From NCBI GenBank assembly GCA_034687125.1, contig JAQGBZ010000186.1, forward strand, positions 58,552 to 122,551: a stretch of DNA of 64,000 nucleotides. Reading direction: 5' to 3'. The position numbers and the translations under genes are program-made. Positions 1-64,000 of the stretch are shown piece by piece. The notes below the pieces were generated by a model, which saw nothing but the letters and a program-made list of their open reading frames with translations, had not been told where the DNA came from and searched no databases. The first letter of the stretch is position 1, and each line of letters begins with the position of its first letter. Source of the DNA: Neelides folsomi. Lineage: Eukaryota; Arthropoda; Collembola; Neelipleona; Neelidae.

Positions 1-1631
1 TCATTTATACTCAAAGCCTGATGCTCTCTGTATCGAGTAAGTCTCTTCAAACTTCCGCCCTCAAAACTTTATTTACTTTATTTAAAATAAATGGAACATG
101 CAAAAACCTTCCACCAAGAGATCTTGTCAAAAAATATCTTGGGAATTTCTCATCTAACTCTAATGCACTTTAATTATATTATGTATTTGCTTAAAAGGGA
201 CAATAATTCACTAACGTCATTTGAACTGCCCAAACTTTGAAGGACGAATGGAAGTTTGTCATTTGAGAGATTATTAATTGCTCCTGTTACATGATATGCA
301 TCATGTTCTAAACTTTCTTCCTTTTATTGAGCCTTCAAATAACTAGAACCACTTTATTCAGTTTGCTCAAGAATAGGATATAAGAAAACGAGAAAGTTTG
401 AGAGAGAATTTCCTTTGTTAGCCCCAGCTTTGCATCATAATTTAACTCGATTTATCTAGAAAGTATCAGAGAATTTCTTATATATTTCATTTACATAACA
501 GTTAGATAACTGTTATAAATAAGAACGTGAAATATTTATATTTAGAATTGAGGAAGTTGAAATGACAAATAAAGTTTACCGATTAATAATTAATGATTCC
601 CACAACAAGAATTAAATTCCAAATTACACGTTCTCATTTGTTTTCTTGGCTTTGAATTGGACTGGTCGAAATCGGAAATTGTTTATTATGTAGTTAAAGC
701 GAAGAATTTGAATGGAGTGGATAATTGAAAAGTCATTTGCAGGAAGAACTTTGAGTTGATTAAAGGAAAGCCAAACGTTCAACTTTCTCGGTTCCAAGAG
801 AAAGTTGAAAGAAATTAAATTCTCTCCTCCTTTGAGCACTTTGAAGTGAGATGATTGTGGAATTGAATTACACACACCTTCCCCCTTTTCTCCTTCCACC
901 CAACGGAACCGGCATTCACCCGATCTTACAAAAGAATCTCCGAGTATATTTGTTCCATTAAATGAATCCTTATACAACACCAGAGTTTTTACATCCTTTG
1001 AGTTCCACATGTTGTGAAATTCTATTCATTTCCCCCTCCTTTATTTGGTCCTTTTGCTCAACTTCATTTGGGATCGTTTCTTTGGAGGTCTTTTCATTCG
1101 GGGGAAGAAGGACGGGAGAAAAGGTATCTTATTGTTAAAGGATAAAATAGAGGGAATGAAGAAGACTTATGAGTTAACTTTAATTTAACTTATTATTATT
1201 GCTATTTGAGAAAGTATTCACTTTTCCTATTCAATGGAGTAAGTGCGACGATTCAGGGAAATCTTTCAAAGATGTCAATTTGAGAAAATTGGGAGTGGGA
1301 AGGAAAACCCAGCGTGAGGGCGAAACATGTAAAGGCTCAATTTAATGCTTATTGTTATGTTATTATTAGACTTTAACTTTAATATGGAGGCTTTAATAAT
1401 GGGGCTTTAATATGAAACTTTTATTTTTACAATTTTATTTTGATATTTTTGTCATTCTTTGTGATGATGTGATGATGGGGAGTGAGTTGGCAGGAAGGTG
1501 GAAGTGATGGTTAAACAGTAGCGTGAAGATGTCAAAGTGTGTATCATACCTTTAGAAGTTGAGCCAAACAGAAGCTTGTTCACCTGTGATTTTGAATCCA
1601 AGTGCATAATTTCGATCTTTTTTGTGTTCAG
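1..1631 (+). other. Upstream intron of the Ski/Sno gene (left end of window)
   Basis: This stretch ends in a good splice acceptor (pyrimidine tract then CAG at 1629-1631) that opens the first visible Ski/Sno exon. The earlier exons, which should encode the Dachshund-homology domain, are not seen here and probably lie to the left. A 128-residue minus-strand ORF at 624-1010 has no recognisable domain and is treated as chance. I see no other gene or repeat. Confidence 0.6.
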
Positions 1632-4600
1632 GTGCGTGGAGTGTCAGGGTTTGTTCTCACCTCCTCGGTTCGTGGCTCATTCTCATCGTCCTTTGGAGAA
1701 CAGGACGTGTCATTGGGGATTTGATTCCGCCAACTGGCGTCATTATCTCATCGCCTGCAGGGACGGCGGCTGCAATTCCAAACTCCTCGACAAATCCGAT
1801 GTCGCCCTCGCCGAGTTCAAAGCAAAATTCGATCACAAGCGAAAGGTAGGTTCAGAATTTGAAAACGGTCCTTATTACATATTCATGAGCATGTTTTAAT
1901 TTCATACTTGGATAAACTCTTTGTAACATCGAGTGTTGATGGCGGATTGAAGGGGATCAATGTGTTGGTAAAGATGTTCTTTTCATGTTACAATCTTACG
2001 TCATAATATTGGACAGAGTTGAAGGCTATCTTTTTAAACTTTGCTCAAATAATTCCCCCCTAATGGTCATTGTTCATGAATCCTTCATTTCTCAATGCTC
2101 TTGGGAATATGGAAGATGGAGAGATGTAGGGAGTTTATGCTCTATCTGAGATGATAAATGATAAAAATAATATGTATAAAATATTCATGAGTTAAATATG
2201 TACACATAAGTTCATACTATATTTATTTTATATGTCATGTAAACTTTCTCATATCTTCCCATGTTTGAAATTTGTATTAGCGGGCATTCTAATGTAGAAC
2301 ATTGTTCCTCGGCAGGATTGAAAGGTGTCGAGAGGACGTGTGAATTTGTTGGTGCATATTGACGATAATTGGGAGGTCCTTGGGCTTGTAAAGATAAGGC
2401 ATTTCTGTGCAACAGAGTGGAGCCGGGTGTTTTTGATTTCCTTCCCTCATGTCCGTCCTCGGCCCCACGAGCCGGAGGGAGTTTGTGTAATTAGAGGAAC
2501 CGAAGAGGCTCAAGGACCCACGAGGACCCGAACCTCCTCCAACTCTTCTCATCAAACTTATCTCTCGCTCATAAACCAGGCCACCCTTGGAAATCACTCA
2601 AATCCCTCATGCCACTCACTCGTCTCCACAAGAGGACTTTACAATTAATTCCAACCTGGAGGACTATTGATCATTTGGACGGAGAATAGTAAATGGTAAA
2701 ATTATTATGCCGACCCATCCAGGGAGCACTTCCTGGTGAAGTCATGAATAATATGAATAGATTCCCTGTTTCATTTTCTCCCAATTTCCCCGTCTTCCCA
2801 GGGAGCGAATGGAGGGAGATTCGTGAGGGAGGAAATGAAGGATGACGAGACGAGCTGATGAAGAGATTCATTCGAGTTCGCTCAGAGAGAAAATTTACCA
2901 GGGAAAGTTGGAGGCAAAGAATTTTTTATCCTCATTCTACCTTTATACTTAACCAGTAGATTTAACGAGCATTCACCGGGCACACTTTTAGGGCTAACTT
3001 TTTTCCCATTGTGAGAAATGAGAAATAATTTATATGGAGGTTTGTGGAGAATGGGGAAATGGATGTGAGGAGGGAAAGAAAAAAAGGTTTAGGATAAGAT
3101 TGAGGGTTATGAACTTTTCTCTTTTTATTTTCTCCTAATTGCCTTCCATTTTTTCATGTATTGACTAGGCTCGTAAATCATTATTTTTAATAAGACTCGC
3201 TCAATCATGAAATTTATACCAGGAATGTATGCTGACACACGGACTTGGAATTCCGGGCTTATGCCTCTGGACAAAATGTTGAGAGAAAAAGTTTGAGTTT
3301 CTCATTACGAACAAATTGATATTTCATGTGTCACTTCCCACTTTCTTCATCTCTTCTTTTTTAATGAGGAATATCATTGGATGGTATTTTTTCATCTGGA
3401 AAACTTTCGCAATTCATTTGTTTGATTTCACCTGTTATTTTGGAATTCGGATGAAATTGAGGTCATGAAGCTTTTGAAAATTATTTATTTCTCCTAAAGT
3501 ATCTCATATGCCATGCGTAGTTCCAAATTTTGGATTGAACTGAATTTCTATATATTATTTTTCTGAATGTGATACTTTTTTAAATTAAATATGTAGAAGT
3601 TGGGGAGTTGAGGAAAGTTGTTGGAAAAGACAAACCAATAAAATGTAATTTCATCTTTATACATTTTCTCATTTAGATCCTTTCTCCAAGTCGTAAGTGC
3701 AGAGTGGAATTGAATCAAAATAAATAGTAAAGTGAGCTTAGATTTAATAGGATGCATTGTGAAGGCTTTAAACTTTGTTATTCCTCATAATGAATACTAT
3801 ACATTACATTATTAGGAAGCGTGGAAGTCCCCTGGGAATTTGTAAACTTAATACTTGAACCCAATATACATTAATGGGTTGTGTAAATTGCATTATGAAA
3901 ATAGAAACTTTATACCTCTATTATGTATGTATGACATGAAATTGTAACAAATATGTAGTTTGAGTGAGTGTTGTTATGAATTGGTAAGAGATCCGGAGCT
4001 TCACGTCGTTAAGAGGAGAAAAGGTCAATAGCCTCAAATGCTATTGAGTGCATGTATGCCAAAGGAAATCATGGGAGTTCCTTACGAGAAGAGCCGAATC
4101 AAACCCTTCGCGTTGTTGGGGATTCGTTTGCCCTCGTTTGAGCTTTTATTAAATCAAATCTCCATTTGCGCCGCTTAATGAATCATACGATCCAATTCTT
4201 TTTATGACTACTCATCGAGTCAAATTTAAATTGAAGGCTTCTGAACCTCCGCCCTAAGTTATGGGCCATATGAACAATGTGACAATTTGAACCTAGTGGA
4301 GTTTGATAACAGAAAGGGGCATTTTATGGCCAGGAAGAATTCCCTTCATTGTTGAAGGCGAGAGAAGGAGGAGATTGGGATTTTGGCCCAACCATGGTGG
4401 CAGAGGTAAATGGTGAGGGTGGAGAAGGCCATTTGAAGTCGTGTGTGTGTGCTTAAGAGCTTGGGTTTTCTCAATTGTTATTGAGTTAGGAAGAGGCTGA
4501 AGGACTCAAGGACGCCGTTTAACCCAGTTTTAATGTTAGATTATATAAGCCGCCGCTTCACTTCCCCCTTCTCCCAATAGTACTCACAGAAATGGTTTGC

Positions 4601-7600
4601 AGCTTCGGCTGTTGATTTAAGAATTCATATATAAATAATATGCATGGAAGGAGTGCATATTTCATTGTGATGGGCTCTGTCCTTACATTTCATTTCCTTC
4701 ATTTCACTTTGTGCATGGTTCAATCATCATTTATTATTTAACTTTACCTGACCTATTAAAAAGAGGTATGGGAGGGTTAAATTATTTCTAGCCTTCGGAT
4801 CTCATCGGTTGGGCCCAAAAGTTGATGTTAAATATTGACAGTTGGGAGAGTAAACAGTATTTTGGCATCTTCTTTTGCATTCATACAACTCACAATGAGA
4901 ACATTTTATAAACAATTTAAAGGAAAACCGAACAATTACCTATAAGTATTCACCTGATGGTGAAAGAGGCTCAATTCATTTTTATTATATCTAAATTATA
5001 TTTCGAAACCCTACTCGAATAAATGCTCTAAATTATTTAGAGTTGGATTTATGTAGTTGTTTGGAGTTTTAATAAGCTACATATTTGCTAATCAGTAATG
5101 TATGATGCGTGTTTTTATTCTAAAGTAAATATTGAAGGCAAAAGTGAAGTTAATTTACAATGTTCGCTCACACGAGATTAAATAAAATGTACATAATTTA
5201 TAATAGCGGCTTAAGTTAACACTGAATGGTCTCATTACATTGTATGAGAGTTTCATTTCCGATTTATGGAAATTAGGGCATCGGCCGAAGAGTCAGACCA
5301 ATTCAATAAAGTCTTATCATTGAACAAACTGCTGATGATGACATTTTTTAATGCAGGGTTTCAGGAGATAAGAGTAATACTTTGTATGGTATGAATACTT
5401 TGTATGTCCAAAGAGTGAGATTGAAGTCGATATGCATTTTATGATATTCGTCTGTCTCCACTTCTCTACCTTTTGGCATTTTAAGCGATAAGGACAATTT
5501 GTATAGATATGCAAATATTGTAAAAAAAATATGACAAAGTGTCCTTTGAGTGCACATAAGTAATACTCATACGAGTCATATGAGTCATACGTAAGCACGT
5601 ATGGTATACCTTGAAGTATAGTAAACATGTATAGGAGCTCAAGGAGAAGCATGAGAGGACAATCCCATTTGTTTCATCTGTTCTCCTGGGGATCGTTTGA
5701 GGGTGACGGAATGACCGAGTTTGAACAAAAGCCCTCATGGCAGCTGCCTCATTTTTTGCAAATGTAAATATTTAACTGTCCTCCTGAATTTGAGAGCCGC
5801 CCACGGGTAGGATTTTATTGGACAAACAACCTTCGCTTTCTCTTGGTCATTTTGTTTTCATCACACTTTTTACATTTCCATTACTTTTGCGGAAGAAGGG
5901 AGGACGACAGAAGGCGAGAGCGATAGAATCAGCCTTATTTTAAATGTCATATCGTCATATATTATGAAATTGGGGCTTACTCATTTTTTCAAATTAAATT
6001 GTAATAGAGGGAAATCATGGATTCATGGTTGTTTCACAGATGCATTTTTAAATACGTACAAATACAGTTGTTAAAATTATTTCTAATATTGTATCTTTGA
6101 AGGTTGTTTGATCATATGGCTTTTATTATTCCTCATCTTCACTTCTTCACATATTAAATACATTTTTATGTTATTGCACTTGATTTAAAAGGATAAGTGT
6201 TGAATTAACGTCATATCCTTTCCTCATAGTTTTACAACTGCACGTCGTGGATCAGATCATAATTTCATTTTTATGAGGAGTCGAAGGTTGGTTTTGGCAA
6301 ATATTCCTCGTGTGGCATTGAGAAACGAGGGGTTGCATATAATGGTGTGAAAAAATTAATAAGTCATAAGAAATCTTTGATATTTTATTATTCATCGTTC
6401 TTCTTCCCTATCAATTTCTACTCAAAATGCAAGAGAGGGAATGAAAATGATTTCTAAATGCCACAAGAACCTTCGTTCTTCCCTCTTCATGTAAGAAAAT
6501 GATTCATTTAAATCGATTCGTTTCTCTTTGTAGTTTGTACTGAGGAACAATTGAGGCGTAGAAGGATTTCTTTTAAAAAATTTCCAATTTTCACTTTTTT
6601 TATCAATTACTTTCCTCTTTCGAAAACGGCGGTACATAATGTGGAGAAATATTGCTTTTATTGCTTCCTTTATTCACCTCACGATAATTAAATTGATGGA
6701 ATTGTCAATTGGTGAATAAATTTGATTTGGTGGGATTGAAGTGGAGTGGTAGTCAGCATTAATTGATCTTAATTTAAACAATGGGGAATTGGAATTGAGG
6801 AATTCGAAATGCAAGAAGATTTGACTCAATTTTCCCCTCAATTCCAAGGCGGGAGTTTTTCTCCGTCGGTCGTCATTTTCTTTTTTACTTGCTTTTCGAA
6901 GGATTTTCTTTATTTAATGGGCCCTTTAAAAGTTGGAAAGAGGTCGAGCTCCCACTTAAGAGACTTCTCTCATTCGATCCCCAATATTCTTTTTTTATTT
7001 CCTCCACTCGTAAATCCCCTTCAATGAAGAGAGTCCTAAAATTCTATTTGACGTTGCTCCAGTTCAAAGGAAGGCTGCTTAAGTTTTCTTTTCAAATATA
7101 CCAAAGTAGTCATTCAATGAATTTAAATAACCTCAAATAACGCATTTTTGAATAACTCTTCTCATTTTGATCCCCGTGATCATTGTGGGAATTATGGTTA
7201 AATCCTTCCATTTGGAGCTTTCGTGTTTAAAATATTGATTTGAGCCAAATTGAATTGAAAATGCAAGTACATGTAAGGGCTATTTGGTTGCATATTGGAG
7301 ATACGAGTATTTACATACATAATACGAGATTTTAGTAAATGGATCTGGATCGCTGATAGTTGATGTAATTAAGAAATTTGTTCCAAAATTGGCAGGAACT
7401 CAAGAGCTCTTGTTCACAATTTCACGAATTTCCGGAATTTGACTGCTTTCCCACTATAAATTTGGAAATGGGATTGAAGTGGGCATTGGGAATTGAGATG
7501 TAGCGTTCATTATAATTCCTTAAGTATTGCTAAAAACCTAATAACTGTATAAATACTGGACGGGGTTTCATTTATGTATAATTCAATTTCTCCCATTCCT

Positions 7601-10600
7601 CTTTCACGATTTTAGGAAGAGTGTTGAGAATAGGTTTGATTAGAAGAGTAATTAAATTCCTATCTCTTTGGAGGTCGACGGCGCGGAAGGAACGACCCAA
7701 TTTGATTTCAATCCTTCGATTCCCTTTATACGAGGGCTGAGTTTAATCAACTTATACCCCCGGGATATTAGCCCACCTGCCGGACATAGGAAGCTAGTCA
7801 CAATTTATTTTTGTTAACTATAATATGAAGAATATTCACCAAAAATTTGGTGGTCCTAACTATCTCAGGTCGGACGTGGCAACCGATTTTGTGACAGATT
7901 TTGGAAAGGCGCTTACTCAACTAATTTTAATGCCTGGTTCTTTTAACGAACTAAAAATTAAACTATGAAAATATACAAATTTATGGAAAATGCGAGTTTA
8001 ATCAATTCTTAATTTCTTTCTGAGTTGAAGGATGACTTGAGAGAGGTGGAAGTATTGTGGAAGTGGTAGTATAGGAAATTAAGCATTGGGCATTTCTCCT
8101 ATGATGGCACTGTGTTGAAAAACGTATTTTTCTCTTTCCCACCCTGTGCATTTATTTCGCGCAAAGCGCCTTTCCAAAATCTGTCACAAAATCGGTTGCC
8201 ACGTCCGACCTGAGATAGTTAGGACCACCAAATTTTTGGTGAATATTCTTCATATTATAGTTAACAAAAATAAATTGTGACTAGCTTCCTATGTCCGGCA
8301 GGTGGGCTAATATCCCGGGGGTATAAGTTGATTAAACTCAGCCCTCGTACATGTACATGTTATATATTATTGCAAACTTCACTTAAATTGAGCTTATTTG
8401 ATCCTATTGAGGTAAATTGTAATAATTGACAACTTCCTGGATAATTAAACTGATGGCTTACTAGTAATCCTTTACTGTATTGCATCAATACTTTAATTGG
8501 AATGAGCCGAATATTAAACATCAAAGTGGATTGAGAGAATTTGGAGCGGCTTTGAAGCTTCTTTGATCACTTTTTCTCCAAATAAGAGTTGGCAAGTATT
8601 TAAAGTTTATAAAGTGTAGTTGATTTAATTGAAATCATTAATAATAAATGCTAATGGAAGATAATGTTTGGGTAAAATTGTCCTTGTGGTTCGCATTTCC
8701 TCTTTTAGTTGTACTTAAGGTTACTTTTTTCCTCTCAGGAATAATTTGATTTCAAGATGCTTTCCATGCAATGTGATTTTTGGCTCTTTCACAGTAATAT
8801 GGGCCCCATAAAGAGTTCATATGGTTATTAATGGAGGCATGAAGCGGAGGGTGAACTTCGCGTTTTGTTGGACCATCATAAGAAAATGCCGATTATCCCT
8901 ACTTTACCAAATTGCACTTTTGCACACTTAAAAATACATTAGATAATCTCATATTTATGTAAGTTAATGTAAGGAAGGTTTGTAATTGGCCTCCCTGGAA
9001 TTTTTTTTTCACTCATTACAAAAACTGCATGGATTTCTGCATGAGCGTTTGCCCATATTTGCCATTGTCTTTTTTCCCTTCATTTTTCTCCAATGTGCTT
9101 CACAGGGAAGTTTGGCTCATTCACATAATGAAATGGCTCTTTGGCCAACAAGCCAAATGTGTTTTACAGATCAATTTTCCATACTGTATGTATAATAAGT
9201 ATCTGAGTAAGAGCAGTCGTCAGAATCAGTCAGTGATTAGGAGAATACATGGCATTCATATGGGGCCATTTTTTTTCAATAATGCAATATGCATTAAACG
9301 TTGAATTTCGAGGCCAAAGTCGAACCATGGGGTTTTTTATCTTTTGAGTTTTAGATTCGACATTCGAAGTTTTTATATAATGAGAGAGTTGGTGGATGCA
9401 CCTCAACTTGTGCGCTGGTGCTTTTATCCCCATGCATAAAGTATTTTTAAGTGCCGTCTCCTGATGGATGATAAATAAAGCAATGACTTTCCATCCTCCT
9501 TCATTGATTGACATTGGGGGTCCTCGTGGTTCTTTCATGCTTCCAATTTTTATAATAAGTACACACACTCCATATACTATAATAAATACATGTAATACAA
9601 GTAGTACAAACTTTGCTCTTATATTTAGTTTTTGAGACGAGGCCAAAGTGAACTTTACCAATTTCCAGACTTTTCAATATGACGAAATGGTTCTCTGAGA
9701 GATATAGACCATATTTGAATACCGAAACCAGAGCGGTTGGCTTTAATGGGTATCTGCATTTTTTAGCCTATAAAATGAGCTATTAGGAGTTGACGTCTGT
9801 ACCCCAATAGTCTCTCTGTGTGTTCCCATTATCATTTTACATCATTTGTTCCTTAGCAAATCGTCCATTGCTCAGAGTTGAACATAATCTGCATGTAGCC
9901 CAATGTCATTGGGACTGTCTGGGTGGAGGAGGTAATGAGGGTAGACGTTTCAATCGCTTCCTCTTCTTTCCACCTTTTTTCCCCCGAAATTCATTTTGAA
10001 TGAGGTTTAGCCGGCTTGTCGGATGGTGGACAGCGTATGTTAAGCGTATTATTTCTGGTAGTTGGCTCTCCATTTATTCCGACTCATTACACCTTCGAGC
10101 ATTTGTCTCCTTTTTCTCCTCTTCATTCATCATTCATGGGGGACGGATGAATTGTCACATTGGCAGCAACAAGGCGATAACCGAAAGGCATTTCCAATTT
10201 CATGAATCTTATTTAACTTTTTGCTTCACTTCCCCTTTCCTTCTGGTGAAAATAATATGGGAAAGTAAGAAGACTGAGTCTTATGAGTGAAGGGGAAAGG
10301 GGCGAAGGAACTCGATGGAATTTGGTTATTTAGAAATGAAATGGTTAATTTTGGAAAATGCATACATGCAGAAAAGTATCATAACCTCTGACTGACTGAG
10401 TGTGAGATTTCTCCGTCTCTTGCGTTTACTTTAAAACCACATGGACAAGGATTTATGTCTCTAGTCTCATTTAAGAGGATTCCAAACACTCTGAACTTTG
10501 GAACGAGTTGTTGACATATTCGTAGTATTTCTATCTATCTTATTTATGAAGAAATTGATGGGTTTAGAAATTGCTCTGCGATGCAGCATGTTTAATTAAT

Positions 10601-13600
10601 TGAGTCATAATCTTTGAATAAGTTGTAATGTGTTTTTTCTATAAAATGCATATTGGGATTTAATTTAATTCAATAGAATAAAAATCTACATTTGACGATA
10701 ACGTCATATTTGCTGAAGGTGCCAGGTTATCTAGGGTCAAAAGTGAAGTCTTTTTGCATTATCGTGTGAAAGCATGGATTATTTATTAGCTTATTTTATT
10801 ACAATACTCCCTGATCTTTTATAGACCTAAAATAAATATTCATACATTGTGAAGCTTATATCTAACCAAATTACGTAAATGATAGGATGCGGTGCTGGGT
10901 TTAGAGATGAGCATTTAGTTATATGCATTACATGGTTAAACTGATAATCAATATTGAATAACTTGCGAATGTATTTATATGAGAATGGCGTGGTAATGCA
11001 TTGCTCGAGTCATTAATTCCATTGGTGGGTGCCGTGAGTGGATATGAAAAGAATGGATTTATAGTGTCAATATTTGATAACAAAATGTGTATGCAAAGAT
11101 GTGAGGGATGGAGTTGATGGGCAATGCATGTGCAATTCCTTCATGTCCTTAGCATATAATGTATTCACAGCTCGGAGTAGTTATTAAAGCTTAAATGAAT
11201 TCATGGCATTAACCAGACATGAGATGGAGAAAAGGAATTTTTAAGCCTTATCTGGAGTCGAGCTGCCCATTTTTTTAATCAAGGGTTATTTATTACGATA
11301 ACGCCCAAGTGAAATACATATCCATATTCTCGATTTATTATCGCTTAACTTCAATTTTCTCTTTTAGATCCCTCCAATATATTGAACATAAATCGAAGCT
11401 CAAATAATAAATTTAGATTTATTCAATATAAAAAAGCTTAAAAGTCATATATTTTAAGATCTTTCCATCACATTTACTTTTTATACGTCTTTCTTACTTT
11501 ATGCCTCTTGTGGCGGTATCAGACATTTTATTGCTAAAAGTTGTAAAAAATCCATTCACGATTCTGTATTCTAAAAGTGCATCGTATTGGATTTTTTTAA
11601 ATATCTCTCTCCGCGGTGGTTCACTCAAAACCTCCATGAATTGGTGCAATTAATCCCGCCTCATTTAATGCAGGAGGTTTTTATACGTTGCATCGTAAAA
11701 CTTGATGAGTCCTTGTTAAAACACGGAAAATGCAGTATAAATAACGATGCAATTCAGCTTAGTTACATTTAGTTAAAGTGCAGAGGGTCATTAAGTAAAG
11801 AGGTAAATTGTGCAAAGGCAAAGGAAGAACCATTGTTCTTTTCGAGCCTCAAGAAAATATTGACTCTTCTCCCTTCATTTCAAAAATACTCTTGGATATG
11901 AATAAATGATTTGGCATTTGAAGGAGAAAGGGATTTTTCTCACATGGACTCCATTATTAATTCGCATGATGAATGGAGGGAATATCATAAAAATTAATGG
12001 TGTATAAGTAATACTTAATCTCAATATTTACAACGTTAAACATTATTGGTCACCGGTAATTAATATGTTGTGTGTGATGTACGGTAAAATTTTGAGGCCG
12101 ATTTTCCAAAGGGTTTTTCCCTCTCTGCCATTTCTCATGATGCCTTTCCTTTTTCCTATATAATTAAATGCACGTAGCGTGCAAAGGGATCGTCAGTGCA
12201 AGGGAATGTAATTATTTATTTATTGTACTTCAATCAAATTCCTCAACGACTTCATTGGAGCGAGAGTGTTTTTCTCTGTTAAAATGTCTCATTATTTCAT
12301 TAATTTTTATTATTTGTTGGGAAATGAGTTATAAATATGAAATTTATGGTTCTGCCATGGCCATTTTCTTGTCCCACTTTTTAGCCTTCTGGGGGAACGA
12401 GTTTAGACTTATAACACTTATGATTTATATTTAGAAGTTTATGAGAAACTCGGAATTCTTACTTATGCTTATTTCCATTTAAATGTGGCAAAAAGAGGAT
12501 TAAGAGAATCTCTGGAGAGGAAATGGTAAAATGATGTTGAATGTTGATGGAAAATGGAATAGATGTTAAAGCTGTTTGGGACTCCTTCCATCTGCTTTTG
12601 AATTAAAAGCAAAATTTTTTTCTCCCTTCACCTTTGCCTTTTTGCAAGAGGAATGAGGGTCTGAAATATTCGCTGTTTATAATCATCTTTTGTATCACTG
12701 TTTTTAAGCTTTTCTTATGTGTTGTATGGGAATTGCTGTTCATAAGCTGAACACATTTTCTTCCCTTTTTGCCTTAGAAAACTCTCTCATTATGAACCTC
12801 TTTTTGCATTTTTCCCTCGTGTAAATGAGCTCCTATTGCAAAATGTTCTAAGAAAGGATCGCTCCGTTTTTCATTATTACCAGGGTTGGTATACCCTTTG
12901 GTCCGCTAACTTGAAATAGTATTAAGTTGGAGGATGTTGACTATGAGGTTAAAATAATATATGGAAGGAAAATGTGTTTTGAAGGGCTCCGGCGAGTCGA
13001 AAGGTTTTGACCAGATGGCTACCATTTTTCCTTCAGTTCCTTCCCACTTGATTCGGAAGGGAAGGGAAAGGAAAAAAATGTCATAAACTCGTGTTTCATT
13101 CAAAGGGTTCGTGGAAGGAAGGGAAGATTTTAAAGGGCCGACTTATTCCAAACGCTCCTTTCACTCCAACTCATCTTCTCAATAGAACACAAGTCGTGGT
13201 AATACCAATCTTGGTATAAATACATAAAGAGTTGTACTAACTTTTTGCCAACTTCTTCGTTCCGCTTCACAATCCATCCTATGGAAGCGGGCATTATGAT
13301 CTGGAAGAAAGGAATCCCCCTTTTAGGAAAATTTCACAAGGCTAGGGCCTTTGTGGGACGAAGACTTAAACACCTTTTGCTCTTCTGCATTTGAAAAAGT
13401 AAAATCCTCTGTATTCTTTGCCCATACTACACGAAGTGAGTGAGTGAGGAGGTGAAGACGTTTGTGTATTTATGTATGCATTAGGAACTATTGAGAGTTT
13501 CAAATATCTATCAGTACAATATGTTATATTACTTATACCTTTGCCTATGCTGTGTGTGTGTGTTTTTACAGTATTTCAATTATTCTCTACAGGGTCTTAT

Positions 13601-16600
13601 GTAAGCTCACCTTTTCTCAATTTCCGAGTTTCACAAGAGGAAAAGTTGGTTGAAAAGAAGAGCGATATCGGATTCAAAGGATTCCAAGTTAAACGAAAAG
13701 TTTTTGTTTAACTCGTCTCCTTCGAATGTTTCAACTTGGTAGTTATTTATCTTCACGTATGCTCGTTAAATTCTTTTATATCATTCTTTTGCTCAAGTAA
13801 GGAAAGTAAATTGAGAATCTCTGAAGTTTTGTACTATAATATCCTATAATACCATCATAGTATTCATTACATAAAGTTATAGTGAATTGAATAAAAAGTA
13901 GAAAAGACGGAAAAGTATTAGGTAGATACAGATGCTTTTTAAGTACAGTTGTAAATTCAATTGACAAAATATTTCATTTCTTTGAGAAAAGTGAACAAAA
14001 AGCCCTTTGATATTTTGTAATCATATCGATCGAAAATATCTTTTTCAAAGAAATAATATGATTGAGCTTTGATTACGATGCATGATAATAATAAAGTATG
14101 GAACATAGAAGAGATTGGTAAATATCTGTATAAAGGGAATTGAAATTCAGATGTAAATGTAAAATATTGATCATTGGCTTATCCCTATATTGCATACATA
14201 CTTGCATGCGGATAAATACATATCTCATATTTATACCTGTATATTACGTATAATACCTGGTACAATATATTCCTTTCATCTTTTATTATGTGTATTGTAC
14301 TCTACATATTATGTATTTTATACATTTCTTGTGAGTTTATGAGAAATAAGAACCTTGTGATCTATTTATCTAAAGGATTCATATTGCATTAAAATTTCTT
14401 TCAATTTTTTATAAAGTTCATGGGGTGGGTAAAGGTCATGGGTAAAGTTCATTCATCTTGCATATTTTCCTTTTGAAGGATTTGTGAAAGTTGTGAGCAG
14501 GAAAGTTTTCCTTTAATCTTTCAGGACAAACGGGATTAAATTGATGGTGAAAGCGAGGAGATGAAAGGATTTCAATTTCCAACTACCTTCAACTTCTCTA
14601 ATTAATTGAGAGGAAGTTTGAAATGAGAATTTCCTGTATTTATTTCCACAATCAAAAGATTCCTCCTTTATTAAATCTAAAATTCTCCTGTTCTTATTAA
14701 GTCTATCCTTTAATATCCTTCTCTGATTTATTGTTAGACAATTTTAATATTACCCTTGTTTTATTCATTCTAAGCTTTGTATTTTCCGATACAGGATTTA
14801 ATAAATAACGCTTGTCAGACAGTAAAGATATTAAATGAGATGAATACCTAAACTTGCACTTTTAATCATGAGCTGTGAAAACAATGGATTTGTTTAGAAA
14901 ACAATCATTTCATTAATCTTTGTTTATCTTTTGGTTCTTAATTACTTTTTAGTTTTGATTTAACGTGGGAAAATTAGAAGCTTTTTCAGTTGATAAAAGT
15001 TGATATTGATAAAACATTTATATTTTGACATTTCTAAATAACAAATTATGTCACATTTAAATGGATTTGATGTGAAGTGGAGGATGGAAGGAATTAAAGC
15101 ATCTTTATCACCACTATGCAATTTCTGATGAAAGTCACGCTATATAAACGGAGTTGAAGGAATTTCCAAGTGGGAGACGAAGTGCATTGGGTTTATCTGA
15201 GGTTGCGGATGTTGGCCAATGGAATGGAATTTTATATAATAATAGACAAATGTGTAATGTTTTTAGTTAATAATATATTTATTTTTCTTCTTCCAGGATG
15301 AGTGGAGCGATGGGAAGGAATCCATGAACGGAGCAAAGAAGATCCGCATACTTTCCGAATACGACAACTTTCACTCACTCCCAACGAAGAAAAGGTTCAT
15401 CCAGAAGGCCGATGACGATCAAAAAAGTGAGCATTTTTTCCTAAATAATAATTAATGTTTATTTTATAATGTTTATGATATAAACAATAGATCGTAATGA
15501 CACTAATGAGGAGCTGTGATTTGAGAGCGTTAAGAAAAATATTCAATGGTTTGGCCGCGGAGTGTCGTTGGCCCTTTTAGCGGGCAAATAACGATAAAAG
15601 CAGGACGAGTCAGCGGATTGTTCGCCCTATAGAGCAGGGCTGGGCGAGAGTCAGCAAAATTCCTTTATCAACGCTAGACTATTTTTAAGGAGATTTGGCT
15701 AGGGGAGTAATAAGTCCATGGACTATTTATTACATGCATGAGGATTCCGCCGTCTCCCTCGACCAGATTCCTCCCTCGTGAACTCTCTTCTCCGCACTTG
15801 GAGTAACATTCTTTTACTTTGAGTACACTGGGATTGAAATTTCATGACATTGTTTGCCTCCGTTTGGTCATTTTTCATCATCCCAAGACTAAATGAATTA
15901 CACAACAAATTATTTTTATCTTAATGACCGAAGAATATTAAATTTATTTCATGCCAGAGAGAGCAAAAAGGGAGAACGTATGCTTGGATGGTGAGACCGT
16001 AGATTTATTTGTGTGTATGACCAACGAGGGAGATGTTTTGACGGACGTTATGTAAGCTTAGTTATAAGCCCAACTCTATGATGTCTCTCTCCATTCTGAT
16101 GTGAAAGTCAGTTTTTATGTTTGGCGAATAAAATATTTTTTTTCTTTGGCCGACCTGAGTTTCCTAAATTGAAAAAAATAATAGTGGAGAAGTGGAGATA
16201 CGGAAAATACGGAGTGGGAAAATGTTGTGTGAGAATATGGTTTATCCATTACCTTCCCTAAAGTTGAGTGATTTATCTTGCGTAATTTTTTGGAACCAGC
16301 AATTAATCTTTTCATTTCGTGGTTTAGGAAATTTATAGACACTTTACCACTTTTGTATGTGCGTCAGAGGAGTAATATTGTTGAACCGGGGCTATATCGA
16401 CATCTGTATGGTATTGTTACTGAATGAAGTTATATAAACATAATTTCTTGTTCAAATTACTTATATTACATACTGATATACTTTGTATGTGTCAAGAGCA
16501 GCTCTTGAATCCGAGCTGAATCATAAAGTACCTAAATTACACGGACTTTTACTCTTTTTGATTTCATGGGAGAGATAGGGAGAGAAAGAGATGCCGAGAG

Positions 16601-17087
16601 GAAGTAGTGCATTTATGTATTCAGCCGTGTTTAAGCAGATTGTTTAAAATTTAACTTTGTTTTTTTTCCTCAGTGGTGGTTAGCCAGTGGGAAACGGAGT
16701 CTGTGAAGAAGCTCTTGTCATCTCGGTTGGAGCGAGACGAGGCAGCTTGTGTCTCCCGACTCATTGACAAAATGGCGGCGAAAATCTCAAGTTTGGAGGA
16801 GATCTGTAGGAATCAAGAAAAGGTCTTGAGAGACGTCTCTGAGAAGGTATGTGATTTTTATGTTCTTGGATGGAACCAATATGGATTTAATGCACACTAT
16901 GTACTTATTTGTATTAATTATTGTTCTTGGTCTCATTTCCCTAATTTGTGTCTTTTTTAATGGGATTGTGTAGCCGGGCGTGGAGCTGCAAGCCAAAGTA
17001 AATACAATGGAGGCGGAATTGCACTCTTTGAAGAAATGCATTCTTCGCCGTCATGAACAACGCTCCTCTGACCCAAACGTGAACTGA
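1632..17087 (+). CDS. Ski: Ski/Sno family transcriptional co-repressor (3' part, four exons)
   Basis: Exons at 1632-1845, 15297-15426, 16674-16846 and 16974-17087 join in phase and encode about 209 residues ending in TGA. The first exon carries the Smad4-binding, SAND-like zinc domain of the Ski/SnoN family: a CVECQGLFSP start, FVAHSH, then the hallmark ENRTCHWGFDSANWR. The following 139 residues hold a charged linker and two predicted coiled-coil stretches (around RLIDKMAAKISSLEEICR and LQAKVNTMEAELHSLKK), as in the family C-terminus. Ski proteins are nuclear and repress TGF-beta/BMP targets by binding Smads. The N-terminal Dachshund-homology domain is missing from the window, so the gene is partial here because of the window edge. 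The region after the Smad4-binding domain is much shorter than in vertebrate Ski. A SKOR/Fussel-type paralogue is the alternative; the motif wording favours Ski/Sno. Confidence 0.88.
1846..15296 (+). other. 13.4-kb intron of the Ski/Sno gene
   Basis: It runs from a GTAGGT donor to a pyrimidine-rich CAG acceptor. It contains a mariner-type MITE (7731-8347) and several patches richer in G+C than the surroundings, notably about 2300-2870 and 3990-4200, which could be regulatory or unrecognised exons. ORFs of 100-143 codons at 2289-2648 (both strands) and 9230-9661 (minus) resemble no family I know. No other gene is supported. Confidence 0.6.
7731..8347. mobile_element. Mariner-type MITE with 184-bp terminal inverted repeats
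   Basis: The left arm 7731-7914 and the right arm 8164-8347 are reverse complements over 184 bases with no mismatch that I can see. The element starts CGAGGGCTGAG and is flanked on both sides by TA (7729-7730 and 8348-8349), the target-site duplication of the Tc1/mariner superfamily. The CGAGGGCTG end resembles known mariner ends. The 249-bp centre has no long ORF, so the copy is non-autonomous and would depend on a transposase encoded elsewhere. Near-perfect arms suggest a recent insertion or arm homogenisation. The exact mariner subfamily is inferred from the ends only. Confidence 0.85.
15427..16673 (+). other. Second visible intron of the Ski/Sno gene, with a GC-rich patch
   Basis: It is bounded by GTGAGC and a pyrimidine tract with CAG at 16671-16673. 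The segment 15550-15660 is clearly richer in G+C than its surroundings but has no long ORF. Nothing else is recognised. Confidence 0.55.
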
Positions 17088-20000
17088 CGAAACTCCGAGT
17101 AAACTTAACTTATAAGGAATTATAATTTAAAAGAAATTTTATATATTTGAAAGTGTAGGCTTCGAAAAGGAGTCTCCTAAATTGCTATTTGGAGATTCAT
17201 TTGATCATCTTATTGAATATTATAATAACATATTATAAATACATAATGATGATGTCTTAATCGTTTTTAAGTTAAGCGTACCTGAATATATCTTTAAAAC
17301 AATTTTTCTAGAATTTAATAATTACACTGCTAATAGAACTTAATATGATCGTGTAATGTATTATTATTTATTCTCTCTATGATTTAAATATTATGGATCC
17401 ATAATATGGTCGAAAAATTTATTTGAATCACAAGGATTTGTATATTTTACGTAGAGATACATTAAGAGTAAATACTATTATGTTTGTTGTGTTGAGATAG
17501 CTGAAGTTTCATAGAGAATGTGTAAATTTTTGTTTTCAATGATTATGTATGTACATCGCAGTTTATTGGAGTAGAAATAACTGAGATAAGTTGTTGTTAT
17601 TTAGTTTATACACGAAAGTTGATTTACTTGCAGGTTTAATTGTGTACTATGAATTTAAAATTGAAACTGGTGAGAAATGGGATATATAAATATGAACTAT
17701 GGATGTATTATTTCGATATTCATTTTTGTTAGTTTACATTTTAGAGTTTTTCCCTTTACAAGGGCGGGGTTGGGTGGGACATTTAGATATTAATTATATG
17801 GAAAAGCTAAGAGAAATATATTATTATTATTATTTATGTACTTGTACATTGTAATTGGGAGGATCTTATTGAAAGAAGGAAGAGAATTGCCATTTAAAAT
17901 CAATGTAAAATGATTTAATAATTATATAAATCATTAAATTATATCATCCATGTTATTGCTTAAGAGAAATTAAACATTATAAATAATTATATATTAGCTT
18001 GGTATAGCTTCATAGACAATTTATTAATATGATGAAACTTTATAATCAGATCAATTACAATACAAAAGTGAAATCAATTAATTACTAAATTCCTACATTA
18101 ACGCTAATAATGTACATTTAATTATGCCCAAAACATTGTAAGCAATGTTGACAGCATTATGCTTCATACTAACTTCATTGTTACAATTATATCTATCTTA
18201 TACAATAGTTTCCTCCAAGAGTAATTCAACTAAATCTCATCATGGCTATGAATTATTTAGAGAATAAGATCTTATGGAGAACTAATTGATAAAGTGAATC
18301 AAAATAATTTAGAAATATTATTCATGGCTCATAATTGGAATGAGAGCATTTGAGTAGGATTGAGAATTGAATATTAAGATAAATTAAAAATTTGAAATTT
18401 AATTGCGACAAGCTACTGATCAGTATAATGGCTTTTAATAGAGAAAGTCTTATATCTTTAGAATTGAAATCATTCTTACAAAATTTGTATTTACATAATC
18501 TGTATGTTCACTCAAATCTTTTTGGGGTCTGTTAAAGTATAATTGGAGTAGCTAATGAAAAATTCTAAAATGTAATTAAGAGAGAGAATTAATTTGTAAC
18601 GGATGCAATGCTGCTGCTATGAACCTATCTAATATTCAAATATTTGTCACAACTAATTATAATAGCTCTAATTAATAGCTAAACATTAGATAAAAACTGA
18701 TATGATAAATTACTCAATTAAAATAGGAGAAAAATATTCTATGATGTGTAAAAACGGAACATATTCAATTATGTGTTTTAGTCAATTGAACATTCTGAAG
18801 GTGAAGAAGAAGAGATGTTGAAAATAATTTTAAAAACTTATATATAAAAAATATATTATCAAATATACTGTTGTAGAGATTATATTTCAGATTGTAAATT
18901 AAATAGTGGAAGACCTGAGGATCACTCGTATAAAGAAGTTACAGAGGAATTTAGGAGTGTGGCAGGATATTATTGAAATGTACCTTACAAATCCCCTCAA
19001 CCCAATCTACATATTTCTTAATGATACCTTTTCTGGCTTGAGCTGAAAGAAAAAATGATGATTTTGATGTTTTGGAAAGCGGCTATTGAAAAATGTTTCA
19101 AACAGTGTTTTATTGTGTTCTTTCCCCCTCGTTGTTGTTGACCGTAGATCGACTAATTATTATGAATTATGGTAATAATATGAGAATTTACTAGAGACAA
19201 TTATACCCAAGCTTCAAAATACCTCCTTTGTCTTTTGAGTAAAAGCCAGTCTTTTTCTTCATAAAATATTTGTAAAATTTATTTCTTCATAAAATTCATT
19301 TATTCATTACATGCATTTATTCATTCTTCAACTTGGAAAATTCCTATTTATTATCTACTTTGGAATTTCATCAAATCGATCAAATATTTTATTTACTCAA
19401 TACTCAAATAAGCGGATTCGTCTCAAGAATTCTGGTTGGATTTTCCTACACGCCTGGTCTGTTTATATTTAATATAAAAGTCTTAAGCTCCACTCTATTT
19501 TGTGAAGTGGAATGCAAACAAAGGTAGTTTCGGATGGTTTCGGAGTTTGTTTAAAGGAATAGTTGGGAGTGAGCAAATAAGAATGTCGTTGGAGTGGCCA
19601 AGACTCCCCCATGTTACTTCATAGGGAGGATGTTCTTCTGTTGTTTGGATCGAGGTCGCGATGAGAGTTAAATATATTACGAGCTACTTTTTGATGAGAT
19701 TTGTGAAGGAAATGGAGTTTGAAGTTTCACTCAAGAGCTTTTTATGGATTGAATTCCTAATTTGTGGGGAATATCTCCCAACTCATTGTGGACCATGTTC
19801 ATCATAATTTGATTCGGATCCGATTCATATTTACCCACTCGAGCTTTCAAAAACGGCGTCCGTTTTATTCCGCCCATATTGTTGAAGGATCTTCTCCTCT
19901 TCAACTCACACACACACACAACTTGAAGGACTCGGATGACGGAGAAACTCTTGAGGGGAAAGGAGATGCAAATATGGGGAAATTGAGTTAGAAAGATCCA

Positions 20001-20717
20001 TTAACCGTTCTTATATAATTCCATTATTGTATTACAGATATGTATTAGATACAAAACATAAATGCATGCATTTATACTTATGTACTCTCGAACATAAGTA
20101 TAAAGGAGATTATTCCTTTGTATTCTTGTGAAACTTTTGTATTACCCATATGTATTTATTACATTATTACATAACTACATAGTCCTTGTAGTTAGTAATA
20201 TTATGGTTAATACGATTATTCACTCTGCACTTTTCATTTTCATCCTCAGTGTTTTCCTAATAAATGGAATGGGAGTAATCCAAACTCAATATGGTGATGC
20301 ATATAAAGTATGTAATATGAAGTGGAGAGAGAAAGCCATTAGAGGAGAGGAGAAATCTGTTAATTCATTTTACAAATCTTCATGGAATATTCTCGAGAGC
20401 GGAGCCCTTTGCTAAATGACCAATTAACCTCCTTTTCTCTTTTAATATCCAGATATCATTTATGCAAGGAAAGTCCATATAACGTTAGACATCAACAATT
20501 ATATAAGACATTTTAGTGATACATTTGATTCAATTTAGGAATTCTAATAACATTTTATACCTATTACTACTAATAAATAAAATTAGGTATGCATACTATT
20601 TATAATAATGATGAATTTAAGAATTAGGCAATGAATATGACTTTATGTTCCACTTGTATGGAAAATTATAATCAATAACTACGGATGTGTATGGATATAA
20701 AATATAAATTACAAAAT
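17088..20717. other. Intergenic, AT-rich
   Basis: It holds the 3' end of the Ski/Sno transcript and then strongly AT-rich DNA. The 19.5-20.0 kb part is less AT-rich and includes a short CA repeat. No coding sequence is supported. Confidence 0.5.
19906..19920. repeat. Short (CA)n microsatellite
   Basis: About seven CA units in intergenic DNA. Confidence 0.7.
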
Positions 20718-22835
20718 TTATTTTCTAAATTCTCTCATTCTAACTGAATCTTTCTCTTGGAATCTTTTGCTCCCTTTGTTCCACTTTTGTTCTGAGCCAG
20801 ATGCAAAAATGACATAGAAAACCACACCGACGATGTAAATTGCAGCCGTGACAAAAAACACTTTTTGCCATTGACCGAGAGAAGGCTGAAAGCAAATTAA
20901 GGTAAATTTATTTTGCATTTATGAAATTAGATCACTTTTTGATTGTTTGCAACTTTTAGGCTTACGTTATTATTAATGAGGTATCCAGTGAGGGCCGGAG
21001 AAACAAAACCACAAACGGAGGCAAGAGTGTTTGAGATCCCAAAGAGAACTCCGGCAAAGTTGGGGGCAATGTCAATATGATTGATGATGAAGCCTAAATT
21101 AATTAAAATATAAATTAACGAGGGAATTTAACAATTTAATTTAAATTTAAGTGTTGGGAACCTCCATAAATGGCTCCATTAACTGCCACGGCAGTCGTTA
21201 AGAGAGAAACGGCCACGAGTCGATTACATCCCGAATACGAAGCTCCAATTAAAGCCGCAGCTGAACTTAAGTGTGCTGAGATTTCAATAACCAGCAATTA
21301 ATTGTCCAATGTAAAACTTTAGACTTTCCTTCTTTTATTATTCATAAAACAAATGTAAAGTTGTTTGAGTTAATGGGTTTTCGAGATTACCTAAACTTTG
21401 GCATAACTTCCTCACCGACACCACTCGGAGAATATTCCAGGAAATGAGGCAGTCGGCGACTTGAGTCAAAATAATTGACATGACCCACATGATCAAATAG
21501 GGAAATGCTGACATCCAGCTATTCTATACTTAAGCCCATTTAATGTGAGCAATAAAAACCTCAAATAAATGTGGAATGGCACAATTTGAGAAAATGGACC
21601 TGTTTGATGTCAAAATGCATAGCGGTTTTCATATAAGTCGGGAGCCCCGTCAGCAACGTGTACAAACCCCAAGCATGGCATGTATTGGCGACCAAAATGG
21701 CCCAAACGGGCATTGACGTGGCAAAACTTTTCCATGGGGTTGCAATCTTTTGACGTCGCTCGTATTGTTGTCCAAGGGACTTTTGTATGTAACTCAGCTC
21801 TTTTTGGGAAATCCTCGGATGATCCGCCGGACTTTCGAACATGAAGAAAACCCAAATGATGAACCAAAGGACTGAAATGGCTCCAATGATATAAAATACC
21901 GAAGGCCATCCTCCCATTACTTCAAAGTCAATCAGGTAACCGCCGACGACCATCGTGGCCGCCGTTCCCAATTGGGCCCCTGCGTAGATGACGGATGACA
22001 TTTGGCTTCTTTCGTTTGGTGGAGCCCATTTAGAAAGAATAACGTGCATTGCGGGCGGCGTGACGCCTTCGCCCAGACCTTGAATGAACCGACAGGCAAT
22101 TAAAAGATCACGATGCATCCGAGCCGCAATTGGAATTAATAAAGTGAAGATGGCTGTTATAAAAAGGCCAAGACCGAGCGTCCATTTTCCTCCAAATTTT
22201 TGAGCCAAAATTCCTCCAGGTAGCTGAGTCAAACAATAACCCCAGAAAAAAGATCTAACAAATCAATTTGTTTAAAACATTGTAAAACTGTCTAGTACTA
22301 TAAATTATATTTTTGCAAATTAAATTATTTTATTTTTATAATTTGAGTGGTTTAATATTAAAATCACCCAAGAACTATTCCTTGCTCTGCTTCATTCCAA
22401 TTGAATTCTCCTTCTTGGACAATTTTGGCAGTTTGGTTTTCTGGTTCATCTTCAATGAAAAGTTCTCGGCAATCTTCTTCTATTATTACTTTAATAAATG
22501 TTTCATTCACAATTCCAATGTCGCTTAAATTCACTGTCTTTACCGCTGCTGTTGAATTTACCATTGCCACTATTGCCAAAGAAAGGTTAAACCTCATGGC
22601 ATATGAAATGGCAAAGGCCCAAAATCCTAAGAGGGCCAAGGTATGCCGAGTTCCATAACCTAAAAAAGAACAATTTACTCATTTTTCTTTCATATTTTAA
22701 AAATTTACAAAATTGAAATATGCTACAAAGATACAAAATAATAATATAATAAGATTAGATACCTTTGGGTTTCCTTTGCGAATGAGAGACATTTATATCC
22801 AATTGACTTCCCTGCTTCAGCGTGCCTGGTACCAT
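20718..22835 (-). CDS. SLC17 family anion transporter (sialin/vesicular glutamate/Na-phosphate type)
   Basis: Seven exons read right to left: 22763-22835, 22368-22659, 21600-22254, 21391-21523, 21162-21275, 20966-21093 and 20718-20885. All phases match and give a complete protein of 520 residues, the usual family length. It is a major-facilitator carrier expected to have 12 membrane helices. Family marks are an arginine in the first helix (AISYAMRFNLSLAIVAMV, R47), an acidic, glycosylatable first luminal loop with NET, then PGGILAQKFGGKWTLG, RFIQGLGEGVTPPAMH, HFDIKQ and NHIDIAPNFAG. Members move organic anions or phosphate with protons or sodium in plasma, lysosomal or vesicle membranes; the substrate cannot be read here. 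The ATG at 22835 is the first in frame and gives a short cytosolic N-terminus. An AATAAA overlaps the stop codon. Confidence 0.93.
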
Positions 22836-24292
22836 ATTTACAACTCAACTGAACTCAATAAGTTAAATTACTGTTATCTCAACTACAAATAAACCAATAA
22901 TATTAATATGAACTGGACATGTGAGCCGTATGGATGAGGATCGTTAAAGGTAAGTGGAAATTTTCATGGGACAATTGGAGTCTTGTGAGAGATTAATTTA
23001 TCAATCAAGTCACAAGGTGTTGTGCTTCGAATCCAATTAAAGAATCCTCAAGCCCGAACCTCATTTACGAGCTCCCTTCTTAATTTCCTTTCTAAGAATA
23101 ATTTCCCTTGTAATGTAATGAGGAGTGTGAGGAAGGAGTCGAGCAAGTGAGAATTTATTAAGCCTTGAACTATCGGGTTAGTAGGATATCTTCTCCAAAA
23201 CATTGGGGCTCATGTGCTTATACCACTTCATCAATTATCAATATACTAATATCCCTAATCTAATAATAATACTCTCTTTGCATACCTCGTTTAATAAACT
23301 TACTATCCAATTAGGACAATATGTATAGCTAATCTCAAAAATGTCTTAATGTGCAAAATATGGGAAACATTTTTATATGAAACCAATTGGGTTATTTTTT
23401 TATGATATTAAAAGTGTTAAATTCTTCGCTCATTAATTCATTGCAGAGGTTCAGATCGATTCAAATTGGGTTCGAAGGAGATTAAAGTTATTCATAATGC
23501 GTGCTAAATTTGATGGGGCTTCACTTTTTTTATAAATGAAACAAATGCCTGCAAAGGCTCAACGTAATGAAAGTCAATAAAAAATACTCAAGCTCTTAAG
23601 ATGAGATAATGAAGATGGTAAATTTATTGGAGAGTTTGGTGATTGAAGACAGAATTTAACCCGAGGTTGTTATTACATGAATACTTTGCTATTAATGCTA
23701 TTAATAAATAAGAACTTAATAATAATGTAACATGTACTCGAGTAATCGTGATGAAAGTGGATAAATATCTGTACATTAACAGGTTAAGTATTACGTATGA
23801 TATAGCATAGCCACTATATCCATTAATTCATAATATGCATTATGTTATCTTCATGTAATTTCATGTAATAAATGAAAATATGAATTAAAGGTAATTTTCA
23901 CAATAAAATTAATATTTTAATCCTATGATACACACATGGCAAAATGGGTTAATTGGTTTATATTGATTTTACTGCATAGTTATTAAAAATTAAATAATAT
24001 TACATGACAAAAACTTCAATTTGATCTTTTAACTGTTCAATATTAAATAATAAACAATTGGAATAAGTATAACAAAGGAGATTTATTTATGTTTACATTA
24101 TATTGAAAGTATGTAAATTGGAATTGTAAATATTCAATTGATAGGTAAAGTTAAGAAATCTTCAGAATGCTAAATAATTATTAATTATATTTATATTGGG
24201 GTCTTAATAATGTTATTTTTTGTCACCAATCAATAATAGTTCTAACCTAATGTCTTTGATGTAGTATTTCAGAAAATATGGAGAATTTCATT
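22836..24292. other. Intergenic between the SLC17 and OBP-like genes
   Basis: It is AT-rich, with the 5' flank of the SLC17 gene on the left and the 3' flank of the OBP-like gene on the right. No ORF, repeat or RNA gene is supported. Confidence 0.5.
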
Positions 24293-25285
24293 TTAGCATT
24301 GCTGAAAATAATATAAAAGGGGTTATTTTCAATATTGTACTTATAATTGAATTTAAATGAAATACCAATGTCTATTTTGTAAACTTATGCAAATAAAATA
24401 GCTAAAATAAATTAAACATACCAAGCCTGCAATCTTCCATGTGCAATCAGCGAATTGTTTAACAGACAAACAAGAATTCTCAGTCGTATCAATATTTTGT
24501 GCTACACAAATAAATAATAAATCCATTAATTTTGAACTTTTAATAAACAAATTAAATTAATTTCGATTTTTTCATTTTTTAACTATGAGACTGAAATAAA
24601 TAAAAACATGCCATATTGGAAGCAACTGGAGAAATGTCGGAAAGCCTTTGATTCATAGCCTAATTGAGCTGAATGTTGGGCTAATTTGTAATATTTCTGC
24701 TTATCAGGCAATCCTTGGTCATCAAGCTAAATAAATAAATTAATTATAAATAACCTCATAAATATGAAAATTGATATTTGTATAATATTTAACTAAATAA
24801 ATATTATAGTAAAAAATTAATTCTTACAAGATTGAGGATTTTAGCTTGGCAGAAAAATTGACACTGAAAAATCAATACAATTCAATAATGTTATTAATAA
24901 AATGAAGATTTTAGGCATTTTTATAAATTTTAAAAACATTGATTTATAGTTATTTATTTTACGGCTTTTCTCTCTTCTGGAAATTTTTCATCGTCGTTGC
25001 ATGGTGCAAGTGCCTCGTAAACCCAAGCTCCCACTTCAAATCTTCCATCAAGACATGTAATAGCTAATGGGCTCTGCTTGCCGGTTTTCTAAAATAAAGT
25101 TTTAACCAAATTATAAATCCATCAATATTACATTGCAAATGGGACAAAGCGAAGTATAAATTGTAATTTTATTAATGATGTAAAAGTGGTTAATTTTGAA
25201 TTTTATTCAATTTTACTTCTTTTTGAGGAACTGATAAAACTCCGGCGATAAGGACACAGAGAATCGCAAATCCCAAAACCTTCAT
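24293..25285 (-). CDS. Secreted odorant-binding-protein-like (PBP/GOBP-like) protein
   Basis: Six small exons (25217-25285, 24963-25088, 24828-24863, 24612-24726, 24422-24501, 24293-24301) join in phase into 144 residues. Residues 1-18 form a clear signal peptide (MKVLGFAILCVLIAGVLS). The mature part has cysteines at 35, 53, 66, 70, 112, 126, 135 and 144. C66-x3-C70, C70-x41-C112, C112-x13-C126 and C126-x8-C135 match the C2-C6 spacing of insect OBPs, and C35 lies 30 residues before C66, as expected for C1. LLDDQGLPDKQK and ADCTWK also read like OBP sequence. Such proteins carry small hydrophobic ligands in extracellular fluid. C53 and C144 are extra. The fourth intron appears to use a GC donor (after 24612), and the last exon encodes only two residues and the stop. 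If the last intron is retained, the protein instead ends in a hydrophobic tail. The fold assignment rests on spacing, not on a search. Confidence 0.62.
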
Positions 25286-26335
25286 TTTCCAAATCTAATT
25301 TTCACCTTTTTGAACAAGGTAGGTGCAGACGGTGATTACGACTAAAGACGCCAATAGTCTTTCCCTTCACCTTTATAAGCTACAAAGGTGATGTCGGAGG
25401 TTCCTTCAAGGTCATTTAGTCATTAATTTAGACAATTTTCGGAGATAATAAATCTCCAAACATGTTCAGCAAGATTTGTCTACCAATGAAGAAGACTTTT
25501 ATTTATTCATTATGTTGTTGATGCATATGCGAATCTTCTTTTTTCCACTTAATCACATTTGTAGAAAAATGTAGTTTGGAGATTTGGACGGAGAATACGG
25601 ATATAAGAAAAATTATACATAAATGCATACGACACGTTTCTAATAAATTGTATTTATATAAAAGTGTAAATGGAATCATACAATGTATGGTTGATTATTT
25701 TCAACTTGTTTTCCAGTTTTTGATCATTAAGAATAACAACCATGCAAAACTGGAAAACAGGAGAGATTCATAGATGTGTGTGCTTATTCATATCATTTTT
25801 CATCTCATGGCAGGTAAACATAAAAAGTGGACCCTGCTTTGATATTTAATCCACACAACATAAAAGTTTAATCTTTCCAAATTTACAAATGACTCATTGT
25901 TATAAAAGTTTCAAATTATTTAATGATGAATAAAATGTGTGTAAACATCACTGAAATTTTTAAACTTTATTCAAATATTTTAAACATGACAAATGATTTT
26001 AATTAAAATGATTCAAGGAGAAAACATTTAAAAATACTCAAATGAATTATCATTCTCAAAGCTAATTTAACTTATAAAATAAATGAAGTTATCTTGAGAC
26101 AAAATGGATTTTAATTATTAACACTATCTGTAAATTTATTAAAAATGCACACAAGAACGTAAAAGTATATTTTACTTTTCTTGCATTCAAGTACTGTATA
26201 CCTATTTTACTACTCACAATCATCCAGTATATAATGATAAAAGACTACGATTTAGGATCAGGATAAGTTATTTTATACTAAAGTATTTATTTCTAATTTA
26301 ATTATTACATATCTTACCAATATCTTACACTTCTT
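25286..26335. other. Intergenic, 5' of the OBP-like gene and 3' of the LITAF-like gene
   Basis: AT-rich DNA holding the putative promoter of the OBP-like gene. No other coding sequence is supported. Confidence 0.5.
25372..25377 (-). promoter_or_regulatory. Candidate TATA box of the OBP-like gene
   Basis: On the minus strand this reads TATAAA inside GCTTATAAAGG, about 87 bases upstream of the start codon. That leaves room for a transcription start near 25345 and a leader of about 60 bases. Confidence 0.45.
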
Positions 26336-26629
26336 TTAGAAATATTTTTTGTAAGTTCCAAGATAAGCATTGCAAGAAGGACATGTATGTTGGACTTGTT
26401 TGCAATCCTTCATGCAAAAAGGAATACAACAGCATCCGAACAAACAACCCAAAGAAGAAAGTACGACACAAGAAGTGTAAGCTGCCGCACTCGGAGACGC
26501 TTCAGTCGCCGTTGACACGAGATTCTGACAACTTGGACAGGTCAAATTAACTCCCGATGGACCGAAGGGTGGTAAAATTGGAATGACAGGTGTCGAACTC
26601 ACTACAATCATATTCATTTCTTTCGACAT
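26336..26629 (-). CDS. LITAF-domain (LPS-induced TNF factor-like/CDIP) membrane protein
   Basis: A single-exon gene of 97 residues. The N-terminal 30 residues are short and proline-containing (TPVIPILPPFGPSG), followed by the complete LITAF domain: a CPSC half-site (LTCPSCQNLV), a hydrophobic and cysteine-rich stretch (residues about 49-70, ending CLFGCCCIPFC), then KDCKQVQHTCPSCNAYLG. The two CPxC knuckles bind zinc together, and the hydrophobic part dips into the cytosolic leaflet of endosome or lysosome membranes. Family members act in endosomal sorting. The size is typical of the short arthropod members. No intron or frameshift is seen. The ATG at 26629 is preferred because it gives the usual short head; an internal ATG five codons later is possible. 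Confidence 0.92.
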   Translation of the reverse strand: MSKEMNMIVVSSTPVIPILPPFGPSGVNLTCPSCQNLVSTATEASPSAAAYTSCVVLSSLGCLFGCCCIPFCMKDCKQVQHTCPSCNAYLGTYKKYF

Positions 26630-29507
26630 TATTAATACACAATGTTCTTGTATTACAAAAATAAGAGATAATATTTTCCAATTAAGTAATAAATTTTTTA
26701 CTATTTTTATTCATCCCGCCTTCTGTCCAATCTGCCATTGTAGTTTTTAAATAGAGCTTTTTGGGCTAAAAATTTATCTTAAAATTTGTAATTATCAATA
26801 TTTTATAAATAAAGTACTTTGCTTTTGTATTTTTGATATAAGTTAAATCTCACTCTGTAGATGATTTAAAACGTAATATTTTTAAGAATCGTCTAAAAAA
26901 TATTCCAAGCTGATAATTTTATCGTGTCACTTCGATGGTCAAGACTGAAAGACCTTGTAAATATAAAATACGTGTCGATTTGACTGATCGAACTATTTGT
27001 TTGGCAAATGGAAAAACTACCAGACCCTCAAACTTTCTTCGACACGAAAGCAAACGAACAAATTAAAGGTTACCTATATGACCAGCTTGTCTAATACTAC
27101 GGTATACGGTGGCATAACTTGTATAGTGTATTTAGTATTAATACTAATTTATATGTATGCATATATGCATATGCATTATATAATAATAAAAAATAAAAAA
27201 TAAACCTAATAATTTTAAATATTCATATATCTTGTTAAATTACTTACACAAACACAATTCTATACTTGCATGCATGTTTAGTGGTTCATAATTCATTCAA
27301 CATAAATGTTCTATCAGTCGTAATAACTACATAAAGCTTCAAAAAATTCACTTGTAGCCAACCACTACAAATTGGTCATTTAAATTTTATAAGAGCATTA
27401 AGATTCCATTATTATTGATTAACATGAAGCTCAACAAACCATATACAAATACCCATACCAATTTGTTCAAAAGTTATAGAAAATTCCGTCAATTAAGTTA
27501 CATAAATGGATACTTTTAATACGAATGAGACTTTAATGGTAAGGTGGTATAAGAAATTAGAAATAGGAACTCACATTCAGACAAATGAATCTAATAAACT
27601 AATATTCCAAATGTTATTGATTTCTTTTTGGAATTTTCACAAAACTGCATCAAAGAGAAACATTTTTGTAGTTAAATGCACAATGCAGACTCCAAGGACA
27701 TTTCATGTTAGACATTGGACACATTTAGAGTACATGATTATCATGCGAACAATGAAGTTTGTTAAAGAAGAGAGAACTATCTCGAAACTCTTTTTCTTTT
27801 TACACAATCCTATCATAACACCTAACTTAACTTTTGATAAAATTAAAAATCAAATATGTTTGACATTGAAATAATGATTGATAAACAGGGAAGTGTTAAT
27901 TATAATCACATAATTTGATTGTTCCCTTAAAAGTGTGATGTCTCTTCAATGAAATAAATATATCAGTAATTTGGCAATTCACACATCATTCAATCTAGTA
28001 AATATCGTAATATGCACCCATATATTAATTCTACTATAACCTTATAATTTGAAATATAACAGTTAGATTTGTTTCACTTCATTTTTACTCATATTTTATT
28101 GTTCACTATGGGATGCTTTCATTAAAAGACAAGTGATTAACTACAATGCCAATATAACAATGTGCAAATTCCCCAATGACAGTATTAGTTTATATAAATT
28201 GAAAACTATTTTTATTAATGATTTCAGCTTGACCTTCTACCTACTTCGTTACATACAATACAAGCATATTAAATTAATAGATAGTAATGTGTAGTACATT
28301 GTATTTTGTATTCTTATGTCATGTATTACTTTCATGAATGCTCAATAAAAATTCATTATATAAATATTTTTTATTTTGCGTCAATGAATCAATCCATTCA
28401 CGTAAAATAATCAAATCTTAAATCTCATGCATAAGTACCATAGGTCTTATTTTATTCATCGCACGCCACGACTTTGACTATACTATAACAATGCCAAATC
28501 AAAAAGTATTTATGTAAATTAGGTTTTTATTTAATTCCAATTATTTGCTCAAATCGTATGTCTCATCAGCTCAGTCAGCTTCAAAAGATAAACAACATTT
28601 GGAAACAATTAAGTGTCACTACTGCGATTCTTCAGCTGTGCTACGTAACAAATTAAATCAAATGCATACAATCTCAATATATTTAACAAGTTTCTGTCCA
28701 TACCCACCAAGTCTCACATTAAAAATGTTATGCTCTCTTCTGGATAGTGAAATGAAATACATAAAATACGTACATTGGTACCAATGTGATAATGAGTAGT
28801 GGAATAGGGATAGGAATAGATGAACAACTGTTTGTGTGAAATACTGTATGGATCATTGGGTGATGCAAGTGAAGCATAATGATGATTATTCATAGAATTA
28901 ATTTGTATGTATTCAAGTGGGTTCGCAGTTGAGCTACCTGTGCAAGAACAGAATGCTAAGCAAATGAAAAACCAAAATCTCCAACAAACATCATTCATTT
29001 TTTTATTTAGCAGCTATAGAAAGTGGGACGCTGAGTTAGCTTCCGCTTCAATTCATGAAAAGAATTATTTTGGATCGTAAAGTAATTGCGTTGACTGTCG
29101 GTGGAGAATAAAAGAAGCGGAAACGAAATGAGCTCTTTAATGGAGCTTGGATAACTTGTGTGGATCAGTTTGAACTTACCAATTGCTAATTTAAGTGTGG
29201 CTAATAAATACAATTTTAGTTGTAAATTGAATATTGAAAGTGTCAGTTGGTGGACTCCGATTAAAAGTGTTAACTTGTGATAGAAGTTAGATTAACAATA
29301 TAGTAGGATAAAATAATCATCAATTGATTCAAGTGAGTTGAGCTGTCAAATACCAAAAAGAATTCTCCTATCTTATTCTCCTATCACTGCCTCATGAAAC
29401 TCAAGTTTATGCATAAGCAGGGGTTCCACGTTGAGAGCTACGCTGCTCTTCCAACAATTGAATTCCTTTAACATAAATATATTTTCTCAAAATTTTTAAA
29501 AGTGAGA
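26630..29507. other. Intergenic, AT-rich
   Basis: No recognised gene. It contains a 122-codon plus-strand ORF (27506-27874) with no family resemblance and a 94-codon minus-strand ORF with a signal-peptide-like start (28714-28998, listed separately). Confidence 0.45.
28714..28998 (-). CDS. Possible small secreted protein or first exon, not recognised
   Basis: The 94-residue ORF begins with a hydrophobic, signal-peptide-like head (WRFWFFICLAFCSCTGSSTA). The ATG follows a run of A, a favourable start context. The rest is rich in Tyr, His and Ser and resembles nothing I know. A good donor (ACAG then GTAGCT) lies inside the ORF just after the hydrophobic head, so this may instead be exon 1 of a spliced secreted peptide. 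Chance cannot be ruled out in DNA this AT-rich. Confidence 0.2.
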   Translation of the reverse strand: MNDVCWRFWFFICLAFCSCTGSSTANPLEYIQINSMNNHHYASLASPNDPYSISHKQLFIYSYPYSTTHYHIGTNVRILCISFHYPEESITFLM

Positions 29508-32500
29508 ATGGGGTCGGATAATGCAGCGTTTGAACTGAACGAGCCCTTTACTCAACCGGTAATTAATTAAATATTATATATTTTTTAAAGTATTTCATTA
29601 GTTATATTCTAAGAGTGAGTAGTAAAGAATTCAATTTTAATTTAACCTCAATTCGAACTTCATTACATGTAAATTTCAATGCATTACAATAAATACAATG
29701 TAAGGTGAAAAATGGAAATCTATCAGTCACTCGATTTCAAAAAGAAACGATAACATAATATATTTATTCTCTGTATATTTATTTACATACGGAGTTAAAA
29801 TATCAATGTAGGTCAATAAAATATTGAGTTATCTCATGAAGGAAAATATTTTCGTAAATTATTGGCAAGTTTAATCATTTTAATGGAAATTTACCGCGTT
29901 TCAAAAATCTCCCCCAGTATACACAACGTTAGTTTACTTTTTCCCAACTAGCAATAAGATATATAAATAGCCTATTAATTTCAAAAATATTTAATGGGAA
30001 TTTTTCAAATATTTTAAAAACAAATATTTTACTTTTTTTCAGAAAAACCTTTATAGAAATCAAAAACAAGAAATAATTGACGATGAAGATGATACACTCG
30101 ACGGGAATGATAATTTATTAGGGCGGTTAATTTTAAAAGTCCGAACCTTCATTATAAACTTAATTATCGAACATAATTCCAAATTAAAAATTATTTTTAT
30201 AATTGCCCTCATCGGATTATACTTTGGATATTTAATAACAGCAATTGCATACAACGCTCGAAATGATATCCCACTCGACTCTTGTGACGGACTCGGACTT
30301 TTAATAATCCTCACAGCTATTGCTCTATGGGGAGTTTTTTATTACGTTGTTCTCAAAGGATATTTCGGTGATAGTATTCAGGCTGGATGGAAGCCGATAC
30401 AGAAAGTTCTTGGGCCAATATTTGGGAACTCAATAGTGCAGATTTGTATTGTGCTCGGAGTTCTCGCCGCTGTGGTGGGATTTCTCGTGTGGGACGCTTG
30501 GGATCAAAAAGGAAGATTGCGTTCGGCTCTTGGAGTTGTTTTCCTTCTACTTTTTGGTCTCATTGTGTCCAAATATCCCGGATATATTCGATGGAGAACT
30601 GTCATTTTTGGAATTCTTTTTCAATTTCTCTTCGGGCTCGCCATTTTGAGATGGGAAGGAGGACGAAATGTTTTTAATTGTATTAGTGGAAAGGTAAACG
30701 TTTTTTCTGTACTTGATTCCATATATAACTTATAAAAAATTCAAAAGTATTCAAATATAAGAAATATACTAAATAGTATTATTGTAAGGCGTCTTTTTGG
30801 CACTAGTTAGTTCATTAGTTGTAATTTTTACCACTACCTGTTATTATTAGTATTAAAACATTTTTTAAAATCATTGATTGTTTTGATTTTCAGGTGAAAA
30901 CCTTTCTCGACTTTACGGATGTTGGATCAGAATTTATTTACGGATATTTGGCCAAAGGATTAACAATTGACGATAAAGTTGTAGAAGGATCGATCTTCGT
31001 CTTTAAGGTATATTAAAATCATAACTGGCTAATATTTTTATTATATGAAGTTTGACTTTGTAAAAAATAACACGTGCTTAATTTGATTTTAAGGCTCTTT
31101 CCGTTATTTACTTCTTTAGTTTTGTTATAAGCATGTTGTTCCACTTTGGAATCATGCAATGGGTTTGCATCAAAATTGGATGGGTACTTCAAGTAAGGCG
31201 TTTATTTATTTTATACTACTATTAAATTAATACAGATATATTACATATTCCCAAAATGAATATTGAATACCTTAATGTACTAATATTCTAATTACAAATA
31301 ATCTTGAATTTATCGTAAAGATCAGTCTTGGAACAACAGCTGCTGAATCAATGACAGCTGCTGCGAATATTTTTGTTGGTCAAGTAAGGAACTGAACAAA
31401 TTATGTAGATGAAACGTTATTTTTTTCGTATTTCTGGATATATGATCTTTTTTTCAGTAATACAATAATATTTGCATTTAATAAATTGTTCTCTCTAAAT
31501 ATTTAAGACAGAAGCTCCTATATTGATCAAGCCATATATGAAAGATATGACAAAATCTGAGCTCCATGCAATTATGACATCTGGATTTGCTACAATTGCA
31601 GGTAATAAAAAGTTTACATCCTTTTCTTTAATAACTGGAAAATTAAAATAATGATTTTTTTATTTTTCAAAGGAAGTGTAATGGGAGCATACATCACATT
31701 CGGGATTGATCCAGCTTATTTACTCTCAGCTTCTGTTATGGCCGCTCCGGCGTCTCTCGCTATGTCAAAGCTCCTTTATCCAGAAACGAAAAGATCACGA
31801 ACAACTTCTCAAGCACTCGAATCAAATAAACTTGAAAAGTCATTTATTTTATTTTTATTAATTCGTTACTTTAATTTTCAATAATAATTGGTTTATATAT
31901 TGGGTTATCAATCTTGTCCAATATAATTTCAGCATTTTCTTAATAAATAAATAATTTTTAAACAGAACTGGAAGTAATGCATTGGATGCTGCAAGTCAAG
32001 GAGCAACTCAAGCTGGAGTTCTAATTGGAAACATTGTTGCTAATATTATTGCCTTTATGGCCATGGTCGCTTTTTTGAATGCCGTCATCGGATGGCTCGG
32101 AGGACTCGTAGGTTTAGAGGATTTTACATTTGAGGTTGAAAATTTTAATTTATTATTACATTTAAAATTTAAATAGCTTTAAATAATGGAAAATTTATAT
32201 TTTTGTTGCGCAGTTCATTTTAAGTAAAGTGTTCATTCCATTTGCATGGATTATTGGAATTGATAACGAAGAAATTGAAAAAGTTGGTTTATTACTTGGA
32301 CTTAAAACAGTTGTTAATGAATTCGTGGCATATGAAAAACTTATTGAAATGCGAGGCCTAAATGAATTATCAGTAAGCTAAGCGTTTTTGTAATTATACA
32401 AAATAAATCTTCTTCAATATTGCACCATACGATGGATATAAAATGATATTTAAATACGAAATGTTTTTAAAGCCGAGAAGTATAGCCATTTCCACCTACG

Positions 32501-32763
32501 CACTATGCAGTTTTGCAAATTTATCTTCAATTGGAATTCAGCTCGGAGGACTTGGAAGTTTAGCACCAGAAAGGAGAGCTCATTTGGCACAAACAATCGT
32601 TAGAGCTTTAGTGGCTGGAACGATGACTGGACTTTTGAATGCTTGCATTGCTGGGACTCTTTTATCTGAAATTGGATATAAAGAATGGATTGAATCAGGA
32701 GGAGGGATGCCACCAATAACAGATTCATATAATACAACCACAGCGCTTTACGCTGAATTATGA
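29508..32763 (+). CDS. SLC28: Concentrative nucleoside transporter (SLC28/CNT family)
   Basis: Ten exons (29508-29558, 30043-30693, 30894-31007, 31094-31192, 31321-31383, 31508-31601, 31673-31838, 31966-32134, 32214-32372, 32473-32763) join without a phase error into 618 residues, close to animal CNT length. CNTs use the sodium (or proton) gradient to import nucleosides across the plasma membrane. Signature motifs are present: [20 protein letters not shown] (about residues 310-329), [18 protein letters not shown], and NEFVAYEKL (from about 504), which contain the acidic residues that bind sodium and ribose in known CNT structures. The N-terminal 80 residues are acidic and cytosolic, as usual, followed by hydrophobic segments. 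It is the only gene in the 20-48 kb block on the plus strand. Nucleoside selectivity and ion coupling cannot be told from sequence alone. Confidence 0.95.
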
Positions 32764-34521
32764 TGAAATTGGTTGTTGTTTTATTACACGACTACTATAT
32801 TTTGTTTAAAACAATATCGCAATATTTACCCAATCAATTTTAATATATTATTATGACTCGTGATAATTATAGAGCTATTATATTTTTACAAGTTTATAAA
32901 ATATTTTTGTGTTCAATGGTCTTATACTATTTTAACTATAAATGGAATAATTAAATTGAATAAATATTTTTGTGTATAACAATTCATTTAGCATAAAACT
33001 TGAGAATGTATTATTCATAATGCGAATTTAATTAAGTGTGTAATTATGTGTAATAAACCTTGTCTAATACATTAAAAAATATAACTTGGCATATTTTGTA
33101 ATAACAAGTTAATTTTATTTAAATTGTTGAATATTGGTTTATTTGAATTCAATAGAAAAATTCCTATCTCCCTAAAATATCAAAAGTTAATTGAGGTTTA
33201 TTCAAATACCTATTTCCTATTAATATAGCATTAAAAATTATTATTTCACTCTAGTCTAGAATGAAAACTTCTAATGGAAAGTCATTTTTATTAGAATTCT
33301 ACAATGATAATAAAGATAAAAATTTTCTTTGATATTTATTAACATACCTTTATAAAAATATAATAAATTGACTTCTTAAATTAAGAAATCGTGTTTATTA
33401 TTTATGATAATATTTTTATTTTCTTTATTGTTCCACAGCATTATAAATTAAATAAAGTTAGATTATGATTTAATGCAAAAATAGTTGGAATTAGGATAAT
33501 AAAACTTTTATTTTATTATTCTTTGTCATTTATTTTAATACATTGCGAATAGTTCATATAAGTTAAGATTGAGGAAAGTCCTCGATTAGTCATTATCTTT
33601 AAAGAACATGTAATATTGCATTTTGAGCGCTTTTTCTAATTTTAATAAATGACAAGACAAAATTTTGATCAAAAAGTAACTTCATTTAACAATTGACTAA
33701 AGACTTCAAAAAATTGTACTTAAAACAATTAACAATCGAAATTTCCTATTTGGTATTTGATCAATTCTTAAATTCTTACACAACACTGTGCATTAGATTG
33801 CAACAAATGTGCTTATCTTTACTCAAACCTTAAATAAAAATAAATATTAACAATGCTTTAACTAAATCAATCATAATTTATTAAGTTTAATAATTAAATT
33901 AAAATAGGTAAATTTCAAATTAACATTTAAAAAACCTGACTGTCATTTGGCTCAAAAATTCTTTGGCAAATTTTAAGTAAAAGTGATAAAAGAAAAGAAG
34001 CATAAAATTAAAAGTTCCACAATAAAAATTATTTCTCATATTTGAACGACTATAAAATTATTACATGTAAATTCTTAAAAATAACATAATTGCAATTCGC
34101 CAACAAAAATATCTTTAAAATTTAAACTACTATTAGAATAATTAGCATTTCACAAGACAAGAAGTTTAAATAACACGATTTGCAATATTAATAAGTTATT
34201 ATAATAAACAGCCAAACTTTAATCTAACAATACATCATATTTGAACCCGTATTTAAATATGGATTATTATATGGATTATCTATCTTTCAAGTCATGCTTA
34301 ATTAGAATAAGTTAAATGTAAAATTGGCTAGAATACTTGTTGAAATTAACAAAATTCGCGTAATTATTATACAACTATCATAATATAATTTGAAATATCT
34401 TAATAATGTCAAATAACAATCATTACATAATTAAGGCAATTTTACTATTAAAATTAATCAAGAACATTGTTGCTCACAGGCATTTGCCATTGAACTATTT
34501 AAGCCCAAAGCACCTTTTTGT
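32764..34521. other. Intergenic between the convergent SLC28 and ERMP1 genes
   Basis: Strongly AT-rich 3' flanks of two genes that face each other. A polyadenylation signal for the SLC28 gene is proposed inside it. Nothing else is recognised. Confidence 0.5.
32959..32964 (+). terminator. Candidate polyadenylation signal of the SLC28 gene
   Basis: The first AATAAA after the stop codon, about 195 bases downstream. In DNA this AT-rich the hexamer also occurs by chance. Confidence 0.3.
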
Positions 34522-37500
34522 TCAATGAATAATATAAGTGTTTGTGACCGAAGACCAAGCGAGCGTGTAGGCCCATTTAGGAAACTTGGCTGCAAAAGTG
34601 TCAAGGCTCTTTGAATTGTAGCCTTGAAGGAAGAAAGTTGAATAAAGAACTTCCAATGCTGGGCCATCGTCTTCACCATCCCGTTTCCGAACTAGGTCAA
34701 GGGTGAATTCAAATCTCTGGAAGTCAATGCCTCTTCCGTGGTAGATGAAGAAAATTGGGCGTCCTTTGTGTTCCATTTCAGTTGCAGGAATTCCATCTTT
34801 GAGGGAAGATTTGACAAGCTCCCAATTAAGGCCAGGTGAAAGGACAATGGTCATGTGATCTGGACCAATAAATGAAAGAGTCAATCGTCGACGAGATTGG
34901 CTTATAAATGTATCTTCGGTAATATCCAATTTCACACGGGATTTCAATTCAGGGCTTAAGCCTTCCTTAGTTGGAACCCATTGAGTCCGTCTAAAAACAA
35001 AAATAAATATTGTTGATGCCAAAATTTTATAATCAGTTCTGATTTAAGTGCGTATACCTAGTTTTAAAATCAATTGAAATTAAATTTTGTATTGGTGCAT
35101 ACTTCACTCTCTTTGCAACAGGAAAGTAAAATGGAAGGCGGCAGTAAACATGTTCACATTCATCTGTCACAAGTTCAACTCGATCTTTCAATTCATGAAT
35201 TTCCTCTTCAAACCTCGACATGAATTTGGGAATATTTGGATCCAAATTGAAGAACCAATATCCCGAATCGGTCGTTGAAGGCCCAGAAGGACCATTTAGA
35301 AACATGCTCCTGTCAACTTCAACCAGGTGAATCCGCATTGGAGTCATTTCCCCATAAGGCACCCGTCCCACAAAAATGAAGATAAAGACAACAACAAAGG
35401 CGACAATTATAGCAGAAAACTTCAAGAACTCCTTTTTAAAGAATAAAAATATTGGGACAATGCCGGTAAAGGCTGGAACGGTCAAGATAAAGGCAGTTAA
35501 AAATCCAACAAACAGATTTGGATTCACTTCCGTTCCCGATCTCCCCATTATCGGAACAAAAGTGTCGGTCGTGATTGAAGAAAGATAAATGGAAAGTGTG
35601 AAGGGAAAAGCCTCTCCAATGAGCAGATAAAACAAAAGCCGTCTTTGGAATTCTGAAAATTAAATAAATGATTCAAATGATTAATACTCGTAATAATTTT
35701 ACATGTACCATAGAGTACAAAGCTTACTTGTTATAACCTTATTAGTGAATGATGTTATTTAACTTATTGTTAATAAAATCATTTATTTATTTATTAATTC
35801 ACCTCTGAAGAAAATCCTCGCAGCGTACCAACCAACAATTCCGAATCCAATGTTAATCATAAGGACAAAGACAATCCTCGTAAAAAAGGTAGTAATGAGG
35901 AGGATGAGAGCGAGAGTGGTTTTGCTCGCCATCCAACACATGTCTTCTTTTTTGAGTAAAAGCCCAAATGTTGAGATTTGACCCATCAAACAAGGAATCC
36001 CAAAAATGAGATAAACTGAGCTCGGGTAAGAGAAGAATGGCATTGCAAAGCCAAGGACATTAAAGAAAGCTCCAACCAAGACTGAAGAAAGAATTCCAAC
36101 TGCCCAAGCCAATGCCACAATTCCAACGTTCTTCAAAATTAAAAAGATATTTCCATCGGCTGTAATAAAAATAATTAAATTATTATATTAGAATTTTACT
36201 TGTAATTATTAGATCCATAAACAGCAAATTACATAATATCTAGTTAAATATACATAATTCATAATAGTAACTATATTACCTTCTTGGTAAGCAATAATAA
36301 GTGTGACAATTGCAACGATCAAGTTGATAATATGACCAGTAGTTTCGGAATAAGCTACCATCGTGAATCCAAATACGTCAAAGAAAATCATATTCCGATT
36401 ATCGGATTTCAACTCTTCGTCAAATTTAAGATTCCCCATAGTTGTGATAAGATGAAGAACGTTGTCCCCAACATGTTGTATGCTTCCAGCAGTAATTTGA
36501 TCAACTTTATCATGTTTCGTATGATAAACAAATCCGTTTTTAATGAAGGCCATGTCAAGTCCCGGGATTTGAGCAAAATCTCTAAATATTCTGAAATCAG
36601 TGTCAGACGGAATTAATCCCCTTTGGAAAACTTCTTCTCCAACAGCACTTCCAAATGGATGAGGAGCTGTTGCATAAACGCTCGAGACAATCCAACCATT
36701 GCCTGGTCCTGTTTGAAATAAAACTTCGCGACCGCCAGCTCCAGCTGCTTCAAGATTCACAAATGCCTTTAACCCCTTTGCCCATTTGTGTCCAAGAACA
36801 TCCGATCCTTCGGTCCGCCCTTTGAGAAAGGCATGGGCTCCTTGCAACCCATTTTCCTCGGCTCCATTAAAAAGAAATACAATTGGATTCATCAACGGAA
36901 CCTTTTGAGCTGCCAAAATTCTTAAAGCTTCGATCATCACGGCACAATTGACCATATTGTCACTCCCACCAGGACTTCCAGGAACGGAGTCAAAATGGCA
37001 ATTGACGAGAATCGAGTCGAACGTTGTGTTTCTTGAACCTTCAAGTCTTGCTATTACATTTGGCACCTAAAATTTTTACGAAATGATTAAAAATAATCAT
37101 AGAGATTTACAAAACCTACATGTTTCAAAATAAAATTTAATTAATTCAAGTTCTAGTTTTTAATTACATTGGCGTAAGATGAAGTGAGCCCATCTTGAAA
37201 ATGCATTGAAAATGCTCCACTTGATTTTTGTATCTCAATATCCAATTTCTGCTCAGTTGCTGCCGTCCTCTTGATTTCATTTAAAAGCCTCATGAGACTG
37301 TCGACAGTCAAAACATCGTTTTCGTGACTTCCGCAAGTTCTCGGTCCGACACCCGTGAGGAGAATGAGATCATTTCTTGCACGTTCTTCGATAAATCTGT
37401 AAATATTTGTTAAATGTTAATTTAATTGATTACTGAATAACAGAATTGCATTTTCTAAAAATACTATTTACTTTAAAATATTATTTAAATTACTACATAA

Positions 37501-37826
37501 TCCATGTTTTAATATCAGTTGAACCGGTTGAACGCTCTCTTTACTATTTAAATATATTTGATTTAAATAACAAATTACGTGTTTGGATTGAGCGAGATGT
37601 CCGCAGCTGTTAAAGGTCTCGGCAACCTTTGTCCAATGTACCATACGAAACAGAAAGAGGCCAAAATGAAAACGACAGTGATGACAAGACAGAACTGTTG
37701 AGAAAACAAATTTTCCTGTCCTTTCTTTTCTTTTGAGCGGTATGTGTAGGAACCGGAAATGTCAGTTGGTAAAAAGTCATTTTGTTCCTCACTAGACTTA
37801 TTTCCCTTTCGCAATCTCGCTTCCAT
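34522..37826 (-). CDS. ERMP1: Endoplasmic reticulum metallopeptidase 1 (M28 family)
   Basis: Six exons (37579-37826, 37168-37396, 36280-37066, 35803-36159, 35058-35652, 34522-34990) join in phase to a complete protein of 894 residues, close to the human length of about 900. A single N-terminal membrane anchor (about residues 45-65) is followed by the luminal zinc-peptidase domain. Expected ligands and catalytic residues are in place: H183 (NCHFDSV), D195 (GGSDN), E229-E230 (FNGAEENG), E265 (VNLEAAG) and H341 (YHTKHD). Several C-terminal hydrophobic segments and a luminal tail complete the family layout. The enzyme is a membrane peptidase of the ER; in rat it is required for normal ovarian follicle organisation. 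The second Asp of the human GASDD motif is Asn here, as in many other active M28 enzymes, so activity is likely kept. Confidence 0.95.
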
Positions 37827-38850
37827 AGTGCTAATAAATTCACAATATTTAAATAGAAAACAAAAGTGCGGCTACTCGTAGATTGGCATTGAGACTCTTT
37901 GGACCTTTGTTTTAGAGACGACTGTGATATTGTTAGTTATTTGCTCCAACACGAATTAACATTCTATGATTAATATTTGAGTTCTTCTACCCTTATATTG
38001 AATTTATTGTTAAATCGATTATCAACTTAAAAGTTTAGTATACTGATAATACAATGTGATAATACTTATAAGAGAAAATATCGGTTGATAAAAAAGTTAA
38101 AATGGAAGTAACTCGTTTCCAAAACTAAAGTCTTATAAAGCTGATTGGAATTGCGAGAATTGTTTGGTTATTTATATTAAATGATGAAATCAATTGGTTA
38201 TTGTTCAATATCAGTATTAAAAGTAAAGGTTTAACTTAAACCGTTTAAGAATTAAGGGCGAGTAAATGGAAGGAAAAAAGAGGAGTTGAAAGTTTAAATG
38301 CTCAAGAGAGAATGAGAAATAAGAAAACTGAGAAAAGCAATAGACCGGATTTCCAAAATTCCCACATTTGTTGAAATAGACAGAATAATCTTTAGTTTCT
38401 TATTTCTCTTACCAATGCAATGTCTCAAAATCCAATAATATCAATTCTCATTAACTCATTTATATTGTCACTGTCACATCCTCTCACAATTATCAAGTCT
38501 TTGTTATTCATTGTCACAAGTGTTTTATTGTCCTACATTTTAAATAATGAGTCTACCAAATAATGCTTTAATAAGCTTATCAAAATATGAACCTCTATAC
38601 TTATATATCAAATGAATAGATTCTTTGTGTTTCTTGTCAAATTATACATTGCAATTTTCCAATATGATAAGAAATAAGAGATTTAGTTTTAAAATAATAT
38701 TATTTGTGATATTATTTATTAATTAACAAGTTCAATGTTTATCCAACTTCTTTAACAAAATTGAAAGACCAACCATTTTATTAAAATTCTAAATTATAAT
38801 TTTATGAAAATTCGTCTCTGGTACATTTAAAATTTTACGCATCTACATAT
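37827..38850. other. Intergenic, 5' flank of ERMP1
   Basis: AT-rich DNA upstream of ERMP1. No coding sequence or recognisable promoter element stands out. Confidence 0.45.
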
Positions 38851-39013
38851 TCTCGGTCCAAGAACGAGCTGAACTTCGCGGGTGCCATTTTAAAAAATTT
38901 ATTTAGTTAGTTTGCTGTAGTGATTGCTGTAGCGAATACATCACTAAAGCAAACTAAATAAATAAATTTTTTAAAATAGCACCCGCGAAGTCCAGCTCGT
39001 TCGTGGACAGAGA
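38851..39013. repeat. Long imperfect palindrome (hairpin-type MITE)
   Basis: The two halves are inverted copies of about 75-80 bases with a few mismatches, for example GAACGAGCTGAACTTCGCGG on the left against the complement of CCGCGAAGTCCAGCTCGTTC on the right, with almost no spacer. It would fold into one long hairpin. Both flanks are ATAT-rich, consistent with a TA duplication. It has no coding capacity and is probably a foldback MITE of unknown superfamily. Confidence 0.7.
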
Positions 39014-39021
39014 ATATATAC

Positions 39022-39272
39022 AGGGTAGCCCTTAAGTAAAGCAACATCCTTAAAAATATTATAACTTTTTAATATTTGACTCTTGCGAAGCTGCAGAGGG
39101 TAGGTTGAGGCGATGCATTGAAGTTAATGGAGGTCATACCAATTAAAGTTTACGTACTCATTATTAGATGCACTAATTGTATGTACAGTATGCTAATTGC
39201 AGGAAAAATTGATTAATAAATAAAGATCATACGATTGATTGAATCATGTTGCGTTACTTAAGGGCTACCCTG
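39022..39272. mobile_element. Small mariner-type MITE (251 bp)
   Basis: The ends are inverted repeats of about 27 bases: CAGGGTAGCCCTTAAGTAA at the left, and its complement at the right. One mismatch is seen in the next few bases. TA flanks both ends (39020-39021 and 39273-39274), the Tc1/mariner target duplication. There is no ORF. The left end lies only nine bases from the neighbouring palindrome. Confidence 0.82.
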
Positions 39273-39634
39273 TACATGATAAATACAATTTTGTAAATGA
39301 AATAATTTTTATATTTGTTCAAAATAATTTATATTTTAATGGATAAAATATTAACTTGAAATTGGGCTGATTCTGGGATGTGGCAAAAAATTAATTAATA
39401 TAAAAATTAAAAATATCATTTAAACATTTACTCTAAACCATTTATTTCAATCAATTTTTAAAGCTTTTTTTATATTTTAGATTAGATAATTACTCATAAG
39501 CTAACAGCACACATTTAAATAATATAAATTAAATACAACACATTAACAATAAATAAGAAACTCTTCCATACAGTTTCATACGTTTGGCATAAAGTCATAT
39601 AACCTGTAAATTGTTATTGAAGAACAAATTATTC

Positions 39635-42600
39635 TTAAACATAATTATATTTGTTTCTCCCGAAGATGTTTGTAAGGGAAGCCAGGAATTTCCTTGCTGA
39701 GTTTCTATCAAAGGAGTTACTTCCGAAACCTGCATTCTCACTCCGAACAGAAACAGCAACATTGACGCATTTGTGTTGGTCCACCTAGATTAGTAAAAAA
39801 ATACATTAGATTCCATTTCTGCTAACTGGTTTAATTATCTTATTAATAAATTATTTAATCGAACTTTCATTAATCTTTTTGGGTCCAATCCCAAAATCTT
39901 GACTCGATCGTAAATTCTGTTGACGACTTGTTGTGGGATAATTGCCGTTCTTCCAAGAACCCAAATTGATTCTAAAAAATTAACCCAACTTATTAAAAAT
40001 ATTCTTAAAATTTATGTTCAGATTTTGCTAGTTTCAATGTTTAAAATATATGTAGGATAATTACAGGTAGTTAAAAAAATCCAGCGTTTAAATTTTAGTA
40101 ATAAATGTTCTTGGTAATATCCATTTACCTGAATGGTGTCTCCCACGACAGAAATCTTCACAGGAATAAACGACGGCATATGACTCATAATCAGTGTCAA
40201 GCACCCAATATCCAAATTCATTGGGTGAAGGATTCCCCGGCGTTGGAGTGATTCGTATCGTCATTCTGGCAGATTCTCCATATTCGAAGTTGGCCAGGCC
40301 ATAAGCCACCTTGGGCATTCCACTCCTGAAAAAATTAAAAGTAACGTTAAGATCGTGTAGCGCCAAATATTATGCAAAACGATGCACATCTTTAAATTTT
40401 TAACAGGACTTCAGTATTGTCTATATCTATCATAATAACTTCCACATACAAATGTGTGATGAAGGATAATTTGCAAAATACAATTTGCCTAATGTGTTTA
40501 AAACTCGATTTTGAGATTAATATCAACAATTACTCAACTATGCATACACATGAAGATCTTTGTACTCACATTAAAGTAATATTGATTCGGAAACTCAAGA
40601 TGAGAATGTTGTGAAATTTGAGCAGACAACATCAATGAAATTGTGTTCCTCTCATACAATGAACTATTAACCTTCACCTTTCAAGGTAGTTTTAGCCGGT
40701 AAAGAAGTTTATCTGGGGAAATTGGCGAGATCTTCTCGACCGTCTCCGCCCATTGGCATCTCCCAAGGCCCAATGTCATTAATTAGAAATGCAAAACACA
40801 CACACACACACATAGTAAATCTCCACAACCTCGCAATTCCTCCCATTTCATTGCTCAACACATTCTTCACATTTCTACAACTTTTTACATCAAACTTCAA
40901 TTCGACTTAAATCAACATAACCGGACACATTATATTACAATAGATCAAAATATTATAATTTACTGTTTTCAACACATTTTCAATATGTATAAGCTTATTT
41001 TCACTCATGTGAATTTATTTAAAAATGGGGGCAAAAGTATTTGGATTTTGAATAAAATTCAATCCTTACAGATAAATACTTTTAACTACATAGTATATTT
41101 TATGATACTTTACTGTAGTTGTTAATTATTAAAGTTAATGTTGTTTACCATTAACCATATTTTTAAATTGAACTGCACTTAAACATGTTATTTCTTGTAT
41201 TTTATCTAATTAGGAAGGTCATGAAGAAGTATTACATGTACAACACGTAAATACAGGTGTAATGTGAATATCAGTATTATGTAATATCTTGAATCTTAAC
41301 TGTAATTGTAACATGTTCCACAGTAAAAATGTAAAATAATCATTTTGGAATCCACAATTCTTCTTACATTCTATCATGATTTAAAAAACGGAAAATGTAA
41401 GTTTGATTTCATTTTCTTTTTCGGAAGCCAAAAACTGTTTAATATATAACATTTAACTCACCTTAAGATGCAATGAATTAGATATAATTTAGATATCTGT
41501 ATATAAGTATTCTATAATTCTTACTAGGAATTTAAAATATTTATTGTCCATGTGCGAAGGTAGTAGCAGAAAGTATAATAAAAAGTACATATCTGTGCAA
41601 CAGTAATGTTGCATCATTTTTTGCCCTTTGGAGTGAGTGCATTTGATATTCCACAACACTTACAAATGAGCTTCCTATTTTGAGCTTATGTATACGAGAG
41701 AGAAGAAAGAGGAAATTCAAGAAAAGAAATGAAAATTAAATAAAAAACGGTAAACTTTGTGTTTAAAATGAACTTGTGACCAAATTGGTCATCATCATTT
41801 AAAATATTCGTGTGATGAGATTTGTTCTCTCCAAGCTGTCCCTATAATTTGATACCGTAGGGACTCATTATTTCACACTTTCATCCTCATTTAACATCAC
41901 ACATTATTCACCGTGTCGTTATAAAAATCTCTTTTTAATAATATAATCGCACTTCCTATTAATCCCATGTAGATACCTCAATGTCGTGCTTATTTAAGAC
42001 TCTTCTATTTAATAATACAATAAAGCTTGACGTCATTCACATGTGTGTATAGAGTCACGCGTAAAGTCAATTTAATTGAAAGAGAATCTCCGTTTATTGC
42101 ATTTAGAGTAAAAAATCTTTTCCAGTTCGCCTAAGTTTCTCGCATGTGAGAAGATAAAAATGCTTTCCTTGTTATTTTAAGTTTAACTGCCTAATAAAAA
42201 TTCATGTTTTCTTATGTTAAATGCTATAAATCCTCTCTTCATTATTTTAATGAATAATGTTATTTTTTCTAAACTTTATTTTTTGAAAATATTTTTTTTA
42301 AATAAATAATAAGAGAAAAATTTTCGTTTATGTGAGAAAAGGGAAGCTCGGCCTGGTGAACTTGGTTCCGTTGTGGGATCATTTTCTTTATGATTCTTAT
42401 GATTTAAGATGGTGTAAGATTAGGACTTGTTCCGCCTTCTGTTCTCCCACTTCCGTTCTAACAATGGAGATAAAAGGAATTCTCCAAAAACTAGAGTTTG
42501 CGAGGAAAACAATTTCGGCAGAGCGAATCTGAACTCTACTTTATACATTTATAATCTTCGTAATTTATTTGATTGTTTAAAAGGATGTCTCTTTAATTTA

Positions 42601-45600
42601 CTGTTATTTACGCACATGAATACGGATTTTAATTGATCACGCTTTTTTAACTTTACTTTTTGGCAGATTTCTGATTATTTATCATAGTTCAAGATCAAAG
42701 AAAGAAAGGAAAAATATTTAGGAGATTAAAACTAAAAAATTAATTAATTATTGTATAATTACACTTTTAATATCAAAGCAAAGTTATTTTGTGATAGTTA
42801 ACATGCTCATAATTGTCATAATAAATATTTAACAGTGTCAGTATCAATTGAAGGAATTTGTTTTTTCAATTCAAATAAAATGCATTGAAAATGAAACGAT
42901 AATGAAAAACGGTTTTTGTGTTTTGGTCAGTTTAACTCGCCAATTCTCCAAACAAATCAAAAGTGGAAGTAAATGTGAAAATAATCCTTGTAGTTTGTTG
43001 ACTCTTGAAAGTCTTCTGTTCAGAAGTCATTTGACTCATTTGGACGTCAAGCCACGTTGAGAGTTTTGTCATGTAACATTTCTTTCCTCCATTCTCGGAT
43101 CAAAATTCCATTAAATATTCACTTTCTGTAAAAATCACTCGAAAGATCCTTCCTTTAGATTGCCTTTAGATTAAATAAAAATTCGAGGCTCGTAAGACAA
43201 AGGAGATGCTTTGAATATCAAGAGAATGCTTGGTACAATCGTACATTTTGTTCTTCGTATATGGCAATATAATAAAATATGACCGGTTTCGGTCTATTAA
43301 AACTCGCACAGTTCCATTATTTTAAATTTTTTGGTAAACTGATATTATACTGGTGCCTGGTGCTGCTGCTGTTTTTTAACTGCTCATGGAAAAATATCTT
43401 TACAAATGTTGGATGTATTTACAACAGCTATAATTCCAAAATATTCACAACGCATCAAAATATTATTATGCAAAATATTATGAATTTGAATGGTAAAATT
43501 ATAAGATAATGCACAGTATAGGAATCGTGTTGCTCTCATCACCATCACCTTATATTTTTTTGCATTATACATAGAGAGCATTTTGTAATCTCAATAGTTA
43601 TAAGAGAGTTGTAAATTTTGTTATATATTGACCCCAGAGACCTCGGATCTTCAAAAGCTATTAAATTCGTAAACGTAAACGCATAAACGCATTAAAGAGA
43701 AATGTTAATTTTCATCAATTTCACTTTGAAGATTTTCATCCTTCCGTCACGCAATAAATTTTATATGGTTTTTAATGTATAAAAGCCATTGTGACCCCAA
43801 GCCTCGGCGTTTTTATTTAATGACTCATGAGTAATTTGAGTAATACAGCAGCGGTAGAATTTGATTGAAAACATTCGTAATGAGGAAATGAGGAAATGAA
43901 CATGAAGCTAAACATGAAGTTACATTTGTATTTAATTGATGGACAAGAAATGAATACGACTTGTAATAAAAGTGTGAAGTTGAAGGAGCAATTGGAATGA
44001 TAAATTGGCTGTCGAAGTCGTTTGTCGTTACTGTTTTTACTAGATATAATTATAATTACTTTCGCCATATAGTTAAGGCATAGTCAACTTGTCGTTGACT
44101 TGAACTAGGAACGGTGTGTGTGGCTGAGCCAATGTTTTGTCTAATGGTGCTGGATCTAATCGCATAACTCTCTTCAGCATTTCACAGGGAATTGAATGTG
44201 CAGTAAACAATGAGCAGAGGTTGAATTGTGCCGTAGTGCGATATTAGTGTAACAGGAGTAGCCAGATTATTTGCAAGTTAATGAAATGAGGAAGAACCAT
44301 TAAGCTACTTTATTCCTTAAATGCACATACTCACTTACCGGCATGTATGTAAAAGAATATGCACTTTATAGTGAATATATGGAGAAATGTATAGGAAATA
44401 CTTATATTAGATTTGCAGAGAGGAATCTTTCAATTATCCTACCATTATCCGTCAATCCACTTCTCATCCCTCTCATTAATGGGAGTTGTAAAGGACTTAC
44501 TTCTCATGCAGAGCAGATGTTAAGATTCCAATACGCCCATCAGGATTGTAGGTGAAGTCAATCTTGTTACATTTCGTGTTCACTTGAAAGTCCGAATAGT
44601 ACCGCTCGATCTCGTACCATGTGCCTAAGAACTGTTAAAAACATTTTTAAAATTAAATAATAGGCCAAGAGAAAACATTTTTAAGTAAAGGACTTTAAAG
44701 ATAATAATATATTTAATTTTAGCAGAATTGTATTGATTAATGAGTATTATACAAGTAGATATTTAAACGACACAATGTCCATTTATTAAATAATTTCATG
44801 TAGATTTGAATATAAAAAAGATCTTTATAAAATACCAAATTCCATTTAAATATGCTCATTGTAAGTGTTTCAAAAGCATGATAATTATTTATAGTGGTCG
44901 GGAAAAGAATATAATACGAAATACATAAAAGACTTGTAAAATGCAAAGAGGAAGATTTAAATAGAAGTGAAGCTCCTTCAATTTCAATTGTCTGACTCCT
45001 TGAATTAATCGGGAAGAATAAAGGAAAGTCTTATTGTTCTGGGTTCAGAACAGGAAAGTAAAAGTGAGCAGACCTTACATAGACCAAAGTTCCTTAACAC
45101 GAACTTCAGCCCAACACAAGAGTTTATTAGGCATTTATACACTTTTAACACATACCTTGAAATAACATTCAACATTTCATTTGCACAATACTTTTGATTT
45201 CTTATAAGGTCTTTTATACCTTTTGTATGCCTTTATGAAAGGGCTTTCTTTTTATAAGGTCTGTGGGTATATATTTTTGCTAGTATTTTATGGGTATTAT
45301 GTCTCGTGTGTTCGGAATGGCAAATGTCATGATGATTGGATACAAATCTGCCTCCGATTCCACACCATTTACGTGTGGTGAAGAAAAAGCCGACAGAGGC
45401 GGGGAGGAATTGTATGTAAATAAATAAAGAAGAATTGCGACCATATGAGGAGGAACTTTGCAAATGCTCCAAGAGGCTTTTGAACCAAAAAAACGAAGGA
45501 AATGAAAAAAGAGAATAATAGAAAAGGGAAACAGGAACCATATAAAGTGCTATATTTGGGTAGAGATAAAGATTCGCCTCAATCGGCATCTTCACATCCC

Positions 45601-47077
45601 ATATTGGTCTCTTTTTCTATTAATTAGCTTAACGACCATTCTAGCCAAGTTGCAATATCCAATTAAAGAACACAAATATATCTAATGTATACATATTATA
45701 TACCTGTAATTACTAATTGGCAATTAAATAATTTATTTTAATTAATTAAAGTTTATTTTCATTAAAATAAAAGTTGACAGTTGTTGTTTATATTGTTTAA
45801 AAATGTGATTTAAAGGAATTCTGTAAAATTGAACAAAATACGGAAGGAGAAGAATTCAAATAAAGAGTCAACGCTTCGGCCACTTTTCCAACCGAGGTCT
45901 TGAGAAAATTCTTGGACGCTAACAAGAGTCAAATCATCGTCTCAAGCAATTCCTCAGGTAAATCCAATGATTCCTTCCCTCTTCACACAATTGTGTGGCG
46001 AATGAAATGAACCTCGGGCTTTCTGCCTCATCTTCTCTTGTCAACCATGAAGGACAGGCAATTATTCACGCCAAATTGGAAATGGCTTCAAACACTTTAA
46101 TGCCGTGTTAAACCCTTCTCTTGAGCCCCTTTTTGATTCTTTTTGATCCACCTTGTAAAATCTTAAAAATGAAACTTCTAATAAAAGGATTTATTTAATA
46201 AGATCCACGTCGGATTGCCCTCCTCCTTTGTGTCGAACTCCTGGGAGTGATAAATGAGGGAGATAAATCAAAGGTAAAAGCTCCTGAAGTATAACAGCCA
46301 GTTATCAGAAAACCCAGTCATAAAATGCATTTACATTCTCCACTACACATTCTGCATACCTTTGCCAGAGCTCAAACGCTTAATATTTCAAATTTTAATT
46401 GAAATTTCTCCAACACAATGAGTGGGGCAGGGGAATTTATTCAAGTCGAGACTCCTGAAAGGATGAATGGGAACAAAACTTCCCCAATCGCCAACCTCCC
46501 TTTGGAGCCAACGAGAGTAATTTAATAACTCATCTCACATTTTCATTCCATTCTTTTGTCTCTGGATCTGGACAACCTTTGCACATTTTTAAAGATTCTT
46601 CTGTCTTGGTGCCAAAAATGTCAGTTCACCCGGTACATTTTAATATACGTTTTTCATCCATTATAAGGCATTATAGAACAGTGAATGAAATTCTTTCGTT
46701 CCGTTAATCGGCTTCAAGGCAAGTTCAAAAGTCAAATTATTCATTTTACTCATTAAGGCAAATACTCAAATATAGAGGGAAGTGGCAGGAAAGTAATTAA
46801 CAAAAATTGGAATAGCGTTAAGATAATACAGTGTAAATAAGTTGTGTAAAAAATGTATAAAAACGTGAAATTTTTCATAAAAAACTTAAAAACCTGTAAA
46901 TTGTATACCAAGCATTGAACAATATTTTAATTTTTAAGTAAACAGATTGAAAAGAAATTTCACCTTTTCGGGAGAAAAGTTCTTTGCGACGGGAACGGGT
47001 GGGCATACGCCTTCCATGAGTACTTGAGCATCGGCGATGGCAAGGAGGCCAAAGAGGAAACACGTCCAGGACTTCAT
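39635..47077 (-). CDS. Secreted lipocalin (apolipoprotein D/crustacyanin-like)
   Basis: Five coding exons (46964-47077, 44501-44631, 40129-40325, 39865-39971, 39635-39784) join in phase into 232 residues. A signal peptide (MKSWTCFLFGLLAIADA) precedes CPPVPVAKNF and the first lipocalin signature FLGTWYEIERY (residues 39-49). The second signature region reads YWVLDTDYESYAVVYSC, and WVLGRT supplies the arginine of the third; the C-terminal helix and VDQHKC follow. Lipocalins fold as an eight-stranded barrel that binds small hydrophobic molecules such as pigments, fatty acids or retinoids outside the cell. The closest known types are apolipoprotein D and the arthropod Lazarillo/crustacyanin group. 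The tail after VDQHKC is about 45 residues long. Two introns are long (4.2 and 2.3 kb). A non-coding first exon is proposed upstream. Confidence 0.93.
40326..44500 (-). other. 4.2-kb intron of the lipocalin gene
   Basis: It runs from a strong GTAAGT donor to a pyrimidine-rich CAG. It contains a short (CA)n run and no supported gene. Confidence 0.6.
40795..40812. repeat. Short (CA)n microsatellite
   Basis: About eight to nine CA units in the lipocalin intron. Confidence 0.7.
44632..46963 (-). other. 2.3-kb first coding intron of the lipocalin gene
   Basis: The 45.8-46.6 kb part is less AT-rich than average. A short plus-strand open segment ending in a donor (45868-45957) is the only exon-like item and is weak. 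Confidence 0.55.
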
Positions 47078-47136
47078 CGCACCTGCAATCAGAAATTTAA
47101 ACCATTTCATTAGACCCGTGTGTGTATCATCATCAC

Positions 47137-47265
47137 CTTGTGCGGATTGGTAATGATAAAGCTGGGCAAATGAATTCCTCATGCTCTCATTATCCTCATC
47201 TTCGCTCTCATGAATAAAAAAGGCGAGGAATGTCAGAGCTGGAACCTGCGTCTCTCCTTGATTAC
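47137..47265 (-). other. Proposed 5' leader exon of the lipocalin gene
   Basis: On the minus strand a donor (ACAAG then GTGATG, exon edge 47137) pairs with the acceptor ATTGCAG (edge 47082), five bases before the signal-peptide ATG. The 54-base intron is very short. The upper limit assumes a start about 25-30 bases below the TATA-like box. An upstream ATG at 47182 is in frame across this splice and would add 19 residues before the signal peptide. Confidence 0.42.
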
Positions 47266-47290
47266 ATGAGGCAGGTCAAGCCGGCCATCA

Positions 47291-47296
47291 TTTATA
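47291..47296 (-). promoter_or_regulatory. Candidate TATA box of the lipocalin gene
   Basis: It reads TATAAA on the minus strand (AATTATAAATGATGG) in a locally less AT-rich stretch. Confidence 0.33.
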
Positions 47297-50200
47297 ATTT
47301 AAGCGTCAAGTGCCAACGGGGGAGCCAAAGCCCTTTCTCTCATCAATAATGAACTTTTTCTAAACTTTTGGTCAGACCGATGTTTGCAAACATTTGGCCT
47401 AATTCACCACACCTTACTTATACCAAAACATTTAAAGATCATAACATAACACATTTAAAGTAATGCAATTCAGTACATACCATAAATCAACAAATAAAAC
47501 ATTTTTTATATTTAAATTTAATCCGGGATAGTTTATTCACAGGTAAAGTAAGCTTCAAACATATGTAGAGTATACATATGATCTTTGTTCATAACTTAAT
47601 GCAAAGGTAGACTCAGTACCATTTACTTCAATAACCTCTGCTGTTTTAGCTAAGGCAATTTGTCAATTGTCAACTTTAATAATTTCGTAATTCCGCCAAC
47701 ACTTTATGCATCAAATTAAGTCCAACTTCTGTCTATTACCTTTTAAATTATGACAATTAAAGATAAAGATGAAAGATTATTAATGCGATTGACGCAACAA
47801 CTTTTTTTATCGTTAGTTGGGTATACGCCTTAATTTTGCGTAGGACTTAAACAATTTAGCATTAAAGAAGAGGTTATGTTCAATATTGAAAGTTCTTTAA
47901 CGATATGATTAAGATGTGATGGGGGAAGGTGAGTTTGGATTTTGGAGTGACCATTTAAGGAAGCCAATTAAATATTCATTGTCGATTTAATTGTTTGGGA
48001 AGGGAGAAGATAATTCTTAATTTTCACTTAGCACCCTTCAAATCACGTGATGGATTTTATGACTCTTCAATCAATCCCTCCATTCAACCCAAAGGATGAA
48101 ATTTCAAAATTTGTAATTCAGGTGCATAGATCTTTTTATATACACTCACAGTCAGTGAGATCTTTTGATAATAAAATAGATAGTTACATTCAAACCTTTT
48201 TATATTGATCTTTATATTGAAAAGCTCCATGTGCATAATACGAATTTGAATGGCCGTATAGCTCGTATTCGAATAGGGAATAAGAATCTGGTATTTGAAT
48301 GGGGATTTTCTTCAAATCCCAATAGCTTTTTAAATCCACAAGCAATGGCGACATTTTAAAGATTGAGAAATGAAACGTGGAGTTCGTGAGAAGCCTCCAG
48401 GAAGGTCGGCATTCAATCTCCCCATCTTACACACTCAAACTCCATTGTCTGATTCAAAATAACCCTTTTTTCTATCAATTGTACTCGAGAGGAGGAAGAA
48501 GACGAGGAAGTTTCAAAATCACTTTGCTCTTCCTCCTGGCCAAAACCCTCTCTCAAAGTAAATTAAAAATAAATGACTGAGAGGATGCAAATGAAGTGCA
48601 TTAATTATCAGTCTTTCATTTATTCACCGCTGAGATTCATATTCATGCAAGTGCACGAAGCTGACATCATTTACTTACTACACACATTTGTAGTCAGTTC
48701 CTCAAATTAAATAGGGGAGAGAAGATGAAATATGAACTTAGATTAATAAAGGTATTGCTATCTTTATTACAGATACATTACAGCAGTGAAAAAGATCCTT
48801 GAACTTCAATGTAAACAATTCCTCGAGTTTGAAGAAAATGCTCAAGTTTAAATCAAATATTTAATAAAAACATCCTTTACATGTCCATATGATCTTTCTC
48901 TGCCCTTTCCTTGTAAAGATAAAAAGTATTCAAATGCTGCAAGGCAAGTTTTTAATGTTAAACTGTTCAATGTTCTTACAATCACAAAGGGAGTCATATT
49001 ACGTAAAGATTATATTGTTAAGCATGAGGAATCCTTTTCATGGAATTTGAGAAGATAACACGGAAACAGATTTTGGTATAAGAGAGGAATCTGATTGTCT
49101 AAATTATGAAATGAATGGAGGAAGGGGAAGGTTTGTTATTCTTTCAGTTTCTAATTGTCGGTTCGCATCTTTTGTCTTCTCCTTTGCTTCTTCAACCCTT
49201 GAGCGACCCATCAACATCAATATTTTTCCTTAATTTTCGTAAGTGGCTCTCGTTAGCGCGCTCTCTAACTTCATTACTTCACATTCATTCACTGGCTGCA
49301 AACTGATCCAATGCAATTCTACTCGTTTATTTATGCAAATCCAAGAAGGGATAATGAACGTAAATTACTAGGGTTGGAAATAATGGAATTTGTCAATTGA
49401 AATTCCTGCTCATTTATTTTAAAAACTGTTTGGCAGGAGATAGCAGAAGTGTAAGTTAGTTGATGAGGAGTTGGTTGAGGATCTTCCTATTAAAAATTGA
49501 CATTATTTAATGAGGGGTTTGATGAAGCGAAGACAGTGGCACATTGGATCCGCACAAAGAGCTAATGATAATGAGAAGAAATGGTTCTCAATAGCTCCGT
49601 CCAATCAATCTGTCAAATTGATCTTCACCCATTCTCCCTTACAACGAATAATGAGCCTCCTTAAAGTTCGTTAATAAATAGATGATTGATCTTTGCATAT
49701 ATTTTCCTATCTACAAAGGAGCTCTATGGTTTAATTGGAAATTAGCTAATTGATTTTCCTCGTAATTGATCAGCTCGAGGAGAATCATCCTTATTATGCA
49801 ACCAACGGATCCCTTCACCTTCCTTTACATCCAGGATGACAAAAGGGCCAAGACAATTTGGTTATTCAAACAAATGATGAGAGTTCGTTTGCACAAAAGA
49901 TCCTATTGACTTCACAAAAGGACCTTATAGGTAGAGACATTCCTTAAAGGATCTTATTGACTTTCAAAGGTGACTGTAAAAGCTCTGTTTGAATAACACT
50001 TCAATATATTCGACCAAAAACCGCTACGGTGGACACAAGCAACGAGTTTCAAAATTTGCATATTTGCACAGAATTCAATTAATGAAGATTCTTCATCTTG
50101 GGTTTCAGTATCTTCCCAAGATTGTTTATTTCAATGTTCAAGAAGGAACTTCCTTTTTCTCATTAACCTTTTGTCCTATCTCCACTCAAATTCTTCCTTT

Positions 50201-50336
50201 GCTGAGATTTCACCCCAAACTTCAATATGAGCCTTTTAATTTGCATTTTATCGATTCCTCCATCTCTCACCGTTCGAATTTCTCTGTCTTGTTTTCCTCC
50301 TGATTGTAAGTTGTATTTGGTGATTGTAACTCGACT

Positions 50337-50399
50337 GTGATTTTTAAGATGAGCTTTCAAGTTAATCTTTAAATCACAATGTTTCAATCTTTGGTCGCA
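50337..50399 (-). pseudogene. Degenerate C2H2 zinc-finger fragment
   Basis: Twenty-one residues fit C-x2-(C)-x12-H-x3-H: they start CDQRLKHCD and end LKAHLKNH. The second zinc cysteine is replaced by Arg, while the conserved Leu before the first His is present. There is no complete finger beside it. It may be a relic of a zinc-finger gene or a chance match. Confidence 0.22.
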
Positions 50400-53300
50400 A
50401 CATTCTCAGGGAGCTGCTACGGATGAATTTAAGGGGATTGTAATTGGAAGTATTGAAGGAAAATTCCAAAGATAATACATTAAATATCACTATAGTACAT
50501 CAATATACGTAAAACAGAGCTTTGTTTGTACAAGTCAAAGGAGATCGATCTTGACCGAAATCTTCACCTGATTTATTTCATTGCGGTATTTGACATTGAA
50601 GGTCGCTTCTGGCCATCATGAACACATGTTCTTACCATTGACTCTTAAACTCCAACTATCAACCTCTTGGTACTTTAAGGACCCGGAATAAACACAACTG
50701 ATCTTGAATCTTACGAAAGTTACAATATGTACGTATTCTATGTCTTGAGGATTGTTTCTTGAAGGAAGGAATTGAATATTTTAAATTACAATCCCATCTG
50801 ATTGTAAAGTGTCCATTGAAAGGAAGCGTCATCTAATGCCTGTATCGACTCAGGAATCGCTGAATGTATTAAGGGATGAGTGATGGCTCAATTCGCCTCC
50901 AGCTTCAGATCTCTTTCAGCAAAAACTCATCCCCATTAATTCGAGTATGTATGTGAAGGTTAATAAATTGGAATGGCGTCAGCAAGTCCTTTCAATCTGT
51001 CATTTATTAAATACAGTTACGAACCTCGCCAATTGCACAAATCAATCCACGAAGAATCAACATCTTTTCCATTACAGATCTCTGATTCCCAATAGGGAGA
51101 AACCTCCGAGCGTAATAGAGAAATTCATGCAGGTTTATCTTTAAAGAAATGCCAAAGTTCATAAAAGTCCAATTTCCAAAGAATGTACCTTGAATTACCA
51201 CAAAATTAACCCTGAGTCAATTTGAATTTGCAACTCAAAGATTGACCCGATAAGAAACGAAAATGATTTTATCAACAATTTTTATTAATTAATATTCTGA
51301 TATTTGAAAATTATAGATTTTTTATTGATTATCATAAAAAATTGCTAGTTTAATGTGGGAAATAAGATTATTGTTTTAATATGCAAGAGATTAAACGGTA
51401 GTTAATTTTTTGCCAACATAAAATTCGCGATTTTGCATTATCGAGCAATTCCATTTCTTTTGCTTTACTTTCAATCCAATTACAGAGATTTGTATATTAC
51501 AATTCATGTTAAGTAATAAAAGAATGTGCAATTAAAAACCGATTCAAAAAATGCTTGATTTGCCAATTCTTGATTATTAAAGGCATTAAGGGAAGAATGG
51601 GCAAAGAACAGTATGTTTTGTACATTGTAATAAGAATGGAAAGAAAAGTTAAAACTAGTAGCAGATCGCATTTGCAATCTCGCCCTCAGCAACCAACCGT
51701 TTAAATTGAACAATTTTTTATTCCTATCTTTTTCTTAAAGGTTCGGTGCACATTGCAAGCACAATGAATCGCTCTTTAATCGCTTCAATATAAAAATCCT
51801 CAAGAGGCGGATTTTACATCGGGAATGCAAATTTCATAAGGCATTTTCTACAGTTCCCTTCAGCTCCTTTTCATCAGATTGTTGAAATGATGAGAAATGA
51901 GAGTAATAATCGCTAAATAATTCCCGTCTAATTGTCCTATATCATTTGCATATTTATGTAAGTTTAGGTATAACTTTACATACAGTTTGTTAACTTTGTT
52001 AATAAACCCCGTCTTGTGGAAATCTTCACATTTCCTACCTGACACATTGAGCGTGGATTCAACTTGTCTTGCCAACTTCTACACATCCGCACATCTCAAA
52101 TACAACAAATGTTGAAGTGTTTAAATATTCGAAACACATTCGACGTAGGTTAAACGACTCTTGTAAGTACATGAAAGACCATTTAGTCCTTTAATTTATA
52201 CAAAGACCTTAAAATCTCAATTTAAAGTTATTGAGTGTTAATTGCCTTTGCTTATATAATAAAATTCTCAAAATCGGAATTTTATATTATCTCTATATAA
52301 GGTATTCAAAAATTGAATTCCTATACCAAACTGGTAATTTCCAAATTTGCCTAAAGAATGAGAAACCCCGAATGGCGGTGTCGGATTGATTCGCCACAGG
52401 AATGCAAATTGTGGGTATTTTATTGCCCGTGGATGGGGAAAGAGTGAATGCAAATCGGATGTTTTATCTCCATAATGTTATTGAAGGTATTTCCGGGGTG
52501 AGGGGGTCAGTCTTTTCCAAGACATTTCCAACGGCCACCAAGACGAGTTCCACACGCTTCGACCACCACAAGAAGGAAAGTACGTGAGAGGCAAATTCTC
52601 TTTTCTCTCTACAAAATCCCTCTCACACTTTGTGTATAAAACATTATGTATTGTTGCATTGTGAGATTTTGTAATATTCGACATGATTTGAAACTTTTTC
52701 TCCTTTGTTCTCTCTTGGGATTGATGTGGAGGGGATTGTCAAGGCCAAGTAATTTCACATTTTTGTTTTCAACTTTTTTTTCAATATTAGGGGAAATTGT
52801 ATACAAAATGCATTGTAAAAAAGAGAAACAAACCGCATTTGTAAAAAAATGCCTTTGCCATTTGATAGACCATTGAGGTAATCATCGCTTTTCCAATTGG
52901 AACTCATCGACTACCTGAAAACTTCCCAATTCTTCTTTAACCGGATAAAATGAAAAAAGGGAACATTAAATTTCTCACGATTAGAATTTCTATCCGCATT
53001 CCTCTTCAGCTAATCTTCAGTGATTTATTGTTTTATTTATTTATTACATGATCTCAAAAACCTAATGGAATCTTCACTAAAAAATTATGTTTATGCAAGT
53101 ACTTAGCGTTAATTTATAATTCCTCAAATGCATTTTTGTAATTTATTAAAGATCCTTAAAGATTTTATATTTTAATATTACCTATCCACTAATTGCTCCT
53201 TTGATTATTATAGCTACAGATATGTAGACAATTAACAGTGTAGGCGGATATGGTTCCATTTTAACTGCTCACCTTTATGTCTTAGGATATTAAAGCTCCA

Positions 53301-56300
53301 TGCGTTGTTATAAGCCTATTAATTTTGTATTTCATCTTATGGACATAAGCTGAGTGCGTTTAAGCATTAAACATAATTGTTAATGGATTCATCATAGGGA
53401 AAACACCCTTTGGTCAAATAGCTCTGCAAACCCCATGGGTCAGAGTCCCGTCACCCTACAAAACATCAACGCCATTTCACCTTTGTGTAGTTAAGAAGAC
53501 TGTTAACTATTTAATATTTCTTATAGTAAAAGTAAATACTTTAGCTTACACTCAAGTTTGAATACTTGAGTTAATCCATTTACGCACACATAATACAAAT
53601 GTGTATCATGCGAATTGCGTCAGACCTGTGATCTATTATGCATATTACTAAATGATTTAACGATGGTTGAGTAAGATTTCCATGTTTTATATTTATTCTA
53701 ATCAATGTCGCAATAATTCATAATAACATGAAAGGAAAAACTCCAAATGATGAAGATCCTCTTTCTTTAAACCTTTAATTGAATACAACTCCTGTTTGGC
53801 TTTTAGTTAAAAATCCAAGGAATCACTCTCCCATAAAAATCCCCAAGAATTTGCGACAAAAAGTGACAAATCAAGTTCAAAGAAATGACAAATGAGAACA
53901 ATTGAAAGGGGATAAACCAAAAGGTTGTAAATTCCTTTGCAATTTCCTTTCTTTACTTCTGACACATTCTTTTATGACAAGTTTGAATTACTCGAATTAA
54001 CTCGAGTATTAAATAATAATGACAGTGGAAAGGACAATCCACCTAATAAATGACACTTAAAAGTCAGAGTGGACAATGAGTTTGGAGTTAATGTGGAAAT
54101 GAAAATAATTTGTTGTATCAACTGGTTTTTATTCAACAACTCAAGATTTTAAATACGTTTTCTGAAATTATACTTTTTATTTTACATTTGAATACATGTA
54201 AAATATAAGGATACAACTTTTAGATTCAAATCATTGTGAAAAGGATTAAAAAACATCAATTCATTCTCCACTTCATCCTCAATAACTTTCGGGACGATGA
54301 GGTTGAAGTATTTGAAGTGAAAAGTTCAAAGTTCTCTTTCTCTTCTTCTCATCCATAGCACATTACGTTACTGAATACAATTTTACATAATGTACAGACC
54401 GTATGAGTATAGCTTGATATGCATTTTAGCTTCAATTACAAAAGAGTTAAAAAATAGAAGAGTTGAAGAGATGTAAAAAAGGCTTTTGGCCCTGTAATCA
54501 AATACACCTTTAAGAATAAACTTTTCTCATAAGCCCAAATTCACGTTTGAACTCATCTTTAGTAGTTGTTTGATAAAAGTTTTTCCTATACATGGAACAT
54601 AATAATAAAGTTAGAGCTTCATAATCCAACTCTCTTTTGGAAATTTTAACACAAGGCATAACTAACGAATATAGACAATTTTAATACTTTTGAGTATAAG
54701 GATTTGAATATCTACTTAAAGATTTGTACTCACATTCAGTTCAAGTATGGATATCTTTATTTGTTTATGTAATATCTTTAAGGTTGTATATGATGATAAG
54801 ATAATATCATGTGTATGATGGCATATGATTTGTATTTGTATTTATTGTGAATTTGAATATCTTTATTTCTTCATGAAGAGACTTCCAGACAGTTCAATGA
54901 AGTTTCTGTCTGTTTGCTCTAACTTATAAGAGAGTTTTGAGATTCATGAGGGATCTTGACCTAAGGATCTTTTTTTCATGACTCATTCATAACATTAGGT
55001 GTCGTTATATGCAATATATGGATTTGTATTTATTATGAAATCATGAAAGGGCTGAATGGACTCCTTTAATGAGAGAGGTGCACGATGGCGGCTCGTTAGG
55101 AGTTAAGGTCCTTAAATTCCCATCTCTTCAAACATCTCTTTTACGACCCACTTAAAAGACGAACACATGAAGGGACAAAAACCTTTTTACATTCTTTAAC
55201 AAGATCTTTTTAAATATATTTGCTATCAATATAAATATTTTCAATATGTACCTAATATATACATATGCATTATTATCTACAGACCTTATACGATTACATA
55301 TCTATCTGTAATAAAAAGATTTTTTTAAATATTTAAAATATAAAATAATAATCTTCGGTTTCATGAATCTAATGAATATTCAAGAATTGAAATTTTCAAA
55401 ATTTGGTGAATGTTAAGAAGCCATAACTTTCCATTTCTTTAGAGTTCCCCTTGAAAGAGCCCTGACGTGTGTTCAACTCATTGAGGATTGGGTTGAAAGG
55501 GAATGGTGTTTTGGTGAGTTAATGTTAATTGGATATTCCACCCCGTGAAATGATCGGTTCTTGCATTTTCATATTTCCCATTTCACTTCATCATAATTTT
55601 GAGTGTCTTCCTCCCTTTAAACCCTCAAGTTTCCCTTTCCTCTCGGACCATCTCGTTAATTATCTATCTTTTATTAAGAATCGCCTCGCACGAAACCATC
55701 AGAATTTTCTTCTTTAAATTCTCCCTAAGTTCTCTCTCGTGTTCCTCTGCATTCAGATTTGGATGAGAGGCTTCATCCGCCTCGTCATCTACAATTACAT
55801 GGAGATACCCAGCTCCTTTAAATTCTCATAGGAAGGATGAGTGAAGGTTTTGGATGCTCAATGCACAAAGTTAAAATTCAATGCACGGTGGTGAAATTGG
55901 AGTGAAGTGGAGGAGAATTGTTCATAAAACGAAACCAGTTTAACACCCAAAGTCACTGTCGCCACCATTGGATAACTTCCGTGCTCGCTCTCATTTTCAC
56001 AAGCAAGATTCATTTACTACCTCAATCCAATTTTACTTTAAATTCATTTGACTATTTTAATTTCATAGCTTTAATCCCTTAGACAAAATTCTTTAAACTC
56101 TTAAATTCCTTAATCTTCGGGTACATGAAGATCTGTGATAATGCTTTGTTTAAGTTTTGTATGAAATATCATATAAAGAATTGGAATGTTTAAGACTATG
56201 GGAAAATGGTTAATTGTCATTTGGTCTTAAGTTGAAGTATAAGAAGAGTTCATCACCCGTTTTATTCCATTGTTTGGGAATAATGTTCTTTGGCTTTTTT

Positions 56301-56866
56301 AGTTTTTAATGAGACGTATTTTAATTTGAACGACGTGTAAAAGGTTTATTACACGAGTTAAAGATAATTATTGCATCCTCAACACAACTTCCTATTTCCC
56401 TTCTTACTCACATTTTTCTAATTAGGACATGGGCTGGGCATTTATGGTTTATTTTATTCTTGCGACTTGTTTTTTTCTTTTCCAATAGTAAAATATTCCA
56501 ATATTCTATATTCTAAAATATTTACTACATATCGGATAATTACCATTTTGAAAGCATTTTAAGCACGACAAAATATTTAAACTAATTATAAACGAATAGA
56601 ATAACTTTGATTTTTAATATCTTTAAAATATAAAATAAACAGTTTAAAAGTGGAAAAATAAAGAAAATAAATATGATTATTATAATGCCATTTGAGTAAA
56701 AGTTGTAAACCTTCAAGTCTTTAAGTTCAAAATTGGCCAAAGCTTGTAAAACAGGAGTTTGATAAATTCAGAGAAGAAAGCGATTGAAGGGTTCGATAGG
56801 ATTCACGAGAAAAGTTAATTCAGTTCAACTTGACATTTAATGGGAATGAACACATTAATCTCTAAA

Positions 56867-57433
56867 TCACCTTCTCAAATCACAATGGATGTTTTCTATA
56901 CATTTACGCAACTTACGCATTACGTTTGTATTTACTATAATAACAAAGTACAATCCTTCAGTAGACAAATAACCTTTACATAACAAAATAGCGTGTTGTT
57001 CTATAGGGAGCTCCAAAGAACAAATTGCTAATGAGGGCAGGAGAGTCAATAAAAGAATCCAATTTGTAAACCCAATAGGCATAATATTCCGTTTAGCACA
57101 CAAAAGACTTCTGGTCACTCCAAGACTTCTCCCTGACGATCTTCTCAAGCTCCTGAAAGAGATGTTGAAGGGAAGTGTGAAGGTGTGCTCCCATTTTGAC
57201 AGCCGTTTAAATCTCCAAATGGACAAAAAGGAGATGAGGAAACAAAGGGCTTTTAATCCCGGGCCAAAGTAGGTGAATCGGCGGTCAAATTCCCCAACGG
57301 CATTTATCCAATCCCATTTACAATGGGAAGCAAATTCCGATTCGTATATTCCTCGGAGGCGGAGGAGGTCAGGGAGAAGTTCAACAATCCACACACAGAC
57401 AATATTGAAGTTTCTCAAGGGCTTTTCCACCAA
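56867..57433 (-). CDS. 188-codon ORF, possible membrane protein, not recognised
   Basis: This is the longest intron-free ORF in the gene-poor region. It has two or three hydrophobic stretches (ALCFLISFLSIW, NWILLLTLLPSLAICSLELP, LYFVIIVNTNV) separated by basic loops. No family motif is seen. The 3' half is AT-rich and the 5' half less so. It could be an orphan gene, an exon of a larger receptor-like gene, a relic or chance. Confidence 0.25.
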   Translation of the reverse strand: MVEKPLRNFNIVCVWIVELLPDLLRLRGIYESEFASHCKWDWINAVGEFDRRFTYFGPGLKALCFLISFLSIWRFKRLSKWEHTFTLPFNISFRSLRRSSGRSLGVTRSLLCAKRNIMPIGFTNWILLLTLLPSLAICSLELPIEQHAILLCKGYLSTEGLYFVIIVNTNVMRKLRKCIENIHCDLRR

Positions 57434-57951
57434 ACGTGCTCAATATATGAAACTATTTAAAATCCTCATCACCCTCAATCTGAACATTTAAAATATTCAA
57501 GTGGTGATGAGAAATCAATTTAATAAGAATGATATTCACTTTTTTATATTGTTAAAGATACACTGGTGACTCTTGACCTTTTACATAATATTCATCAACT
57601 TCTCCCATATAAATTCTATCTAGCTCTGCAATCCCTAATAATTTCTATACAACTCACATTCAGTTGTGCTCTCTTAAATATTGTATTAAATATTCATGTC
57701 TCGCCTAGTTTGTAGAGCATTTGCACTTTGACAACCAAAGAGTAAAAGACCCGTAAGAAAAAGAATATAAAAAATCTTCATGTATTCCTCATGCATATCT
57801 CATGAGAGATTCGAAAACGCAAGTGTGGAATAGATGTTGTCTGAGCTGTCAAATGTTCGAGTGCATTTGACAAAATTATGTGTCCTCGCTTTTCCGGCCA
57901 CACTTGTCTGTGTCCCTACTTGACCTCTCCCATTCTTCTCTTGGGTTACAG

Positions 57952-58012
57952 ACGCCGACACGAAGTGGCTCGAGCCCTAGCAGACTTTCAGACCCTCGTT
58001 TCTCAAAACCAG
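57952..58012 (+). other. Candidate internal exon (61 bases)
   Basis: It is bounded by a strong pyrimidine tract with CAG and by an AG|GT donor, and stands out as less AT-rich. Two of the three plus frames are open, one ending LADFQTLVSQNQ and the other rich in Ser, Pro and Arg, so the frame is undecided. The host gene is not identified. Confidence 0.3.
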
Positions 58013-61000
58013 GTTTGGTCTTTAGAAAAGTTTAGCCATTATTTGTCCTTTGGGTAGTTGAAGCTGTTTTTTAAATAAATGTATTACTATTGTGTTGATA
58101 AAATATTAAGACCACCTTCAGCGCCCAACTGCCCTGTCACCCCGACGAACCCCAAAAAACATCCCAACATTTGAATATTTTTGTCTCCAACGGGAGTCAA
58201 ACTCATTCTTCATCTCCAGAGGACACTTTTTTGTTTTATGAGCTTCTTTCAATTCTCCCCTTCATTCCCCATATTCATGCACATGCCGGAAGATTATGCC
58301 ATTTGTGTGTTTTGTGCTGTGACATTTACATGACTCGTAACTCATTTCAACTAGACACTTTATATAAACTTTAAATAAACTTGTGATGAACCTTTGTGAA
58401 GGCTTATAAGCAAAATGTCGTCAAACTGCATTTGAATAAAATTATAATTTTTACAAAATATGAAGTGAAATATAATAAATTTGTCTTTTTAATTCCTAGT
58501 ATAAATTAAGCAGTTTTTAACTTGAATTTCCGCATGCGGGATCTTTGAATTTCTCAAGTCTCACGCCGAGTTCAATGTCAAATTGAATTGCGTTTTAATA
58601 AAATGCATGAGAATTGAGAATCTTTTCATCGCCAGGCAGAATTTACTGCAAATTGAAATTGGCTTAAATCTCATTAAAATTATTACTAGCGTCGTGTGGT
58701 ATACCTAGATATAGCGTGCCGGAACATCCTCATCATCCAAATTAGATGATTAGCTTATTGAAATGTTCGCCATCAATCGATATACATTAGAGGTTTATAA
58801 TAAAGAAATGCATCTCGTCCCTTTCCCTCATAACCTAATCTGATCAAAATGATGATAAAATGATGGGACTTTACCGTTGATGCAAACCTCAGACAATTCA
58901 CTATAATAGGTTCAAGATAGGATTAAAATGAAAAAATTGATTGAGTGGTGAAGACGAGTTTAGTCAATGAATTCAATTGCTGAATATATCAATTTATAAC
59001 GCTATAGGCGAATTTCACGCGACAGATTCAACAGCATAGTTCTACTTTATTTTGTGTTGTAGGTTCGTATACCTTTTTATATACATTTCTTTATGTACTA
59101 GATATAATATACACATTTTATATCTCATAGAGTTTATCAAGTCGTGTCGGAGAAAATGTTCACAATGGAGATCTCCTCGGTGGGAATCATCTGAAAGCAC
59201 TCCAGGAGGGAAAGACTAATTAACACGTACTTCTCCATTCCTTAACTACTCATTTCCCCGTAATTAAAATGGTCAAAACTGTTGGGTCTAATTCTCGCCT
59301 TTATTTTTGAATCTCGGCCTCAACGGTACTTGGAGGATCTGTCATATAAACAAGATCAGGCGCAATCATCTCTATTGACAAATTAATATTAAATGCCCTT
59401 GTGAACCTAAATACCCGACTCGCACACATCTCTTAATGACGCTAATACTAAAAAACCTTAATTCATTCAAGACCTACAACAATGGGAATAGACAGGTAGG
59501 TTAGTGGAGTCCAATTAAGGTCCAACTTTACCTCAACCCAATATTTTATAAAAAAGAAAATGACACGCTGTGGGCCCTACATTACTTATTCAAACTCCCA
59601 TTATTAATTCTAATGTAAGGGCAAAGCAAACTTTGAATCAATTTTTATAAATCAAATACAAAATGTATACAAAACCCGTATTGATTACATGTGTGCCATT
59701 GGAGCTAAGAATTTAAATATGACTCTTCCTGATTTACATCTTTTCCAATTTTGGAATGAAAGTCTGAATCAAATAACTCATCCGCCCATTCTTGAACTCA
59801 TTTTTGATTCTTTGAATCTCCCATTGTGAAGGGATTGAGACTAAGACATAAATACAGAAATAATTAACCAGTTTTGTTTCCTAATGCTAATCATGTTTAA
59901 TTCATAAAGGAGTAAAATTGGATTAAAACTTGCCCTGCTTGTAAGGATTAAATTAAGACGCCCAAATCCCACGTATGAATTTACTTCCACTTTGCTTATA
60001 TTTACTATACTTTGTAATACCTTTCATCTTAAAGGTAATCTTATACGTATAAAGATTAACAATGTATAATTTAGTCATGTTCCACTGCTCTGTATTCAAA
60101 GGCTAAATATTTGAGCAGAATGAGCCGAGGGTGTGGATGTTAAGCTGATTAAGTTGTCACAAAACTCGATATATGACATTGAGATACTACAATGAATTTA
60201 TTTCAAGTTTAATGAACAAAATTTGAGTTGTAACAAGAGGATGCAATTGTCAAAGTGTTTAATACAAGTTGAACGAATAATTTGTGTGGGCTTGGCTTAA
60301 ATATGTATTACTCTACCTATAAACAGATTTTTAGGTGAAAAGGATGAAAATCGAATACGATACAGGTAGAGTGTAATAAATTAACGAAGATGCCAAGAAA
60401 CTTACAAGTTTTAAATGGGACGTTCGAAGTGAGAAGAATAAACCATAATAGAGAAAAGATTATATTGTTTTTACTATGAAAAGTCGAAATTAATTTTAAT
60501 TCATTTTAATCTTAAAATTTAATTTGATATTAAAATTTTAGCAGGGCAATTTTTGCATGCTTCTTTTAATTTTTACTATATTTAGTACATGCATGAAAGA
60601 TTAATATATAATTAACATATATTTTTTCGATTAAATAAATAAGGGTACAAGATGGTTACATAATTGAACTGCTTCATGACACCACAATTAATCATTTATT
60701 TATGAGGTAAATAATTAAATATTTATGTAGCGTAAAATGAGTAAAAATGAAATGAAAATTGATGCATGAAATGATGGATTTGAAAAACGTTTGTTTATAA
60801 ATGAATCGATAAAAACCCATTTAACTAAAGGGAGAGTCTGCGTGCAATTAATGGGCGAATCTCACCTTGAGTATTTGGAGAGTAACGTGGAGAATAGATG
60901 AGAATATCGGAATGTGAATTAAGATGAATGACTTGAGATGGAGAATAATTGGCAGAGGTAATTTGAGTTTTAAGAAGGTTTGAGAAGATGCTGTTAGCCC

Positions 61001-62957
61001 GAGTGGAAGTCGAGTACTGTGAGGAGCGGAGTAGGAAGCGTCAGTTCTTCTGTCCATTCACCGGCCCCCTTCAACCCATCCATGTCCATCCTGCACTTAA
61101 CTACCTATTTATTACTTATTCTATACATTGATCATATTTATAATGTACATTTAGAATCTACTTTGTATTAATGTTTGATACACGTATTGTAAGTACATTA
61201 GTCCTAACAACATGTTATACTGTATTATTTTACACAGGTATATTTGTATGCTCATCTTTAGAAGTTATATTTACTCTCAACCGGCTTTCCATATTGCACA
61301 GTCCAAGACGCTGTCAATGTCACCGCGGCCAACAGAGAATGACCAGAAACGCATTTCCTATTATTATTTTCATTATTATTTCACTCTCAATGCACCTGTA
61401 GAAGATGTGGGGAAATCTTACACAGTTGCATATCCGAATCTCAAGGTATTATCCACTGTATTAAACATTACATTGTATCATAAAAGCAATGTCTTCACAC
61501 TCTTTTTTTCATTTGTATAAATTAGGGGCTCATAGAAAATGCGCATTTGAAATAGGGAGTTCCAAATGGACTCGGACATTAATCAAGTGAAAAGTGAAGA
61601 GAATTCGAGAATCACACAAGGGGAAGGAAAAGTATTAAAGCGGAAAGTCTTTTGCTCTTACATATGTTCCAGACTATAGAATTTCCTATACGACCATACC
61701 GTATCGTATATAATATTCGTATTCTATCCTATAGTACAATGAATGCTAAAAGTATACTACTAATAGTATATTATTTATTATACATTCTTATTTAACCATA
61801 TTGTCCATCGAGTATAGTATACCTAATAATAATACATACATACATCTGTAGTAAATTTCATCTGTAATTAATTATTATAGGACTTTCATATAAAATAGCT
61901 TCATATCTTAATGGGTTGATACCAAATATCTGTACCTGAACTATTATTTATATCAAATGTAAGGGGAAATCATGAGAAATTTAGATTTCGGAAGTATCAG
62001 AATTCACAAATAGATTGATGAGGTTCTTTTGTTCAAATCAAACTCCATCTCGTCTATTCGCCTTCGAGTCTTTCTGGTTCTATTAGAATAGCTATTACAC
62101 GATTTGAATGCTTTTATTCGCACCTTCTTCACTCAGTCAGCTTTTCAATTCAAGAATGTTTATTGAATTTGCCATTTTTACATCCCGGATCAAGCTAGAA
62201 TAATTGAGGCCTGTAATGACAAACTGGATTGATTCAGCAGGCATCCTCTATAAAATGTATTAAACTATAAATGTATTTTTCTGTTTACAATGATATTTGA
62301 CATACGGACAATGGAAACAAACATATATTTAAAAAAATTTATTTAAGAATTATATATGGGAGGTAATAACATTGCAAATATATTATAATTAACCAATACA
62401 ATAATATTTAACATAATCTGATAAATGCATACATAGCATATACTTATTGTTAGTGTATTGTAAATATTATATTGTATTTTTATCTGCAGTTCCACTATTG
62501 TTTGACCAAAGTGGTCTTGAAGTTTGTAACAACAACTCGGTGTGATTTTCGGATACGTCTAGAAAAATAAATTATGAGTAAGATGAGATTGTTTTCTCGT
62601 TAGTTTCTCGCTTTTTTCTACATGGTGGGTATAGGCAGTTGGTTATTTATCTACCGGCAGATAATTTGGAAAGCATTATGCAAATATATTCGCAATGCAT
62701 AAATCATAGAGATGGGAGTTGAGGAAAATTAAAACCTCCGAACCTTAATGGATGATTCAATGACTCCTTCGCTTTACAAAAGCCAATTTATTATCCCAGA
62801 AACTCATTGATCAATTTGACAGCTTTCCAAACTCATTATCCCGTCTTTAAACAAATTCAGATTTCTTCCAATTCAGTATATACTGATTAAAATGTATTAA
62901 AATGTATTGAATTTTAATTACTTTTGCAAATGATGAATAAATACAACTATATTATTA

Positions 62958-64000
62958 CCGTTATTGTTCGAATAATAGCCCTGCTCGAATAAGAGCCCCC
63001 TCTCGAAACCTAATTTTTTAATAAGAGCCTAGGCTCTATCAAGAGCCACATATCCCGCGCACATAATTCAAAATAGCGTTTTGTCAAAAGTCAATATTAC
63101 TTGTCGATTTAAATTTATTGTGTATTTCCAATATTTAAACAATTAAAATGCCATTAAAGAAACAATATTCAATTTTATATAAACTTGATGTTATAAAGTT
63201 TAATGAATCTCATTCTGGTCTCCAAACTGCTAAGCATTTTGGCATTTATCCAAAGCGAGTCAGGGAATGGAGAAAAAGTTAATCCAAGCTTGGTAAGATT
63301 ATTTTTATAAATTTAATTAAATATATTTCAATATTAATATTTAATAGAATGCATTCCTATACTATTATTAATTTTTTAGAAAGATTTGCCAAGTCTAGCG
63401 GTCCTGAAAGTAAGAAGAGGAAAAGGTTAGATGGAGGCGAAAGAAGGCCAATTTGTGAAGATTTCGAAAACGAAATTCACGATTGGGTGATTGAAAAAAG
63501 AAAAAACGAGAAGAGAGTGACCAGAAAAACAATTAGAAGATATGCTTTAGAACTTCACACCGAGAAAGGAAATGATCGACCGTTTAAAGCATCGGATTGG
63601 TGGGTACGAAAATTTATGAAAAGGACAAATCTCTCACTTCGTTGCAAGACTACCGTTGCTCAAAAAGATCCGGAGGAATTGAATCCAAAAATCGTTTCCT
63701 TCATTGGATATACGTCTCAAATGAAAAAGAAATACAATTTGAAAGATGCAGATATTTGTGCTATGAACGAAACCCCGCTATGGTTTGATATGCCTGGAGC
63801 TGTGACAGTTGGAAAAGTCGGAGCTAAAGATGTCACTTTTAAAACAACTGGAAACGAGAAAGCTCACTTCACTGTTTTGCTGCCAGAGGGGATGGAACAA
63901 AATGCAGACCATTTATTATTTTCAAAGGTAAATTTATTTTGCAAATTTTATTTCCAAATTAGGTATTTAAAATATTTCGATTAGTTTAAATTATACGTAT
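62958..64000 (+). mobile_element. Pogo/Tigger-like DNA transposon (left part, runs off the window)
   Basis: It probably begins after the TA at 62956-62957. The first 110 bases carry repeated motifs of the type TCGAATAAKAGCCC and AAGAGCC, typical of transposon subterminal regions. They precede a transposase gene with a CENP-B/psq-like DNA-binding head and a DDE domain. The right end lies outside the window, so the exact ends and the target duplication cannot be confirmed. Confidence 0.72.
63148..63927 (+). pseudogene. Pogo/Tigger-like transposase, 5' part, apparently damaged
   Basis: Exon 1 (63148-63292) encodes a helix-turn-helix head (DVIKFNESHSGLQTAKHFGI, VREWRKS) and exon 2 (63380-63927) a CENP-B-type DNA-binding domain (SDWWVRKFMKRTNLSLR) followed by the start of the DDE domain (ETPLWFDMP, FKTTGNEKAHFTV). 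Using the strong donor GTAAGA at 63293, codon 45 is a TAA stop (63280-63282), which breaks the protein. A weaker donor at 63278 (GTTAAT) would also join in frame and remove the stop. The first catalytic Asp of the xMDET motif is Asn (63766-63768). A further donor at 63928 leads out of the window. In an active element the protein would bind the terminal repeats and cut at TA. Confidence 0.75.

Follow-up and report, generated by a model that had tools for sequence, protein, structure and literature searches.

The gene on the minus strand at 25285-24293 of the window (the whole stretch of DNA analysed here, 64,000 nucleotides) is a real gene of the odorant-binding protein (OBP) family; the family label is unsurprising, and what is new is the eight-cysteine variant that it encodes. 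It is one of four OBP genes recovered from this genome, all of which (4/4) encode small secreted proteins with a predicted signal peptide, as judged from a hydrophobic N-terminal core in a crude hydropathy analysis. By their sequences, the four proteins look like a union of the insect and the mite cysteine patterns. The OBP family consists of secreted carriers of hydrophobic ligands, and the window protein is probably such a carrier, helical and braced by disulfides, and a divergent, eight-cysteine member of the PBP/GOBP family, for which we infer the cysteine pairing, the fold, the binding, the role and the springtail identity of its bearer.

Gene structure and cysteine arrangement

Six exons join in phase into 144 codons followed by TAA, with the following features, listed in the direction of transcription:

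25377-25372, minus strand: TATAAA, possible TATA box, 92 bases 5' of the ATG, spotted by eye
25217..25285, minus strand: exon 1, 23 codons with the start codon and the signal peptide, which has a hydrophobic core; GT donor
24963..25088, minus strand: exon 2, with C0 (residue 35, an extra cysteine) and C1 (residue 53)
24828..24863, minus strand: exon 3, C2-x3-C3 (residues 66 and 70)
24612..24726, minus strand: exon 4, up to C4 (residue 112), then GC donor (GCATGT)
24422..24501, minus strand: exon 5, C5-x8-C6 (residues 126 and 135)
24293..24301, minus strand: exon 6, a mini-exon in which a single residue is followed by C7 (residue 144, an extra cysteine) and TAA
24082..24087, minus strand: AATAAA 3' of the stop, possible polyadenylation signal, found by pattern search

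The five introns are 99–128 bases long each, with an acceptor AG in 5/5 and a donor GT in 4/5, the donor of intron 4 being GC (GCATGT). This intron lies in phase 1, 3 codons past C4. Cysteines occupy residues 10 (within the signal peptide), 35, 53, 66, 70, 112, 126, 135 and 144, eight of them in the mature protein, and the hydrophobic core at the N-terminus reaches a top 10-residue Kyte-Doolittle mean of 3.27. An earlier note on this DNA had described six exons joined in phase to 144 residues, which the exon join and the splice sites bear out, and a signal peptide, which is likely from the hydropathy. Its cysteine spacing, C-x3-C-x41-C-x13-C-x8-C, matches the protein exactly, but it made use of only five of the eight mature cysteines and left C1 (residue 53) and residues 35 and 144 unmentioned.

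We have taken residue 53 as the classic C1, only 12 residues ahead of C2; if residue 35 were C1 instead, the C1–C2 gap would be 30. Classic OBPs have C2-x3-C3, about 36–46 residues from there to C4, and C5-x8-C6, and the x3, x41 and x8 of the window protein fall within these ranges. In classic insect OBPs, six mature cysteines are accompanied by about 20 or more residues from C1 to C2; the window protein, with residue 53 as C1, has eight cysteines and a gap of 12.

Family assignment and the sister genes

In a Pfam search (hmmscan), the sole match of the window protein up to E 10 was PBP_GOBP (PF01395; E 2.1e-4, 21.8 bits), which misses the curated cut-off of 22 bits by 0.2 bits. No match to PBP_GOBP at E up to 1 was obtained with 20 shuffles of the protein, in which residues 1–19 and all cysteines stayed in place, and the match is therefore not made by the cysteines alone. 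When the window protein was searched singly against the PDB (phmmer), no solved OBP was retrieved, and the one match was weak and unrelated (E 0.91).

A PF01395 search of the animal's own genome (75.1 Mb, 840 contigs) revealed exons of three further genes, on contigs C486, C67 and C413, whose models were joined by eye with the splice sites checked. Against PF01395 their proteins score 38.0 (C486), 32.7 (C67) and 30.7 bits (C413), all above the cut-off of 22. The window gene itself was absent from these exon-wise matches, none of which was listed on its contig; the four OBP genes are thus a lower bound. When the proteins of the window gene, C67 and C486 were used as genome queries, each recovered its own gene, and C67 also recovered C413; no further OBP members came from these three queries (C413 served as a target only).

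The profile of the four mature OBP domains, based on MAFFT alignment A3 as it stood, matched 43 different sequences in the PDB (E up to 10). Solved insect OBPs were found among the 17 sequences at E up to 0.001, with a best E of 5.9e-8, and 42 of the 43 matches are OBP, PBP or D7 chains, including two that bear a gene name only. The matches are presumably driven by the three clearer sister proteins. Besides the window protein, those of C413 and C486 were the ones searched singly against the PDB, giving weak OBP matches (E 0.024 and above) and weak OBP/D7 matches (E 0.052 and above), respectively.

MAFFT alignments A1–A3, tried for the cysteine register, displaced C0 or C1, for which reason the spacing was anchored on the cysteines. 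In the cysteine-anchored alignment, the window protein is identical to its sisters at 8/107 (C67), 5/106 (C486) and 9/108 (C413) non-cysteine positions. An HMM of the three sisters scores it at 1.9 bits, which was reached by 89/1000 full and 177/1000 cysteine-fixed shuffles, so that it is by its spacing and introns that we count it among the eight-cysteine OBPs. The gaps between successive cysteines, from C0 to C7, are:

Window protein: 17, 12, 3, 41, 13, 8, 8
C67 protein: 17, 18, 3, 41, 12, 8, 8
C413 protein: 17, 21, 3, 41, 15, 8, 8
C486 protein: 16, 26, 3, 41, 19, 8, 10

All four proteins share C0, placed 16–17 residues ahead of C1, and C7, 8–10 residues past C6. The C1–C2 gap of 12 in the window protein is smaller than the 18–26 of the sister genes and also below that of classic OBPs. 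The genes have introns in common as well: a phase 0 intron directly 5' of the C2 codon is found in 3/4 OBP genes, the window gene included, and a phase 1 intron 3–5 codons past C4 likewise in 3/4, the counterparts of intron 4 of the window gene lying 4 and 5 codons past C4 in the C67 and C413 genes. In 4/4 genes, the last exon opens with a single residue and C7, following a phase 0 intron.

That the window protein is not an OBP at all, but an unrelated secreted, cysteine-rich, helical protein with OBP-like spacing, we consider very improbable. Such a protein could account for the sub-threshold Pfam score, the missing PDB match of the protein alone and the poor sister-HMM score, yet the cysteine-fixed shuffles (0/20 matching PBP_GOBP), the identity of 5/7 cysteine gaps with those of C67 and the intron positions common to the window gene and to bona fide OBP genes argue against it. 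It is therefore on the E-value, the controls, the spacing and the introns, and not on the cut-off, that we file the window protein as a divergent PBP/GOBP relative. The earlier note had called the protein OBP-like and suggested a PBP_GOBP profile search as a check. Its call is upheld by the sole Pfam match, by the sisters above the cut-off and by the insect OBPs found with the four-OBP profile; what the profile search did return for the window protein was E 2.1e-4 with a score just short of the cut-off.

Comparison with insect, springtail and mite OBPs

Springtail OBPs were reported in 2014 as seven sequences from two species, Folsomia candida and Orchesella cincta (PMC4145409), and the presence of OBPs in such an animal is thus ordinary. 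The OBPs described from these two basal hexapods are, like those found here, few and widely divergent (PMC4145409), and they may well share the eight-cysteine form. The text of the dipluran genome paper contains no OBP term (PMC6938034). Across titles and abstract openings, a body of text with few subscription papers and no figures, no eight-cysteine springtail OBP is named. If the combined cysteine pattern holds in related species too, it is surprising.

With classic insect OBPs (PF01395; for example LUSH and NribOBP3) the window protein shares secretion, a mature domain of about 120 residues, C2-x3-C3, C5-x8-C6 and profile similarity; it differs from them by the added C0 and C7, a very short C1–C2 gap and the lack of a tail past C7. 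The window protein resembles the plus-C OBPs of insects in having an OBP frame with more than six cysteines; the extra cysteines of plus-C OBPs usually sit after C4 and after C6. The plus-C type is described as having two added cysteines and one proline (PMC8067015); in the window protein, one extra cysteine precedes C1, no proline is found past C6 and the chain ends at C7. For the locust 'plus-C type-A and type-B' OBPs, as worded in the text of their report (PMC5623057), an overlap with the window pattern is possible.

Mite OBPs are reported to have six cysteines, with bridges C1-C6, C2-C3 and C4-C5, in contrast to C1-C3, C2-C5 and C4-C6 in insect OBPs (PMC8222343, PMC8269058). A bridge between the N- and C-terminal parts has thus been measured in mite OBPs, whereas classic insect OBPs are without it (PMC8222343, PMC8269058). 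The published bridges join residues 21/141, 41/68 and 111/132 in Varroa OBP1 (PMC8222343) and residues 57/175, 77/102 and 145/166 in Tetranychus OBP1 (PMC8269058). In the Varroa crystal structure, and in a Tetranychus model derived from it, two of the bridges are described as overlaying insect C1-C3 and C4-C6, with C1-C6 joining the termini (PMC8222343, PMC8269058), and Varroa OBP1 is reported to lack helix 2 (PMC8222343).

From the published positions in VdesOBP1 and TurtOBP1-3 (a set without the other Varroa OBPs and TurtOBP4) we computed mite gaps of 19, 24–26, 42, 20–24 and 8. When C2 and C5 are disregarded, the gaps of the window protein become 17, 16, 41, 22 and 8, which are near the mite set but unequal to it, and two more cysteines are present; those of the four OBPs together become 16–17, 16–30, 41, 21–28 and 8–10. 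The window protein thus appears to have cysteines at the C1-C6 positions of chelicerate OBPs (Varroa VdesOBP1, PDB 7NYJ and 7NZA; Tetranychus TurtOBP1-4), and it adds the insect C2 and C5 to them. The mite counterpart of its C1–C3 gap is longer, 24–26 residues versus 16, and the likeness to the mite spacing would be weaker if residue 35 were C1. The Varroa OBP1 chains 7nyj and 7nza were absent from the PDB matches of the four-OBP profile (E up to 10), a search of low sensitivity at such divergence.

The authors of the spider-mite OBP study (2021) considered a precursor shared by chelicerates and insects possible and reported no evidence of an ancestor in sequence databases (PMC8269058). The four OBPs described here, from one genome and with a proposed pairing, are a candidate for the common precursor of chelicerate and insect OBPs. 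Tentatively, and with somewhat less than an even chance of being right, the eight-cysteine OBP may be read as a surviving four-bridge ancestral arthropod form, with insect and mite OBPs belonging to one family older than the split of their lineages. Of the four bridges, insects would then have retained C1-C3, C2-C5 and C4-C6 but not the one between the termini, whose loss may have come with that of the last mini-exon, and chelicerates would have retained C0-C7, C1-C3 and C4-C6 and lost C2-C5. If this is true, the insect and the mite proteins are not separate inventions. Insect-type OBPs that carry both patterns, with C7 on a conserved exon of its own, make the question of the precursor directly testable.

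Another possible explanation, for which we see a chance only just under even, is that these are 'plus-C' OBPs of the springtail lineage, in which the extra cysteines arose once, apart from mites, and that the likeness in spacing is a matter of coincidence or convergence. Gains of extra cysteines have been reported more than once in insect OBPs (PMC8067015, PMC5623057), the pattern comes from one genome only, and a sequence match to the Varroa chain is missing. The occurrence of C0 and C7 in all four highly divergent genes, within the narrow gaps given above, and the C7 mini-exon common to 4/4 of them imply that the pair is old in the springtail lineage, and both speak against this explanation, as do the C3–C4 gap of 41 (42 in mites) and the C6–C7 gap of 8 in 3/4 proteins (8 in mites).

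As for the fold, three bridges of the window protein would correspond to the classic insect set C1-C3, C2-C5 and C4-C6, and by a fourth, C0-C7, the N-terminal arm would be fastened to the point where the last helix ends, in the manner of C1-C6 in mite OBPs. With C7 as its last residue, the chain has no free C-terminal tail that could act as a lid or as a seventh helix. The C1–C2 loop of 12 residues would leave little room for the classic helix 2, and the pocket is probably open on the helix 2 side, as in the Varroa protein.

Receptors, lineage and genomic surroundings

The odorant-receptor model, searched against the genome, had three weak matches and no strong Orco-like one, which is also the situation in a springtail genome. 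Two of the three were scanned further: one is better as a gustatory receptor and the other matched 7tm_6 only. The latter is a single-frame protein of 412 residues (L017, 1026-2264, minus strand, G000:C641), with 29.6 bits to 7tm_6 and no match to 7tm_7 at E up to 0.001; it is odd for a springtail, and on its account the absence of odorant receptors is uncertain. Given the lack of a strong Orco-like match, the protein may deliver its ligands to neurons with gustatory or ionotropic receptors, or function in non-sensory lipid transport. A non-sensory job for this OBP-family protein, namely lipid carriage in haemolymph, gut, cuticle or reproductive fluids, is possible, although we would lean against it; it is consistent with the missing strong Orco-like match and with the reported expression of many insect OBPs in tissues other than sense organs (PMC8067015). 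A set of OBPs from an animal without a strong Orco-like match bears on the role of OBPs before odorant receptors. Among other chemosensory families, OS-D (chemosensory protein, CSP) gave six matches, 4/6 of them within 35 kb (G000:C1:731681-765917), a likely CSP cluster.

On the mitochondrial contig, C742, trnL(UUR) lies where COX1 meets COX2 and overlaps the ends of both open frames (ARAGORN, mitochondrial mode); the contig otherwise follows the common pancrustacean order. Of its tRNA calls, 21/22 were named, and trnN was not found on this contig by the same program and mode. A trnL(UUR) between COX1 and COX2 is the pancrustacean position. Chelicerate, myriapod and tardigrade origins, which we had considered, were dropped on account of it, and the animal is therefore probably a hexapod, perhaps a springtail. 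The surprise which the earlier note had reserved for the case of a non-hexapod genome is left unsupported by this tRNA position and by the springtail OBPs already reported (PMC4145409).

A hexapod is likely rather than a crustacean. The mitochondrial order fits both groups equally and some crustaceans, too, have small genomes of about 75 Mb, but COX1 looks springtail-like. Orco or odorant receptors are described as missing from crustaceans and from a bristletail (PMC5644144), which would agree with a crustacean source and means that a missing Orco fails to separate springtail from crustacean. Within Pancrustacea, insect-type OBPs have been reported from hexapods only (PMC4145409, PMC8067015); a crustacean source, from which these genes would be the first clear insect-type OBPs outside hexapods, is on the whole improbable. 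Two springtail markers were uninformative: the NRPS condensation domain (for ACV synthetase) gave one match in the genome, below the cut-off, and GH45 cellulase gave none in a genome search run without a positive control. DIOX_N (2OG oxygenase), which is not springtail-specific, was matched eight times on five contigs (G000:C223, as L018, and C54, C96, C318 and C346), with a best score of 98.8 bits.

Around the OBP gene, 6/15 listed open frames of the window were scanned against Pfam. A LITAF-like zinc-ribbon protein (76.1 bits) is encoded in one open frame at 26336-26710 (minus strand), about 1 kb upstream of the OBP gene. Open frames at 21561-22262 (minus strand), 29995-30735 (plus strand), 34522-35043 (minus strand) and 36209-37066 (minus strand), on the flanks of the gene, gave matches to an MFS transporter, a Na+-dependent nucleoside transporter and ERMP1 (C-terminal domain, M28 peptidase). 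Towards the end of the window, at 63283-63984 (plus strand), a Tc5-type transposase DNA-binding domain (49.9 bits) marks part of a DNA transposon.
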